A DNA stretch of 64,000 bases from Treponema denticola. GTDB lineage: Bacteria > Spirochaetota > Spirochaetia > Treponematales > Treponemataceae. The notes under the pieces are model-generated. The model did no database searches. It was not told the DNA's origin and worked only from the letters and a program-made list of their open reading frames with translations. The position numbers and the translations under genes were made by a program. Position 1 is the stretch's first letter; every line of letters begins with the position of its first letter. Positions 1 through 64,000 of this stretch are shown one piece after another. Where the stretch lies: assembly GCF_024400535.1 (NCBI RefSeq), contig NZ_CP038800.1:806001-870000 (forward strand), written 5' to 3'.

Positions 1-95
1 AATCCCATGAATGGCAGGGTAAGCTCAGCGATGAGGATAAGCGGATATTAAAAGAAAGAGGCAGGGAATTGGCAAGGGCCGTAAAAAACGGATAA
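1..95 (+). CDS. C-terminal end of an unidentified protein (5' truncated by window edge)
   Basis: An open frame runs from the window edge to a TAA at 93-95 and encodes about 30 charged, helix-prone residues ending ELARAVKNG. Codon use matches its neighbours, and a promoter for the next gene starts about 30 bases downstream, so this is probably a genuine gene end. Too little remains to assign a family. Confidence 0.5.
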   Translation, partial: SHEWQGKLSDEDKRILKERGRELARAVKNG

Positions 96-123
96 AAATC
101 TTTCCCAAAAACTTTGCGATATC

Positions 124-152
124 TTGACATATTCTTACATTTTATGCAGAAT
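124..152 (+). promoter_or_regulatory. sigma-70-type promoter for the HTH/EIIA gene
   Basis: TTGACA (124-129) is followed after 17 bases by CAGAAT (147-152), which has a TG extended -10 element just upstream. The start codon lies about 68 bases further on. This is a motif match only. Confidence 0.5.
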
Positions 153-219
153 ACTTGAGCTCATTTTTTTAGTTTATATGTTTAGTCGAGAGAGCTTAAA
201 TATTTAGTGAGGTAAGTTA

Positions 220-867
220 TTGGCAAGCGAAATTTTAACTATTGAAGAAGTAGCCCGTTATTTGCGTGTTTCCGAGAGAACCGTTTACGAGTGGGCTCAA
301 AAAGGTGAAATACCTGCCGGAAAGATTGGGACGGTCTGGCGTTTTAAAAAAGATGATATTGAGAGCTGGGTGGATGAAAGGTTAGCCTCTTCAAAAACTT
401 CGGCTCCTAAGCAGCATAAAATAGTAACCGAAAATTTTTTGTCGCCTGACAGGGTTGTCCTTTTAGATTATTCTACAAAGCATGATGTTTTGGTTATGAT
501 GTCGGAGGTGCTGGCTAAGGCTCCTCAGGTAAAAAATTCGGCAGAGCTTTTAGATGCAATTTTAAAAAGAGAAGCTCTCATGTCTACCGCTGTAGGAAGA
601 GGAATTGCCATTCCCCACGTAAGATTGTCCTCAGTTACCGATCTTGTAATGGCTGTAGGTATTTCTAAAAGGGATATCTTAGACTTTGATGCTGTTGACG
701 GAAACCCCGTGCGATTGGTCTTTATGATTGCCGCTGCAAACAATCAACATGATTATTATTTGCAGACAATCTCCCATTTTAGTGCAAAACTGCGTAATGA
801 AGAGCTTAAAAGCAGCCTATTAAATTCTACCGACCCCATGGAGATTTATGCTCTTTTGTGCGAATAG
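220..867 (+). CDS. HTH (MerR/excisionase-type) + PTS EIIA (PtsN-like) regulator
   Basis: The 215-residue protein has two domains. Residues 5-52 form an excisionase-type winged helix (EEVARYLRVSERTVYEWAQKG). Residues 67-215 form a fructose/nitrogen-type PTS EIIA domain with the phosphorylatable histidine in GIAIPHVRL (His133). Such fusions occur in spirochaetes and probably couple PTS phosphorylation to DNA binding; no sugar permease is nearby. The start is TTG, supported by GTGAGGTAAG just upstream. It lies 9 bases before rsmA and is probably cotranscribed with it. The target genes are unknown. Confidence 0.85.
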   Translation: MASEILTIEEVARYLRVSERTVYEWAQKGEIPAGKIGTVWRFKKDDIESWVDERLASSKTSAPKQHKIVTENFLSPDRVVLLDYSTKHDVLVMMSEVLAKAPQVKNSAELLDAILKREALMSTAVGRGIAIPHVRLSSVTDLVMAVGISKRDILDFDAVDGNPVRLVFMIAAANNQHDYYLQTISHFSAKLRNEELKSSLLNSTDPMEIYALLCE

Positions 868-876
868 GCTGCGGTA

Positions 877-1773
877 GTGATGGACTCCGGGGCTCTTTTA
901 GGTCTTCCGAATTATGACTCTCCGGCGGAACTCAAGGCTCTTTTAGAGACTCTGGGTTTTGCCATGCAAAAAAAATTCGGCCAAAATTTTTTAATCGATA
1001 AAAAGACCCGCGATAGCTTGATTTCCTTTTTAAATCTTGATAAGGGAACAAGGGTTTGGGAAGTAGGCCCCGGGCTTGGGGCTATGACCTATCTTCTTTT
1101 AGAAAAGGGAGTTAAGCTTACCGCCTTTGAAATTGACAAGGGCTTTATATCCCTTTTAAAGAAATTCTTTTTAGAAAACTCAAAACAAAGCTTTACTCTT
1201 GTTGAAGGGGATGTTCAAAAAAACTGGCTTCCTTACTTAAAAGAGCACGGAAAGCCCGATATTTTTTTCGGCAATCTTCCGTATAACATTGCTTCCGAAT
1301 TGATTGCTTCTACTGTAGAAGCCGGAGCCGTTTTTGATACAATGCTCTTTACCGTGCAAAAAGAAGCTGCCGAAAGGATTACTGCAAGGCCTGACAATAA
1401 AAACTATACGGCATTTTCGGTACTTTGCTCCTTGTTTTATGAGTGCAAGATAGTTAAGACTATTCCTGCCTCAGCCTTTTGGCCCCAGCCCAATGTAGAA
1501 TCCGCCGCCGTCTTGTTTAAGGCAAAAAAAGAATTTGCAGAATATAAAAACTTTAAGCTTTTTATTAAAATAGTCAAAGCTCTTTTTTCTTCGCGCCGAA
1601 AAAATATAAAAAACAATTTGGGTTCGTGGATGAAATCAAACGGGTACGGCGATAAGATCGATTTTGTTTTAGAAAGGTCAGGCTTAAGCGGAAATTTAAG
1701 AGCCGAATCCCTTGCCCTATATGATTTTTTGCTTCTTTCTGATATAATTTCTTCTTTGGATAAAAATAAATGA
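877..1773 (+). CDS. rsmA: 16S rRNA (adenine1518/1519-N6)-dimethyltransferase
   Basis: This enzyme dimethylates two adjacent adenines in helix 45 of 16S rRNA, using S-adenosylmethionine, late in 30S assembly. The 298 residues include FGQNFL (34-39), the SAM-binding EVGPGLG (62-68), an acidic residue after AFE, and the catalytic NLPY (133-136). GTG at 877 or ATG at 880 could start it. Its stop overlaps the next start as ATGA, implying translational coupling. It is complete, with no sign of damage. Confidence 0.95.
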   Translation: MMDSGALLGLPNYDSPAELKALLETLGFAMQKKFGQNFLIDKKTRDSLISFLNLDKGTRVWEVGPGLGAMTYLLLEKGVKLTAFEIDKGFISLLKKFFLENSKQSFTLVEGDVQKNWLPYLKEHGKPDIFFGNLPYNIASELIASTVEAGAVFDTMLFTVQKEAAERITARPDNKNYTAFSVLCSLFYECKIVKTIPASAFWPQPNVESAAVLFKAKKEFAEYKNFKLFIKIVKALFSSRRKNIKNNLGSWMKSNGYGDKIDFVLERSGLSGNLRAESLALYDFLLLSDIISSLDKNK

Positions 1774-2285
1774 AGCATACAAAAAAAATTGCTTTTTTAA
1801 TTTTCTTTGTTTCTCTTTTTTCCGTTTTTCCGGTTTATGCTGAAGATTCCAATGTTTCAAGAACTCCCGATCCTTATGGGGCAGAGGAATTTAAGCAATG
1901 GCAAAAGGATTTACGCCGCTTTGAGATTATAACTTTCGGTGCCTTGCCCTTTGTTTCGCTTTTGTCGTTTTGGGCCTATGACATAGGCCGCTCAATAGCC
2001 CATAAGGGGGATCCGGCCTATAATCCATGGCCTATTAAAGATGCCAAGGTTGCGGTAAAGCTTACCGAAAAGGAACAACTGGGAATTTTTTTAACGGCTG
2101 TCGGCATTTCTTTAGGAGTTGCAATAATAGATTTAACCTACCGTTCAATTAAACGATCTAATGAAAAAAAATTAGAAAAACATAATCAAGAAGAAATGCC
2201 TGCAATTATTTTGATTCCCCTTGAAGAAAATAAAAGTGAAGAAACCGAATCTTCCAAAACAGAGGAATCCGATGGGGCTCAATAA
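1770..2285 (+). CDS. exported or membrane protein of unknown function
   Basis: This 171-residue protein has an N-terminal signal sequence ending near VYAEDS, two further hydrophobic segments (about residues 52-74 and 107-127), and a Lys/Glu-rich tail. It is predicted to sit in the inner membrane with a charged cytoplasmic or periplasmic end. No family is recognised. It overlaps rsmA by four bases upstream and the pseudouridine synthase gene downstream, so it belongs to the same transcription unit. Confidence 0.75.
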   Translation: MKHTKKIAFLIFFVSLFSVFPVYAEDSNVSRTPDPYGAEEFKQWQKDLRRFEIITFGALPFVSLLSFWAYDIGRSIAHKGDPAYNPWPIKDAKVAVKLTEKEQLGIFLTAVGISLGVAIIDLTYRSIKRSNEKKLEKHNQEEMPAIILIPLEENKSEETESSKTEESDGAQ

Positions 2286-3324
2286 GAGTGTTCCTTGCAG
2301 ATCCATATCCGAAAAATTTAAGGTTGACGGTCTTGTATCTCCTTGCAGGATTGATGTTTATTGTACCGAAACCTTGAAAAACTTAAGCCGCTCTCAATTA
2401 AAGACGGGCTTAAAATCTCTTTATGTAAATTCGCAAAAAGCCAAACTTTCCCGTAATGTACAAAACGGAGACCTTATTGAGCTTGTCTGGGATAATCCGA
2501 TCCCCGAATATGCCCATCCTCAAAAACTTCCGCTTAATATAATTTATGAAGATAAAAATATAATTGTTATTAACAAGGAAAGGGGTATGGTAAGTCATCC
2601 GGCTGGTGGAAATTGGGATAATACCCTTGTAAATGCCTTAAATTATTACAGGCTTTATGATTCCGAAATTAAGGATGAGTTTGCCGTAGCTCTTAATAAG
2701 CTTTTAAGGGAAGAAGTAAAAACTATTGAGAATCTTCCCTTCGACTCTTACCGCATGGGTATTGTTCACCGTCTGGATAAGGAAACTTCGGGGCTTATTA
2801 TTACTGCAAGGAATTTAAAAACCGAAAAGCTTTTAAAATCTTTTTTTAAAAAAAGGGCGGTAAAAAAATATTATCTTGCAGTTCTTGACGGCGTTCCGCC
2901 TAAAAATAAGGGCAGGATAAAAACTTGTATTTTTCGATCAAGTTCCGACAGAAAAAAATTTAGTGTTTCTGCCGATTTGTCAAAGGGAAAAATTGCTCTT
3001 TCAGCCTATAAGGTTCTGAAATCCAACGGAAAAATGTCCTTGGTTCTTTTTAGGATTTACACAGGCCGGACTCATCAAATCCGCTTACATGCCAAGTTTA
3101 TGGGATGCCCCGTTGCAGGCGATAAGGTTTACGGCAAAAAAAAGACAAGTCTTGAAAAAAAGACCGGTCTTGTCAAAAAGACAAGTCTTGAAAAGACCGG
3201 TATGCCGCTTATGCTTCATGCTTATAAGCTGATAATTCCTGATACCGTAAATTCAAAAAAAGAATTTAAGGCACCTATACCTAAGGATTTTAAACAAATA
3301 CTGATACGGGAGGCTCTATGTTAA
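2272..3324 (+). CDS. RluA/RluD-family 23S rRNA pseudouridine synthase
   Basis: The 350-residue protein isomerises uridine to pseudouridine in large-subunit rRNA. An S4-like RNA-binding region (about 20-75) precedes the catalytic domain, whose signature HRLDKETSG holds the catalytic Asp169. TGRTHQIRLH lies in the C-terminal half. ATG at 2272, preceded by GAGGA, is preferred over an upstream in-frame TTG because it matches the family start. A Lys-rich insertion encoded at about 3132-3202 consists of repeats of KKTSLEKTG type. The next gene overlaps its stop. Confidence 0.88.
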   Translation: MGLNKSVPCRSISEKFKVDGLVSPCRIDVYCTETLKNLSRSQLKTGLKSLYVNSQKAKLSRNVQNGDLIELVWDNPIPEYAHPQKLPLNIIYEDKNIIVINKERGMVSHPAGGNWDNTLVNALNYYRLYDSEIKDEFAVALNKLLREEVKTIENLPFDSYRMGIVHRLDKETSGLIITARNLKTEKLLKSFFKKRAVKKYYLAVLDGVPPKNKGRIKTCIFRSSSDRKKFSVSADLSKGKIALSAYKVLKSNGKMSLVLFRIYTGRTHQIRLHAKFMGCPVAGDKVYGKKKTSLEKKTGLVKKTSLEKTGMPLMLHAYKLIIPDTVNSKKEFKAPIPKDFKQILIREALC

Positions 3325-4112
3325 TTGATTGTAAATTTTCTTCTCAAGTTGAAGTTATTTTTGAAAATGATGCTTATGCAGTTCTATATAAGCCTCGCGG
3401 GATGCCTACGGCTCCTCTTACGGAAGACGAAGAAGGGACTCTGGTTTCTTGGTTTTTAAAAAGCTGCCCCGGAGCAGCGTCGGTAAAAGGAAAAAAAGAT
3501 ATTGAAGCAGGTCTTGTTCACAGGCTTGATACGGCAACAAGCGGCTTGGTTTTAATAGCAAAAAATCAAGAAAGCTATGATGCCTTAAATTTAATGCAAG
3601 GAAACGATTTAATAAAGAAAACCTATGCCGCCTTTACGGATGTTGATAATGAGGCGGATTTAAATGCGGATTTTTCAGCGGCGAGTCTTCCATATAGAAT
3701 TTCAAGCCAGTTTAAAGCTTATGGGCCTAAAGGAAAAAAAGTTTTACCTGTTTTTTACGGTATGCGAGATTTTTCTTCTACCGGTAAAATGTATACGACC
3801 AATATTATCGATATAAATAATTTTCCGCCTACAGGCAATTCGGCACCGATAATAACCTGCACATTAACTCAAGGATTTAGACATCAGGTAAGGGCTCATC
3901 TGGCTTCCATAGGGCTGCCTATTTACGGTGATCCATTATACAACGAAAAATTCAAAGATTTTCCGCAAGAAAAAATCGATACACATTCTTATCCCTTGCA
4001 ATTATATGCCGTAGGTCTTTCTTTTCCTAAGCCTAAAAAAAACTTTAAGCTTGAGGACTCAAAAGACTATGTATCCTTTTTGCTTCAGCCGCCAGATAAA
4101 ATGATCCTGTAA
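3318..4112 (+). CDS. second RluA-family pseudouridine synthase
   Basis: The 264-residue protein lacks an S4 domain and begins directly with the catalytic fold. Motifs are LYKPRGMPT, HRLDTATSG with catalytic Asp71, and GFRHQVRAHL. It is shorter than RluC/RluD and resembles stand-alone RluA-type enzymes; the target uridine cannot be read from sequence. It has a strong GGGAGG site and overlaps the stop of the preceding paralogue. Its last 68 bases overlap the convergent folC gene. Confidence 0.88.
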   Translation: MLIDCKFSSQVEVIFENDAYAVLYKPRGMPTAPLTEDEEGTLVSWFLKSCPGAASVKGKKDIEAGLVHRLDTATSGLVLIAKNQESYDALNLMQGNDLIKKTYAAFTDVDNEADLNADFSAASLPYRISSQFKAYGPKGKKVLPVFYGMRDFSSTGKMYTTNIIDINNFPPTGNSAPIITCTLTQGFRHQVRAHLASIGLPIYGDPLYNEKFKDFPQEKIDTHSYPLQLYAVGLSFPKPKKNFKLEDSKDYVSFLLQPPDKMIL

Positions 4113-5397
4113 TCAAAAGAGGCCGCTTTTTTTCTCTACATTCGATTATCTCATTTTTTATTACGGCTTCATAGTCTGCATCTTTTTCTATCATACAGGA
4201 AGAATCTTTTAGAGCTTCTTGGAAAATTTTATAGCTTAATTCGGGATTGCTTTTTTTTGAATGACCCGGAATTGTAACGATGATTTTTGCAAAGTTATCC
4301 TTAAAAAAAGGAACCATGTCCTTTACATTTTTATCTTCGGCACAAGCAAAGATGAGATTTCCTTTTTCCTTTACAAGCTCGGTATAGGTGCTCATGCACA
4401 GGGCAATGCTGTTCTTTGTATGGGCTCCGTCTATTATAATTTCAGGATTATCCGAAAGAATCTCAAAGCGGGCAGGGAGCCAGGCCGATGCAAGCCCCTT
4501 TTCTATAAGAGCCTCATCCATTTCCGGAAAAAGATATTTTACCGTACAGGCTGCAAGGGCTGCATTTTCCGCCTGAATCAGGTCAAGAAGTTTTAGGTTT
4601 GAGCTTATAGGCCTTTTAAAGAGGCTGCCCAAGTAATGCGACTTTTCGAATTCCATATCTATTTTTAAGCCCGCTTTTGAAAGACTATAGTTTACGGGTT
4701 CTTTTAGGATTTCGGGGATATAAAAAAATTCCGCATTCAGCTCAGCCGCTCTTTTTTTAAAGACCGCCGGCACCTCATCGGGCTGCTTACAGCAAAAGAC
4801 CGGAGTGCTTTCTTTTATAATGCCGGCTTTTTCAAAAGCTATTTTTTCGAGGGTATCGCCCAAGTATTGGGTATGTTCAAGCTCAATGGGGGTTAGAACG
4901 CAGGCCTTAGGTTTGAGGATATTTGTCATATCAAGCCTTCCGCCCATCCCCGTTTCGATAACCGCCCAATCCGTTTTTTGCATACTAAAAAGCAAAAAGG
5001 CCGTAAGCGTAACTATTTCAAACCAACCGGGATCTATTTCGGGCTCCTTTTTGAGTATAGCCCCAAAGCCTTCAACGATTTTTTTATAAGAGCCGGAATA
5101 GGCCTCATCATCAAAAAAACTTCCTGCCAGGGTCATCCTCTCTCTAAAGTCCGATACATGGGGAGATGTATAAAGGCCTGTTTTTTTTCCGGCTTCTTTT
5201 AAGATTGAAGCAATCATAGTAGAAACGGAGCCCTTTCCCTTTGAGCCTGCAATATGAATCGATAAAAAGTCCTCTTGAGGATTACCAAAAAAATCGGCAA
5301 ATTTCCGCATTTTTTTAAGATTATCTTCATTTTTATTTGCATTCCGCTCATAATTTATAAAGGCATCAAGCCATTTACCGAATTCTTCTGTATTCAT
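4045..5397 (-). CDS. folC: bifunctional folylpolyglutamate synthase / dihydrofolate synthase
   Basis: FolC adds L-glutamate to dihydropteroate or folates with ATP, making cellular folates polyglutamylated. The 450 residues contain the Mur-ligase-like P-loop GSKGKGS (51-57), the ETGMGGRLD motif typical of FolC, and a C-terminal domain with the ligand-binding DGAHT motif. The start is ATG with GGAGG upstream. The gene is complete and converges on the pseudouridine synthase gene, overlapping it in the opposite orientation. Confidence 0.93.
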   Translation of the reverse strand: MNTEEFGKWLDAFINYERNANKNEDNLKKMRKFADFFGNPQEDFLSIHIAGSKGKGSVSTMIASILKEAGKKTGLYTSPHVSDFRERMTLAGSFFDDEAYSGSYKKIVEGFGAILKKEPEIDPGWFEIVTLTAFLLFSMQKTDWAVIETGMGGRLDMTNILKPKACVLTPIELEHTQYLGDTLEKIAFEKAGIIKESTPVFCCKQPDEVPAVFKKRAAELNAEFFYIPEILKEPVNYSLSKAGLKIDMEFEKSHYLGSLFKRPISSNLKLLDLIQAENAALAACTVKYLFPEMDEALIEKGLASAWLPARFEILSDNPEIIIDGAHTKNSIALCMSTYTELVKEKGNLIFACAEDKNVKDMVPFFKDNFAKIIVTIPGHSKKSNPELSYKIFQEALKDSSCMIEKDADYEAVIKNEIIECREKKRPLLITGSFYLAAEAKRIHSLLSPQA

Positions 5398-5442
5398 AGG
5401 AGTCCTCCCTTGTTAATCACGTAAATCGATTTTACTAAAAAG

Positions 5443-5463
5443 TACCGATATTTACTATCGGTA
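5443..5463. promoter_or_regulatory. palindrome upstream of folC
   Basis: TACCGATA and TATCGGTA flank a 5-base spacer, 46 bases upstream of the folC start codon. It could be an operator or the foot of a small hairpin in the folC leader. No regulator is identified. Two copies of ATTCTTATGC follow near 5494 and 5516. Confidence 0.35.
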
Positions 5464-5592
5464 AGGATGATAAGGCACAGGATAGACCGCCTATTCTTAT
5501 GCGGATAAAGTGTCCATTCTTATGCAGGTAGGCGGCTTAAAATTGTGAACGGTGGTTGTCCCTTGCCCTTTTAAAGGCAGGAATACAGGTTA

Positions 5593-5772
5593 ATGTCTAC
5601 TTTTGAGATGGATGCAAGGTATAAGGGAGCTTATGAAGCTAAAAGAGAAACAGCCAAACTTATGAAAATGGAAAAATGTGATAATAAGTTTATTATGAGA
5701 ATAACCGGCCTTTCCGAAGAAGAGATTGAGAAATTAGTGGTTGAAAACAGAGGGATTGGGACTTTTCCATAG
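5593..5772 (+). pseudogene. C-terminal remnant of a PD-(D/E)XK (Rpn/transposase-like) protein
   Basis: This 59-codon ORF encodes a Lys/Glu-rich helix followed by FIMRITGLSEEEIEKL. That is the usual ending of Rpn-type recombination-promoting nucleases and PD-(D/E)XK transposase-family proteins, which are abundant in oral treponemes. The nuclease core is absent, so I treat it as a remnant. A stand-alone small protein cannot be excluded, but no clear ribosome-binding site is present. Confidence 0.5.
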
Positions 5773-5852
5773 AGTCTGGTTCCGAGCCGCACGAGCCAAT
5801 CCGCCCAAAGCTTTAGATAATCGGTTTTCCCCGTATTATAGCTCAAAACATT

Positions 5853-5967
5853 ACCGTATCGCACACCCCGACATTACCGTATCGCACACTCCTGCATTAT
5901 AGTGCAGCACACTCCTGCATTATAGTGCGGCACACCCCTGCATTATAGTGCGGCACACTCCTGCATT
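5853..5967. repeat. five tandem copies of a 23-bp repeat
   Basis: Units begin at 5853, 5876, 5899, 5922 and 5945. The later units follow the consensus TAGTGCGGCACACYCCTGCATTA; the first two begin CCGTATC. Read on the minus strand each later unit carries TATAAT. No ORF is convincingly encoded, and five identical-length units are too few to imply function. Confidence 0.85.
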
Positions 5968-6027
5968 ATGTGGATAGCCCGTCCACTCTTACAGGTGTGA
6001 ACTGTTCACCCCTGTAGTTTTACATCC

Positions 6028-6060
6028 CACCCGTTCGAGTGGGTACCCCTGATCCGAGCG
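6028..6060. repeat. 33-bp direct repeat, copy 1 (pair at 6166-6198)
   Basis: The segment starting CACCCGTTCGAGTGGGTACC is repeated at 6166-6198 with a single T/C difference. The 100 bases between the copies contain further CGAG/GAGTGGG fragments, giving a GC-rich patchwork unlike the surrounding AT-rich DNA. Confidence 0.75.
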
Positions 6061-6165
6061 ATGCGAGAGGCTCGATCAGGGCGGAGGGAAGCATTCCTTC
6101 TGCTCGAAGGGAACGGTTCCACTCGGTCGAGCGGCTACCCTTCACCTGCCCGAGTGGGAACTCTT

Positions 6166-6198
6166 CACCCGTCCGAGTGGGTACCCCTGATCCGAGCG
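6166..6198. repeat. 33-bp direct repeat, copy 2
   Basis: This is the second copy of the repeat at 6028-6060, differing by one base. No flanking target duplication or terminal inverted repeats are visible, so it is not an identifiable insertion sequence. Confidence 0.75.
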
Positions 6199-6288
6199 GG
6201 GCGGACAGGATGAATTGGTACTACAGATTTAATTCGGTTTGCTGTCCGCTTCAAGTTTTCCTTTCCGTAAAACTTGCAAATAGAGCTA

Positions 6289-6432
6289 TTATCTCTTTTT
6301 AAGATAACCGTTGCTATCAATATACCACTGCGAATTTCCGTTGTCTTTTACGGAATAATGGCTGCCCTCAAAACTCAAGCGGACTGCAAAAACCGTTTGC
6401 ATTTTCAAACACTGTTTGTGCAGTCCGCCCTG
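6289..6432 (-). pseudogene. orphan coding tail in frame behind the lipoprotein stop codon
   Basis: Immediately after the TAA of the giant lipoprotein gene, the same frame stays open for 47 codons. It ends with a protein-like tail (GSHYSVKDNGNSQWYIDSNG, then a short basic end) and its own TAA at 6289. The middle part is occupied by the 50-bp inverted repeat at 6379-6428. This could be the former C-terminus of the upstream gene cut off by a palindromic insertion, or a fragment of another surface protein. Confidence 0.45.
6379..6428. repeat. inverted repeat with 10-bp arms at the 3' end of the giant lipoprotein gene
   Basis: GCGGACTGCA (6379-6388) pairs perfectly with TGCAGTCCGC (6419-6428) around a 30-base loop. 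It begins four bases past the stop codon of the minus-strand gene. There is no T tract, so it is not a classical intrinsic terminator. Confidence 0.6.
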
Positions 6433-9400
6433 TTACGGCAGCACATAAAATTTAGCACCGTTTTGCGGCTCGATATACATTGAGCCATATAGGTAAAAGT
6501 CTTTCGTATCATTAAGAGGTGCTGTTGACGTGCTTTGAGTACCGGTGTCCAAATCAAAACTATATGTTCCATTCACAGTTGTGTCACCATTCGTTAGTAT
6601 CGTTCCATCATGCTTGCTATAGGTTTTATACTTAAACTTCAGATTGTAAATATCTGCACCAATAGACGGTGTATCGGCTATCAGCATTACGCCGTAGTTG
6701 CCATTATTTGTCTTATAAAAAATAAGGCGACCTTTCAAGTTATTGTTACTGTATTGATAATCTGTGGTAGTCAGATTGCTTTCGAATGCTTTTATCAGGT
6801 CATTCGAAATAGTGTCAAAAATCGTGGCAGGATCATCTGTCAGTTTACCGTTGCTGCCAACACACCAATTCTTCGCAGGACTTCCTCCCCGCGTTACGAA
6901 GAATTTGCCCGCTTGGCTTGCAAGATCTACGCCCGAACCGGCTATCAGCACCTGCGTACTCGGGTTGTATTTGTTGTCCGGTACCGTAATGCGCGCTGTG
7001 AATCCGCTTAAGTTGCTGTCGGCGCGGATCTTTGTGCCGTCGTCCAAATACACGTCGTTGTTTGCGTTAATTTGCAAGGTATCTTTCATAGTTACTATTG
7101 TGTTTTTTGCGTATATGCCTTGGCCTTTTGCCGCCCGATTGCCGAGAATCTGCAAGCTCTGAACGCCGGAGGATGGGTCTGTGGAATCTTTCAGATTTAA
7201 GGAGCAGGCATCGCCGATATAGATGCCGCCGCCTTGGCCTTCGTCTGCTCCGGTACCTGTCGCTTTGTTTGCGTCATTTGTATCCGTGCCGCCGATGGTA
7301 CCGCCGCTGATTGTTACGGCGGACGGAGTGTTCGGCGAAACGTCGGCCTTTACCGCGTAGATTGCGCCGCCTTTTAGCACCGCCTCGTTGCCCGTAAGGG
7401 TGCAGCCTATCAGGGTAACGGTTGCGCCGCTTGCGTAGATTGCGCCGCCTATGCCGGCGGCATTGTTCGGTGTGAGCCCTTTGCAGTTTTTAATGATTGT
7501 GTTTGTAAGGTTTACGGCGGTGCCCAAGCCGCATCCGATAGCCCCGCCTTTGTTTGCTTGGCAGTCTTCGATAATGCAGTTCTCAAGCTGTGCCTTGCTG
7601 CCGCTGACGGTAACATTAATGGCGCCGCCAAATGCTCCGGTTGTGTTTTGACCGCCTTTAAGCGTCAGTTTTTTAAGGGTAAGTGTTTTGCCGCTTTGTA
7701 CCATGAAAATGCGGTGTGTGGTTGAGGGGGCATCCGTGCCGCCTGAGTTTGCGTTCAGGATGTCTGTAGTATTATTGCTGCCCTGTATCGTGATGTTTTT
7801 TTCGATGATGATTTGGCCTGAGTTGCTGCCGACGTTTGTCGCCTTAATTTCGCCGTTTATCGTGATAACGGCATTGTTGTCGGCGATTTCGACAGCTCTT
7901 TTCAGCAGTTTCCACGGCTGCGGGTCTGTTGATTTTATGGTTGTCGTTTTCTTAAACTTGACCTTTACGGTTGTATTGCCGGTTACTGTAAGCGTATAGC
8001 CGGTATTCGTTCCGTTTACCGGAGTGCCGTCCTTTGTCCAGCCGTCCACTTCCCATGCAAGTTTGGGTGTTGCGGTAAAGGTTACGGTTTTGCCGTACGT
8101 AATGTTTGAAGCAAGGGTCTGCAGGGTTGAGTTGTTCGATGTTCCGGAAGTTCCGCCCGTTATCTGTGCCGTTAGAGTTCCGGTACCGCTTTCTACACAA
8201 AATTGTACCGTGTAGTGGTCTTCCGTCCACACTGCATACAAGTCTACCGTCCCGCCTTGAGCATCGGTAAGGTTGTTTACCAGAGCTCCGTTAGCATGTG
8301 CCACAGTAGTACTGCCGGAACTCGTTGCCCAGCCGGCAAAGGTATGACCTGTCTTTGTAAACGCATTTGCAGTAAGATTCTGAGGCACATTATATGTAAA
8401 CGTCTGATTGCTCATAGTACCGCCCGTATGACCGTTGCCGTTAAAGCGTACCGTGTAGGTATTTGCCGTCCACTGTGCCATGTAGGTGGTATTGCTCGAG
8501 GGGAATACCGGCGGTGTAGATAATAGGGGACTCCAGCCGCTAAAGGTATAGCCTGTATTGACGGGATTTGCCGGAACCGTGAGCGACGTACCGAATCTGC
8601 CTGAGAGCGTTACATTCGACGTACTGCCGCTTATGGTTCCGCCGTTCGGATTGAACGTTACGTTTACGGTCTTGCGTTTGTAATATACTTTGACAACCGT
8701 ACTGCCGTCCGCCGCGATTGTTGCACTTGCAGGGTCTTGGCTCGCAAACTCAAAACCCGTATAGGTTTTATATATTCCGGTGATGTGAGCTCCCGTTGTG
8801 CCGGTCGGGTTCTCGGTTTCCTGCGGACTTGTAGGATATTGTCCTGCCGGCTCGGCAGGAAGCTCCTGATAATGCTCGACCCTGTATGACGTACCGCTAT
8901 TCGGTGCCCACTGTGCATAAAGCGTGATATTGGCGGTTATCGGTGTTGTAAAGTTCCATTCTTGACCCGGCGTACAGTTTTGGTCTTTATACCAGCTGCT
9001 GCCTAAGGTATAGCCCGCCCGTGTAGGTACATTGGGAGTAACGGGTGCAGCAGCAGCCGTGTTGTGCGGCACGAGTACGGTACGCGATGTAGATGTAGTT
9101 GAACCGTCCGTAAATGTGCCGCCGTTTGCGTGGAAAGTAACGCTATGACACTTGAGAACTTTGTAATACTTCGTTGTAGTCGATGTCGGCGTATATCCCG
9201 TGCCGTCCGTGTGATATTTTACCTCGTAAAGCTTTTCGTTTGCAGTGCCTAAGCCGAGCGAAGCCGTAACGGGATTACCGTCATACGGCGATACAGCCCC
9301 CGTTGCCGAGCCGCCGACTACTTCTTGTACCGTGCAGTGAACGGTTGTTCCTGCGATATTTTGTATTGTAATCTGCGCTTCGGGTGCACTCGTTTCCCCG

Positions 9401-10348
9401 TTTATGATGATGGGGCTGCCTACGGAAGTTCCACTTCCGCTTCCCGCACCTTGCTGACCACGCGCTATATTAACGGTTTCGAGAGGCGGCTGCGGACGGG
9501 CTGTTCCCGTTTCAAGCACTGCAGAAACCAGTCCCTTATTGTCCTTGAGTTTAACTGTGTAAGGTTGGTATGCATTACCGACCGGTAACTGGGTATCGTA
9601 GTACAAAACCCAGTTACCGGAAGGCGGCACGGGATAACCTGCAAGCTGTGTAACCGCCGTAATAAAGTGCGCATCGGAAGGTTTTACAAAATCTCCGCCG
9701 CTTACCGTCAGCGGGTATGAAGTGCCGTTTATTTCAATCTGTGCAATGTCTTTGTGGAGCTTTCCGCCGGTAACAGATACACCCATATCGGGAACTTCCA
9801 GACACAAAACGTAAGTCGGAGAAGCCGAATTTGTCTTTGCAAGAACGGCGGTCGGCTTGGGCGGCGAAGTATTCACTTTGAGGTTAAAGCCGGCCTTTTT
9901 ACCGAATTTTCTTCCGTCCTCGGCTATAAGGGTAATTTCAGCTCCGATGTCTTTGGTACACCACTCGTAGTCTTTCAAAAAGAGCGGTTTATACGTAAGC
10001 TCCAGTTTATCGTTTGCGGTTTGAACTAGAGTATAGTAAGTGCCGTATGTGGGCTGCGTTGAAAGGCCCGGAAAGCTGATAACCTTTCCTGCATCGGCGG
10101 GGGATGTAGGCATAACGAGCTTAATGTTTTTGGGGTTCGTCAGTTTAATCGTAACCTTTACCTCTTCCGCCGATGATACGCACTGCACACCGTCTATTGT
10201 TTTTGCCGGCTTATTTATGGCTGAATTCGAAGGGATAACTTCCGCCGACCAATTCTTCGGGGTCATCTAAAAACTGTTTACAGGCTGTAAGTATTATAGT
10301 TGTCAATAGTGCTGCTGTAATTGTTAAAATCTTTAAAAGTTTTTTCAT
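6433..10348 (-). CDS. giant surface lipoprotein with InlB-like repeats and PMP-type beta-helix (frameshifted near the N-terminus)
   Basis: The gene should start at ATG 10348, behind AGGA, with a lipoprotein signal ending in LTACKQF. That frame runs out within about 40 codons. The body is open in another frame from 10266 and encodes 1277 residues. Removing one C from the run of four at 10259-10262 joins the two smoothly. The body has N-terminal beta domains, then Flg_new/InlB B-type repeats (VTFHANGGTF, WSPLL, LYAQW), then a right-handed beta-helix with GGAI motifs as in chlamydial polymorphic membrane proteins. It is probably anchored in the outer membrane and surface exposed. Either phase-off variation or sequencing error explains the break. 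Confidence 0.8.
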
Positions 10349-10468
10349 AATTGTTTTTCCTTTATTTAGGGGAGGTTTCGATTATTCGTAGTACAGTATA
10401 GCACGATTCCGCAAATACTTCAAGTTTTGGATCCTCGTAAATTAAACCCTATTGCTAAAAAACGGAAT

Positions 10469-11929
10469 ATGGAATATTATATGTGTATGTGTCAAGTTAT
10501 TCTACCCGATAATTTAAAAGGTTTTAAGATTTATATGATCGGTATTAAGGGTACGGGAATGACGGCTTTGGCGGAAATTTTGGTTTCGCGTGGAGCCGTG
10601 GTTTCAGGAAGTGATGTGCCTGAAAATTTTTATACTGATGATGCTTTAAAAAAACTTAATATAAAAATTTTTTCTCCCTTTTCTCCAGATAATATTCCTG
10701 ATGATACAGGGCTTGTTATTTATTCGGCTGCCTATTCCCCCGATAATAACGAAGAAATGTATGAGGTAGAACAAAGAGACCTTCCTAAGATGTCTTATCC
10801 CGAGGCTATAGGAGCCTTGTCCCGTCATTCCTATTCTTGCGGTATTGCAGGCGTCCAAGGAAAGACCAGTACAACGGGGATTACGGGTTCTATCTTAAAA
10901 GAATTAAAACTTCCCGTTTCGGTGTTGGCAGGAAGCGTAATAAAGAGCTTCGGCGATTCATGCACAATGCTCGGCGGTTCAAAATATTTTGTTGCCGAAA
11001 CTTGCGAATATAAAAGGCATTTTTTAAATTTTCATCCTAAAAAGATAATTTTAACGGGAGTTGAACCGGATCATCAAGATTATTATCCGACCTATGAGTC
11101 TATATTGACTGCCTTTTTGCAGTATATAGACAGACTTCCCCAATTCAGCGAGCTCTTTTATTGTGCAGATGATGATGGCGCTTGCGAGGCTGCCCGTTTA
11201 AGTTTTTCCAGCAGACCCGATCTTATTTTTATTCCCTATGGGGAAAAAGCTTCGGGAGATTATAAGCTGACTGTTTCAGGCGTACGGGATGAAAAACTTT
11301 ATTTTTCTCTTGCCGGCTTTTCGGGAGAGTTTTATCTGCAGATTCCGGGAAAACATAATGCCCTAAATGCCGCGGCTGCAATAGCCCTTTCGGTGAGCCT
11401 TTTAAAAGAAGAATACGGCGAAATCTCGGTTTCCAATGTTTCTGCCATCAAAAAGGCCGTATCTTCATACGCCGGAGCAAAGAGGCGCACCGAGTTAATA
11501 GGTAAGATAGAATCTAAGGATATTTTGATTTATGATGACTATGCCCATCATCCTACAGCCATCAAGTCTCTTTTAAGCGGCTTACGCCAATTTTATCCGA
11601 AAAGAAGAATAATTGCAGACTTTATGTCCCATACGTACACTCGGACGGAAGCTCTTTTGGAGGAATTTGCTTCTTGTTTTGGAGATGCCGATATGGTAAT
11701 TTTGCACAAGATTTTCAGCTCGGCACGTGAAAAATATCAGGGGCAGGTAGATGCAGAGCTCCTTTTTAACAGAACAAAAAAATATCATAAAAATGTCTTT
11801 TTCTTTAATGAAGTATTGGATGCAAAAAAATTTGTTTTAGAAAAATTAAAGCCGGGGGATATTTTTATTACAATAGGTGCGGGAAATAATTATGTTCTAG
11901 GTACCGAGATTTTAAAAGAACTTAGTTAA
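10469..11929 (+). CDS. murC: UDP-N-acetylmuramate--L-alanine ligase (MurC)
   Basis: This cytoplasmic ligase adds L-alanine to UDP-MurNAc with ATP, the first peptide step of peptidoglycan synthesis. Motifs are the N-terminal nucleotide-fold GIKGTGMTALAE, the P-loop GVQGKTSTTG, and DDYAHHPTAI near residue 370. The frame is open from TTG 10427. I prefer ATG 10469, which leaves a family-like N-terminus, though no strong ribosome-binding site is present. A Mur-tripeptide recycling ligase (Mpl) is the main alternative, but the MurC-type DDYAHHP motif cannot separate them alone. Confidence 0.8.
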   Translation: MEYYMCMCQVILPDNLKGFKIYMIGIKGTGMTALAEILVSRGAVVSGSDVPENFYTDDALKKLNIKIFSPFSPDNIPDDTGLVIYSAAYSPDNNEEMYEVEQRDLPKMSYPEAIGALSRHSYSCGIAGVQGKTSTTGITGSILKELKLPVSVLAGSVIKSFGDSCTMLGGSKYFVAETCEYKRHFLNFHPKKIILTGVEPDHQDYYPTYESILTAFLQYIDRLPQFSELFYCADDDGACEAARLSFSSRPDLIFIPYGEKASGDYKLTVSGVRDEKLYFSLAGFSGEFYLQIPGKHNALNAAAAIALSVSLLKEEYGEISVSNVSAIKKAVSSYAGAKRRTELIGKIESKDILIYDDYAHHPTAIKSLLSGLRQFYPKRRIIADFMSHTYTRTEALLEEFASCFGDADMVILHKIFSSAREKYQGQVDAELLFNRTKKYHKNVFFFNEVLDAKKFVLEKLKPGDIFITIGAGNNYVLGTEILKELS

Positions 11930-11944
11930 AATAAGGAAAAATAT

Positions 11945-12811
11945 ATGAAAAGTATGACGGGCTATGCCCTTACCGAAAAGACCGAACCTAATTCCTTTAT
12001 AAGTTTGGAACTAAAAAGTTATAATTCAAGATATTTGGATTTAAATTTAAATTTTCCCTTTTGGCTTTCTGCCCTTGAGCCTGTTTTTAGAGCTTACTTT
12101 TCTGAAAGGATAGCCCGCGGGAAGGTTGAGGTTTCCCTCCGTGTAAAGGATGCGGATATAGATGTAGATATCCTTACAAACACTAAGGTTGCAAAGGCCT
12201 ATGCAAAGGCCATGAGGGAGGTGGCTGAGGCTGCCGGAATAAGTCCCGAAATAGATATAAACCGTTTTTCCGAAAAAGAAGGCGTTATTACAATTGAAAG
12301 AAATATAGATATTCCTGCCTGGGAAAATATATTGTTGCCTATTTTTGAAGAAACATTTATAAAATACGATAAAACTAGGCTTGATGAAGGAGCTGTATTA
12401 AAAAAAGATATCTTAAGCAATCTGGACAGAATCTATTCTTCTATAAAGACAATAAAAAAGTATGCTCCCAAAATGGAAGAAATTTTTTGTCAAAATATTA
12501 AAGAAAAATTTACCGAGCTTTTAGGCAGCGAAATAAATGAACAGCGTATTATGCAGGAAGTTGCCGTAATGCTCGTTAAGTATACAATCAACGAAGAAAT
12601 TGTCAGGCTTGAAGCCCATTGCGATGCTTTATCCCTTGAGCTTAAACGCAGTGTTCCTGTAGGAAAAAAACTCGACTTTATATGTCAAGAGATAAACAGG
12701 GAGATAAACACAATAGGTTCAAAAAATCAGATGATTGAAATGTCTCAGTCTATTATCGAAGTAAAAGATGCTCTTGAAAACATAAGAGAACAAAGCAGGA
12801 ATGTTGAGTAG
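11945..12811 (+). CDS. yicC: YicC-family endoribonuclease-like protein
   Basis: The 288 residues start with the family hallmark MKSMTGYA and end with a conserved C-terminal domain containing KLDFICQEINREINTIGSK. YicC proteins are RNases that modulate small-RNA and mRNA turnover. The gene lies 15 bases after murC and 9 bases before the kinase gene, forming an apparent operon. It is complete. Confidence 0.9.
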   Translation: MKSMTGYALTEKTEPNSFISLELKSYNSRYLDLNLNFPFWLSALEPVFRAYFSERIARGKVEVSLRVKDADIDVDILTNTKVAKAYAKAMREVAEAAGISPEIDINRFSEKEGVITIERNIDIPAWENILLPIFEETFIKYDKTRLDEGAVLKKDILSNLDRIYSSIKTIKKYAPKMEEIFCQNIKEKFTELLGSEINEQRIMQEVAVMLVKYTINEEIVRLEAHCDALSLELKRSVPVGKKLDFICQEINREINTIGSKNQMIEMSQSIIEVKDALENIREQSRNVE

Positions 12812-12820
12812 GATAAAAGA

Positions 12821-13384
12821 ATGAAAGAGAGAACTTATAAAATCCCTGAAGGTAAAGAGTTGAGAGTTGCAATTTCAGGGCAGTCCGGCTGCGGAAATAC
12901 TACGGTTTCTACATTAACTGCAAAGGCTTTAAATTTACCATGTATTAATTATACTTTTAAAAATATTGCAGAAGAACTTAATATTTCTTTTGAAGAAGTT
13001 CTAAAAAGAGCTAAAAAAGATTTTTCTTTCGATAAAATGGTTGATAAAAAACAGATTGAACTTGCTTCTACAAGCTCCTGTGTTTTGGGATCAAGGTTGG
13101 CAATTTGGCTTTTAAAGTCAGCTGACTTGAGAGTTTATCTAAGGGCCTCTATAGATGTCCGCGCAAAAAGAATTCAAAAAAGAGAAGGCGGCGATATACA
13201 AAAAATAAAGGCCGATACCGATTTGCGGGATATGGAAGATACACGAAGATACAAAGAGCTGTATGGTATCGATAATACCGAATATGAAAATGCCGATTTG
13301 ATTATAGATACTGATCATATTGGGCCGGAACTGATAGTTGAAAAAATATTGGAAGCTCTTTATAAAAAAAGTCTTTTAATTTAG
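12821..13384 (+). CDS. cytidylate-kinase-like protein with altered P-loop
   Basis: This 187-residue P-loop kinase resembles the short (archaeal-type) cytidylate kinases, which phosphorylate CMP/dCMP with ATP. The nucleotide loop reads GQSGCGNTT (20-28): Asn26 stands where Walker A normally has lysine. The rest looks intact, including a substrate region with VLGSRLAIW and a lid-like KRIQKREGGD. It is likely in one operon with yicC. Its end overlaps the convergent gene by nine bases. Function is inferred from the fold only. Confidence 0.72.
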   Translation: MKERTYKIPEGKELRVAISGQSGCGNTTVSTLTAKALNLPCINYTFKNIAEELNISFEEVLKRAKKDFSFDKMVDKKQIELASTSSCVLGSRLAIWLLKSADLRVYLRASIDVRAKRIQKREGGDIQKIKADTDLRDMEDTRRYKELYGIDNTEYENADLIIDTDHIGPELIVEKILEALYKKSLLI

Positions 13385-14050
13385 AAATCCTTTGATTGTT
13401 TTTTTGTCCTCAGCCGATAAATCCGTAAAGCTTAAATTTAGAACATTGTCATTTGAGATTATCTTACAGTCCGGAAAAATGAAGGTGTTTTCTATTTTAA
13501 GGGAGCATTGATCGAGTACCATGTTATTTTTTAAATCGCTTACATTTGCCGGAGTGTCCGGTAAAAATAAAAGAGTTTCTTCGGTCAAATTTTTTACGGT
13601 TCCTGTTATTATTGTTTCATTTACAGGATTGGTAAACAAAAATTGAACACTTTTTGAAATGTCTTTGCTTTGACCGCAATGATAACGGTTAAAAATCATT
13701 CTCAAATCTTCAATAATAGTCTTGAAGTTACTGCTTTCAAAATTTACAATCCCTTGAATTCCTAAAAACATCGCCTTGTCGGCATCTTCTGTAGAGAAAT
13801 CATTAGCCGTTAAAAGCGTAATCAATACTTCTTCCTTCGATCTGCCCCAGCGGATATGCCTGGCTATAGGTTTCCAGTGACGCGGAAAATCTCTGGCATT
13901 TATGATAACCATATCGGGGCTAATTTCTTCAATATTGTCTAAAGCCTTTAGAGGGGAGCGGTAGTGTATAAGGTCAAATTTATATTCTGAAAAAAGAGGC
14001 TGTAGATCATCAGTTGAACGCGGTAAATCCGAAATCAATAATGCTTTCAT
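13376..14050 (-). CDS. receiver-like + PilZ-like regulatory protein
   Basis: The 224-residue protein begins with a fold resembling a response-regulator receiver (ALLISDLPRS, then PDMVIINARD, then ITLLTANDFS). The C-terminal 90 residues resemble a PilZ-type beta barrel, but I see no clear RxxxR / DxSxxG c-di-GMP signature. It may be a degenerate signalling protein. It starts 15 bases after the exported-protein gene, so the two form an operon. Confidence 0.5.
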   Translation of the reverse strand: MKALLISDLPRSTDDLQPLFSEYKFDLIHYRSPLKALDNIEEISPDMVIINARDFPRHWKPIARHIRWGRSKEEVLITLLTANDFSTEDADKAMFLGIQGIVNFESSNFKTIIEDLRMIFNRYHCGQSKDISKSVQFLFTNPVNETIITGTVKNLTEETLLFLPDTPANVSDLKNNMVLDQCSLKIENTFIFPDCKIISNDNVLNLSFTDLSAEDKKTIKGFLN

Positions 14051-14064
14051 TTAAAATACATCCT

Positions 14065-15039
14065 TTATTCTGTTCCTAAGTTTTCGACTACATAATCATA
14101 TACGGTCCAAATTCCATCTTTAGATGTTAAAAAATATGTAAAGCGCTTTTTTTCTCTAAAATTGGAATATTCAAACCATTCAATCACCTTTACTTCTGCC
14201 TGCGTATCGGTATAACCTGTATGTTCTATTTTAAATTCTACAGGAATAACGGCAATATCTTTATCAACTCTTTCTTGACTTAATTCATGTTTGTAAATTT
14301 GTATCATTTCCATTCGGCCTGCTTCGGATTCTGCCTTAAATCTGCGGTTTCGTGAAGGATCCCTGCTTATCATTTTCTCCAAGTCCATGTAAAGGAAAAA
14401 CTGTTCCCACAGTGATTTTTGCCGAGCAGTCAAAAGATAGGCTATGACTTGGTCCGGAGGAATCGGTTTTGTCTGTAAGATTTCACCCGAAGCCTGCGAA
14501 ACGGGGAGAGAACCTAAGGCAGCTGCAGAAGGTGCCGGTTTTATTTCAAGACTTAGCTTATTCGACAGAATGTGTAATTCCGAATTATCCGAATACCTTT
14601 TTAGCTCAGGAAAAAATAGAGCATTTACTAGGAGTATGCCGGGGTCGGTAATTTCAATATAATCTTTGAGGTTTTCTATGAAGGAATAGGTTTCTCCAGG
14701 CTCCAAGCTTATCTCTCTAAAGTAAATTTGACGGTTGGTGTTACGCTTGCGCATCCAATCTACCGTGTGTTGTAATTGCCGGTTTTTGCTGTTTATAATC
14801 CCAAAATCTATGCTAAAGGAACGGTCATCGGCAAGTTTAAATCTAAAAGTTTCTGAATTATTGTTTGTGATTGATATTTGTATAAAAATAGGCTCAGAGG
14901 ATCCGGAGCCCGGATAATAAATTCGTCTGTCATAAAATCTTATAGAAACCTCAGCCTTTAAAACAGGAGAGTCCGCATTTTGGGCAAATATAAATAAGGA
15001 TTGAATAAGGCAAAGAACAATTATAAAATGTTTTTTCAC
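14065..15039 (-). CDS. exported protein of unknown function
   Basis: I choose the GTG at 15039 because GGAGGAA lies just upstream and it puts a signal peptide (KKHFIIVLCLIQSLFIFAQ) at the N-terminus; the open frame extends to 15081. The mature protein has a beta-rich first half, with ISITNNNSETFRFKL reminiscent of BsuPI-like domains, and a second half resembling an NTF2-like fold. It is predicted to be periplasmic or outer-membrane associated. No firm family assignment. Confidence 0.65.
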   Translation of the reverse strand: MKKHFIIVLCLIQSLFIFAQNADSPVLKAEVSIRFYDRRIYYPGSGSSEPIFIQISITNNNSETFRFKLADDRSFSIDFGIINSKNRQLQHTVDWMRKRNTNRQIYFREISLEPGETYSFIENLKDYIEITDPGILLVNALFFPELKRYSDNSELHILSNKLSLEIKPAPSAAALGSLPVSQASGEILQTKPIPPDQVIAYLLTARQKSLWEQFFLYMDLEKMISRDPSRNRRFKAESEAGRMEMIQIYKHELSQERVDKDIAVIPVEFKIEHTGYTDTQAEVKVIEWFEYSNFREKKRFTYFLTSKDGIWTVYDYVVENLGTE

Positions 15040-15127
15040 GTCAATTTCCTCCATTTTTAAGTCAAGAAAACCTCTATTCATTATCGGCAGTTTTTTCCTT
15101 TTTCATTAGCTTATACACATATTCTAC

Positions 15128-15157
15128 TTGACTATGGTATAATCAATAAGGTATAAT
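15128..15157 (+). promoter_or_regulatory. promoter for thrS
   Basis: TTGACT (15128-15133) and TATAAT (15152-15157) are 18 bases apart, leaving a leader of about 100 AT-rich bases before thrS. I see no T-box specifier structure in that leader. Confidence 0.6.
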
Positions 15158-15261
15158 AAATAAAACATACTAATGTTTGTTTTAGGTTTTAAAATCTTTA
15201 GGATAGTATATAATTTTTTTTTAAAATTAACAATACATATCAATATAAAATAGAGGAAAAT

Positions 15262-17020
15262 ATGTCAACTTTACAAGAAAAATCAAAAAAATTAAGTACT
15301 CTGAGGCATAGTACTGCCCATGTTATGGCTGAAGCCGTAGTTAATCTATTTCCGGGAACAAAGGTTGCTATCGGGCCGGCTATCGATTACGGATTTTATT
15401 ATGATTTTGAACTGCCTCGTCCCATAAACAATGATGATTTACCCGCAATCGAAAAAGAAATGCGTAAAATTCTAACTACCCGTTCAAATTTTGAAAAGGA
15501 AGTGATAAGCCGGGAAAAGGCTCTTGAAATGTTTAAGGATCAGCCTTTTAAGATTGAACTTATAAAGGGTTTGCCTGCAGACGAAGAGATAAGTATTTAT
15601 AAGTCAGGTGAATTTACCGACCTTTGCCGGGGCCCCCATGTATGCTCGATGGCCGACATAAATGCTCAAGGTTTTAAACTTATGAAAATAGCCGGAGCAT
15701 ATTGGCGGGGAGATGAAACAAGACCCATGCTTACCCAGAATTTACGGTACGGCTTGGGAAAAGCCCAACGATTTAAAAGAGTATTTGGCTATGCTTGAAG
15801 AAGCCGAAAAGAGGGATCACCGAAAGATCGGAAAGGCTATGAATCTATTTCATATAGATGAAGAAAATCCCGGTCAAGTGTTTTGGCATCCTAAAGGCTG
15901 GACTCTTTATTTGACCATACAAAATTATGTAAGACAGCGCATAAAGGAAGACGGTTACCTTGAGGTTCATACCCCCTTTGTTATGCCCCGTTCCTTGTGG
16001 GAAAGGTCGGGCCATTGGGCTAAGTATAAAGAAAATATGTTTATAACCGAAAGCGAAAAGCGGCTCTTTGCCTTAAAGCCGATGAACTGTCCGGGGCATG
16101 TGGAAATATTTAAGCAGGGGATTAAAAGCTACAAGGACTTACCTCTGCGCTTAGCCGAATTCGGTTCCTGTACCCGAAATGAGCCTTCGGGTTCTTTACA
16201 CGGTATTATGCGTGTCCGCGGTTTTGTTCAAGATGACGCTCATATTTTTTGTACCGAAGAGCAAATTTCTTCCGAGGTTTCAAAATTCTGTGCCTTATTA
16301 AAGCGCATGTATGCAGATTTCGGCTTTGCTGAAGATAAAATTCTTGTTAAATTTTCTACGCGCCCAGAGCAGAGGGTAGGGGACGATGCTACATGGGACA
16401 GGGCGGAAAAGGCGCTCTCTGATGCTTGTGCAGATGCCGGCCTTGAATATGAAATTGCAGAAGGCGAGGGCGCCTTTTATGGGCCTAAGCTGGAGTTTAC
16501 TTTAATCGATGCCCTCGGCCGTGAATGGCAGTGCGGTACCATACAGGTAGATTATCAGCTTCCGTCTGCTGAAAGACTAAATGCCGAGTACATAGGAGAT
16601 GACAACAATAAGCATCATCCTGTAATGCTCCATAGGGCGGTTTTAGGCTCACTGGAAAGGTTTATAGGAATCTTGATAGAAAACTGTGCAGGTATTTTGC
16701 CTCCTTGGCTGGCTCCTGTGCAGGCTGTTATCGTTCCCGTAGCTCCCGCCTTTAACGAATACGCTCAAAAGGTTCAAAAAGCCTTGGACGAAAAAGGCTT
16801 TAGGGTTATCGCCGACATCGGAACCGATAGAATGAATGCTAAAATCCGAAAACACCAAGAAGAAAAGGTCATCTATCAGCTGATTGTAGGCCAAAGCGAA
16901 ATGGACAATAATTCCGTTGCGGTCAGAATGAGAAAGGGCGGTCAAAAGGTTATGACCTTAGATGAATTTATCTCATTCTTAAAAGACAAGGTTGATTCTT
17001 TTGCTATTGATGCAGAGTGA
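15262..17020 (+). CDS. thrS: threonyl-tRNA synthetase, interrupted by a one-base frameshift
   Basis: ThrRS charges tRNA-Thr and is essential. The N-terminal part (15262-15798) carries the editing domain with [11 protein letters not shown] and TDLCRGPH. The catalytic part, open in another frame to 17020, carries RSGHW, motif 2 ([17 protein letters not shown]), the zinc-ligand region and the anticodon domain. Deleting one C from CCC at 15734-15736 restores [14 protein letters not shown], which fits the family exactly. The protein starts at the editing domain, so a TGS domain is absent. Sequencing error is most likely. Confidence 0.93.
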
Positions 17021-17779
17021 TTATCTTTTTACAGGGGGGTGTAAAACTACCCCTGCTTGAATTATTAAACCGTCTGACCATTTATTGGCAGTATTATCCC
17101 ATGCATTTGATAGAGGAAAAAAAGTTTTAATCTGAAGGCCGGTTTTCCATCCTGATGTAAAAGTATATTCGGTTTTAAAGCGCAGTGAGGGATAGAAAAA
17201 ACGGCCTTTTTGCCAAAAGTATTTGTTTATTTCTTTAAGTTCTGCAGCTGTGCTTAAGCCTCCGCTCCCTGATGCTGAAGGATTGATGCCCGGTGCCAGC
17301 AAGGCATAGCGGATAAAAAAGGCAAGCCCCCCTCCGATGCTTATCGTACAGGATTTTATGTCAAATCGGGCCATAAAAGGTGTATCCAATAAAAAGCTCA
17401 TAGCTAGACCGGTTCTGTTTTCTATCTCGCATATATAAGCTTTTTGATTGAGAAGACTATAATAAAAAATCGAAAAATCCAAGGAAGGGACGATGCTAAA
17501 ATATTTTATCTCCTTATATTCATATTCGGCTCCGAAGTTTAATGCAGTACTGAAAGGTTGGGAAACTCGTTTTTTTAGGCTTGAAAGTATTATTTCCGTG
17601 CCGAAATAAAAACCGAAGTCTGATGGAACCTTTGTTAATACTTCTGTTTGATCAGCCTCATTTGTTTCTTCAGTTTTTTGTTCAATTTCTTGTTTTGCTT
17701 CCGTTTCTTGAGTATAGATATTAAAACTTAAAAAAATTAAAAGCAATGTGGAAAAAAATAAGTTTGTTTTTTTGATCAT
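17021..17779 (-). CDS. exported, probable outer-membrane beta-barrel protein
   Basis: The 252-residue protein has a signal peptide (FFSTLLLIFLSFNIYTQ) and an acidic linker rich in Glu/Gln/Thr. It then shows alternating aromatic beta strands with many Tyr/Phe and Gly residues, as in small outer-membrane barrels. No named family is recognised. It ends directly against the convergent thrS stop and lies just downstream of the large TPR gene, with which it may be transcribed. Confidence 0.6.
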   Translation of the reverse strand: MIKKTNLFFSTLLLIFLSFNIYTQETEAKQEIEQKTEETNEADQTEVLTKVPSDFGFYFGTEIILSSLKKRVSQPFSTALNFGAEYEYKEIKYFSIVPSLDFSIFYYSLLNQKAYICEIENRTGLAMSFLLDTPFMARFDIKSCTISIGGGLAFFIRYALLAPGINPSASGSGGLSTAAELKEINKYFWQKGRFFYPSLRFKTEYTFTSGWKTGLQIKTFFPLSNAWDNTANKWSDGLIIQAGVVLHPPVKR

Positions 17780-17808
17780 AATTTCTCTCCGTTTATTGTC
17801 GGGTCCGC

Positions 17809-20800
17809 CTATCTGTCTTCCGTTTGTTGTAGAATTTTTTCGTTTTCAAGGGTCTTAGGAATATCGCTGTAAATTTCAGGCACAAATGCAGACCTTGGTT
17901 TTACCATGTTTTGAATATTTGCATAAGCAAGGTTTATCGTTTTTGCCCTAATCATAGTTTCAGGATTTCTGTTTAAAGCATCCCAAGCTCGTGTAGATTC
18001 TCCTAATAAAGATACAGCTCTTCCGTTTTTGTTTGAGTCTCCATTTTGAACCGCAATCCTATTAAGCACTACTGCAAGGTTATTTGAAGTATGCATATAG
18101 TCTTCGACAAAGGCTGCGTGATCTACACGGGTTTGAGGGAAGATAATACCTTTTCTGATCCGCTCCGACTCCAATAATTCCATTAGTCTTTCATAATAGG
18201 CTTGAGCAGCAAAATAATTGGTATGCTTAAATAATACATTTCCAAAACCGTATAAAAGATTTCTATCATTAGGTTTTTGGCTATAAGCAAGAGTCATAGC
18301 TTTCATAGCTTCAGCATAGTTTTCTTTTTGATAATGAATGTATCCAATCCTATATCGAATTGATGGGCTGTCGTTTAACTCCTTTACTGCATTTTCATAG
18401 GCATCCAAGGCATCATCGTAATCTCCTGCAATAAAGTAAGAGATATCTCCGTAGTCGGCGTAGAGTTTACCTATAACCGCTGACGGATATATGCTTTTTT
18501 GAGATGTGTATGTCTCATATTTAGCCAAGGCATTTGAATAAATTGTTTGCGCTTCATTATATAGTTTGCCTCCTGCTATAAGCTCTCCATAAAGACGCAT
18601 TGCATCTATCTGCCTGATGGTCCGCTTAGGGGTCATTTTTATGCTGTCTTCGTAGAGATTTATTGCGTTTACAAGGTAATCTTTTGCTGCATTTTCTTTA
18701 TTATTATGTAAAAAGAAGCGTCCCATATTATAATTAGCTTCAGGACTTTCCGGCCTTTTTTTGATAGCTTTTTCTAAAAGATCCCTCAGGTCATCTATTT
18801 TTCCTATTAAATTTTCCGAATCTGTGGTTTTTGGCTCATACCTTTTTTCAAGAAGATAGCCGCTGAGCTCGATAAGGTCTTCATCATCTATTTTTTTGTT
18901 TATAAAATAATTTTTTAAGTTTAAAACTTCGGCTAAATTATCTGTACGGATAAAGTAACGCATCATCCTGCCTGAAAAGACCTCTTTATTACCATAGAGG
19001 TTTATGAGGCTTGCATAAGTTTTTCGTGCTTCTTCATACTTTTGGGAATCTTCATCTGCCCAATCCAAATATACATCTCCCAATGCTAAAAGAGCACTTT
19101 GATCGTTTATGTGATAATCTAAAACACCTCTGCGTAAAATCTTTTCTGCTTTTTCATAATTGCGTAAATCGGTACTCAGCATATCTGCGTATTCGATACC
19201 GCCTTGACGGTCATGGTTAAAGTCAAATAAAAGCCGCTCATAAATAGTTTCTGCGGATAGAAACTGCTTTTTTTCACGGAAAGCATTGGCAAATTTAAAG
19301 TACCATTTTCGTTTCTTTTTATATGCTCCGGCATCCTCAAAGCGGTTTAATGCCTTTTCATATTGCCCCGATTCAATATTGGCTATTCCTTCTTTGTAAA
19401 TCCCTTCCGCTACTATCGGTTTGTATATAAACTGCCAGACAAGTACAAAAACCGAAAAAATAAAGCCGAGGACTACCGCTGCTAAAACCGCAGCAGGTAA
19501 GATTTTATGCATAAAGCGGTACTTTAAGCTTCTTTTTTCCTTTTCATATTCTTCATATGATTTTTTATCAAAGCCGCGCGGAATAGGAATGGATTTATCT
19601 AAAATGCTTTCAAGTTTGCCTACTATACGTCTTAGAGATGCATCGTTGACAATCATATGAACTATTTCCATCTTGTTTAATTCGGAATCGTCTGCATTAA
19701 CAAGATAGTCTTCAATTTCTATTCTTAAATTTAAAGGAAATGATGAAATTCTGTCTATTAAATGGTCATATTCATCTTCGGAAATGGATAGAGGAATTTT
19801 ACCTTCGTATTCTTCTTCATTTATTTGCTTTTTTGAATCGAAAAATTTAAAATTCTTATCGGGTGAAAACTGTATAAAACTTTCCGGAACGGAAAAATCA
19901 TCTATATCTCCGCTCATTTCCGTATTTAATACATTATCATCGATAGCAAAAGCCGTGTGTTCGTCTATATCCGGAATATCAATATCTGTAAAGGTTCTGT
20001 TTTGGCTAGCCTCGTCTTGTCCGTTCTGAAAATCGGGTGAAGTTTGTTCGTCTTCGCTGATTTCTGCACTTTCAATCAATGAAGGACTGTCCATTTCATC
20101 AAAATTTGAAAGGGGGTCATCTTCGATTGGCCCGTCTTCAAAAGATAGGTCTATGCTGTCCCCTTCATTGTCTTCAAGGGGCTCAATTTCTTCCATATCG
20201 GAGAAATCTTCGTTTGAAAGGTCAAATTCTTTATAATTAGGTTCTGAAGCTTGAGAAAGAGAAGTTTTCTCAGTATCCGAATCAACTTGGGAATCTAAAT
20301 CATCGATTTTAAGGTCATCAAGTTTAAGGTCTTCAAGGCCTGAATCTGCATCATCCCCGATTTCTTCAAGATCTCCCAGATCCCCGGAGGCTTCTAAACT
20401 GTCTTGAATTTCCGGATCTGCAATAGTTTCAATATCCGGTTTTGAATTAAGAGTGAAATCGGTATCAAAGTCGGGGAAGGATGTTTCACTGATTTCAGGT
20501 TCCTCCCTTGCTTTTTCAACCATGTCGCCAAAACCTGAGAGAAGAGCTTCAGGTACATCGGGAAAATCATCATTTAAGTCTTGGGCTTTATCTTCTGTTG
20601 AAGGTTCGTCAATATTGAGATCCGAAAGCATGGATTCAAAGTCTTGGGAGTAATTTTCATTTTCTTCTTTATCATCTAAAGGCTCGATATCGTCATCCAA
20701 AGCTTCGGTAAACAAAGATATCTCTTTCGGGTTTTGTGAAATTATTTCTTCAGACTCATCCGTATCGGGCTTCTCTTGTTCAAAATTATCTTCTTCTTTC

Positions 20801-21033
20801 GGAAAATTATCTGCCGTATCAAACTCTGAAAGGTCATCCGGCCCTTGTTCAGGTGCAGCCTTGCTTTCTTCCGTAAAACCTAATAAGTCATCCACATTTA
20901 CATCGGGGAGAGGCATTTCTTTAGGCAAAGGAATTTCTTCACGCCTCTCACCCCATTTAGCCGTTATTTCGGGTTCATTCGCTATTTTGAGAAGTTGATC
21001 TTTGAATTTTTCAAGCTCTTTTATATTAGGCAT
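17809..21033 (-). CDS. large TPR membrane protein with acidic N-terminal half
   Basis: The 1074 residues divide into a long acidic, probably disordered cytoplasmic region (about 20-430, rich in Asp/Glu/Ser), a single membrane helix (about 507-536), and a large periplasmic domain. That domain contains at least eight TPR-like repeats such as YEKALNRFEDAGAYKK and YDDALDAYENAV. The ribosome-binding site GGGGGGAGG is strong. The layout recalls spirochaete TPR proteins of the periplasmic flagellar apparatus (Borrelia FlcA/BB0326), but that link is inference from architecture, not sequence comparison. Confidence 0.75.
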   Translation of the reverse strand: MPNIKELEKFKDQLLKIANEPEITAKWGERREEIPLPKEMPLPDVNVDDLLGFTEESKAAPEQGPDDLSEFDTADNFPKEEDNFEQEKPDTDESEEIISQNPKEISLFTEALDDDIEPLDDKEENENYSQDFESMLSDLNIDEPSTEDKAQDLNDDFPDVPEALLSGFGDMVEKAREEPEISETSFPDFDTDFTLNSKPDIETIADPEIQDSLEASGDLGDLEEIGDDADSGLEDLKLDDLKIDDLDSQVDSDTEKTSLSQASEPNYKEFDLSNEDFSDMEEIEPLEDNEGDSIDLSFEDGPIEDDPLSNFDEMDSPSLIESAEISEDEQTSPDFQNGQDEASQNRTFTDIDIPDIDEHTAFAIDDNVLNTEMSGDIDDFSVPESFIQFSPDKNFKFFDSKKQINEEEYEGKIPLSISEDEYDHLIDRISSFPLNLRIEIEDYLVNADDSELNKMEIVHMIVNDASLRRIVGKLESILDKSIPIPRGFDKKSYEEYEKEKRSLKYRFMHKILPAAVLAAVVLGFIFSVFVLVWQFIYKPIVAEGIYKEGIANIESGQYEKALNRFEDAGAYKKKRKWYFKFANAFREKKQFLSAETIYERLLFDFNHDRQGGIEYADMLSTDLRNYEKAEKILRRGVLDYHINDQSALLALGDVYLDWADEDSQKYEEARKTYASLINLYGNKEVFSGRMMRYFIRTDNLAEVLNLKNYFINKKIDDEDLIELSGYLLEKRYEPKTTDSENLIGKIDDLRDLLEKAIKKRPESPEANYNMGRFFLHNNKENAAKDYLVNAINLYEDSIKMTPKRTIRQIDAMRLYGELIAGGKLYNEAQTIYSNALAKYETYTSQKSIYPSAVIGKLYADYGDISYFIAGDYDDALDAYENAVKELNDSPSIRYRIGYIHYQKENYAEAMKAMTLAYSQKPNDRNLLYGFGNVLFKHTNYFAAQAYYERLMELLESERIRKGIIFPQTRVDHAAFVEDYMHTSNNLAVVLNRIAVQNGDSNKNGRAVSLLGESTRAWDALNRNPETMIRAKTINLAYANIQNMVKPRSAFVPEIYSDIPKTLENEKILQQTEDR

Positions 21034-21215
21034 TTTGAGCGGGCCTCCCCCCTTATTTTCGGCTTATTTTGATTCAACTTGATTATTATTTTATACCATA
21101 AAAGGAGTTTTTTTTCAATGAGTTTTAATGTATTGATCTTATTTAGAAACGAAGTAGGAATGCCGATAATTTTAATATGATGCTGTTAAAATGCCGTTTT
21201 TATAGTTTACTTCTC

Positions 21216-21244
21216 TTGACATAACGGCTTTTTTTTTGCATTAT
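21216..21244 (+). promoter_or_regulatory. promoter for the DUF4912/GH57-like operon
   Basis: TTGACA (21216-21221) with a 17-base spacer to CATTAT (21239-21244). The start codon follows about 57 bases later. On the other side, the minus-strand TPR gene starts at 21033, so this is a divergent promoter region. Confidence 0.45.
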
Positions 21245-21301
21245 TACAGAATAGTTTAATAGTGTAGTTGGCGGCTAAACCCGCTGATTTAGGGGAAATG
21301 T

Positions 21302-21988
21302 GTGAATTTATCAAAAAGTTATTTACAATCCGTTTCGACGGAAGATCTTTTTCAAATTGCTGAAACACATGGCGTTTTTGTATCGAAAGGTCTTTCTAGG
21401 AATCTAATCATAGAAGAGCTGCTTGAGTTGAATGAAGACAGATCTAAGATTACCGATAAGCTTTTTTATGCACAAAACGAAAATTTTACATCTGAGGATG
21501 AAGTTTCAGATAAAGAAAATACAGGTTTGGTTGTCTCATACAATACAACCGAAATTCATGTCTTACTCAGAGATCCTATGTGGGCTTTTGCGTTTTGGGA
21601 TTTTTATAAGCCTGAGTTTATAAACATTATAAGTGATGCAGATTTTGATTCTTTCTTTTTGAGGGTAAATTTGTTTTCTCAAACCGATTTATCGGAAGTA
21701 TATGACTATTTTGATATTGATGTAAGCGATTCCGATAGGAGCAGATATTTTTATCTTTCATTTGAAGATAGTATAACAAGGGTAGAGCTTTGTTCCCGGA
21801 CATTGGAAGGTGATGTTTCGATTTTAGCAAAGTCTAATTTTATACAGCTTAAACGGGAAAATATTCCGAGAAACCTGTGTGTACTTGAAAACGATGTAAG
21901 TTCTCCGCTCTACCTTTCCGGTCTTTCTGTGTTAAAAAAACATCATTTTAAAAACTATCGTCAGGCTTTTAGAGGAAAAGGGGAGTAG
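21302..21988 (+). CDS. DUF4912 protein
   Basis: The start at 21302 is GTG. The 228 residues have an N-terminal SAP/Rho-N-like helical segment (DLFQIAETHGVFVSKGLSRN) and then the DUF4912 core (LLRDPMWAFAFWDF ... YFDIDV ... FYLSF ... VELC). Function is not established; the family often sits beside GH57/DUF1957 proteins, as here, where the two stops and starts are four bases apart. The pair should act together. Confidence 0.75.
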   Translation: MNLSKSYLQSVSTEDLFQIAETHGVFVSKGLSRNLIIEELLELNEDRSKITDKLFYAQNENFTSEDEVSDKENTGLVVSYNTTEIHVLLRDPMWAFAFWDFYKPEFINIISDADFDSFFLRVNLFSQTDLSEVYDYFDIDVSDSDRSRYFYLSFEDSITRVELCSRTLEGDVSILAKSNFIQLKRENIPRNLCVLENDVSSPLYLSGLSVLKKHHFKNYRQAFRGKGE

Positions 21989-21992
21989 AAGA

Positions 21993-23567
21993 TTGAAAGA
22001 TTGTAATTTACTTTTTATTTTGGATGCACATCTGCCTTATGTCCGTAATGAGGTTGAAGAAGGATTTGTAGAAGACGAATGGCTTTTTGATGCTTTGTCA
22101 TATCTATATCTTCCGATTTTAAAAATGTGTTCTAATTTGAAGAAGGATAATATTCCGTTTAAATTGGGTGCGGCTTTTGAACCGGCTTTATGCGATATGC
22201 TTGCCGATAAGGTTTTACAGAATAGGTACCGAATTAATATTCAGCGTAAAATAGAATTTGCAAAAAAAGAACTTGAACGTTTTTCTGAATGTGAAAATAC
22301 AAAAAAACTTATTCAATATAATTTAAAACGTTTTAATGATAATAAAAGAATTTTTGAGGATTGCGGAGGCGATGTGTTAAAACAGTTTGATCTGCTTTCT
22401 CAACAAGGTTATATAGAGCTTTTGGCTACCACAGCAACAAATTGTTTTTTGCCGTTTTTTTTAAATATGCCTGAAGCTATTGCTGCACAAGTGGAAATGG
22501 GACAAATAAATTACCGTAAACATTTTAGTGCTGTGCCGTCCGGTTTTTGGATTCCGTCTATGGCTTATTTTGAGGGCTTGGATGATATTATAAGAAGCTA
22601 CGGCTATGATTATACGGTTGTCTCCTCAGAAGCCTTTTTGCTTTGTGATAAGGTACCTCCTGCAGGAGTGTTTTCAGCTGCGGTTTCTAAAAACGGTTTA
22701 AAGTTTTTAGCCACTGATCTTTGTGCCTGCCGTTCTATTTATGACGAGGCTGACGGCTTTGCCGAAAATAAAGTTTATATTGATGTAAAAGATGATGTAG
22801 GGTTTAAACTATCTGAAGAGTATTTAGCATCCGTTTTTGAGACTTCAAAAGGAAGGCGTGCAATCGGTTTCCGCTACTGGTCAAAGGAAGAAGATACTCC
22901 TTATGATATACATAAAGCTCATTCACAAAGTTGGGCAGATGCCGAAGATTATGTGAATTCCCGTACTGAAGCTTTAAGGGCTATAAAAGAAACAAAAACT
23001 TGCGAATCTCCTTTTTCTCTTTTGATTATTTCATCCGAGTTTTTTGGAAAAAAATGGTGTGAAGGTTTTATATGGCTTGAAAGAGTCTTTAGGTTAATAA
23101 ATGATAGTGATTGCTTAAAATCTGTTTTTCCGTCCGCAGCTGTAAATTTGTCCAAACAGCTTTATACAGTTAAACCGTTTTTTTCTTCTTTTTTACCTTC
23201 AGGATATGCTGCTGAACTTTTAACAAAAGAAAATGACTGGATGTATAGATATATAATTAAGATTACGGAAAGAATGATAGGATTAGTAGAGATGTTCCCT
23301 GAAGACGGCAGTTTAAAAGAGCGTGTTTTAAATGCTGCTGCAAGAGAGGTTCTTCTTTTACAATCTTTATATTGGCCTCTGTATGCAAATGATCCACAGC
23401 TTAAAGACTTTGCAGAAAGACGCTTTGTAGAACATGTTAATTCTTTTACGGCAGCCTATGAAGCTCTTGGAGCGGATTCTCCTGATGCAAAATGGCTTTC
23501 CAATCGTGAAAATAAATATCCGATTTTTAAAAATATTAATTACCGTATTTTTAGCCGTAAAAAATAA
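21993..23567 (+). CDS. GH57-like (DUF1957-type) protein lacking catalytic residues
   Basis: The start is TTG, with GGAG seven bases upstream. The 524 residues follow GH57 branching-enzyme order: DAHLPYVRN (11-19), QVEMGQINYRKHF (166-178), WIPSMAYFEGLDD (186-198), and SSEFFGKKWCEG (347-358). In active enzymes the third region reads WLPECAY, with the nucleophile Glu, and the fourth DTELFGHWW, with the acid/base Asp. Here those positions are Ser189 and Ser347. The fold is kept but hydrolysis or branching seems impossible, suggesting a glycan-binding or regulatory role with the DUF4912 partner. Confidence 0.75.
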   Translation: MKDCNLLFILDAHLPYVRNEVEEGFVEDEWLFDALSYLYLPILKMCSNLKKDNIPFKLGAAFEPALCDMLADKVLQNRYRINIQRKIEFAKKELERFSECENTKKLIQYNLKRFNDNKRIFEDCGGDVLKQFDLLSQQGYIELLATTATNCFLPFFLNMPEAIAAQVEMGQINYRKHFSAVPSGFWIPSMAYFEGLDDIIRSYGYDYTVVSSEAFLLCDKVPPAGVFSAAVSKNGLKFLATDLCACRSIYDEADGFAENKVYIDVKDDVGFKLSEEYLASVFETSKGRRAIGFRYWSKEEDTPYDIHKAHSQSWADAEDYVNSRTEALRAIKETKTCESPFSLLIISSEFFGKKWCEGFIWLERVFRLINDSDCLKSVFPSAAVNLSKQLYTVKPFFSSFLPSGYAAELLTKENDWMYRYIIKITERMIGLVEMFPEDGSLKERVLNAAAREVLLLQSLYWPLYANDPQLKDFAERRFVEHVNSFTAAYEALGADSPDAKWLSNRENKYPIFKNINYRIFSRKK

Positions 23568-23632
23568 ACGCTGCAATAGTTTACATAAATCGACTCTAAG
23601 ATGAAAATCGGACTCAGTATGTACATTCATAA

Positions 23633-23726
23633 ACGGACACGGATGTCCGTGATTCCACGCTCGCAAGTTTTAGCCGCAGGCTAAAACTTGAAGATGAAAA
23701 TCGGACACGGATGTCCGATTTTCATC
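23633..23726. repeat. cluster of three perfect hairpins
   Basis: Three inverted repeats follow each other: 23633-23650 (ACGGACA arms), 23664-23690 (12-bp arms CAAGTTTTAGCC, loop GCA), and 23693-23726 (15-bp arms starting GATGAAAATCGG, loop CGGA). Hairpins 1 and 3 share the core GGACACGGATGTCC. The first stands 65 bases after the GH57-like stop and could end its transcript, although no strong T tract follows any of them. Confidence 0.8.
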
Positions 23727-23765
23727 GGTCTTGCATAAAATCTTATAAATGTATAAAATATTCTT

Positions 23766-24905
23766 ATGAGAGCGACAAAGGCGATTATCCATTTGGATAA
23801 CTTACAATATAATATTAAAGAAATAAAAAAGCGGCTTAACAAGGATGTAAAGCTTTGTCTTCCGGTCAAGGCCGATGCTTACGGACATGGGGCTGTGAGG
23901 GTTGCGGTTGCAGCAATAAGGGCAGGGGTTTCTTATTTGGCTGTCGCCTCCATTCAGGAAGCTGTCGAATTAAGAGAGGCCGGTATTGTAGCCCCGATTA
24001 TTTCTTTAAGTCTTCCCGTGCTTGAAGAAATTCCTGAGCTTTTAAAATACGATATTGAGCCCTTGGTTATAGATGAGGAGTTTATAAACGATTTAAACCG
24101 TTTTGCAAAAAAACTGAATAAGAAGGCCGGGGTTCATCTTAAAATAGATACCGGAATGCGAAGGATAGGCTGCTCCCCTATGGAAGCCGTTAAACTTGCG
24201 GTACAGATAGACCGTGCCGAAAATCTTGAGCTTAAAGGAGTGTGTACACATTTTGCCGTTTCGGATTCTACCGATGAAAAAAATATTAAATTTACAAAAA
24301 AACAGATTTCTGTTTTTAAGGACTCAATAAAAGAAATAAAAAAAGCGGGGATTAATCCCGGATTAATTCATGCCGCAAATTCCGGGGCTGTTCTTCAATA
24401 TCCCGAAGCCCAGTTCGATATGGTGCGTCCGGGAATCTTGGTTTACGGTTATGCTCCCTCTCCATCGCTAAATAACTTAATAGATTTAAAGCCTGTAATG
24501 GAGCTTGTTACACAGGTAGTGCTTATCAAAAAAATTGAAAAGGATACAAGCGTTTCTTATGATAGATGTTGGACAGCCGAAAAAGAAACCTTTGTTGCAA
24601 CTCTTCCTATAGGCTATGCGGATGGGCTCATGCGTTCCCTTAGCGGATTAAAAGTGAGAATAGGAAAAGATTTTTTTCCTATTATCGGACGCATTTGTAT
24701 GGATCAATGTATGATAGATATAGGTTCTTCTCCGTGGGTTCAAAGATGGGATGAGGTTTGTATCTTCGGCCCTGTTTCAAAAGAACATCCTAAAAATAAT
24801 ACGGCTCAAGATCTTGCAAAGATTGCCGGAACCATTCCATACGAGCTGACATGCGATATAAACAAAAGAGTTCCGCGTATTTTTATTGATGAAACCATAC
24901 AATAA
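23766..24905 (+). CDS. alr: alanine racemase
   Basis: This PLP enzyme interconverts L- and D-alanine for peptidoglycan synthesis. The 379 residues contain the cofactor lysine in VKADAYGHG (Lys35), VSYDRCWTAE with the second catalytic Tyr, and the C-terminal RICMDQCMID. No Shine-Dalgarno sequence precedes ATG 23766; TATAAA at 23752-23757 lies only eight bases away, suggesting a leaderless mRNA. ispH follows closely. Confidence 0.95.
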   Translation: MRATKAIIHLDNLQYNIKEIKKRLNKDVKLCLPVKADAYGHGAVRVAVAAIRAGVSYLAVASIQEAVELREAGIVAPIISLSLPVLEEIPELLKYDIEPLVIDEEFINDLNRFAKKLNKKAGVHLKIDTGMRRIGCSPMEAVKLAVQIDRAENLELKGVCTHFAVSDSTDEKNIKFTKKQISVFKDSIKEIKKAGINPGLIHAANSGAVLQYPEAQFDMVRPGILVYGYAPSPSLNNLIDLKPVMELVTQVVLIKKIEKDTSVSYDRCWTAEKETFVATLPIGYADGLMRSLSGLKVRIGKDFFPIIGRICMDQCMIDIGSSPWVQRWDEVCIFGPVSKEHPKNNTAQDLAKIAGTIPYELTCDINKRVPRIFIDETIQ

Positions 24906-24928
24906 ATTATTTTGTGCAGGCGGTTTTT

Positions 24929-25798
24929 ATGGTTGTAAAACGTGCGGAAGTTTTAGGTTATTGTTCCGGAGTACGCAGAGCCGTTGATACGGTTCTTAAA
25001 CTAGCAAAAGAAAACACTGAAAAGAAATTCGGTCTTTATACATTCGGCCCTCTGATTCATAATCCTTCTACAATGCTACTGTTAGAACAAATGGGTGTAA
25101 AAATTCTTGACACTGAAAATTTTACAGGAGATGAAGACTATAAAGATTCTGTTATCGTAATAAGGGCTCACGGTATTCCTCCGTCAAAAAAAAGCGAACT
25201 GGAAAAAAGCGGGGCTAAGGTGATAGATGCAACATGCTCAAGAGTAAAGGCCAGTCAGGCCCTTGCAAAAAAACATTCTGAAGAAGCCTTTGTTATTTTA
25301 GCCGGAGATAAAAACCACGGAGAACTTATAAGCATTGCAGGTTATGCGGAAGGAAAATGCTTAATTGTTCAAAATGCCGAAGAAGCTGCTTTAATAGATT
25401 TACCTTCTTTTTTGAGTGTAAACGGGAGTGCCGTTTTAATTGCTCAAACGACGATTAAGGAATCGGAATATGAGGCAATAGCTTCGGCTTTGAAGAAAAG
25501 GATTTCCGATTTAAAAGTCTTTAATACGATTTGTCCTGCAACCTACGATAGGCAGGCTGCCTTAAAAAAATTAGCTTATGAAGTTGATGCACTTTTAGTA
25601 ATCGGCGGAAAAAATTCGGCAAACACAAAAAGACTTTTTCAAACCGCTGTTGACACAAAAAAGCCTTCATGGTTAATCGAAGATGCCTCTGAAATACCGA
25701 AAGAGATTTTTTCTTATTCCATGGTTGGTTTAACAGCCGGAGCTTCAACTCCCGATTTTATAATCGATGAGGTAGAAAAAAAATTACTTGAGGGATAA
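24929..25798 (+). CDS. ispH: 4-hydroxy-3-methylbut-2-enyl diphosphate reductase
   Basis: IspH makes IPP and DMAPP in the last step of the MEP isoprenoid pathway with a [4Fe-4S] cluster. The three cluster cysteines are visible in GYCSGVRRAV (Cys12), DATCSRVKA and NTICPATYDRQ, along with AHGIPPS and TTGAS-like TAGASTPD. The frame is open from GTG 24914. ATG 24929, preceded by AGGCGG, gives the family-like N-terminus. It is probably cotranscribed with alr. Confidence 0.94.
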   Translation: MVVKRAEVLGYCSGVRRAVDTVLKLAKENTEKKFGLYTFGPLIHNPSTMLLLEQMGVKILDTENFTGDEDYKDSVIVIRAHGIPPSKKSELEKSGAKVIDATCSRVKASQALAKKHSEEAFVILAGDKNHGELISIAGYAEGKCLIVQNAEEAALIDLPSFLSVNGSAVLIAQTTIKESEYEAIASALKKRISDLKVFNTICPATYDRQAALKKLAYEVDALLVIGGKNSANTKRLFQTAVDTKKPSWLIEDASEIPKEIFSYSMVGLTAGASTPDFIIDEVEKKLLEG

Positions 25799-25801
25799 AT
25801 C

Positions 25802-26656
25802 TTAATCAAGGATATAAGTATTATACGATTCTTTACAGTTAACTTGCAAGGCCGTTATTAGTGGAAAAGCATAATAATCGGTATCATCTATTTCAAAATA
25901 AATTTGCTCATAAGCGTTTAATAGATTATTGATTATAACTTGAAAATAATTTAGATATGTTTCGATTTCTTCTATTGTTCTTCCGCCAAGGTAGCCAATT
26001 TCGGGGAATTTTTCTATGTAAACTATTACATAGGCTGATACTTCGTTATTAGAAATTAAACATGAGGACATTTCTTCATCGCAATCGGCTAAAATTTCAT
26101 TTGAAAATTCTTTTATACATATATCTTTATTGAGCGGGTTTATGCTTTTGTGTGTGTCGGCATAATTAAAGTAAAATATTTTTTTGAATTCTTCTTTTTC
26201 TTTTGAATTTAAATTTATAAAAGGTTTTATCTGCATATTTTTAAATTCAGTAGAAGTTTCCTTTGACAAAAAAATATTTTGAGCTTCTTTTTTTAGATCA
26301 AAACTATATGACCTGCGGGCTAAAACAAAACCTTCTTTAAGTAAAAATTGAATTAACTCCTCTTTACCGTAAGAACACATAACTTGAAATCTTTTTTTTT
26401 CGGATTTTTCTTTTAAGGCTTTTAAAAGCCGGCACCCCAATCCTTTGTTTCTATAGTCTTTATCGATATGGATATTTATATAATCTCTGTATGGATGAAA
26501 AGAATTTGTGTAAAGACTGCCTGCTCCGATTATCTTTTTTTTATCGAATAAGCCGATTAAACTTCCTCTTTGGTTGAGATCAGCTTTTTGAAGAAAGTCT
26601 TTTACTTCCTTTTGAGAAATAATTTTATCGGTAAGACTAATTGATTTTATACTCAT
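25802..26656 (-). CDS. GNAT-family N-acetyltransferase
   Basis: The 284-residue protein carries an acetyl-CoA-binding motif in its first half (IHIDKDYRNKGLGCRLLKAL) and a second, less conserved half that may be a duplicated GNAT fold. The substrate is unknown. It ends just after ispH on the opposite strand and starts three bases after the kinase gene stop, so it is in an operon with that gene. Confidence 0.75.
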   Translation of the reverse strand: MSIKSISLTDKIISQKEVKDFLQKADLNQRGSLIGLFDKKKIIGAGSLYTNSFHPYRDYINIHIDKDYRNKGLGCRLLKALKEKSEKKRFQVMCSYGKEELIQFLLKEGFVLARRSYSFDLKKEAQNIFLSKETSTEFKNMQIKPFINLNSKEKEEFKKIFYFNYADTHKSINPLNKDICIKEFSNEILADCDEEMSSCLISNNEVSAYVIVYIEKFPEIGYLGGRTIEEIETYLNYFQVIINNLLNAYEQIYFEIDDTDYYAFPLITALQVNCKESYNTYILD

Positions 26657-26659
26657 GAT

Positions 26660-27568
26660 TTAAAGAACCTCTTCAACTCCACAGTTTAATATTATATCAA
26701 AAATTCTATCTTTTTCTGAATAGTCTATTTTTTGGTTTTGCCAAACTTGAAAATAAAGCTCACGTAAAAAGCTTAAAACTGCAAAGGCTTTTATTTGTAA
26801 AAAAGCTTTGTTTTTACTTTCACCTATTTCGGAAAAATATGCATTTAAAACTTCTTTTGCTTCATCGGTGATATTATACCATTCTTTTTTATTTAAGCCT
26901 AGAATATTTATATGTTCAAATTGATATAAGTTTAAACCGGAAGTAAGATGTTCGGCATCAATTATTTTTAAGCTTCCCTTTCCTGTTTTAAGCATGTTCC
27001 CCGTATTCATGTCTTCAAGGATAATACAGCCTAGGCCTAGGTTTAAATTTTCAATATTTTTTTTAATAATTTTTTTATCATGTTTACCCCTGTATATTTC
27101 AAGATAGGGGAGGGCTTCCGCATTTATCATCTCTTCAATTGAAGGATAGCTTTTACCGTCCAAATACATTGAAGAAAAAGAGTTTGAAGATATGTTATTT
27201 AAATTTAGATGTGCAAGTTTTTTAAAAAAATCTTTTATCAGATGTCTATCGGTTTTGGTAGGCTGACAACCTTCAAGCCATTCACTTATAAAAATATAGT
27301 AATTTTCAGTTTCAATGAGGTTTTTATATTTTAAAATAAAGTCTTCACTGTCATTTAAAGCATTTAAATATTTAATTGAATTTTTAATACTCTCCGTTTT
27401 CTGCCGTAATTTTACCGCAAAAGTTTCATTGCTGCCGGTTATTCCCTTAAATAAATCCGTATAAGTATGATCTTTCAGTTGAACCGGTTCAAGGGTTTTA
27501 AACTTATCGTTTTTAAGGTGTGAATTGATAAGGTCTTTAATTGTATCGGGTTTAATGTTTTCTTTCAT
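26660..27568 (-). CDS. aminoglycoside/choline-kinase-like phosphotransferase
   Basis: The 302-residue protein has the kinase-fold catalytic loop ILEDMNTGNML and the metal-binding IIDAEHLTSG, in place of the usual HxDxxxxN and (I/L)DW. The conventional His-Gly-Asp is altered to Glu-Asp, so the chemistry is uncertain. Its operon partner is a GNAT gene, a pairing seen in small-molecule modification or resistance loci. Substrate is not inferable. Confidence 0.65.
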   Translation of the reverse strand: MKENIKPDTIKDLINSHLKNDKFKTLEPVQLKDHTYTDLFKGITGSNETFAVKLRQKTESIKNSIKYLNALNDSEDFILKYKNLIETENYYIFISEWLEGCQPTKTDRHLIKDFFKKLAHLNLNNISSNSFSSMYLDGKSYPSIEEMINAEALPYLEIYRGKHDKKIIKKNIENLNLGLGCIILEDMNTGNMLKTGKGSLKIIDAEHLTSGLNLYQFEHINILGLNKKEWYNITDEAKEVLNAYFSEIGESKNKAFLQIKAFAVLSFLRELYFQVWQNQKIDYSEKDRIFDIILNCGVEEVL

Positions 27569-27592
27569 AATTAAAAATACTATTTATGTTTT

Positions 27593-27682
27593 TTATTTTA
27601 ATATTCCATAACAAGATATGTTATAATCTTGAATATTCTTTAAGCCGTTTTTCTTGTAAAAATCTATAGGTTTTATTTGCAT
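27593..27682 (-). pseudogene. C-terminal remnant of another GNAT protein
   Basis: A 29-codon open frame encodes IDFYKKNGLKNIQDYNISCY, matching the FYxKNGF beta-strand ending of GNAT acetyltransferases. It overlaps the stop region of the intact GNAT gene at 27673. No upstream coenzyme-A motif exists, so a partial gene or recombination scar is most likely. Confidence 0.5.
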
Positions 27683-28152
27683 GTTATTATCCTTTTTATC
27701 ATTACGGCTTCCCATTTTGCCGGCGGAATATATTCGGTTATAAACGGCAGCTTGTCTTCCTTTTCATCAAGGATTGTAAAGCCGTTTTTTTTATAAAATT
27801 CTATTGTCCATTCAAACATTTTAAGAGCTTTCAGTATAAGATATTCCAAACCTATATGTTTTGCTTCTTGTTCAATAAAATTTAAAATGTATTTACCGTA
27901 TCCTTTCCTTTGTATTTTATGTTTGATGTATATGGCTGAAATAAGCCCATGAGTATTTTTATCTTTAAGTGATATAAATCCGATTGCCTGATTATCTTCA
28001 TATAGAATATATGTATTTTCGGTTTTTATCATATTTTCAAATGTATCGATTATATCTTGCTCCGGTACATCTCCGAATACCTTATGACTATCGTTATAAA
28101 TTTCTAAAATAGTTTTTGCATCTTCTATTCCGGCTTTTTCGATTTTGAGCAT
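27673..28152 (-). CDS. GNAT-family N-acetyltransferase
   Basis: ATG 28152 is chosen over the upstream 28167 start because it matches usual GNAT N-termini (MLKIEKAGIED). About 159 residues contain the acetyl-CoA loop KHKIQRKGYGKYIL and the terminal FYKKNGFTIL. This is a complete single GNAT domain, substrate unknown. An imperfect second GNAT tail lies immediately downstream. Confidence 0.8.
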   Translation of the reverse strand: MLKIEKAGIEDAKTILEIYNDSHKVFGDVPEQDIIDTFENMIKTENTYILYEDNQAIGFISLKDKNTHGLISAIYIKHKIQRKGYGKYILNFIEQEAKHIGLEYLILKALKMFEWTIEFYKKNGFTILDEKEDKLPFITEYIPPAKWEAVMIKRIITCK

Positions 28153-28225
28153 TTTTGTTTCTCCCATAAAAGGTTTTGTAAACTATTCTAATTATATTTT
28201 GATAGGAATTCAAGGGTTTAGATAC

Positions 28226-28270
28226 CGTGTAATCGGTGTTTTTGCCTGGTACCGATTACACGTTTTTTTT
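28226..28270 (+). terminator. intrinsic terminator pointing right between two leftward genes
   Basis: CGTGTAATCGGT (28226-28237) pairs with ACCGATTACACG (28251-28262) and is followed by eight T residues. It reads as a plus-strand terminator, although both neighbouring genes are on the minus strand. The 14-base word TTTTGTAAACTATT occurs on both sides (28174-28187 and 28267-28280). Confidence 0.6.
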
Positions 28271-28275
28271 GTAAA

Positions 28276-29191
28276 CTATTTGGTTAATTTTTTTAGCTCT
28301 GAAAGTTTTTGTTCTGCCATGTCTTGAACTTGTTTGCTGGGATTTTTTTTCATACGAAGATAGTATTCTTTTGCCTTATCGTATTGCTTTAGGGCTTCAT
28401 AGCATCTGCCTATGTTAAAGATAATTACATAATCTTCATTTGCGAGCTTATCGGCTTTTAACAGCACATTTAAGGCCTCTTTGAATTTTCCTTGATCGAT
28501 ATATGCCAAAGCCAAATAGTTATGTACTTCGATATTTTTAGGATATAGTTTCAATTGGGCTTCACATGTTTTTTTCTGCAGCACTTAGGGTTTGAGGGAG
28601 ACTTTTTTGAAGCCAAGCTTTATAATACTCGTTTATCGAAATTAGAAAAAAGTGTTCACTTTCTGATGATGGGATTACCTCATTCATGCTCCAAAGCCAT
28701 TTATGATTTATCTCTTTTCCAAGTTTTAGAACTTCTATAATCTTTTGTGATTGCTTTTCATATTCTCCTATTTCGCCTAAAATATGAATTCTTCCAAAAT
28801 ACATATCCAAGCGGTTTTTACCGAATTTTAATCCTTTTTCCAAATATGACAAGGCTTTATCGACATCTTCTTTTTCATACCAGATATTATTGTTTAAATA
28901 TCCTGCGATTTTATTTGTTTTTTGATCCACTAATGCCAATGAATTGGTATTGTCCTTCTTATAGGTATCCAATGAATGTGTAGACCTTTGACCTTTAAGC
29001 AGATAATAATTAAAATAGGCAATGTAGAGCTCAGGGTTTTTGGGCTCTGCCTTTTCCCATTTGAGCAGGAGGGCCGCAATCCCCTCTACTAAATTTCTTG
29101 CTGAGAGCAGATTGTCATATTCGGATTTGTAGTCTGCAAAAATCCGGAATGACACCAATAAAATGAAAAATAATACAATACGTTTTTTCAT
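28276..29191 (-). pseudogene. exported TPR protein, frameshifted
   Basis: ATG 29191, preceded by GGAGGA, gives a signal peptide (IVLFFILLVSFRIFA). The first part encodes alpha-helical TPR-like pairs and stops at 28562. The second part is open in another frame from 28584 to 28276 and carries further TPR repeats (YKEALNVLLK-like, YDKAKEYYLRMK). Removing one A from the run of seven at 28569-28575 fuses them as SAAEKTCEAQLKLYPKN. The whole would be about 305 residues. Either a phase-off gene or a sequence error. Confidence 0.7.
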
Positions 29192-29351
29192 ATATTTTTC
29201 CTCCTCGTAATAACTATAGTTATATTGTAACATTGGTTTTATGATCGGTCAATAGTATTTTGTTGATAGTATCCTAAATAGCCTTCCGGATAATTGATAG
29301 ACCTTCTTACTTGTTCTAAACTAATAACTACGGAGGATTAAATACAGATAA

Positions 29352-29474
29352 AAGAAAAATTATGCAGATAGATTTTCAGGCAGCGGTAAAAAGCTCATGG
29401 CCGTCGGCTCAAGTTTTGATGAAGAAAAGCGGACTATTAAAGATTGGGTTGTTGAAACCTTAGCCTTAGCTTAG
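29352..29474 (+). pseudogene. C-terminal remnant of an AAA-ATPase/PD-(D/E)XK protein
   Basis: An open frame of 40 codons without a start encodes GKKLMAVGSSFDEEKRTIKD and a short hydrophobic end. This resembles the closing nuclease segment of AAA-ATPase-like proteins of the DUF1703 kind, which are common in treponemes and Bacteroidetes. The rest of the gene is absent, and its end merges into the AraC promoter region. Confidence 0.4.
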
Positions 29475-29520
29475 CCTAACCCTTGCCTAAAATTCCTTTT
29501 TTTTGTATAATGTTAGCCTA
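29460..29520 (+). promoter_or_regulatory. AraC-gene promoter with four TTAGCCTA-like direct repeats
   Basis: A strong promoter TTGCCT (29483-29488), 17 bases, TATAAT (29506-29511) lies just ahead of the regulator gene. Copies of TTAGCCTA or a close match start at 29460, 29471, 29482 (TTGCCTAA at 29483) and 29513. The first three are one helical turn apart, overlap the -35 box, and the fourth follows the -10 box, consistent with an autoregulatory operator. Confidence 0.6.
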
Positions 29521-29522
29521 GT

Positions 29523-30437
29523 ATGACAACTGAAATAAAAAAATATCAAAACGGAAATTACACGGAATACAGGATAGAGGTTTTCCCCGGCATAATAATA
29601 GAACATTATTTTTGCGAAGGAGGGCAGGCATGGAAGCACTATCCCTCTACTCATGCGCCGAAAGAGGATATACTGGTACATCATTGCAGATACGGACGCT
29701 ATGAAGCTCTGCTTGCAAGCGGCTCCTATCATTCCAGAGGAATGGGAAAGATGACAATATCCTCGTCTTTATCCAATCTTACAGAGTCTGCAATCCCGGC
29801 GGAATTATATGAGGGTATATCCGTTATCTTTTCCTATAAAAAATTTACCCCCTGGCTTAAAGCCTTGTTTTCCTCATGCCATGTGGATTTTAAGCTTATG
29901 ACTTACCAATTAAATCTTTCCCGACAATGGTATTATGCCGATTCGGATAATAAGATGGAAAACATATTTTTAGAACTGTACGATTTATTTGATCAAAATA
30001 ATCAGCCCCTCATACAATTAAAAATTATGGAACTTATCTATCATGTATCGTCGGAACTTATTTTAATGAGAAAATACGAGGGGCTTATACCTCAAAGCTC
30101 CCTTAAGGCTGTAAAAAAGATATGTGCGGCTATGTTAAAAACTTCGGTTCCCATAACGGAGCTGGTTTTACAGTCAAATATAAATTATAACCTTTTTCCA
30201 AAAATATTTAAATCGGTTTATGGAACCTCTCCCAGCCTTTACAGACAAGAATATAAAATGAATAAGGCTGCCTCTCTTTTGAAAAATACCGATAGAACCG
30301 TCTTGGATATAGCCCTTGAGCAGGGCTATGAAAACCCGGGTTAATTCGCTGCTGCCTTTAAAAAAATGATGGGGCTTACCCCGCAGGAATTTAGGAGATT
30401 GGAAGCCCCTATCCGGCTTGATAAATTACATAATTAA
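29523..30437 (+). pseudogene. AraC-family transcriptional regulator with in-frame stop
   Basis: The first 273 codons encode a regulatory domain and one helix-turn-helix, ending at TAA 30342-30344. The same frame continues for 30 more codons (FAAAFKKMMGLTPQEFRR) to TAA 30435-30437, which is the missing second helix-turn-helix ending of AraC proteins. The interrupting codon sits where GYENPG(K/S)FxxAFKK is expected, so one substitution explains it. It would be the regulator of the adjacent transport genes. Its start is 11 bases after the -10 box, with almost no leader. Confidence 0.8.
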
Positions 30438-30515
30438 AAAATTTTCAATCATTTAAGAAAAACGGATTATTCTGCAAAATTCGGATTAGACAACTTCTTT
30501 TTATTCCCCTAAAAT

Positions 30516-30535
30516 AAGTTAGCAATAACTAACTT
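30516..30535. promoter_or_regulatory. palindromic operator-like site before the binding-protein gene
   Basis: AAGTTAG and CTAACTT flank a 6-base spacer, 26 bases before the ATG at 30561. The half-site GTTAGC resembles the TTAGCC repeats at the AraC promoter. It may be bound by the AraC-type regulator or by a metal-responsive repressor. Confidence 0.5.
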
Positions 30536-30560
30536 ACAAGTTATAAAAAGGAGTAACATA

Positions 30561-32111
30561 ATGAAAAAATTAGTAATGGGAGCCGGAATATTAATGTTAT
30601 TTGCCGCAGCTGTATTTATAACCGCCTGCAGCGATAGGTCAGCTGACAGCGTGCAAAACAAAAAAGAACAGCGGCTGGTGTTAGGGGCTCATGCCGATTT
30701 TAAAGGCAACCAAGAAGCAGGTACCCTTGTCTTTGATAGCCTCACGGTCTTAGATTCGGAGGGAAAGGTGCAGCCGGCTGCAGTTGAAAGCTGGACGGTA
30801 AATAAGGAGAGTACCGAATTTGTACTCCATTTGCGGAAAGGCCTGAGCTATTCGGACGGTACGGCAGCAAGCGCCGAGGATTTAAAAAAATCGATTGAGG
30901 TCTTAGGCAAGACGCAGTTTAGAAGCTATATGTCAAAGTTAGATCACATTGATATTATAGACAAAACTTCCGTAAAGGTGGTAATGAAATCTCCCTTTCT
31001 TTTTCTCGTAGATGAACTTGAAAAAATTCAGCTCATTCCCGCAAGATGCTTGCAGGAGGACGGCACCATTACCGAGTACATCGGCTCAGGCCCTTACCTT
31101 TTAAAAGAGTACGAAAAAGATGTAAAAGCGGTGCTGGTTAAAAATCCCAACTATTGGGATAAAAAACCGTACAAGATGGAAACGCTTATTTGGCAGGTAA
31201 TACCCGACGGCGATGCCCGTAAGTTAGCTTTGCAGTCCGGGCAGGTGGATGTTATCGGTATTACGGAGCATTATGCAGGCAGCATTCCTCTTTCGGTAAG
31301 CTATGAGCTGAGCAGCTCAAAAGAGTTTACACAATTATTGCAAGATCCTAAATCATACCCTATTGTGTTCAGTATGGGCTTAAACTATAAAAAAGACTTT
31401 TTAAAAGATAAGGAGCTGCGCCATGCTTTGCAGTATGTTATAAATAAAGATGCCTTGACAAAGGAGCTCTTTTTCGGACAAGCAGATCCTTGCGGTTATC
31501 TTTTTAATCCCTCTTTTGATGACGGGCCTAAAAACCAAAAGCCCTTTGTCTATGATCTTCAAAAAGCAAAAGATATACTAACAAAGGCAGGCTATACATG
31601 GAATAAGGGAGCTCTTACAAAGGACGGTAAAAAAGTTTCCCTTACCTATGTTTCTTCAACCGCTCCTCAGCGAAAAGACATCGCCGTTTTTGTTCAAAAT
31701 GCTTTAAAAGAAATAGGTATTGAAGTAACTATCGAAGCTGTAAATGGGCCTATCGTCGTTGAAAAAATGAAACAAGGAGCATGGGACATCGGTTTTACCG
31801 TTTCGTGGTTTGAACCCTTAATAAGTTCATTAAAGTCCGGAGGGCTTCACTCAAACTACAATGGCTCAGGTCTCAGTTTCGGTATTACGCCTGAAGCAAT
31901 TAAAACTGCCGAAACAATATTGGATGCAGCCGATTTACAAACCTTTAAAACGGCAGTTAATAAATACTGGGACATTCAATGGGAAGAGTATCCCTTTATT
32001 CCGCTCTATACACAAACACGCAGGGCCTTTTATAAAAAGGATTTAAGCGGTTTTAACTTTTCAAAAAGCGTGTATAAAATAGATTTATCAAACGTCCAAT
32101 GGGATAAATAA
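30561..32111 (+). CDS. family-5 extracellular solute-binding lipoprotein (nickel/peptide ABC type)
   Basis: The 516 residues start with a lipoprotein signal ending AVFITACSDRS, with the lipid-bearing Cys near residue 23. They then follow the SBP_bac_5 pattern, including LRKGLSYSDGT, IGSGPYLLKEY and NPNYWDKKPY. Such proteins bind oligopeptides, nickel chelates or opine-type metallophores and feed DppBC-like permeases. It is preceded by AAAGGAG and followed by five co-oriented transport genes. The ligand cannot be read from the sequence. Confidence 0.85.
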   Translation: MKKLVMGAGILMLFAAAVFITACSDRSADSVQNKKEQRLVLGAHADFKGNQEAGTLVFDSLTVLDSEGKVQPAAVESWTVNKESTEFVLHLRKGLSYSDGTAASAEDLKKSIEVLGKTQFRSYMSKLDHIDIIDKTSVKVVMKSPFLFLVDELEKIQLIPARCLQEDGTITEYIGSGPYLLKEYEKDVKAVLVKNPNYWDKKPYKMETLIWQVIPDGDARKLALQSGQVDVIGITEHYAGSIPLSVSYELSSSKEFTQLLQDPKSYPIVFSMGLNYKKDFLKDKELRHALQYVINKDALTKELFFGQADPCGYLFNPSFDDGPKNQKPFVYDLQKAKDILTKAGYTWNKGALTKDGKKVSLTYVSSTAPQRKDIAVFVQNALKEIGIEVTIEAVNGPIVVEKMKQGAWDIGFTVSWFEPLISSLKSGGLHSNYNGSGLSFGITPEAIKTAETILDAADLQTFKTAVNKYWDIQWEEYPFIPLYTQTRRAFYKKDLSGFNFSKSVYKIDLSNVQWDK

Positions 32112-32113
32112 GG

Positions 32114-33061
32114 GTGAGGACGTTTTTACTAAAAAGATTGGTTATCATTATCCCGTACTTATTGGCAATTACGGCTCTTTCTTTCTCCGTGGTGTATTTT
32201 GCACCCGGGGAAAGTACGGCTATGATCATATTAAAATATAAGACGGATACATTTATAACCGAAGAACAGGCAGAACAGTATGCAGCCGAGCATAATTTAA
32301 ACCTTCCCTTTAAAGAAGCCTATTTCAACTGGTTAAAAGGCATAATCCGCGGCGATTTAGGAAAGAGCCTTATTACCGGCTACAGTGTGGTAAGCGAAAT
32401 TAAGACAAGTTTTTTAAAAACGCTTATATTGGCTTTTATCGCATTGCTTACGCAAGTTTGCATTAGTTTTCCGCTCGGCATGTATGCTGCATGGAAAGCT
32501 AAGCCTTCTCTCAATAAGCTTACGGAAATGTGGGGAATATGTTCGATGAGTATTCCCTCCTTTTGGCTTGCCTTACTGGTAGTATGGATATGCGCTGCAA
32601 AACTAAAACTGCATTTTGTAATAGGCTACCACGGAATAAAAAGTTTACTCATACCCGGCGTTTTACTCGGTATAATGGGTTCGGGTTATTTTATGCGGAT
32701 AGTAAAAACTAAGACCGCCTTGATATTGCAGGAAGGCTACATCGAATTGGCAAGGGCGCAGGGCTTGTCCCCGCGAAAAATCCTATTCGGCCATGTGCTG
32801 AAAAATATTTCCGCTCCTTGTGTTGCTATTCTGGCAATCGATATCATCGCTTTATTAGGAGGATCGGTATTAATCGAAAAAATATTTTCGATACCCGGAT
32901 TCGGTCTTTTAATGTTTAATGCCTCAGGCGATAAAGACTATATTATGCTGTCGGGCGGAATTTTATTTATAGGCACGCTGGTGCTTACGATAAACCTTCT
33001 TGCGGATATGTATTATATAAAAATGGATAGGAGGGCAGCCCATGAGCTATATGCAAAATAA
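32114..33061 (+). CDS. ABC transporter permease (DppB/NikB-like)
   Basis: The 315-residue membrane protein begins at GTG two bases after the binding-protein stop, typical of a coupled operon. It has six predicted membrane helices, the periplasmic N-terminal segment with YFAPGES, and the cytoplasmic EAA-loop region ELARAQGLSPRKILFGH. It would form half of the permease with the next gene. The end overlaps that gene by 20 bases. Confidence 0.9.
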   Translation: MRTFLLKRLVIIIPYLLAITALSFSVVYFAPGESTAMIILKYKTDTFITEEQAEQYAAEHNLNLPFKEAYFNWLKGIIRGDLGKSLITGYSVVSEIKTSFLKTLILAFIALLTQVCISFPLGMYAAWKAKPSLNKLTEMWGICSMSIPSFWLALLVVWICAAKLKLHFVIGYHGIKSLLIPGVLLGIMGSGYFMRIVKTKTALILQEGYIELARAQGLSPRKILFGHVLKNISAPCVAILAIDIIALLGGSVLIEKIFSIPGFGLLMFNASGDKDYIMLSGGILFIGTLVLTINLLADMYYIKMDRRAAHELYAK

Positions 33062-33863
33062 AAACTTGCGGTTCTGGTTGTCCGTATCTCTTTTGATCTT
33101 AGTTATTATGGGTATTCTTACCTTGTGTTTTGAGCCGAATGCATCTAACCCCGATATACAATTTCAAAGCCCCTCGCTTAAACACATTTTCGGAACGGAT
33201 CAATTCGGCCGAGATGTTTTTTTAAGGAGCGTGCAAGGTTTTATTTCCGTTTTCCTTTTGGCGGCTGCTATTTTTGCCCTTTCATTTATGATCGCCCTTT
33301 ATGCGGGATCCGTCTTGGCTTATTACGGCGGACTTGCAGATGAAGCGTTTTTTCATATCAGTAATTTTTTGCTCTGTTTTCCCGTTATGATAGCCCTTGT
33401 TATTTTGGCTGCCGTATTCGGTGCAAAAACTCAAACAATGGTTATAACAGTGATAATTATGAGTTCTTTTTCATTGATACGTTTAATACGGGCCGAAATT
33501 ATAGTGTTTAAAAACAACGATTTTATTTTAAACCTGAAAATACTCGGCGCAAGCGATAACCGTATTATCTTTTATCATTTAATACCGCAAAGTTTTAAGC
33601 TGATGCTGCCGCAAACCGGAATGATTTTAGGACATATCATCTTATCAATATCGGCGTATTCGTTTTTAGGCTTCGGGGTAAAGCCTCCCCATGCCGATAT
33701 CGGTCTTATCATGCAGGAATCCATACGCTACATGAATATTGCGCCTTGGACGGTGCTCTGTCCGGGCTTACTGCAATTTGCCGTCATTCTTTGCTTTACC
33801 CAATTATCCGAAGCGTTTAGAACGGCAGGAGAAAAACGGAGAGCAAAACATCTTGTTTTGTAA
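33042..33863 (+). CDS. ABC transporter permease (DppC/NikC-like)
   Basis: The 273-residue protein has five to six membrane helices, the N-terminal FGTDQFGRDVFLRS motif of DppC-type permeases, and the EAA-like loop LNLKILGASDNRIIFYH. It pairs with the upstream permease. Its start lies inside that gene, in another frame, indicating translational coupling. Confidence 0.9.
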   Translation: MSYMQNKNLRFWLSVSLLILVIMGILTLCFEPNASNPDIQFQSPSLKHIFGTDQFGRDVFLRSVQGFISVFLLAAAIFALSFMIALYAGSVLAYYGGLADEAFFHISNFLLCFPVMIALVILAAVFGAKTQTMVITVIIMSSFSLIRLIRAEIIVFKNNDFILNLKILGASDNRIIFYHLIPQSFKLMLPQTGMILGHIILSISAYSFLGFGVKPPHADIGLIMQESIRYMNIAPWTVLCPGLLQFAVILCFTQLSEAFRTAGEKRRAKHLVL

Positions 33864-33872
33864 ATTGGAAAA

Positions 33873-34757
33873 ATGGAACTTATACATGTTGAAAACCTAT
33901 CCGTACGCTTCCCCGAACAAACCGAACCCGTGTTAAAGGATTTAAACTTTACGGTACAAAAGGGAGCAATCTTTTGTATTACCGGTGAAACCGGTTCGGG
34001 AAAATCGCTTACGGAACGTACTATCGGAGGTCTATTACCGGCTCACGCCTGTTTATCGGGAACGGTTATGTGGAAGGGTAGGGATTTTTATACGCTTAAA
34101 GAAGCTGAAAAGCAGTCTATCCGTAAAAATGAAATGGGCTTTGTGCTGCAAAATTCGGCCTCCGCCCTTAATCCTCTACTTACCTGCAAGCAGCAGCTCC
34201 GCCTTGCATGGAAAACGAAATCGGTCAGCGATGAAACATTATGCGCTCTTTTACAAGAAGTAAAACTTAATCCCCCTGAAAAAATCCTCAAGCTCTATCC
34301 TTTTCAATTATCGGGCGGAATGAAACAACGATTTTTAATTGCGCTGGGAATGATAGGGTCTCCTGAAATACTTTTTCTTGACGAGCCGACTAAGGGGCTG
34401 GACAACGCATTACGCAAGGATACAATAGCGCTGATACAAAATATCCATAAGACAAAAAAGCTTACGATAGTTTTGGTAACCCATGATTTGGAAATGGCGG
34501 AAGAGATTTCCGATTCTCTTATGGTTATGCATGGCGGCTTGATATATGAAACGGGAAATACAAAAGAGCTTTTTAAAAATCCCATCCATCCCTATTTTAA
34601 ACGTTTATTGGATTCTCTTCCTTCACGCGGAATGAAAACCTTTGACGGTTTTCCTCTGCTGGATCGGGATTTAAACGAAATCAGCAACAGCGGGGATATT
34701 CAGTCAAGGATGATGAAAATAGACGATGAACATTTTGTGAGGGTGTGTGAATGTTAA
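33873..34757 (+). CDS. ABC transporter ATPase (DppD/NikD-like)
   Basis: The 294 residues show Walker A GETGSGKS, the signature LSGGMKQR, Walker B ILFLDEPT, and the H-loop THD, in the usual order, plus the C-terminal oligopeptide-type extension (NPIHPYFKRLLDSLPSRG). It starts nine bases after the permease and overlaps the next ATPase gene by seven bases. It would couple ATP hydrolysis to import of the bound ligand. Confidence 0.9.
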   Translation: MELIHVENLSVRFPEQTEPVLKDLNFTVQKGAIFCITGETGSGKSLTERTIGGLLPAHACLSGTVMWKGRDFYTLKEAEKQSIRKNEMGFVLQNSASALNPLLTCKQQLRLAWKTKSVSDETLCALLQEVKLNPPEKILKLYPFQLSGGMKQRFLIALGMIGSPEILFLDEPTKGLDNALRKDTIALIQNIHKTKKLTIVLVTHDLEMAEEISDSLMVMHGGLIYETGNTKELFKNPIHPYFKRLLDSLPSRGMKTFDGFPLLDRDLNEISNSGDIQSRMMKIDDEHFVRVCEC

Positions 34758-35398
34758 AGGTTGAACATATATCGTACTGTTATAATAAAAACGCAAAACC
34801 TATCATTGAAGATATGAGTTTTGAGCTGCACGAAAATGAAATTATCGGTATTACGGGCGGAAGCGGTTCGGGTAAGAGCACTGCAGTGCACTGTATCTTG
34901 GGCTTATTAAAACCGGAAAAGGGACGCATTTTGTTTAACGATGTTCCGGTTCACCTGTTAAAACGGGATAAGAAGCTGCATACCTGTATTCAGTTGGTTA
35001 TGCAAAATCCTGAAAATTCTTTTAATCCTCATAAAACGCTCTCATACAGTTTAAACGAGATACGGCATTTTATACCGGCAAAACCTGAAAGAACCGTATT
35101 TGAAAAAAAGATTGTAGATAAGATGCATGAGCTTCAACTGAATGCAAGCCTCCTGAATCGGTATCCTGAGGAAGTTTCAGGCGGCCAGCTCCAGCGATTT
35201 TCAATATTGCGCGCCTTACTTTTGGAGCCTAAAATTATTATTTTTGACGAATCGACTTCTATGCTTGACACAAGCGTGCAGGCAAAAATTGTTCGTCTGT
35301 TATTGCAAATAAAAGAAAAAAATAAGCTGGCCTATATTTTTATCAGCCACGACTTGGAAATGCTTTCGTTAATTGCCGATAAGTTTGTTTATTTATGA
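34751..35398 (+). CDS. ABC transporter ATPase (DppF/NikE-like)
   Basis: The 215 residues have Walker A GGSGSGKST, signature VSGGQLQR, Walker B IIIFDESTSMLD and the H-loop SHD. The protein ends near the H-loop, so the usual extra C-terminal segment of DppF is short or absent. It would form the second nucleotide-binding subunit of the importer. Confidence 0.88.
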   Translation: MLKVEHISYCYNKNAKPIIEDMSFELHENEIIGITGGSGSGKSTAVHCILGLLKPEKGRILFNDVPVHLLKRDKKLHTCIQLVMQNPENSFNPHKTLSYSLNEIRHFIPAKPERTVFEKKIVDKMHELQLNASLLNRYPEEVSGGQLQRFSILRALLLEPKIIIFDESTSMLDTSVQAKIVRLLLQIKEKNKLAYIFISHDLEMLSLIADKFVYL

Positions 35399-35412
35399 TT
35401 TAAGGAGTAAAT

Positions 35413-37221
35413 ATGTTTTTTAATCGTTATCTTTTAAAATTTATAAGAGGGTTTTACGGAAAAGCGGGGCTCATAAGCCTTATCCATCTTATCGATACGC
35501 TTTTGGAGTCCGTTATTATGATGTGCAGTGCGGTTTTTACCCACATGCTGCTTTATAAAAAAAGCGTTTTAATTTTTTCGCACATCAATCAAGTTTTTAT
35601 ATTGATAGGTGTTTGCCTTGTTCTTAAATTTATTTTGGCATCCCCCAAAACAAAAATATCCGAAAAACTTGGAGCCGGTATAAAGGATAATATACGCTCA
35701 TCCGTCATGCAAAAATTATTTGCTGCGGGGCCTGCCTATATGAACAAAAAAAGAACGGGTGATATGACTTCGATGGTAACCTTCCGTGTGGATGCGGTAA
35801 AAAACTATTACACGGCATACTTTCCCATTGCCGTTTCAACCTTGATAAATATTATATTGCTTTTATGCTTTATGTTCCGGCTGGATTGGGCAAGCGGATT
35901 AACGGCCTTGGTTGCTGCAGTGGGAATGATTTTTTGCCCCGTGCTGTTTGCACCGGTTATGAAAAAACACGGCCTCGAAGAATGGAAGCTGCATGACCGC
36001 TACTTATCGGAATGTATCGACAGCCTGCAAGGTGTTACGGCACTCAAGGCCTTTAATGCCAATGCCTTGCAGGTAAAAAAAATTGCAAAAGAAGGAGAAC
36101 ATTTCCGCAAGGCTACAATGGTTCACCTGCGCACCACCGTATGGCAAGGCGCCTTTATGCAAATGTTCGTTCTTTTAGGCGAAGCGCTTTCCGTTGCCGT
36201 TGCAGCCCTCCGTTTTTCTCAAGGAAAAACCGGAGCCCTTACCATTCTCTACATCCTCTATCTTTCGATGGCTTGTTTTTTCCCTATGTTTAAACTCATT
36301 ATAGCGTGGCATTTCGGTTTTGACGGCTTTGCAAGTTCTGAAACCATAGGGCAATTCCTCGAAGACCCGCTCGATTTTTCCCTGTATAAAGCCCCTCGTT
36401 TGGATAAAGCGGACTTTTACTCTTATAAAGAATTAAAAGAAAAAATAGAAAACGAAGCGCTTCCTTTTTGGGATGACACCGTGGATTCAAAATTTTCTAA
36501 AGATATCCGTTTTGAAAATGTTGATTTTGCTTATGATAAAAAAGAAATCTTACATGATATTTCTTTTACCGTTAAGCACGGCACAACGACCGCCCTCGTC
36601 GGCTCCTCAGGCAGCGGTAAGTCAACCATTGCAAAGCTTTTGGCAGGCTTTTATCTTCCTGCAAGGGGGAGTATTTTTATAGGGGATGAAAAATTAAACA
36701 AAGAAAATGTAGAGATTATTCAAAACCGAATTTCTGCCGTTTGGCAAAATCCTCATATATTTTTCGGTTCTATCGAAGACAATATAAGAACAGGCAAAAA
36801 AGATGCGTCAATCGCCGAAATTGAAAAGGCTGCGGAAGAGGTAAACCTTCATTCCCTTATTCTTTCATTGCCTAAGGGATATAAAACCTCCGTGGGGGAA
36901 CTTGGCACCCGTCTTTCGGGAGGAGAGCGGCAGCGTTTAACCATAGCCCGTGCAAGGTTAAGAGATGCTCCTATTTTAATATTTGATGAGGCGACTTCTT
37001 CATTAGATAGCAAAAATGAAAAAATCATATTGAATAATTTTGAGCAATTACGGAAAGGTAGAACTTCCCTCGTTATTGCGCACCGTTTATCGACAGCCCG
37101 TTCTGCCGATCAAATCATTTTAATAGATAATGGACGGATAAAAGCAAAGGGAACTCATGAAGAATTGGTACGGGATTCCGAATTGTACCGTACCATTATG
37201 GGTAGTCAATTAAAGGATTAA
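35413..37221 (+). CDS. exporter-fold ABC transporter, permease fused to ATPase (first of pair)
   Basis: The 602-residue protein joins a six-helix membrane domain to an ATPase with GSSGSGKST, LSGGERQRLTIARARL, LIFDEATSSLD and AHRLST. This half-transporter layout resembles YbtP/YbtQ-type or lipid-exporter proteins. It starts 15 bases after the importer ATPase gene and is followed by a second half-transporter gene 17 bases later, so a heterodimer is likely. Direction cannot be inferred: YbtPQ-type proteins import metal-chelates, most others export. Confidence 0.85.
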   Translation: MFFNRYLLKFIRGFYGKAGLISLIHLIDTLLESVIMMCSAVFTHMLLYKKSVLIFSHINQVFILIGVCLVLKFILASPKTKISEKLGAGIKDNIRSSVMQKLFAAGPAYMNKKRTGDMTSMVTFRVDAVKNYYTAYFPIAVSTLINIILLLCFMFRLDWASGLTALVAAVGMIFCPVLFAPVMKKHGLEEWKLHDRYLSECIDSLQGVTALKAFNANALQVKKIAKEGEHFRKATMVHLRTTVWQGAFMQMFVLLGEALSVAVAALRFSQGKTGALTILYILYLSMACFFPMFKLIIAWHFGFDGFASSETIGQFLEDPLDFSLYKAPRLDKADFYSYKELKEKIENEALPFWDDTVDSKFSKDIRFENVDFAYDKKEILHDISFTVKHGTTTALVGSSGSGKSTIAKLLAGFYLPARGSIFIGDEKLNKENVEIIQNRISAVWQNPHIFFGSIEDNIRTGKKDASIAEIEKAAEEVNLHSLILSLPKGYKTSVGELGTRLSGGERQRLTIARARLRDAPILIFDEATSSLDSKNEKIILNNFEQLRKGRTSLVIAHRLSTARSADQIILIDNGRIKAKGTHEELVRDSELYRTIMGSQLKD

Positions 37222-37237
37222 ATTGAAGGAGAAATAA

Positions 37238-38995
37238 ATGAATAAGAAAAAAAACAGAGCATATTATCTTTTTGTTTTAAGCCGGTATATACAAAATTAC
37301 CGCATAAAATTTTTCTTCGGCGCTATCATAAATATCGTATACAAGATAGTACCCGTTGCAATTGCCTTTTTGGTTTCGTACATGGTAGGCGCAGGAATTA
37401 CCGGCAGGGTATATGAGGTAAAAACTCTTTTTATTATTACAGTGGTAATAATTGTATTGGGAGGCATATTTCATTTTTTGGATATCTATGTTTTCCACGA
37501 TATAGCATATCAGGTGCTTGCGGATCTGCGGAATGAGGCATATAAGGTTATCGACAAAATTGCCCCCGGCGGTATGGAAGGAAAACAAAGCGGCGATATT
37601 GTAAATATTGTTATGCGGGATATAAATATGCTTGAAATGTTTTATGCGCATACCTTGGGACAAATGATAACCGCCCTTGTGGTTCCCCTGTCCGCCCTTA
37701 TTATTATGGGATATTTTTCCTTATATCTTTCCGCTGCAATGGTTCCGTTTATAATTGCCCTAATATGTATCCCTGTTGTCAACTCAAAAAAATCGAATAT
37801 GCAAGGTCAAGCCTTGGCTCAAGAAATGGGAAAGCTCAATGCTTCAATCGTAGACGGTGTGCAGGGCTTGCAGGATATTATTTCTTTCCGCAGGCAAAAA
37901 GAATATTTAAAAACAATATTCGGCATTAATGACTCTTATAATAAATTTTCTTTGGACTATGCAATACGGGCAGGCAAAGAAGTTCGGCTTGTAGACTTAA
38001 TTATAGGTCTTGCAAATCTGACTTCAAAAATAATTATTATATCTTTGGTCATTGCATCAAAAATAGAGGCTGTTTGGCTCTTGCCGCTTTTTATTATAAC
38101 GGGGCTTATATATGGACCCCTTTTGGAAGTAATGGCGGTTAGCAATAAATTCGGTATTATTTTTTCGTCGGCTGAAAGGATTTTTAATTTATTGCAAATG
38201 AAGGCTTCCGTAGAAGATTCGGGAAAGATACGGTATGAAGAAGTTAATACGAAAAATCTTGAAATACGGTTTGATAATGTTCATTTTAAATATCCGCACA
38301 CTTTTGAAGAAGAAAATAAGAGCGTATTAAGGGGTTTAAGTTTTGAATTGAAAAGCGGGGAAAGCCTCGCGTTGGTGGGCGCTTCGGGAGAAGGAAAATC
38401 TACGGCTGCAAAACTCTTACAGCGTTTTTGGGATATTGATGAGGGTAACATAACCATTAACGGAATTGATATTAAATCTTTTTCGTTGGAAACGCTGCGT
38501 AATTTAATTACGGTAGTTCCTCAGGATATTTATTTATTCAATAGAAGCATAAAAGAAAATATACGGCTTGCAAAACAAACCGCCTCCGATGCGGAATTGG
38601 AAGAAGCCCTTAGAAAGGCCCGGCTTGAGGATATCCGGCAGCGTTTTGAAAACGGATGGGACACAATCGTAGGAGAAAGGGCTGTGCGTCTTTCAGGCGG
38701 CGAGAAAAGCCGTATCGCCCTTGCCCAAGCCTTTTTAAAAGATTCCCCCATCCTCGTTTTAGATGAGGCTTCCGCCAACCTCGATTCCGAAAACGAAAGC
38801 AAAATAAATGAGGCTGTCAATAGTTTAAAAGAAGGCCGTGCAGTGTTAATAATTGCACACCGTCTTTCTACGATAAAATCCGCAGGCCGCATTCTGCTTT
38901 TACATGCGGGCCGCATCGAAGCGCAAGGCACCTTTGAAGAGCTTATGAGCGGTTCTCAGTATTTTCGGGAGCTGATAGGAAAAGAGTACGAGTAG
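37238..38995 (+). CDS. exporter-fold ABC transporter, permease fused to ATPase (second of pair)
   Basis: The 585-residue half-transporter has six predicted membrane helices followed by the ATPase motifs GASGEGKST, LSGGEKSRIALAQAF, LVLDEASANLD and AHRLST. It is the last gene of the transport operon. Together with the previous gene it forms a likely heterodimer. Its presence beside a nickel/peptide-type importer and an AraC regulator resembles siderophore or metallophore systems. Confidence 0.85.
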   Translation: MNKKKNRAYYLFVLSRYIQNYRIKFFFGAIINIVYKIVPVAIAFLVSYMVGAGITGRVYEVKTLFIITVVIIVLGGIFHFLDIYVFHDIAYQVLADLRNEAYKVIDKIAPGGMEGKQSGDIVNIVMRDINMLEMFYAHTLGQMITALVVPLSALIIMGYFSLYLSAAMVPFIIALICIPVVNSKKSNMQGQALAQEMGKLNASIVDGVQGLQDIISFRRQKEYLKTIFGINDSYNKFSLDYAIRAGKEVRLVDLIIGLANLTSKIIIISLVIASKIEAVWLLPLFIITGLIYGPLLEVMAVSNKFGIIFSSAERIFNLLQMKASVEDSGKIRYEEVNTKNLEIRFDNVHFKYPHTFEEENKSVLRGLSFELKSGESLALVGASGEGKSTAAKLLQRFWDIDEGNITINGIDIKSFSLETLRNLITVVPQDIYLFNRSIKENIRLAKQTASDAELEEALRKARLEDIRQRFENGWDTIVGERAVRLSGGEKSRIALAQAFLKDSPILVLDEASANLDSENESKINEAVNSLKEGRAVLIIAHRLSTIKSAGRILLLHAGRIEAQGTFEELMSGSQYFRELIGKEYE

Positions 38996-39156
38996 TTAAG
39001 AAATAATGCTATTGACTATGTTTTTAAAATTGAGTAAATTCTAAACTATACCTTAATTTACGGATATTGTGGTGTTTTGTAACTAAATACTAGAATCTGT
39101 CTTTAATGTAAGGCTGTTATAATGCCGAAAATAAGATAAATTCAGGAGTTATTTTT

Positions 39157-39387
39157 ATGAAGTGTAAATATTGCGGAAAAGATGTAAGGCCTGTAGGCCC
39201 TAACTTGGAAAGTGACGATAACGGATATAATTGTCCTGCAAGCGTATCAAAAAAACATTCTATTATACCGGATGGTTCGCATTGTATTCATTGCGGCCGT
39301 GAAACAAAAATTTTGGGAGACAGAGTTGTAACCAGCTACGGTATACGCTGTTCGGCTTCTCCTTCAGGAAGACATGCAATACAGTAA
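39157..39387 (+). CDS. small double zinc-ribbon-like protein
   Basis: The 76-residue protein has CKYCGK (Cys3, Cys6), NCPASVSKKHSI, CIHCGRE (CxxC) and CSASPSGRH, two repeats of a CxxC...C pattern about 40 residues apart. It is likely a zinc-binding fold of unknown role. A good AGGAG ribosome-binding site precedes ATG 39157. It is too short for a reliable family assignment. Confidence 0.65.
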   Translation: MKCKYCGKDVRPVGPNLESDDNGYNCPASVSKKHSIIPDGSHCIHCGRETKILGDRVVTSYGIRCSASPSGRHAIQ

Positions 39388-39752
39388 GCTTAAAGAATAA
39401 ATGCTTACAAAATCGGCATAATCGGATAAGATAAAGAGGCTCGTGTTTGGAGCTTCACGAGCTCCCGTTATAATAGCAGCAAGATAGACTTTCCCATTCG
39501 CTATATATTCTCTTGTAATTATTTATCTTTCGGACTGTATTTATAGCCTGATGATTCAAATAAATTGACTGTCGTGCGGCTTGTTAAGCTGTATAAAAAA
39601 TAGACCTATTATTTCTAGACGGAAATTTAGGTATTTCTGCAAGAATGTTTCTTTCACTTGATATTTTAGAAAATATCCATTATATTTATTATAACTAATC
39701 TGTGTAAAATTAATCTGTGTGAATTAACCTTAAAATATGGAGATATAAAGAA
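39388..39752. other. 365-base gap without a convincing gene
   Basis: The gap before the repeat/FGE lipoprotein gene is AT-rich. A direct repeat TAATCTGTGT (39696-39705 and 39711-39720) lies about 33 bases before the start codon. On the minus strand an open frame of about 50 codons (EYIANGKVYLAAIITGAREA) lies around 39370-39530, but it has no ribosome-binding site and overlaps the upstream gene. Confidence 0.4.
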
Positions 39753-42326
39753 ATGAAAAAAATATTATTGATTACAACAGCTGTTATAATGTTTACGGCA
39801 TTTTTTGCAGGCTGCAAAAATCCTGCAGAGCATGCTGCTCCTGCGAAAATAACTATAACCGTTGCGGGAGATATTCATGTTAGCCTCAAACCAGAGTACT
39901 CGTTTGAAGTTGAAAAGGGCAAGACCTGGCGCCAGCTGAAAGCTCAGGCTGAAGGCAAAATTGGTAAATGTGAAGAAAATTACGAACCCGATAAATGGAC
40001 TCTTACCAATGCCTCCGGTCAGAATTTAACCGATGATTATATTTTTAATAAAAATGTAACGGTTTTTCTTGTAACAAAACAGACCATAACGCCTCCAAAA
40101 CCGAAAATTGTGATAACCGTTGCAGGAGATGAACACGTTACGCTTAAAGCCGAGCATACTTTTGAAGTAGTTCCCGGTACAAAATGGGATGAGATTAAAC
40201 TGTTAGCAAACGGCAAGATAAATTATACCGGCGGCTATAAAAATAAAACATGGAAATTGAACAATGCTTCCGGTACGGTTATTCTTGACGGTCATCAATT
40301 CAATGAAAACACAACTGTTTATGCCGAATCACAGCTGATTACGGCTCCGCATCCCGCACAAGTAACGATAACCGTTGCGGGGGATTCACATATTATTCAT
40401 AAAGAAACAAATCATACATTCAACGTAAACAAAGATGAAACATGGGCTCATGCAAAAGCGCTTGCCGCCAATAAAATAAAATACGCTGACGGTTATGAAA
40501 ACGATACATGGAAATTGACCGATGAATTGGGACAGGATATACCTGATAATCATCAGTTTAATGCGGACACAACCGTTTATGCCGTGTCGAAAAAGAAAAC
40601 AATAACCATCACCATTGCGGGGGACAGTCACACCTACATAGCAACAGCAGACGATCGGAATAAATTAAAAAGAGATTACGGTGTCACATGGTCGGAAATA
40701 AGGGGCACCGCCGATAATCTGATAACAGGTTCCGATGCAAATTATACCTTTTCCGCATGGAAACTTAACAGCGGCGGAACCGGTGCGGAAATAGAGCCTA
40801 CGCATGCATTTACCGCCGACACTACCGTGTATGCCATCTCAAAACGGACACATGTTATACTGACTATTAAAGGCGATACCAATATTATTGTGCCGAATCC
40901 GAATACACATAGAGTTCTCTACGATTCAAAATGGGAAGATAACAAAGCCGCCGTTGTAGCTTTGCTCGGTTATAAACCAGGTTATAAACTGAAAGGCTGG
41001 AAGCTGAATAATGCAGGCGGGCACAATCTTAGAGATTCACAAAAATTCAGAGAAGATACGGTGATATATGCCGTTTCCAAGCCCGATAAGGTAAAAATAA
41101 CCGTAAAAGGCGATGAACATATTCAGGTTAAACCTGCTCCAGCCAATGAATTCCTTGCCGATGACGGTGTAAAATGGGAAACGATAGAGGCTGAGGCGAT
41201 AAGTAAAATAACCGGTTATGATCCGCGCTATAGGCTTTCACGCTGGGCAATAGACAACGCTGATGGGAGCGGTATATACGATGATACGATCTTTGAGAAA
41301 GATACAATTGTATATGCGGTTAGCGAAGAATTGCCGCCCGCTCCCGCTTCCGAAGGGGTAAAGGTGGACAGGGCAACTATCACGGGCAAAAATCCGTCCT
41401 GTCCGTTGCCTGCAGGTGCCGATGCTTCATGGAATGGTGTTTTCCCTGCAGGCCGCGATGTTATCCTAAGCAGCTATTTCATAGGTAAAAACGAAGTTAC
41501 CGTAGAAACATGGAATGCCGTATATGAATGGGCAAAAGACAACTGGTATAAATTTGAATTTGACGAAGACTGGTATGAAGAAAATCCTCCTGCCTCTGTA
41601 CAACATCCTATAACAAAGGTGAGCTGGCGCGACTGCATCGTGTGGTGCAATGCCTATACCGAACTGACATACGGGACTACCGAACACTGTGTATACCGAG
41701 AAAGTTCGGCTTCAGGTGCGAAAGCTCTGAAAGATGCATATGACGCGGATAATGTCCATTTTGACCAATCTAAAAAAGGCTTCCGTTTACCGACCGAAGC
41801 CGAATGGGAATACGCCGCCCGTTATCAGGGTACCGATAGTACAAATGCCGAATCCTACAGTGGTGTTTATCTGACCAAAGTGAATTCTGCAAGCGGAGCG
41901 ACAAAGTCTATCGGTTTTGAAGGTATGGCTGGGTCTCCAAACTTTACTGGCTTATGTACTGAAACGGCACGGGTTGCGGTTTTTAACAAGTATTACGACG
42001 GTTCGGCTTTTGTAGCACAGTCCCCGGCCGTAACCGGTTTAGCTGCTGTCAAAAGCAGGGCAGCGAACAAACTTGGGCTTTTCGATATGAGCGGTAATGC
42101 TTCCGAATGGTGCTGGGATAGGTATTCTACAACACTATCTTCCGGTTCGGTAACAGATCCGATCGGCTCCTTATCATCCGCCGATACTGAACGCGTTTTG
42201 CGCGGCGGCAACTGGTCTGAAAATACGAATGATGCCGTCTACGGCTGCATGACCGGTAAACGGGATAGCGATAGTTCTCATAATAGTTACGATGTCGTAG
42301 GCTTCCGCTTAGTGTGGAAAGAATAG
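39753..42326 (+). CDS. lipoprotein with six repeats and a formylglycine-generating-enzyme (C-type-lectin-like) C-terminus
   Basis: The 857-residue protein has a lipoprotein signal ending FFAGCKN. Six repeats of about 80 residues follow, each starting like ITVAGDxH and ending TVYAVSK. Residues from about 540 form an FGE-sulfatase fold (KNEVTVETWNAVYEW, GFRLPTEAEWEYAARY, LFDMSGNASEWCWD, VLRGGNW, VVGFRLVW). In T. denticola this fold carries the variable region of diversity-generating retroelement targets. The sequence between GGNW and GFRLV contains 11 consecutive NNY codons. No reverse transcriptase is in the window. The start has GGAG upstream. Confidence 0.8.
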   Translation: MKKILLITTAVIMFTAFFAGCKNPAEHAAPAKITITVAGDIHVSLKPEYSFEVEKGKTWRQLKAQAEGKIGKCEENYEPDKWTLTNASGQNLTDDYIFNKNVTVFLVTKQTITPPKPKIVITVAGDEHVTLKAEHTFEVVPGTKWDEIKLLANGKINYTGGYKNKTWKLNNASGTVILDGHQFNENTTVYAESQLITAPHPAQVTITVAGDSHIIHKETNHTFNVNKDETWAHAKALAANKIKYADGYENDTWKLTDELGQDIPDNHQFNADTTVYAVSKKKTITITIAGDSHTYIATADDRNKLKRDYGVTWSEIRGTADNLITGSDANYTFSAWKLNSGGTGAEIEPTHAFTADTTVYAISKRTHVILTIKGDTNIIVPNPNTHRVLYDSKWEDNKAAVVALLGYKPGYKLKGWKLNNAGGHNLRDSQKFREDTVIYAVSKPDKVKITVKGDEHIQVKPAPANEFLADDGVKWETIEAEAISKITGYDPRYRLSRWAIDNADGSGIYDDTIFEKDTIVYAVSEELPPAPASEGVKVDRATITGKNPSCPLPAGADASWNGVFPAGRDVILSSYFIGKNEVTVETWNAVYEWAKDNWYKFEFDEDWYEENPPASVQHPITKVSWRDCIVWCNAYTELTYGTTEHCVYRESSASGAKALKDAYDADNVHFDQSKKGFRLPTEAEWEYAARYQGTDSTNAESYSGVYLTKVNSASGATKSIGFEGMAGSPNFTGLCTETARVAVFNKYYDGSAFVAQSPAVTGLAAVKSRAANKLGLFDMSGNASEWCWDRYSTTLSSGSVTDPIGSLSSADTERVLRGGNWSENTNDAVYGCMTGKRDSDSSHNSYDVVGFRLVWKE

Positions 42327-42342
42327 AGAACGTTTATTGAAT

Positions 42343-42384
42343 AAATGCCGATTAAACTGTTTTCCGGTTTAATCGGCATTTTTT
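42343..42384 (+). terminator. intrinsic terminator between the FGE lipoprotein and MCP genes
   Basis: AAATGCCGATTAAAC (42343-42357) and GTTTAATCGGCATTT (42367-42381) form a perfect 15-bp stem with a 9-base loop, followed by T residues to 42384. It lies 16 bases after the lipoprotein stop. The minus-strand side also has a T tract (AAAT end), so it may serve both convergent genes. Confidence 0.85.
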
Positions 42385-42391
42385 GCTGTTG

Positions 42392-44518
42392 TTATTCGGT
42401 TTTGAATTTGCCTACTTCTACGACAAGTCCGTCAATACTTTGTTTATTTTTTACGGCAATATCAAGGGATTCCTTTGTAGCTTCATTTATTAAATCGACT
42501 TGTGATGAAATCTTATTCATATTTTCCCGCAGAGCTTCGGTTAGATTGCCGAGCCTGTCCGTTTCGGCAATAATTTTTTCGCTGCCTAAGAGCATTTCGC
42601 CTGAGCTTTGTTTTACACCGCTTGTCATACCGCTGATATCCTTAATCATTTCCCAAATCGCTTTTCCGTTTTGTTCTTGCTCTTCCATAGCGTGAACGAC
42701 GCTTTCAATCGAATCGGTTACATCAGTTGAATACTCGGAAATAAAATTGAATTTTTCAACTGCACTTGATGCGGAATTTGCAAGCATTTCAATTTCACCG
42801 ATTAAATTTTTAAGTGTTACGGAAATTTTCTTTCCTTGAACGCTTGACTCTTCAGCGAGTTTTCTGATTTCGGAAGCAACTACCGCAAAGCCTTTTCCCG
42901 TTTCACCGGCATGAGCGGCCTCGATTGCCGCATTCATCGCAAGCAGGTTTGTTTGACTGGCAATATTTTGTATAACCGATCCTGTTTCAATCAAGCCGCC
43001 TGAAGCTTCTGCAATTCGTTGAGAGATTTCATTTGCTTTTATCAGCGTTGCACGCCCGTTGTCGGTGGCCGAAGAAAGATTCATAATCGCTTCGCGAGTT
43101 TCTTTTACGCTTCCTCCAACAGTGCCGATACTGAGCGTCATCTTGTCAAATGATTCAAAAGATTGTTCAACGATTGATGCCTGCCGTACAATACTTTCGT
43201 TCAGCTCTTTTAAAGTCATAATTATCCTATTTATTGAAGAGTCGGTTTCGGCAATACTTTTTTCCTGTTCGGTAAAACTTGTTTGCAAACCGTCAATGCC
43301 TCCGGTAATTTCGCCGACAAATTCGCTTACCGAAAGCATATTACTTTCAAGATCCGAACCGACCTCTTTCATTTCTTTAGAATCGGAGCCGACTTTTTGA
43401 ATTGAGTTTTTTAATTTTAAAATAGTTTCATTAAAATACGAAGACAAAACGCTTGTCTCATCGCCGCCGTCCGTAGGCAGTTTAATTGTCAAATCGCCTT
43501 CTCCCTGCGAAATGTTTTTAAGAGCGAGAGTTATTCTGTTAATCGGTTTTACAATTCTATATGCAACAAAAAAACCTACGGCAACTGCCGTTATTAAACC
43601 GGCTAATGCAATTATAATAAAAATGCGTATTAAATTTAAAACGTTTTCCGAAATAAATTCCGATGAAGGTGCGGTAAGCAGCAGTGTCCATCCGGAATAC
43701 CTCATAGGAGCCGCTGCAGAAATATACTGCACTCCGCCTATATTTGAAACATTAACCGATGTGCTTTCGGAAGCAAGAGCTTTTTTAAAAAAAACGCTAA
43801 AACCGCTTTTTTCGTCTCCTGCAATTTCGGTAAAAATACTTTTGTATAAAATTTCCGGCCGGCGGTTTCCGATTATGATACCATCCGGGCTTATAAGGTA
43901 AGCACTTCCCGTTTCACCGACAATAATATCGCATATTAAATTGGAAAGTGAATCGCTTAAAATATAAGAACTTATAACACCCACTATTTTTCCCTGCAAG
44001 TCACGCATCGGAATTGCTGCTATGGAAATATATTTATTTTCTTCAGCGGACATCTTAGGTTCGGTAATTACATATTTGCCTTTTAGTGCTTTTTTAAACC
44101 ATTCAGTGCCGGAAACATCTTCAACCTTGTTATCGGTGCGGTATAAAAGACCGTCGGCTCCGCTGATGCCGAAATGAATCCATCCGTATAATTTTTGCAT
44201 TTGTATTTCATTTTTAAAAAGTTTGATTTTTTCTTTATAGGAAACATCATCTTCCTGCATTATGGGTGTATTTGAAAAAGCTTCAAGTTTTCCGAAAATA
44301 GAAGATGCCCGCTCATTTAAAATTTTTGAAGAACTTGAAACCAATTCCTCTAAAAAATATTCGGTGTTACGCATCAAAAAATATGAAGCAAGGTTTATCG
44401 AAACGATACATAAGACGGTTAAAATCGAAACGGAAAAAAGAGCAAAGGCCACTATCATTTTATTTTTTATAGAAAACAATTTTAGTTTCTTGTCTGTAGA
44501 TACGGTTTTATTTTTCAT
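42392..44518 (-). CDS. methyl-accepting chemotaxis protein
   Basis: The 708-residue receptor has an N-terminal membrane helix (about 20-42), a periplasmic dCACHE-type sensor (motifs [17 protein letters not shown]), a second membrane helix (about 295-320), a HAMP domain ([12 protein letters not shown]), and a long signalling coiled coil with the hairpin tip [20 protein letters not shown]. It signals through CheA. The sugar-type binding protein gene is directly upstream in the same direction, suggesting a shared ligand. The ligand is not identifiable. Confidence 0.92.
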
Positions 44519-44542
44519 TCTATCTCCATGATTAAATGTATT

Positions 44543-45862
44543 CTAGTTTTTTAATGTATTGTCGGAATTGCGTACAAAATTATTCAATACATCTTGAATG
44601 TTTTTTCCTGAAGCGGCTTCTTTTAAGGCTGTATTCCAATATGCACGCATTTTTGAAAAACCGGTTATGTTATTATAATATTGTCCGAAAAAGCGCTGTA
44701 AAACGGAATTATACAGTATTTCATCATCATTTATTTCAAGCTCTATTTTTGAGCTTGCAGGAAAACCTCCGGCTGCCGCTACCAAGCGCGGTGCCCACAC
44801 TTTGTCTACAGCCGCAAAATGTAAGAATTTTTTAGCGGCTTTTACTTTATCGGGATTTCCGTTTTTAAAAATACAGGCACCGCCTGCAAGAAATTCCAAA
44901 GAAGGAGAGCCTGTATCATTCGGAAACGGCATATAAATCGGTGTAAAATTTTTTCCTTTATAACTGCGTTTTCCATTATTCATTTTATTTAGTTGAGGCG
45001 AATATAAAATTGTGTGTGCTGCATCGGATTCTACAAACATTTTAATGGCATCGTTTGATGTCAGCTCCGCTCCGTCGGCAAGAAGCCCCTGTTTTATAGC
45101 CGATATTGTCCATTCAAGATTTTTTACGGCATTCGGGGAATTATAAATATATTTTGAATAATCGCCGTTTAAAAGGTTTGCATCCCCGTAAAGGTTTACT
45201 AAAAATGCGCGGGTACCTTGGTCGCCGCCTTGAGTTTTATAATAAAAAACGCCGGGAGTTTTTCCGCTCGGCAGTTTTGCCTTCAAAGCTTTAAGGAGTG
45301 TTTCATACTCGGCTACAGTCCAGCTGCGGTCGCGGCGTTTGTACGGCAGTAAATCTATAAGATTTAAATCTTCAAGCATTTCTTTATTAAACGCCATAGC
45401 AAACGGAACTTGGTGCATAGGATACATATATGTCCGCCTGTCTTTTCCCGCAGAAACAGCCAAGAGTCCGGCTGTTATGTAGGGCTTTTCGGTTGCAAGA
45501 ACATCGTCCAAAGGCTCAAGCAAATTATTATCCGCCCATACGATAATGCGCCCGGGCGCATCATAAATAATATCGGGAGGGTTTCCCGCTTCAATAGATT
45601 TTTCAATTAAAGCAGGTCCGTCGGTAAAGTCGATAAGAGTGAAATTTATTTTTATGGAAGGATTTTCTTTTTGAAAGGCCTCGATAAGACTTTTTTCAAA
45701 GCTGCCGTCTGTGCCCTTTTCCGAAGAAAAATTAGGAAATGACCAAAATTCAATTTCCGTAGCGGCATTTTTGGAATTTTTACCGGAACAGCCGATAAAA
45801 AACAATGCAATTAAAAGCAGAATTACCGTTTTTTTTAAACCGTAAAGAAAAGAGCTTTTCAT
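44543..45862 (-). CDS. family-1 extracellular solute-binding lipoprotein (sugar type)
   Basis: The 439-residue lipoprotein has a signal ending LLIALFFIGCSGK. The mature part follows the carbohydrate-binding SBP_bac_1 pattern: IEFWSFPNF near the start, NPPDIIYDA-like GNPPDIIYDAPG, and AFNKEMLEDL. No permease genes are adjacent. Lying next to an MCP it could serve chemosensing as well as transport. It starts with ATG 45862; a possible AGGA is upstream. Confidence 0.85.
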   Translation of the reverse strand: MKSSFLYGLKKTVILLLIALFFIGCSGKNSKNAATEIEFWSFPNFSSEKGTDGSFEKSLIEAFQKENPSIKINFTLIDFTDGPALIEKSIEAGNPPDIIYDAPGRIIVWADNNLLEPLDDVLATEKPYITAGLLAVSAGKDRRTYMYPMHQVPFAMAFNKEMLEDLNLIDLLPYKRRDRSWTVAEYETLLKALKAKLPSGKTPGVFYYKTQGGDQGTRAFLVNLYGDANLLNGDYSKYIYNSPNAVKNLEWTISAIKQGLLADGAELTSNDAIKMFVESDAAHTILYSPQLNKMNNGKRSYKGKNFTPIYMPFPNDTGSPSLEFLAGGACIFKNGNPDKVKAAKKFLHFAAVDKVWAPRLVAAAGGFPASSKIELEINDDEILYNSVLQRFFGQYYNNITGFSKMRAYWNTALKEAASGKNIQDVLNNFVRNSDNTLKN

Positions 45863-45976
45863 AATATTTTTCCTTTATTGAGATCAAAATTGATCATCAA
45901 ATCTTTATCAAAAGGCCGGCATTTTCACACGCTTTAACAAATAGTAGAAAAACGCTGTCCTTCATGCAGAAATAAA

Positions 45977-46047
45977 GCGGATGATGGGAGTCGAACCCAC
46001 GTCACGAGCTTGGGAAGCTCGGGTAATAGCCGTTATACGACATCCGC
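45977..46047 (-). tRNA. tRNA-Gly (anticodon CCC)
   Basis: The minus strand folds as a 71-base cloverleaf: acceptor arms GCGGATG/CATCCGC, anticodon stem CGAGC/GCTCG with loop TTCCCAA (anticodon at 46012-46014), and T-arm GTGGG TTCGACT CCCAT. CCC reads GGG glycine codons. The CCA end is not encoded. Confidence 0.95.
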
Positions 46048-46140
46048 AATAACTTTCCGGATTATATTAAAAAAATAAAAAAAAGGCAAGCTGTGTGAAG
46101 AGTATTGAACCGTATACTTGTAAAGCGGTACTCTTTTCAG

Positions 46141-46146
46141 TATAAT
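46141..46146 (+). promoter_or_regulatory. TATAAT box 7 bases before the PAP2-like gene
   Basis: TTGTAA (46118-46123) is followed after 17 bases by TATAAT, and the ATG at 46154 begins only seven bases later. Transcription would start at or within a base or two of the start codon, which points to a leaderless mRNA. Confidence 0.55.
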
Positions 46147-46153
46147 AAGGCTT

Positions 46154-47077
46154 ATGGCAAAAGGTTGTGCAGAGAAAAAAGAGCCAGCCTTACGGCCGGC
46201 CGTAAGGCTGACTGTAAGGCCGATCGGCTCTTACGGTATATTTCTTCCTTATTTGATTATCCCCTTTCGGCTTAAAAGTGTAAAAGTGCTTTTCCGTTTT
46301 TTGCGTACTGTAATACGCGATTTTTTTTGGCTCCAGTTTTCGGTAAAATGGCGATTTAGGTCCATTCCGGTTTTGGATGTATCACACCCCTTGGACGAAT
46401 TGGTTCCTTTTACACCGGGAAAAGTGCAAATCTATTTGAACTTTACTAATTTTTGGATTCGGCCGATGACTTTTTTGTTTCGCCGAATAGGCATAAAAAA
46501 TGCCCTGCCGTACTGTGTTGAATACCTTTCCCTTATCGAAAAGGCTTATTCCGATGCTGCAAGAGTGTACCGCTTTTGTATGACTACAACAAACCGTCCC
46601 GATTATAAAGCAGATAAAGCATTCAAAATGATTCATGCCCTCGATCCGCATTTGTTGTGTGTTCCTAGCCTGCATGTTTCCATCGTTATTCTTGCTTCAG
46701 TGTATTATGCGGAAGTTTTTAAAAAAGACGATTTTACCAAAGAAGAGAGGGAAACCTATACGGCGGAATTAAAAGAGGGAGCTCTGGACATTATTGAAAG
46801 CGTATTGTATGTAAAACAGCATAGCGTAAACTGTATTCCTGCGGCAATATATATGATGCTTTATGTGCTCAAAGACCGGTTTACTATAAGCAGCGGGGTC
46901 AATATTATAAACAGCCTGTTTGAGGACTCCGAAACGATTTCTGAGCAGGACAAAAAAGAAGTGCGAGCTCACATTCATTTTATGTTTGAACGCCTGCTCT
47001 TGGAGGGTGCACACGAAGACGATTGGACCGTTCCGGTCAAGCGATGGCTTAAAACCTATAGGGCTTCGGTTTGTTAG
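46154..47077 (+). CDS. PAP2-like membrane-associated protein
   Basis: The 307-residue protein has a basic N-terminus and a hydrophobic stretch (SYGIFLPYLIIPF). It contains CVPSLHVSIVILAS followed about 55 residues later by VKQHSVNCIPAAIY, which resembles the PSLH...H motifs of PAP2-family phosphatases. The Asp after the final histidine motif is replaced by Cys, so activity is uncertain. A perfect 24-bp palindrome lies inside its first codons (46186-46209), so the start may be further downstream. Confidence 0.5.
   Translation: MAKGCAEKKEPALRPAVRLTVRPIGSYGIFLPYLIIPFRLKSVKVLFRFLRTVIRDFFWLQFSVKWRFRSIPVLDVSHPLDELVPFTPGKVQIYLNFTNFWIRPMTFLFRRIGIKNALPYCVEYLSLIEKAYSDAARVYRFCMTTTNRPDYKADKAFKMIHALDPHLLCVPSLHVSIVILASVYYAEVFKKDDFTKEERETYTAELKEGALDIIESVLYVKQHSVNCIPAAIYMMLYVLKDRFTISSGVNIINSLFEDSETISEQDKKEVRAHIHFMFERLLLEGAHEDDWTVPVKRWLKTYRASVC
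46186..46209. repeat. perfect 24-bp palindrome at the 5' end of the PAP2-like ORF
   Basis: AGCCTTACGGCC is followed directly by its reverse complement, with no loop, inside the first twenty codons. Nearby are further GGCC and CCTTAC words. A zero-loop palindrome in coding DNA is unusual; it may be an element insertion. Confidence 0.65.
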
Positions 47078-47119
47078 TATTTACAAAAAACTTGTCTAGA
47101 AACAATTTAAAAAAACTGT

Positions 47120-47125
47120 TATAAT
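47120..47125 (+). promoter_or_regulatory. TATAAT box 7 bases before the thioesterase gene
   Basis: TATAAT sits seven bases ahead of ATG 47133 with no ribosome-binding site between them; the -35 region is weak. It suggests leaderless transcription. Confidence 0.45.
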
Positions 47126-47132
47126 TCCGCCT

Positions 47133-48017
47133 ATGATTATCGATAATAAATACACCATACGCCATAAGGTTCTTACAGGCAATATAGACGGAAAATGCAG
47201 AGCTACCCCGATGGAGTTTGCCGTTTTGGTTCAAGAATTGGCGGCCGGACATTACAGCTGTTCAGGACTTTCAATTCCGCATTTACAAAGGATGGGCTTA
47301 ACCTGGGTTATCACAAAGCAGCATTTTGAAATTACCGAATACCCGCTTTGGATGGATGACTTAATAATCCAAACTTGGGCTCAAACACCGAAAGGCTTTT
47401 TTTGTTTGAGGGACTTTGCATTCTTTTATGCAAAAAACGGCAAAAAAAAGTCTATAGACGAAGCCTTTGCCGAACACATCCGCATTGAAGAAGGAGAAGA
47501 AAATCTATCTTCAATAAAGGAAGAATATAAAGAGCTTAAAATGCCGATCTTTCGGGCAAGTTCATGCTGGGTAATATTAAATTCGGAAACAGGACAGCCT
47601 GTAAAACCGGACACAAAAGTTTTCGGTAATTTAGGCTTTAATGATGACCATCTTGAGGGTAAGGTCTTTGCAAAAATTTCATTACCTGAAACTTGGGACA
47701 TAGAAGTATCCTTCCGCCCGACTCTTTTAGATATCGATGTAAACTCTCATGTAAACAACTTAACATATTTGAGATGGATTTTGTCCTATATGAGCGCAGA
47801 TTTTTGTAAAGGGAAACTTTTAAAAACCTTGGATACCAATTTTGTTTCTTCCGCTATGTATGGAGAAGATCTTATATGCAGATCCAGTCATGCTGAAAAT
47901 GTTTGTATACACTCCATAATAAGGTCAACGGACGGGAGCGAGGTTTTTAAGGCTCGCTCCGAATGGGCCGATGAAAGAGAGCTTTCTCGAAGTCTTATCG
48001 TCCGTGACAGGGAATAA
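47133..48017 (+). CDS. acyl-ACP thioesterase
   Basis: The 294-residue enzyme releases fatty acids from acyl carrier protein. It has the plant-like fat fold: an N-terminal hot-dog domain with TWVITKQHFEI, and a second with DIDVNSHVNNLTYLRWIL, which holds the conserved Asn and His residues. Free fatty acids fit lipid or lipoprotein-anchor metabolism. The ATG has no Shine-Dalgarno sequence, consistent with leaderless expression. Confidence 0.88.
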   Translation: MIIDNKYTIRHKVLTGNIDGKCRATPMEFAVLVQELAAGHYSCSGLSIPHLQRMGLTWVITKQHFEITEYPLWMDDLIIQTWAQTPKGFFCLRDFAFFYAKNGKKKSIDEAFAEHIRIEEGEENLSSIKEEYKELKMPIFRASSCWVILNSETGQPVKPDTKVFGNLGFNDDHLEGKVFAKISLPETWDIEVSFRPTLLDIDVNSHVNNLTYLRWILSYMSADFCKGKLLKTLDTNFVSSAMYGEDLICRSSHAENVCIHSIIRSTDGSEVFKARSEWADERELSRSLIVRDRE

Positions 48018-48036
48018 ACATTTAAGTTCGCCGGTC

Positions 48037-48669
48037 TTATTTTACAGGGAATTTTAATTTAAAGGAATTTAAAACTGTATCAGACGACGGACGGGCATCT
48101 ATATTTACTATTAAATTCTTTTTTGAATAGTAGTCGATTAAGGGAGCTGTTTGTTTCCTATAATTTTCAAGCCTCTTTTGAATTGCCTCTATTTTATCAT
48201 CAGCACGGATAATTAATTCGCCCGAACATGAATCACAAATGCCTTCTTTTTTAGGCTTGACAAATTCCACATGAAAGCTTTGACCGCAAGAGGAACAAAT
48301 ACGCCTGCCTGAAAGGCGTTTTATAACTTCATCATCGCTTATATCAAAGTTTACGACGGAATCTATTTCTATGATACTTTCCAAAGCTTCAGCTTGGGCT
48401 ATAGTTCTTGGAAAACCATCAAGAATAAACCCATTTTTAGTATCATTCTTATCCAATCTTTCCTTTACAAGAGCGATTGTAAGATCGTCGCTTACCAAGG
48501 CGCCTGAATCAATTACAGCCTTCACCTTTTTTCCCAAGTCGGTTTGATCCTTGATTGCGGCTCTAAAAAGATCACCGGTTGAAATATGGGGGATCGTATA
48601 AGATTTTGAAACCTCAAACGCTAAGGTTCCTTTTCCTGCACCCGGAGGGCCTAAAAAAATACATTTCAT
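48037..48669 (-). CDS. adk: adenylate kinase
   Basis: The 210-residue enzyme converts AMP and ATP to two ADP. The P-loop is GPPGAGKGT (7-15), and the NMP-binding segment contains STGDLFRA. The LID has four Cys in CSSCGQSFHV and CDSCSGE, forming a zinc site as in many bacterial adenylate kinases. The frame is open from TTG 48687; ATG 48669 with GGAAG is the usual start. Confidence 0.95.
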   Translation of the reverse strand: MKCIFLGPPGAGKGTLAFEVSKSYTIPHISTGDLFRAAIKDQTDLGKKVKAVIDSGALVSDDLTIALVKERLDKNDTKNGFILDGFPRTIAQAEALESIIEIDSVVNFDISDDEVIKRLSGRRICSSCGQSFHVEFVKPKKEGICDSCSGELIIRADDKIEAIQKRLENYRKQTAPLIDYYSKKNLIVNIDARPSSDTVLNSFKLKFPVK

Positions 48670-48718
48670 TTTGTCTTCCTTTATCAATAATATTTAACTA
48701 TATTAAATTTAAGGTTTT

Positions 48719-49948
48719 TTAAATAAAAAACCTTAAATTGCGTGTATTAGTCATCTTAGATAAATCGCCTATTATATAGGTTCCCACCATAGCTGTAAGC
48801 GCATCAATAGCAGCAGCTATAGAACCGATAAAAAAAGCCGCAGGGCGTAAAATTAAAAAGCCGGACTCAAAACCTCGTCCGTAAATTGCACAAACGGCAA
48901 CAAGAGAAATATATGTTCCCGTTACAGGGAAACGGCCTAAGAAGAATGAAAATAATGTCGAAATCCCTACCAGCCAAAACATATCCTTTGCACTTATGCC
49001 TAAACTGGAATATGATTTTAGAATAACTATAAAACTTATGGTTACTACCATAGCGCTTCCGGCTCTTCCAAAAACGGAAAAAACAGGAAGTGAAACTGAA
49101 GATATCCTTCTGCGGACACCTAGGCTTTCATTTGAATGGCGCAGCAATATAGGTAATGTCAGATTGGTATCTCCTGAAAAAAAAGCGGCACAAACAGGTG
49201 CAATTGCAGCATAAAGCACTTTATAAGGATTTATATCTCTGCATATTATTTTTAAGATTAGAGGATATATAATTAAAGCTATTATAAAGAAATCTACTAA
49301 AAGAAGAGTTATAAGTCCTGTAAAAAATTTTGTAGAAAGCATTGCCTGAAATTTTATAAACCAGTTAACGGATATTGCTATAAGACCTATTGAAAACATA
49401 TCTACAAAAAATGCCATAACAGCATAAGAAACTCTCGAAAGGGAATCAAAGAGGGTTAAAACAGGCTTTGATATATTTTTATCTACTGCACAGGCGGCTC
49501 CTGCAAAACCCGCAAAAATACAAAGAGGTAGAATATAAAACCCATCAACAAAGGCTTCAAAAGCGCTTGAAGGAAACAAGCGTAAAAAGGATTCCATTAC
49601 TCCAAGAGTCTCAACCGAACTTGTTTCTTCTACAAATATAGGAATTCTAGGCGGTGAGCTTATAGAAACGGAAACCAAGCCTAAAAGAGCCGTCAAAAAA
49701 GATGAAATAATTATAAATACAGCTATGTATATCGAGAGCTTGAGTAAAGAGCGGCTTTCACGTAATTTACAAATACTTAAAGTAAAACCAAAGAATAAAA
49801 CGGGATATAAAGAATAACGGCCGAATTGAATTGCAATATTTGATAAAAACTCGACAGCTGAATTAAAAAAAACGCTGTCTGAATAAGCTATAATTGCTAT
49901 TATAATACCAAGGGTAGTTCCGATAAGATATTTTATCCAAATTTTCAT
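48719..49948 (-). CDS. dicarboxylate/amino-acid:cation symporter (DAACS family)
   Basis: The 409-residue inner-membrane protein has about eight to nine hydrophobic segments. The helical hairpin rich in small residues typical of GltP/DctA carriers is represented by AIAPVCAAFFSGDTNLTLPI and AIDALTAMVGTYIIGDLS. Substrate is unknown: glutamate, aspartate or C4-dicarboxylates are typical. It stands alone between adk and the LRR gene. Confidence 0.75.
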   Translation of the reverse strand: MKIWIKYLIGTTLGIIIAIIAYSDSVFFNSAVEFLSNIAIQFGRYSLYPVLFFGFTLSICKLRESRSLLKLSIYIAVFIIISSFLTALLGLVSVSISSPPRIPIFVEETSSVETLGVMESFLRLFPSSAFEAFVDGFYILPLCIFAGFAGAACAVDKNISKPVLTLFDSLSRVSYAVMAFFVDMFSIGLIAISVNWFIKFQAMLSTKFFTGLITLLLVDFFIIALIIYPLILKIICRDINPYKVLYAAIAPVCAAFFSGDTNLTLPILLRHSNESLGVRRRISSVSLPVFSVFGRAGSAMVVTISFIVILKSYSSLGISAKDMFWLVGISTLFSFFLGRFPVTGTYISLVAVCAIYGRGFESGFLILRPAAFFIGSIAAAIDALTAMVGTYIIGDLSKMTNTRNLRFFI

Positions 49949-50018
49949 GGTTCATTTTACATAAAGACAGTAATTCAGTCAATAGAGCATGAAAACCTAA
50001 AACCGCTGATTATCATCT

Positions 50019-51389
50019 TTATTCTTGAGCTTTATTTTTTTGTAATAAAGAATCCAGTATACTGCCCATGTCTTCCAGACCGTAAAGGGTAAAATAAACC
50101 TTCCAGAATTTAAAATATGAAGAGGCTAACATTTCATCGGTAGGAATAAAGTTATGATCAAAGTAGGTATCTGATTTGTAAGTAAGGCCGGGATTTTTTT
50201 CGGCATAGACCACAAGAGTTTTAACATCATATCCGTCGCCTTCTTTTAAAGAGTTAAAAAGCTGGAGCATATATTTTTCTGAAATATTGTTTTCAAAGCA
50301 AAAAATCGTTTTTAAGTTAGCATTGGAATTAAGGAGAATTTTTTCTATTTTGTTGCGATGACAGTAAAGCTCTTCAATTCTTTTAAGAGAGGAAATATCC
50401 AGTTCTTTTATACGGTTAGAATCGCAATAAAGGCTTTTCAGCTTTGTATTAAAATTCACTAAAAGTTTATCAAGCTCATTTTTTCCGCAATCTAACCTTT
50501 CCAATTCCTTATTTTGAAAAAGGGCTAAATCCGGTAAACGATTACCTCTGCATTTAAGCTCCGTTAACTTTTTATTTTGACTTAGATCCAAGCTTGTTAA
50601 ACCCGCATTCTCACAATAAAACTTTTTAAGATTTATATTTTTTTTAAGATCAATTGAATCAAAAGAAGAGGAACTGATATCTAAATATTCCAGCTCGGGA
50701 AATAATGAAAAATCAATCTTTTTTATCTTTGTTTCGGCACAATTAAGAGCTTTTAAACCGGATAGATTTCCTTTTGAATCCGCCGGTAATACCAATTCCG
50801 ATATGGGCGAAGCTTTTACGGAAAGCTCTTTTATCGACGATAGGTGCAAAACATCAATCGTGTTAAGTTTTTTATTGTGCTCAAGAATTAAAGATTCGAG
50901 GGAAGGACAATTTTCAAAATCAATTTTTTGTAAGCCTGAAAAAGAAATATCCAAAAGCCTAAGCTTTTGAGCGTTTTGAACATTAACCCCTTTTAAAATA
51001 TCCGCATCATGTATTTTAAGCTCTTTTATTTCACCTAAAACAGGAATTATATTTTTAGCGATAAAGATTTCCTGAATGGAGCCGTCTGCCTGTACCTCTG
51101 AGGGTAGGGCACCCTCAATTTTAATATTTTGATCAGCCTTGAGACTTATATTTATCTTTTTATTTACTGAGTCAAATTCTAAGAGGATAGCAGCATTTTT
51201 TAAAGCTTTTTGATAAGCTTCTTCATTTTCCTTTACTTCTTTTTCTTCTGGTTTACTTTGAGAGATTTTGCCGGCCGGCTGATTTAATTCAATTTTTTCC
51301 GATTTATCCTTGTTTTCGTTTTTCGAACAGGAAAAAATACAGAGTATAAAAATCACTAAAGCAGTATATTTCCATATAGAATTAATCAT
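50019..51389 (-). CDS. leucine-rich-repeat lipoprotein
   Basis: ATG 51389 is chosen because GAGG precedes it and a lipoprotein signal (YTALVIFILCIFSCSK) follows directly. The mature 435 residues contain about nine short LRR units of LxxLDxSxxxL type (LRLLDISFSGLQKID, LEYLDISSSSFDSID, LTSLDLSQNKKLTEL, LKSLYCDSNRIKEL). It resembles BspA-like spirochaete surface LRR lipoproteins, probably used in adhesion, with a C-terminal non-repeat end. Confidence 0.85.
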   Translation of the reverse strand: MINSIWKYTALVIFILCIFSCSKNENKDKSEKIELNQPAGKISQSKPEEKEVKENEEAYQKALKNAAILLEFDSVNKKINISLKADQNIKIEGALPSEVQADGSIQEIFIAKNIIPVLGEIKELKIHDADILKGVNVQNAQKLRLLDISFSGLQKIDFENCPSLESLILEHNKKLNTIDVLHLSSIKELSVKASPISELVLPADSKGNLSGLKALNCAETKIKKIDFSLFPELEYLDISSSSFDSIDLKKNINLKKFYCENAGLTSLDLSQNKKLTELKCRGNRLPDLALFQNKELERLDCGKNELDKLLVNFNTKLKSLYCDSNRIKELDISSLKRIEELYCHRNKIEKILLNSNANLKTIFCFENNISEKYMLQLFNSLKEGDGYDVKTLVVYAEKNPGLTYKSDTYFDHNFIPTDEMLASSYFKFWKVYFTLYGLEDMGSILDSLLQKNKAQE

Positions 51390-51410
51390 ACCGGCCTCTT
51401 TAAGCAAAAA

Positions 51411-52580
51411 TTACTTCATTATATAGGTTTTAATAGGCGGAAAGCCGTTAAATTCTACAGAAGCATAACTGGATGTATAGGCTCCGGTTGTAAGGAAGTA
51501 TACCCTGTCTCCGGGTTTAAGGTTGGTAGGAAGGCTGTATTTATAGTCTTCATACATAATATCCATACTGTCGCATGTAGGACCTGCCAAAACAACCTCT
51601 CCCCATTTTTTGCAGCCTTCATCTTTATCGGTAATGATAGGATATTTTAAGGATTCGTTTAGGGTTTCGATAAGACCGTTAAAGAGGCCCGTATCAAGAT
51701 AAACCCATCTAAAGAGGGCTGTGTTGTTTTTGCGCGAAATCATAACAACCTCGGTTACCAAGACACCGCTGTCGCCTACAAGGGAGCGGCCCGGTTCCAA
51801 AATAATACGCGGACGCTCTTCACCGAAGTCATCATCTAAGTATCGGCTAATTTCGGAAGCATATTCGCTTAAATCGTTTGCCGGCGTAACATAAGAAGCA
51901 GGGAAGCCTCCTCCCATATTTACCATTTCAAGCTTAATATCCTCTTCTTCTTCCAAAGAGTCTATTAGGTACTTTGTCTTTGCAATAGCATCATTCCACT
52001 GACCGATATCCCGCTGCTGGCTACCTACGTGGAAAGAAATACCGTAAGGAATGAGGCCTGAATCTCTAGCCTGAATACAAAGGTCATAGGCCATATCGGG
52101 ATGGCAGCCGAATTTTCTTGATAGAGGCCAGTCGGCACTGGTAGTATTTTCAACCAGAATTCTCACATAAACTCTTGAACCGGGAGCAAATTGAGCTATA
52201 TTTTTAAGGTCGTCCTTACTGTCTGTAGCAAACATTCTAACGCCTTTTTCATAAAAATAAGCAATATCCTTTGCCTTTTTTATGGTATTTCCGTAGCTGA
52301 GCCTCTCAGGGCTTACACCTAATTTTAGAACCTTGTCAAGTTCATAGCGTGAGGCTATGTCAAAACATGAACCCAGTTCATTTAGCATTGTGATAATTTC
52401 TTCATGCGGGTTTGCTTTAATCGCATAAAAAATATCCGCATAAGGGAAATTTTCTCTTAACTTTTGATAATTTTTTTTGATTGTTTTTAGGTTGATAACA
52501 ACACAGGGCGTTTCCAGATTTTCTGAAAAACTCATAAAGTGTTTCCACTCAGAATCGCTAATGTAATCCTTTCTTTCCAT
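51411..52580 (-). CDS. type III PLP amino-acid decarboxylase (ornithine decarboxylase-like)
   Basis: The 389-residue alanine-racemase-fold decarboxylase has the cofactor lysine in FYAIKANP (Lys55), glycine-rich GMGGGFPA-like MVNMGGGFPASY, and AGPTCDSMDIM with the catalytic Cys. Such enzymes decarboxylate ornithine, lysine or related amino acids for polyamine synthesis. Exact substrate is not decidable. It is the operon leader for the LRR lipoprotein gene, which begins 21 bases after its stop. Confidence 0.88.
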   Translation of the reverse strand: MERKDYISDSEWKHFMSFSENLETPCVVINLKTIKKNYQKLRENFPYADIFYAIKANPHEEIITMLNELGSCFDIASRYELDKVLKLGVSPERLSYGNTIKKAKDIAYFYEKGVRMFATDSKDDLKNIAQFAPGSRVYVRILVENTTSADWPLSRKFGCHPDMAYDLCIQARDSGLIPYGISFHVGSQQRDIGQWNDAIAKTKYLIDSLEEEEDIKLEMVNMGGGFPASYVTPANDLSEYASEISRYLDDDFGEERPRIILEPGRSLVGDSGVLVTEVVMISRKNNTALFRWVYLDTGLFNGLIETLNESLKYPIITDKDEGCKKWGEVVLAGPTCDSMDIMYEDYKYSLPTNLKPGDRVYFLTTGAYTSSYASVEFNGFPPIKTYIMK

Positions 52581-52772
52581 TAGGCCGACCTCCCAGAATA
52601 TAGTAATAATAAATTATCTTATAAAGCTATTTTCCATTACTGTCAATAGTCTTAAAGGCTAAAAGATGTTTTTTTTGTAAATTTTTAAAAATTTTTCCAT
52701 ATATATGTATTGAATATATTTTATTTTTATGCTATCATCCTCAATAGAACATGTATTATCCTTTATATATTC

Positions 52773-52798
52773 GGAGTCGTTCAAACGGCTCCTTTTTT
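52773..52798 (+). terminator. terminator-like hairpin in the leader of rimP-nusA-infB
   Basis: GGAGTCGT (52773-52780) and ACGGCTCC (52785-52792), loop TCAA, pair with one G-T pair, followed by six T. The upstream gene is on the other strand, so the only plus-strand transcript reaching it is the operon leader. It is a candidate attenuator. Confidence 0.65.
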
Positions 52799-52830
52799 GT
52801 ATGCAGGTATAATTTTATACGGAGGATGGA

Positions 52831-53277
52831 GTGGAAGTTATTCTAAAAAAGGACATTCCGTATTTTATGGAATGTGAAACCCTTGTCGAAGGGCTTGGAT
52901 TTAAACTGGTAGATTTAAATGTCTTTCATAAAAAGGATGGATGGCAGGTAAAGGCAGTTATAAAGTCCGGGAACGGAGTTGGGATAAAAGACTGCACTGC
53001 GGTACATAGATGTCTTCAGCCCCGTCTTGAAGCCTTAATAGGTTCACAAGATATAACAATGGAGGTAAGTTCTCCCGGAATAAATAGAATTGTAAAAAGA
53101 TCGGTTGAATTTTACGCTTTTATAGGTGAGGAAGCCGAAATTTGGGACAACAGTATTACGGATTGGAGACGAGGAATTATAAAGGAATTAAATTCGGACG
53201 GTCTTGTTTTAGATTCCGGTAATGAAAACATTAAAATTACCTATCAGAATATAAAAAAGGCTAGATGTAATATTTAG
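52831..53277 (+). CDS. rimP: ribosome maturation factor RimP
   Basis: The 148-residue protein assists 30S subunit assembly. The core VEVSSPGINR-type motif is seen as MEVSSPGINRIVKR, followed by a C-terminal SH3-like domain. GTG 52831 is the start, with GGAGG upstream. It is the first gene of the classic rimP-nusA-infB-rbfA-truB operon. Confidence 0.93.
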   Translation: MEVILKKDIPYFMECETLVEGLGFKLVDLNVFHKKDGWQVKAVIKSGNGVGIKDCTAVHRCLQPRLEALIGSQDITMEVSSPGINRIVKRSVEFYAFIGEEAEIWDNSITDWRRGIIKELNSDGLVLDSGNENIKITYQNIKKARCNI

Positions 53278-53311
53278 TAAATTTTAAAGATTTGTAAGGA
53301 GATTATATAAA

Positions 53312-54793
53312 ATGTCGGAAGGAATAATTGAAGCAATTCGAGAATTTGCACAAGAAAAAGGAATTGATGACGATTTTGTTTTACATATTGTAGAACAGTC
53401 CTTAAAAGCCTCATATAAAAAGCAATTCGGAACCGATGCAAATGCTGTATTCAACGAAGAAACCGGGAAAATATATTCAAAAAAAATAATAGCTGCTCAT
53501 GCAAAGAATCCGGTTTTTGAGATAGACTTGGAAGAAGCAAAAAAACTTGCACCTGCTTGTGAAGAAGGCGATGAGCTTTTAGTAGAGGTAGACCCGAAAG
53601 GCTTCGGCATTAATTCTGTCAGGGTCGGAATGCAAAGGGCTACCCAATGTATTAGAGAAATGCAAAAAGACTCCCTTTATGCTGAATATAGCACAAAGGT
53701 AGGAGAAATTATAATAGGATATTATCACCGAGAACGGAATGGAAACATATATGTAGATTTGGGCAAGGTTGAAGGCTTGCTTCCCAAAAAATACCAATCA
53801 CCTAGAGACCATTTCGGGCGCAATACGGCCGCAGGAGAAGAATCAAGGATTAAGGCCCTTGTACGTGAAGTAAAAAAACACAGACAATCAAATGTAGTTC
53901 AGCTAATCCTTTCAAGGACAGATGCAGAATTTGTAAGGCGTATATTGGAATTGGAAGTTCCTGAAATTGAAAACGGAGTTGTGAACATTCATAATATTGT
54001 GCGTGAACCCGGCTATCGTACAAAAATATCGGTATCAACAGATAGAGATGATATAGATCCGGTAGGAGCATGTGTAGGAGCAAAGGGAGCCAGAATTCAG
54101 GCTGTTATCGCAGAACTGGATGACGAAAAGATAGATATTCTTCCTTATTCTGAGGATCCAAAGGCCTATATAAAAAGCGCTCTTTCACCGGCCGAGGTTA
54201 TGGATGTTATGATCTTGGATGCAGAAAAAAGATTAGCCCTTGCAATAGTTTCCGACTCTCAATTATCATTGGCAATTGGAAAGCAAGGTTTAAATGTACG
54301 CCTTGCAAACCGCCTCGTAGACTGGAATATCGATGTAAAAACTGAAGGACAATTTAAACAAATGGATATTTACACAGACGCCAGAAAGGCTGTTGAAGAC
54401 TTATTCACTGATGACACAAGTGATGAAGGTGAAGAATACGAGGAGATTTCCAATGTTTCCGAGCTTCCCGGAATTACCGATGATATTCTTACGATATTGT
54501 ACAATAACAATATTGAAGAGATTCAAGACTTAATCAATATGGAAGATGACGAAATAAGAGCTTTGGATGGGCTTAGTAAAGAGATGGCGGATACTCTTCT
54601 TGACATTATAGCTAATGCCGTTGAAGTTGTAGAGGATGATGAAGACGAAAGTAATGAGGAAAGCAAGATAGACTCAGAGGACGAGACTGAGGAAGTTGAA
54701 TGTCCCGAATGCGGTCATAAAATTACAATTGACATGACAAAGTGCCCTAACTGCGGGGTAGATCTTGCTTTTGAATATGAGGACGAAGAGTAG
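53312..54793 (+). CDS. nusA: transcription elongation/termination factor NusA with C-terminal zinc ribbon
   Basis: NusA binds RNA polymerase and modulates pausing, termination and antitermination. The 493 residues contain the N-terminal RNAP-binding domain, S1 (GRNGNIYVDLG-like ERNGNIYVDLG), two KH domains with GACVGAKGARIQAV and AIGKQGLNVRLA, then a helix-hairpin-helix-like segment and an acidic linker. The end carries CPECGHKI and CPNCGVD, a zinc ribbon not usual in NusA. It follows rimP by 35 bases. Confidence 0.94.
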   Translation: MSEGIIEAIREFAQEKGIDDDFVLHIVEQSLKASYKKQFGTDANAVFNEETGKIYSKKIIAAHAKNPVFEIDLEEAKKLAPACEEGDELLVEVDPKGFGINSVRVGMQRATQCIREMQKDSLYAEYSTKVGEIIIGYYHRERNGNIYVDLGKVEGLLPKKYQSPRDHFGRNTAAGEESRIKALVREVKKHRQSNVVQLILSRTDAEFVRRILELEVPEIENGVVNIHNIVREPGYRTKISVSTDRDDIDPVGACVGAKGARIQAVIAELDDEKIDILPYSEDPKAYIKSALSPAEVMDVMILDAEKRLALAIVSDSQLSLAIGKQGLNVRLANRLVDWNIDVKTEGQFKQMDIYTDARKAVEDLFTDDTSDEGEEYEEISNVSELPGITDDILTILYNNNIEEIQDLINMEDDEIRALDGLSKEMADTLLDIIANAVEVVEDDEDESNEESKIDSEDETEEVECPECGHKITIDMTKCPNCGVDLAFEYEDEE

Positions 54794-54800
54794 GAGTAAT

Positions 54801-57539
54801 ATGGATATAGAAAACACAAATAAACCTGATGTAATTCTCAACAAAAAAAGCACCAAGACGGCAGACGCTAAGCCTGAATCCGTCAAAACTGATTCTAAAA
54901 AGAAAGTCGTTGTAAAGGTTTCAAAAAGTGCTGCCGGAAAATCCAAAAAGACGGACACGCCTTCAGAGGAGCATCCTGCAGCCGTAAAGCCCGCAGTTAA
55001 ACCTGTCGTTTCGGTGAAAAAGGTTTCGGCTCAATCACAAAAACAGCCCGAGACTGAATTTAAAGAAAGACAATCGGATGAAAAAAGTGAAGAACTAAAA
55101 AAGGCGCCCTCACGGTCCGAAAATAAAAAAACTGCATCTCCTTTTTCGCAAGGAGAAAAAAGATTTCAGGAGAACCTAAGACGGGAAGAAAGGAATTTTC
55201 AAGATACGGCAAGAAAGGACGAAAAACAGCCCGAAAGAAAAAAGCCTGCTTCTTCCATGGATTCTATAGACTTTGTAAGTAAGAGGCCCAATGTCAAAGC
55301 CGGTAACTTGGCGGACGCAGGCCGAAGAAATAACCGCGGCCAGGGAAACCGCCCGCAAAGACCCGGAGGTCAGGGACAAGGTCAAACTGGAGGACAAGGA
55401 CGCCGGCGCGAAAGCAATTTTTCCGGAGCCCAAGCACGAGCCTACTCCGATGGAAAAAAACAGGGCTTTAGAACAGGACAAGGCGGACAGCAGGGCAGGC
55501 CGCAAGGCAGACCCGGCGACAGGCCTCAAAATAGGACAGGCTTCGGCGGTTCAAGACCGGGAGCAGCTCCGGCACCGATTCCCGTAGAAAAAAACAAGGC
55601 TCAAACAAATAAAAAAGCTCACAAGGCCAAAAAAGAAATATACAACAAGAAAAACAAGGAAGATGAATTTTTTGAAGAGCGTCTTTTAAATCAAAAGAAA
55701 AAGCAAAAGGAAAAAATTCATAATATTCCTAAACAGATAGAAATAATGGAATCGATTTCGGTTTCGGAATTGGCCAAGAAGATGAACTTAAAAGCCTCTG
55801 AGCTTATCGGAAAACTTATGGGCATGGGAATGATGGTTACGATGAACCAGTCCATCGATGCCGATACGGCAACGATTCTTGCATCGGAATATGACTGCGA
55901 TGTCAAGATTGTAAGCCTTTACGATGAAACTGTTATCGAAAGCAAGGAAGACGATTTATCCGAATTGAAACCGAGGCCTCCCGTTGTAACCATAATGGGA
56001 CATGTTGACCACGGTAAGACCAAGACCCTTGACGCCATCAGAAGCTCTAATGTTATAGCGGGAGAATTCGGAGGAATTACCCAGCACATAGGTGCTTATA
56101 CGGTAAACACCCACGGAGGAAAAATTACCTTCCTCGATACTCCTGGACATGAAGCCTTTACGATGATGCGTGCACGAGGAGCCGAAATTACGGACATAGT
56201 TGTTTTGGTTGTTGCTGCCGATGACGGCGTTATGCCTCAAACCATCGAAGCTATCAACCATGCACGGGATGCCAAGGTTCCTATAATAGTTGCAGTAAAC
56301 AAGGTCGATAAGCCTGAAGCAAATGTAGACAAGGTAAAGACCCGCCTTTCGGAATTAGGCCTCATGCCTGAAGAATGGGGCGGAGACACCATGTTTGTCG
56401 AAATCTCGGCTTTAAAAAAATTGGGATTGGACAACCTCTTGGATACAATCCTTCTTCAAGCCGAGGTGCTTGAGTTAAAGGCCAATTATACATGCAATGC
56501 GGAAGGAAAGGTTATAGAATCCCGCATTGACCACGGAAGAGGCGTTGTTGCAACCATTATCGTTCAACGCGGAACATTGAGAACCGGAGACCCCTATGTT
56601 GCAGGTATTTATTCAGGCCGCGTAAGAGCCATCTTCAATGACAGGGGCGAAAAAATCGATGAAGCTACTCCGAGTATGCCCGTCGAAATCCTAGGTCTTG
56701 AAGGTATGCCGAATGCGGGCGACCCATTCCAAGTTACCGATTCGGAGCGCATAGCCCGCCAGATTTCGGACAAAAGGCAGGAGCTAAAACGCTTTGAAGA
56801 TTCAAGGAATGTTAAGAAGGTTACCCTCGATAACCTCTATGAAACCATCCATGACGGAGAAATATTGGAGCTTAAAGTTATCATAAAGGGAGACGTTCAA
56901 GGTTCCGTAGAAGCCTTAAAGCAGTCTCTGGAAAAACTTTCCACACCCGAAATAAGACTTAATGTAATACATGCTTCGGCAGGAGCTATCAACGATTCCG
57001 ATGTTATGCTTGCTGCCGCAGACTCGAACGCCTTAATCATAGGCTTTAACGTACGCCCCACTCCTCAGGCTAAAATTTTGGCCGATCAGGAAAAGGTCGA
57101 TATAAGAAAATACACGGTTATCTACAAGGCTGTCGAAGAAATTCAGCTTGCCATGGAAGGAATGCTATCCCCCGATATCAAGGAACAGGTTATCGGTATG
57201 GTTGAAGTCAGAAATACATTTAAGGTTCCCAAAATCGGAAAAATTGCCGGTTGTTATGTTCTTGAAGGCGTCGTAAAGAGAAACTGTGCAGTCCATGTTA
57301 TCAGAGACGGCATAGTCGTTCACTCGGGTAAACTTTCCTCGTTAAAGAGATTCAAAGACGATGCAAAAGAAGTTGCAGCAGGCTTTGAGTGCGGTATCGG
57401 TATCGAAGACTTTAACGACATACAGGTCGATGACCAGTTAGAAATTATCGAAATGATTCAGGTTGCCCGAAAATTGAGCGACAGCGAAAAATACAAGGCT
57501 CCCGAGATCAAAGAAGAAGGAACCGAAGCCGATGAGTGA
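54801..57539 (+). CDS. infB: translation initiation factor IF-2
   Basis: The GTPase IF-2 delivers fMet-tRNA to the ribosome. ATG 54801 (GGAG upstream) is preferred over the in-frame 54765. The 912 residues include a disordered N-terminal half, Lys-rich then Gly/Gln/Arg-rich (residues about 150-270), and the IF2N-like segment. The GTPase domain has [15 protein letters not shown] and NKVDKPEA. Domains II-IV follow to the C-terminus. The start is 7 bases after the nusA stop, and the end overlaps rbfA. Confidence 0.95.
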
Positions 57540-57930
57540 GTTTAGGCTTGCAAGATTGGGCGAGCAGATAAGGGAAGAAATTTCGGCCCTTATTTGCTCC
57601 GGCAAAATAAAGGATCCGAGAGTTTCTTCTCTTCTTTCAATAAACCGAGTAATCGTTTCAGGAGACCTTGCCTATGCTAAGGTTTATGTTTCAAGCTTTT
57701 TAGATGAGCATAAGACAAAGCAGGGAGTAAGAGGCTTGGAAAATGCTTCAGGCTTTATAAGAACCAGCCTTGCAAAAAAGCTTCATATAAGGCAGTGTCC
57801 TGAGCTCACCTTTATATTCGATAAGAGTATAAAGGAAGGAATAGACATGGTAAATAAACTTGAAAGCCTTGAGTACTTTACCGATCCCGATGAAGATGAA
57901 GGAAATGTCGGCAGTTCGGAAGCCGATTAA
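57532..57930 (+). CDS. rbfA: ribosome-binding factor A
   Basis: The 132-residue cold-shock-type KH protein helps mature 16S rRNA. It has RLARLGEQIREEISALI at the N-terminus and RQCPELTFIFDKSI in the core, both typical of RbfA. Its start overlaps the infB stop by eight bases, indicating translational coupling. It is complete. Confidence 0.93.
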   Translation: MSEFRLARLGEQIREEISALICSGKIKDPRVSSLLSINRVIVSGDLAYAKVYVSSFLDEHKTKQGVRGLENASGFIRTSLAKKLHIRQCPELTFIFDKSIKEGIDMVNKLESLEYFTDPDEDEGNVGSSEAD

Positions 57931-57944
57931 GCCCTGCCTTAAAA

Positions 57945-58970
57945 ATGGAATTAAATAAAAACCTTATCGTCCCGTTTGCAAAACAGGCGGGACTTACAAG
58001 CTTTGCTTCAATGTCGGCGGTAAAAAAAGCTCTTTCGACAAAAAAGGTAGGCCACACAGGAACCTTAGATCTTTTTGCCGACGGCCTTTTAGTTCTTCTT
58101 ACAGGACAATTAACCCGCCTCGCCGACATAATTTCAGCCGAAAAAAAGACCTATGAAGCATGGATAGAATTCGGAACGGAAACGGATACCCTCGACCCCG
58201 AAGGCGAGCCCATTTTGACGGCCCCCCTTCCTTCTTATAAAAATTTAGCAGATTGTATTCCAAAATTTTTAGGAAAAATACTTCAAAGACCGCCCGAATT
58301 TTCTGCAATAAAAATAAACGGAAAAAGAGCTTCCGACAGAATACGCAGCGGCGAAAAGATAGAGATTGCAGAGAGGAAAATAGAAATTTTTAAAATAGAG
58401 CTTAAAGGGATAATTACCGATAGCGGTTTGGAATTTACAGAAAAGGATTTTTTAAATACAAACACCGAGCTAAAAATAAAATATGTCCACATAAGCGTGG
58501 AATGTTCAAAGGGAACTTACATCCGCTCCCTTGTAAGAGACCTTGCAAGAACAGCTTCTTCTTGTGCCTATGTTAGGGCTTTGCGGAGGACGGCAGTTGG
58601 AAACTTTAAACTTGAAGATGCGGCAGGTTTTTCTCTTTTAAATGATTTTTCTACAGCACCGGAAAAGTTTTATGAACAAAAAGAAATTGCTTCTTCGGAA
58701 ATAAGGGCAAAGGCGTTTTCTTTTTCTCCTAAGACGGCAGAAAATTTAAGATTACCTCAAATTTTCTTGGATCAAAAATATCTAAACGATTTTTATAGCG
58801 GAAAGAAGATTAAATTTAATTGGTTTTTAAATACCGATGAAGTTTTAGAAAATACAACAGGCTCCAACTTAGAAAACAAAAAAATATGTGTCTTTTGTAA
58901 TAATTTATGGACAGGCATTATAGGGCTAAACAAAAACGGTTTAAAATATGAAACCGTGATAAAAAATTAA
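57945..58970 (+). CDS. truB: tRNA pseudouridine-55 synthase
   Basis: TruB makes pseudouridine 55 in the T-loop of tRNAs. The 341 residues include KVGHTGTLDLFADGLL, with the catalytic Asp, and SKGTYIRSLVRDLA. It is slightly longer than the typical 300, with an extended C-terminus after about residue 260. It closes the rimP operon, 14 bases after rbfA. Confidence 0.93.
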   Translation: MELNKNLIVPFAKQAGLTSFASMSAVKKALSTKKVGHTGTLDLFADGLLVLLTGQLTRLADIISAEKKTYEAWIEFGTETDTLDPEGEPILTAPLPSYKNLADCIPKFLGKILQRPPEFSAIKINGKRASDRIRSGEKIEIAERKIEIFKIELKGIITDSGLEFTEKDFLNTNTELKIKYVHISVECSKGTYIRSLVRDLARTASSCAYVRALRRTAVGNFKLEDAAGFSLLNDFSTAPEKFYEQKEIASSEIRAKAFSFSPKTAENLRLPQIFLDQKYLNDFYSGKKIKFNWFLNTDEVLENTTGSNLENKKICVFCNNLWTGIIGLNKNGLKYETVIKN

Positions 58971-58999
58971 AAAACCGCCGAGCTTAAAGTTTACCCCTC

Positions 59000-59030
59000 T
59001 TGACATATCCCCCTCTTTAACATGTATATT
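59000..59030 (+). promoter_or_regulatory. promoter for the methyltransferase gene
   Basis: TTGACA (59000-59005) precedes TATATT (59025-59030) with a longish 19-base spacer. A strong AGGAGG ribosome-binding site lies just ahead of the ATG at 59054. Confidence 0.4.
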
Positions 59031-59053
59031 TATTATATCAGGAGGTAATACCT

Positions 59054-59863
59054 ATGAAAGAATTTAACGGCGTAGCCGATACCATGCTCATACCGATGGC
59101 GGCACGGATTTATGTATCTAAGCGCTTTCCTGAATACTTTTATGACAGAACGGCTTTAGAATTGGAAGAAAAAATTCCTGCAAAAACGCTTGAAAAGATT
59201 TGGAACACATCTTCCGAATATACGATGCTGGCTTCGGTTGCCCGCTATTATAATTTTGATGAGATAATCAAAAATTTTATGGCTCGGCATAAAAAATGTA
59301 ATATCATCAATCTGGGTGCTGGACTGGAAACGGCTGTCTTTCGGCTTCAGGCGGACAGTACAATGTTTTATGAAATCGATTTACCTGAAGTAATCGAACA
59401 GCGCAAAAATATTTTGGGTGCAAAAGAAAACGAAAAGCTTATCGGTGCCGATCTTTTTGAGTTGGAATGGGTTAAACACATCGATACCTCGCTTCCTTCT
59501 TTACTGACTGTTTCCGGCGTCTTTCAATATTTCCGAGAAGAAAAAATTGTGCAGTTTTTGTCGGATGTAAAAAAGCACTTTCCTAAAGGAGAACTGATTT
59601 TTGATGCAACAAATGAGATCGGTATAAAATATGCGAATAAGTATGTGCAAAAAACAGGCAATACTTCAGCACAGATGTATTTTTATGTAAATGACGGCTA
59701 AGCTTTTGCACAAAAATGCGGTCTGGAGCTCATGGAGCAGCGGACATTTTATACTGCTGCAAGGAAAATGCTGAAGCGTAAATTAAAACTCTATACCCGT
59801 ATTGCGATGAAGGTATGCGATGACGGAGGAAGAACGATTATTTTACATTTAAAGCTGAATTAA
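59054..59863 (+). pseudogene. LCM-family (leucine carboxyl-type) O-methyltransferase with in-frame stop
   Basis: The first 215 codons encode an SAM-dependent fold (IINLGAGLETAVFRL, FYEIDLPEVIEQRKNIL, FDATNEIGIKYA) and stop at TAA 59699-59701. The same frame continues 53 codons (AFAQKCGLELMEQRTFYTAA ... RTIILHLKLN) to TAA 59861-59863, the normal ending of this family. One base change (AAA or AAG to TAA) explains it. Substrate unknown; related proteins methylate small polyketide-like or carboxyl groups. Expression signals look intact. Confidence 0.72.
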
Positions 59864-60110
59864 AGGGCAGAGGCGGTATCCTCTAAAAACGATATAATCG
59901 GTAAAGAACGCATAGTCTTTTTCCTAAGTCTTTTAACAAAATTCCTATAAAAATTATACAAAATCTGTTGATTTTTTTAAAAAAGAAAAGTATGATGCAG
60001 AAACTCTAAATTATCGGAACAGCATACTTCTGTTCGAATTATTTTAATACGGTTATGCTGAATTTGTTGACACATGTACTCCAAGCCGAGCCGTGCCTTG
60101 AGGAGAAAAA

Positions 60111-60677
60111 ATGTTTTTATTAAAATTGATGGAAAGCGGCAGGGAACACCTCATCGGAGCGTTTGATTCCGAAGCCAACATAAAAGCTTTTTTGGAAAAA
60201 ATTCCGGGCTTTGAAGTGTATTCCGGCGATGAGTATGGCGTTTTAGGCAAATTGCATGTTGCAGCCTTAGGCGGCCTCGTTGAAATAGCTTATGGAAAGA
60301 AAAAATTTCCATTATCGAAGTTTTCGTTTGCCGATGACGAAGCCGAAGCTATTGCGATTGAGGTTGAAGCTTTTGATGACGGGAAAGCAAACACCTTTGA
60401 AGGATGCACTCTCGTCGATGCCTACTTAATCGGAAACAACGAACTTAAAACTTATATCGAAAAGCGCGAGAGAAACTTTTTGCGTGTGAAAGCCGTGTTG
60501 GAAAAAAAAGGCTTTTCCGTCTTTCGCGAGTATCACGGCTCCGAAGACGGCGAAGCGGTTACATATCGGGATGCAAACGGTCAGTACCGGTTTTTGATGC
60601 ACATGGATCCGGGCTTTGTTGATGACCTTCCCGAAGACGATTCCGAGTTGGAAGTATATATCAGCGAAAATGACTGA
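60111..60677 (+). CDS. unknown acidic protein
   Basis: This 188-residue acidic protein has no recognised domain. It contains FLLKLMESGREHLIGAFDSE, several Asp/Glu-rich stretches and a C-terminal YRDANGQYRFLMHMD. It stands alone, and a hairpin overlaps its stop codon. No signal peptide or membrane helix is visible. It might be a small immunity-type or regulatory protein, but nothing in the context supports a choice. Confidence 0.6.
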   Translation: MFLLKLMESGREHLIGAFDSEANIKAFLEKIPGFEVYSGDEYGVLGKLHVAALGGLVEIAYGKKKFPLSKFSFADDEAEAIAIEVEAFDDGKANTFEGCTLVDAYLIGNNELKTYIEKRERNFLRVKAVLEKKGFSVFREYHGSEDGEAVTYRDANGQYRFLMHMDPGFVDDLPEDDSELEVYISEND

Positions 60678-60704
60678 AACTTTACTCTCGAGATAAAGTT
60701 TCAG
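60674..60704. terminator. hairpin at the end of the unknown acidic gene
   Basis: CTGAAACTTTA (60674-60684) pairs with TAAAGTTTCAG (60694-60704), an 11-bp stem with a 9-base loop. The stem covers the stop codon. The T tract is weak, so termination is likely but not certain. Confidence 0.6.
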
Positions 60705-60773
60705 TCCCTTTGTCTGACCCGGAAGTGAATATGCAATTTATGTTTTATTTTTACGGTACGCACATTATACTTT

Positions 60774-61625
60774 TTACCTACCCTGAGACCTTTTCTCGGC
60801 GATTATACTCTGTACAAATTTTACCGCATCTTCCGCTGCTTTCTGCATCATGTCTCCGTAAAAGACATGCTTTGCTCCGTCAAGCTTTATGAGCTTCGCG
60901 TTGGGGAAGGTCTTAATCGCCCGTTCCGAATACGACAGCGGTACAAGCGAGTCGGCTGTTCCATGAATGATGAGCGTTTTACCGGAATATTTGGGCATCA
61001 ATGTATAAATATCAAATGAGAGAACATCCTTATTATAAATGCGGCCTATGATTTTTCCCAGCAGCTTCATTGTGTCGGGCATCCGTTCCGGATCGGGAGT
61101 GCGCTGCCGAATGTAATCATGCAACACAAAAGCAGGATATAATAAAACCAAGCCCGCTACATCGGCGGGGCGCAGTGCTGCGATATAGGTTGAAACAAAT
61201 CCGCCTTGGCTTTCTCCGAATAAAAAGATTTGTTCAGGCTTAAAACGAGAGTCGGCTTTTAAGTTATCGAGAATGACCGTCAAATCTTCGGCCTCGGTAA
61301 GTACCGACATTTCCGTCATTTTTCCATCGCTTTTGATATGGTTGCCGCCGCCGATAAAGTCAAAAATGTATGCAGCAATTCCATGCTCTGCAAAAGCCGC
61401 AGCATAGCCTTTAACGCCTCCGTGGTTTCCGCCGAATCCGTGTGAAAGAATGACTAAGGGCACAGGCGATTCGCTATCGGGAAGAAAAAGCTTTCCGTAT
61501 ATTTTCATGCCGTTTCTCTGAAAGCTTTGTTCTTCGACTTTAAATGCGGGCGCTGCCTTTGTTTGTGCCGCGGCGATTGTTCCAATAAATAAAATAACTG
61601 CCGATAAGAGCATGATTTTTTTCAT
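60774..61625 (-). CDS. exported alpha/beta hydrolase
   Basis: The 283-residue protein has a signal peptide (ending AAAQTKAAP) and an alpha/beta-hydrolase core. The nucleophile Ser139 is in FGESQGG. The catalytic acid is probably Asp225 in GTADSLVP and the histidine His253 in GAKHVFYGD. It is a secreted or periplasmic esterase/lipase-like enzyme of unknown substrate. The only neighbour is the galactokinase gene, transcribed divergently, across about 190 bases. Confidence 0.85.
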   Translation of the reverse strand: MKKIMLLSAVILFIGTIAAAQTKAAPAFKVEEQSFQRNGMKIYGKLFLPDSESPVPLVILSHGFGGNHGGVKGYAAAFAEHGIAAYIFDFIGGGNHIKSDGKMTEMSVLTEAEDLTVILDNLKADSRFKPEQIFLFGESQGGFVSTYIAALRPADVAGLVLLYPAFVLHDYIRQRTPDPERMPDTMKLLGKIIGRIYNKDVLSFDIYTLMPKYSGKTLIIHGTADSLVPLSYSERAIKTFPNAKLIKLDGAKHVFYGDMMQKAAEDAVKFVQSIIAEKRSQGR

Positions 61626-61819
61626 ATTTTATCCTCCGTTTTGCTAAAACTGTTCCGCTGTTCAAGTAATCTAAAAAAATTAAAAGTCATATCAGTAATT
61701 AGTATATAATAAGTATACAAGTTAGAATGGAGCTAAGTCAAGACTTGAAAACCAATAAAGTATTTCTATGATTGTCAAAATGCTCAATTTCGTATAAAAT
61801 TAAAAAATAGGAGAAAACT

Positions 61820-63019
61820 TTGAACTTAACAAATAAAACATTTTTACAAAACTTAAAAGATGAATTTATTTCTTTTTACGGTAATTCGGAAGAAAAAATT
61901 ATTTTCGCAGTCTCTCCTGCACGGATAAATATAATAGGCGAACACATAGATTATAACGGAGGCTTTGTGCTGCCTGCCGCCGTTAATTTATATTTAAGGA
62001 TTGCTCTGCGCAAAAGACAGGATAAAAAAATACTTTACCGCTCGATGAAGGCGGAAAAAGTTTTTGAATTTGAGCTTGACGGAAATTTGAATTTTTATAA
62101 AGAAAATGATTTTGCAAACTATTTAAACGGAATGTTTTTGGTTTTAAAAGAGAGGGGCTTGAAGGTCGATACGGGATTTGAGCTTTTAATTACAAGCGAT
62201 ATTCCGCAAGGGAGCGGCATCTCTTCTTCGGCCGCCTTGGAACTTTGTTTCGGTAAAATTATTTCTCATGTCTTCGGTTTTGAGCTTGACGGCATTGAGC
62301 TTGCAAAGACAGGCCGCCGGGTCGAAAACGGATTCTTGAGCCTTAAATCCGGAATTATGGATCAGTTTGCAATAGCGATGGGTAAAAAAAATCAGGCCAT
62401 TCTTTTGGACACATCCTCCTTGGACTATGAGTACATTCCCCTTGAAACCGAGCCCTACCGAATTGTAATTATGAATTCCAATAAGCCCCGTAAATTGACG
62501 GAATCAAAATATAATGAAAGAAAGGAAGAATGTGAAAAAGCTCTTGCCTTTTTACAAAAAGAAACGGACATAGATTTTTTATGCGATCTAAGCGTTTACG
62601 ATTTTGAAAAATTGGAACAAGATTTGATTTCCAATTTGGGAGAAAAAATTTTCCGCAGGGTAAGGCATTGCGTTACCGAGATGGATAGGGTAAGGCGGAG
62701 TGCCGAAGCCTTAAAAAATAAGGACTTAAAACTTTTAGGCGCTTCCTTAAACCAATCCCATCTTTCGTTAAAAGACGATTACGAAGTTACCGGAAAAGAA
62801 CTGGATGCTCTTTTTTTTGCAGCCATAAAAGAAAAAAGCTGTATCGGTGCCAGAATGACAGGGGCGGGCTTTTCGGGCTGTGCAATCGCCGTTGTACACA
62901 AGGACGGCTTTGAAGAATTTGCCGAAAGAGTAGGGAAGGCCTACACGGAAAACACCGGCTTTACCGCTTCATTTTTTGCCTGCCAAGCCTCGGACGGAGT
63001 GTCTGTTATTTCGGTTTAA
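61820..63019 (+). CDS. galK: galactokinase
   Basis: This cytoplasmic GHMP kinase phosphorylates galactose at C1. The 399 residues have SPARINIIGEHIDYNGG (the galactokinase signature), the GHMP motif PQGSGISSSAAL, and MTGAGFSGCAIA. It is complete; the start is TTG (ttgaacttaac) with GGAG upstream. No other Leloir-pathway genes are in the window. Its last four bases overlap the convergent ATP-grasp gene. Confidence 0.92.
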   Translation: MNLTNKTFLQNLKDEFISFYGNSEEKIIFAVSPARINIIGEHIDYNGGFVLPAAVNLYLRIALRKRQDKKILYRSMKAEKVFEFELDGNLNFYKENDFANYLNGMFLVLKERGLKVDTGFELLITSDIPQGSGISSSAALELCFGKIISHVFGFELDGIELAKTGRRVENGFLSLKSGIMDQFAIAMGKKNQAILLDTSSLDYEYIPLETEPYRIVIMNSNKPRKLTESKYNERKEECEKALAFLQKETDIDFLCDLSVYDFEKLEQDLISNLGEKIFRRVRHCVTEMDRVRRSAEALKNKDLKLLGASLNQSHLSLKDDYEVTGKELDALFFAAIKEKSCIGARMTGAGFSGCAIAVVHKDGFEEFAERVGKAYTENTGFTASFFACQASDGVSVISV

Positions 63020-64000
63020 TCGTTTAATTCGGTGTCAAGGTAATAGATTAGCCCTTGGCGGCTGCCGCGTATAAAATACTTCCACCACAAAACAAGAGAC
63101 GGGTTTAAATTTTCTCCTATAGTTTGGAGTGTGAGCATCTTTTCTTTTAACTTCGGTTCAAGGAAGAAGGCTTGTTTTATTGCTTTCCGAATGGAAAGGC
63201 CGTGCACATCAAAGGCTTTATCTAAAAAATCCTTAAAGAACGAAGGATAAAGAATTTCATCTTCTTCCACTAAAATGGAATTTTTTAATAACTCATCGAA
63301 AGCCTTGTTTTTAATTTCCTTTGTGCTGTCATCTTCAGGGAATTTAAAAAAGTTCGGAGGATAATTGCCTTGCACGGCTATCGAAGGATTTGTCTTTTCA
63401 AAAAAAAGATTCGTTTTGTTGTTTGCTCTTTCAAGCCGCAAAAATATTTTTTGTACGGCTTCCATGCTCGCCTTAACTGCCTCATCATAGCTTTCCGCAG
63501 AGCTTAGGACATTGCCGCATTTTTCTACATTGTTTTTAGGAAAAACGGTTTCATCTTTTTCCAAAAGGCGGGGCAAAACATCTTTTATATTTTTTGTGCT
63601 TCTTGCTTCTTCAAGCCCGTATATTTTTTTTATGATGCCGGGCACCGAAATCCAAGCTCTTTCAGCACTAAAACGAGCGGCTCTTTCAGCACTAAAGCGA
63701 GCGGCTCTTTCGGTACTAAAACGAGCGGCCTCGCTATTAGGAAGTTCATCTACGGGTTCGCCTAAGGCTATTTTGATGGCGGCCTTAGTTACATCAAAGC
63801 CCGAAGAATAGGGAACCGTCCAGCCCGACATGTAGCCCCCTGAAAGGCGGGCGGCGATTTCTCCCACACAGGCAGTCCGTTTGCCATTTTTTTGGGGATC
63901 GGCTTTTCGTAAAAAAATGTCTCCCTTGGCTGCCCCGTTTGTAAGCCCCAAGGCCTTTATCCCGAGAAAAAAAACTCTTATAAGCTCATCACATTCTTCC
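63016..64000 (-). CDS. ATP-grasp-type ligase, C-terminal part (5' end beyond window)
   Basis: The frame is open to the window edge, so the upstream part is missing. It has the ATP-grasp signature GEIAARLSGGYMSGWTVPY and TNGAAKGDIFL, preceded by LIRVFFLGIKALG. A stretch with three 24-bp tandem repeats (63656-63727) encodes RAARFSAE-like units that look like an in-gene expansion. The C-terminus has KKAIKQAF-like charged helices. It resembles carbamoyl-phosphate-synthase-like ATP-grasp ligases; substrate unknown. Confidence 0.75.
   Translation of the reverse strand, partial: EECDELIRVFFLGIKALGLTNGAAKGDIFLRKADPQKNGKRTACVGEIAARLSGGYMSGWTVPYSSGFDVTKAAIKIALGEPVDELPNSEAARFSTERAARFSAERAARFSAERAWISVPGIIKKIYGLEEARSTKNIKDVLPRLLEKDETVFPKNNVEKCGNVLSSAESYDEAVKASMEAVQKIFLRLERANNKTNLFFEKTNPSIAVQGNYPPNFFKFPEDDSTKEIKNKAFDELLKNSILVEEDEILYPSFFKDFLDKAFDVHGLSIRKAIKQAFFLEPKLKEKMLTLQTIGENLNPSLVLWWKYFIRGSRQGLIYYLDTELND
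63656..63727. repeat. three tandem 24-bp repeats in an ATP-grasp gene
   Basis: Units start at 63656, 63680 and 63704 with the consensus GCTCTTTCAGCACTAAAACG plus GCGC-type end; they differ at a few positions. The length is a multiple of three, so reading frame is kept and each copy adds eight residues. Confidence 0.85.

Follow-up and report, generated by a model that had tools for sequence, protein, structure and literature searches.

A degenerate GH57 protein retained beside DUF4912 in Treponemataceae as a probable pseudoenzyme scaffold

The window, a 64,000-nucleotide stretch of a 2.92 Mb Treponema denticola genome (contig NZ_CP038800.1), contained a DUF4912 gene and a GH57-like gene, both on the plus strand, with 4 bp between the stop of the former and the start of the latter (Table 1). 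The DUF4912 product was a clear member of PF16258, with a score of 69 bits against the Pfam gathering score of 29.4. The product of the second gene matched PF03065 (1.5e-23) and PF09210 (BE_C, 2e-29), both over cut-off. The initial annotation had described the two as a pair; both open reading frames were located, and they formed a stable two-gene unit. The divergent neighbour upstream (17809–21033, minus strand) encoded the periplasmic flagellar collar protein FlcA (NF047371, 2.2e-245), and FlcA adjoined the pair in the genus of the window only. A threonyl-tRNA-synthetase-like open reading frame of 435 aa was located at 15713–17020 on the plus strand; as listed, it contained the core and anticodon domains and lacked the usual N-terminal domains of such enzymes. 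A TD-2 RNA (Rfam RF03162, 87 bits; 23633–23730, plus strand) was located between the GH57-like gene and an alanine racemase gene, and its palindrome, CGGACACGGATGTCCG, was present in six copies in the genome.

Table 1. Positions of the DUF4912 and GH57-like genes and their features in the window.
Feature	Position	Strand	Remarks
Sigma-70-like promoter match, TTGACA-N17-CATTAT	21216-21244	+	Upstream of the pair; weak, regional match count not above chance
DUF4912 gene	21302-21988	+	GTG start, 228 aa; PF16258, E=5.6e-19
DUF4912 residues 5-59, small helical N-terminal domain, possibly Rho_N/HeH-like	21314-21478	+	AlphaFold
DUF4912 residues 84-180, beta sandwich, fibronectin type III-like fold	21551-21841	+	Predicted
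DUF4912 residues 205-223, C-terminal tail LSGLSVLKKHHFKNYRQAF, candidate docking peptide	21914-21970	+	
GH57-like pseudo-branching enzyme gene	21993-23567	+	TTG start, 524 aa; AGGAAAAGGGGAG upstream
Ser189 codon TCT, position of the catalytic nucleophile Glu	22557-22559	+	
Ser347 codon TCA, position of the acid/base Asp	23031-23033	+	
GH57-like residues 434-442, part of the newly conserved surface	23292-23318	+	R434 in the clade, Met here; K442
GH57-like residues 490-503, part of the newly conserved surface	23460-23501	+	Clade consensus D-x-L-G-S-N-x-x-x-T-E-W-L-T

The GH57-like protein was compared with the solved GH57 branching enzymes 2b5d (AmyC of Thermotoga maritima), 5wu7, 3n8t (TK1436 of Thermococcus kodakarensis), and 1ufa/3p0b. 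The motif GFWIPSMAY of the window protein aligned without gaps to G(I/F)WL(A/P)E(C/M)(G/A)Y of these enzymes, and SSEFFG aligned without gaps to D(A/T)ELFG. Because the local motifs aligned without shifts, Ser189 is placed at the position of the nucleophile (E185 in AmyC, E183 in TK1436) and Ser347 at that of the acid/base (D349 in AmyC, D354 in TK1436). The numbering of the catalytic residues of AmyC and TK1436 was taken from PMC6616209 and was reproduced in the present alignment. A Glu or Asp at shifted sites was ruled out by the ungapped, conserved flanks across 174 relatives. The replacement of both catalytic carboxylates, which the initial annotation had proposed and for which an alignment with TK1436 at residues 183 and 354 had been suggested, was thus borne out. 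The loss was understated in that proposal, since residues corresponding to H10, W246, F261, W356, W402, W411, S462, D463, and F466 of the AmyC site were also absent, and the loss extended through the clade. In total, the window protein retained 2 of 14 published active-site residues.

The AlphaFold model of the GH57-like protein had a pLDDT of 92.6. AmyC was both its best fold match in the PDB (TM 0.92) and the best sequence match of the protein (6e-74, full length); TK1436 shared the same fold with TM values of 0.83–0.87. AmyC is a GH57 branching enzyme that also has hydrolytic activity (PMC6616209); unlike the window protein, it has E185, D349, H10, and aromatic gatekeepers. TK1436 differs from the window protein in that it is active in branching and carries E183 and D354 together with a long catalytic loop (PMC6616209). 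The modelled fold is that of a branching enzyme, including the BE_C helical domain, from which the catalytic Glu and Asp are gone. The scores fell far below the curated NCBIfam equivalog cut-offs for GH57 branching enzymes, with 196 of 1000 bits for NF041133 and 184 of 920 bits for NF041566.

The 14 published site residues (catalytic, polarizer, gatekeeper, and groove aromatics; AmyC numbering) were scored in 174 sequences. All 14 were present in each of the 46 non-spirochaete sequences, and 13–14 were present in all 24 sequences of Spirochaetota outside the class Spirochaetia. Other members of the class retained 9–14, with separate losses: Asp was replaced by Ser in f11, Glu by Asp in f10, and Glu by Tyr in f15 and in one f12 genome. 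Families f2–f4, which belong to the same order as the Treponemataceae, retained 5–11. In the Treponemataceae (f1), 0–5 residues remained in all 66 sequences, with a median of 2. Here the catalytic pair took the forms YP, ED, YD, SS, AD, ES, and others, and is apparently unconstrained. Both Glu and Asp (ED) were found in eight rows, and the other site residues were lost in those rows. The residues W356 and W411 were replaced in 48 of 48 Treponemataceae, W402 and the polarizer H10 in 47 of 48, and the F466 position in nearly all. The GH57-like protein of one relative (G169) was 84% identical to the window protein.

The site was also more variable than its surroundings. In the Treponemataceae, the mean entropy was 2.62 bits at the 14 site positions versus 1.81 elsewhere in the protein, and outside the class Spirochaetia the values were 0.05 and 1.32, respectively. 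Among positions invariant in the outgroup, the excess of site variability in the Treponemataceae was significant (p = 3e-5). In a tree built without the site columns, by a quick method and with some long branches, the Treponemataceae formed one clade (SH-aLRT 100), and the remaining degenerate lineages within the class fell on scattered branches. To judge from these sequences, catalysis was lost several times in the class Spirochaetia and completely in the Treponemataceae, in line with the earlier expectation that the protein should neither cleave nor branch glycans.

The GH57-like gene is under purifying selection and is not decaying away. Its dN/dS within the genus was 0.09–0.12, and that of the DUF4912 gene was 0.17–0.26. 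The GH57-like reading frame was intact in each of the 48 Treponemataceae genomes sampled, including one of 1.14 Mb (G056), which confirms that it is maintained. The G056 genome kept the DUF4912–GH57 pair though it gave no match to glycogen synthase (GlgA).

Other positions changed in the opposite direction. Residues E168, Y203, R434, and K442, among others, were 95–100% conserved in the Treponemataceae and variable outside the class. Residues R434, K442, T499, and E500, which were variable or different outside the class Spirochaetia, were already conserved in its basal families, where the site was often still complete, and the conservation of E168, Y203, and N516 followed at the level of the order. 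The window protein departed from the clade at three of the surface positions, with Met434, Ala499, and Lys500. The newly conserved positions could serve stability instead of binding.

The AlphaFold model of the DUF4912 protein had a mean pLDDT of 81. Rho_N was detected in 4 of 61 DUF4912 homologues and not in the window protein. Fibronectin type III domains were among the best PDB matches of the model, with TM values of up to 0.64 (by target length). The C-terminal tail distinguishes the members of PF16258 in the Treponemataceae, to which the window protein belongs: the consensus LSGxxxLxxxHYxNHRQSF was found in 64 of 66 Treponemataceae sequences and in none of 88 others. The new GH57 surface therefore appears to have arisen in the class Spirochaetia, and the DUF4912 tail in the Treponemataceae only. 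In the single-chain model the tail was of low confidence, which would fit a peptide that becomes ordered upon binding a partner and would also fit a disordered terminus. The tail was lost in the DUF4912 protein of G056 and is therefore not essential for the role of the pair in that organism. The literature searched contained no treatment of DUF4912, which was mentioned in a plant transcriptome study only.

The DUF4912 gene was located directly upstream of the GH57-like gene at all 48 Treponemataceae loci and in every family of the class Spirochaetia whose pair was read. In other phyla, it was directly upstream of GH57 in nearly all loci with enough upstream DNA. The pair occurred with an intact GH57 site in Nitrospirae, in Brocadia and other Planctomycetes, in Endomicrobium and other Elusimicrobia, and in Firmicutes, Cyanobacteria, Deltaproteobacteria, and others. 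In the spirochaete families f24, f29, f39, f42, f46, and f52, the two genes were apart, and both were mostly present. Among 296 genomes of the phylum, 150 contained both genes, 17 GH57 only, 3 DUF4912 only, and 126 neither, which corresponded to a Fisher p of about 5e-60 for co-occurrence with relatedness ignored. A survey of spirochaetes had been proposed with the initial annotation. The pair was present in every Treponemataceae genome sampled and in all sampled families of the class Spirochaetia except f6 and f13, and its range extended far beyond the spirochaetes.

The genes flanking the pair differed from genus to genus, and therefore the pair itself is the unit; a larger conserved operon around it was ruled out on the same grounds. 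No natural fusion of DUF4912 with GH57, which would have supported contact between the two proteins, was found among the loci examined. In basal families of the class (loci L042, L036, L041, L065, L124, L037, and L052), the pair headed a run of putative mraZ, rsmH, murF, and mraY genes of the division and cell-wall cluster, which were named by eye from sequence motifs. DUF4912 beside GH57 is, as its distribution indicates, an ancient arrangement with active-looking enzymes. Loss of catalysis as a result of the gene coming to lie beside DUF4912 was ruled out, because the pairing predates the loss and many phyla have it with the site intact.

Both GlgA and GlgX were present in the genome of the window. 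Glycogen synthase scored over cut-off in 30 of the 31 Treponemataceae genomes tested other than G056. Neither the genome of the window nor any Treponemataceae tested had a GH13 branching enzyme that scored above the curated cut-off, which rules out a GH13 GlgB above cut-off as a replacement for the lost activity in these genomes. The only other GH57 gene of this genome (L213:4026-5909, plus strand; G000:C1:1477525-1479405) encoded a protein of 627 aa related to 4-alpha-glucanotransferase (1k1w), in which Tyr replaces the Glu that serves as catalytic nucleophile. All 46 genomes in which this second gene was sought, the 1.14 Mb genome included, gave a match, and the nucleophile position of its product was occupied in treponemes, G056 among them, by A, H, T, G, S, Q, or Y, and by Glu in three. 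A literature search on glycogen in T. denticola returned nothing decisive, and one on TP0358/TP0359, the locus tags guessed for the gene in T. pallidum, returned nothing relevant.

Relatives of branching enzymes without one or both catalytic residues were described as GBE-like GH57 proteins by Martinovicova and Janecek (2018; PMC6037648), whose main text gives a GBE-like group of 60 sequences, all bacterial, with a mean of 520 aa, and a 4AGT-like group of 63 sequences with 623 aa. The window protein agrees with the GBE-like definition given there, being bacterial and 524 aa long against about 520 aa, and the sizes of the GBE-like and 4AGT-like groups fit the window protein and the second GH57, respectively. 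The main text of PMC6037648 contains no Treponema and gives no partner gene or role for the GBE-like proteins. Beyond that description, the Treponemataceae add the loss of the whole site in one family, the DUF4912 partner, the new surface, and the tail. Dead GH57 proteins of this kind were thus already known from their sequences; the literature searched, as far as the main text of that paper represents it, described neither the history of the loss across the clade nor the partner or the replacement surface.

The whole site was lost and the gene was nevertheless kept beside the same partner; therefore, the GH57-like protein is most likely a structural or binding protein and not an enzyme. It is probably a pseudoenzyme scaffold that has given up its catalytic and glucan-binding site and whose outer surface holds DUF4912 (and probably further partners) in a complex. 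In the proposed course of events, an ancestral two-gene unit across phyla would have consisted of DUF4912 and an active GH57 branching enzyme, which made glycogen branches as a complex. In the class Spirochaetia, the exterior of the GH57 protein would have gained an extra binding function, after which catalysis became dispensable and was repeatedly lost. In the Treponemataceae, the scaffold alone would be left, and DUF4912 would have gained its conserved C-terminal tail, which is proposed to dock on the pseudoenzyme. The GH57-like protein would be retained because its outer surface holds DUF4912. The sequences themselves show that the site was lost, that the gene is under purifying selection, that its pairing with DUF4912 is nearly obligate, and in which order the changes came about, and the predicted model shows a preserved fold. 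The physical complex, the docking of the tail, and a present role that is structural and apart from glycogen are what we infer from these patterns.

The strongest rival explanation is that the pair is a non-catalytic regulatory subunit of glycogen metabolism, accessory to GlgA, GlgX, or glycogen itself. The descent from a branching enzyme agrees with such a role, as do the full glycogen synthase in 30 of 32 Treponemataceae genomes tested, the GlgX of the present genome, and the lack of any GH13 branching enzyme that passes the curated cut-off. However, the pair persists in G056, where nothing matches GlgA, glgA and glgX of the present genome are located elsewhere, and the pair has no constant neighbour. 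This role is considered rather unlikely, though it may apply in organisms that have GlgA. The initial annotation had suggested a glycan sensor or a scaffold, and of these the scaffold is the best remaining role. A sensor, in which the dead site would still bind alpha-glucan and signal through DUF4912, is consistent with the preserved overall fold and with the few rows that retain single site residues. The loss of the groove aromatics speaks against it: substitutions have removed the platforms W356, W402, W411, and F466, as well as the polarizer H10, almost throughout, leaving the groove as degenerate as the catalytic residues, and the conserved aromatic platforms by which carbohydrate binding is recognized were absent from nearly all Treponemataceae. 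A selected binding site should moreover be conserved, and this one varies more than the remainder of the protein; the persistence of the pair in G056 without a detectable glycogen synthase also argues against a sensor, which is judged improbable.

A new catalytic activity through other residues could be read from E168, Y203, and N516, which became invariant in the Treponemataceae, and from the eight rows that still carry Glu and Asp. Most invariant residues are invariant in active enzymes too and are thus probably structural, and the rows with Glu and Asp lack the other site residues, which makes a new activity quite improbable. Neutral decay toward a pseudogene might account for the many substitutions and for an overall divergence that is greater in the clade than outside the class. 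It is refuted, with hardly any doubt left, by the open frame in the 48 sampled Treponemataceae genomes, by a dN/dS of about 0.1, and by the retention of the gene in a 1.14 Mb genome.

Taken further, the scaffold reading leads to a wider proposal, which is tentative and perhaps does not hold: the Treponemataceae may have turned a pan-bacterial DUF4912–GH57 branching unit into a non-glycan structural complex, with the other GH57 decaying in parallel. With the branching unit repurposed and the other GH57 decayed, most of these bacteria would be left with a glycogen synthase and without a recognized branching enzyme, and would either make glucan without branches or introduce them by an enzyme of a kind not yet recognized.

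The spirochaete proteins provide a natural series from an active-looking enzyme to a pure pseudoenzyme, in which the site is full outside the class, partial in related families, and totally lost in one family, and the partner is constant. DUF4912, on which there is practically no literature, regularly accompanies GH57 branching enzymes as their partner throughout the bacteria, and its function is therefore directly testable in an active system. Treponemes include the syphilis agent. The gene is labelled a branching enzyme by family searches, and it should not be counted as one in metabolic models of treponemes, including that pathogen.
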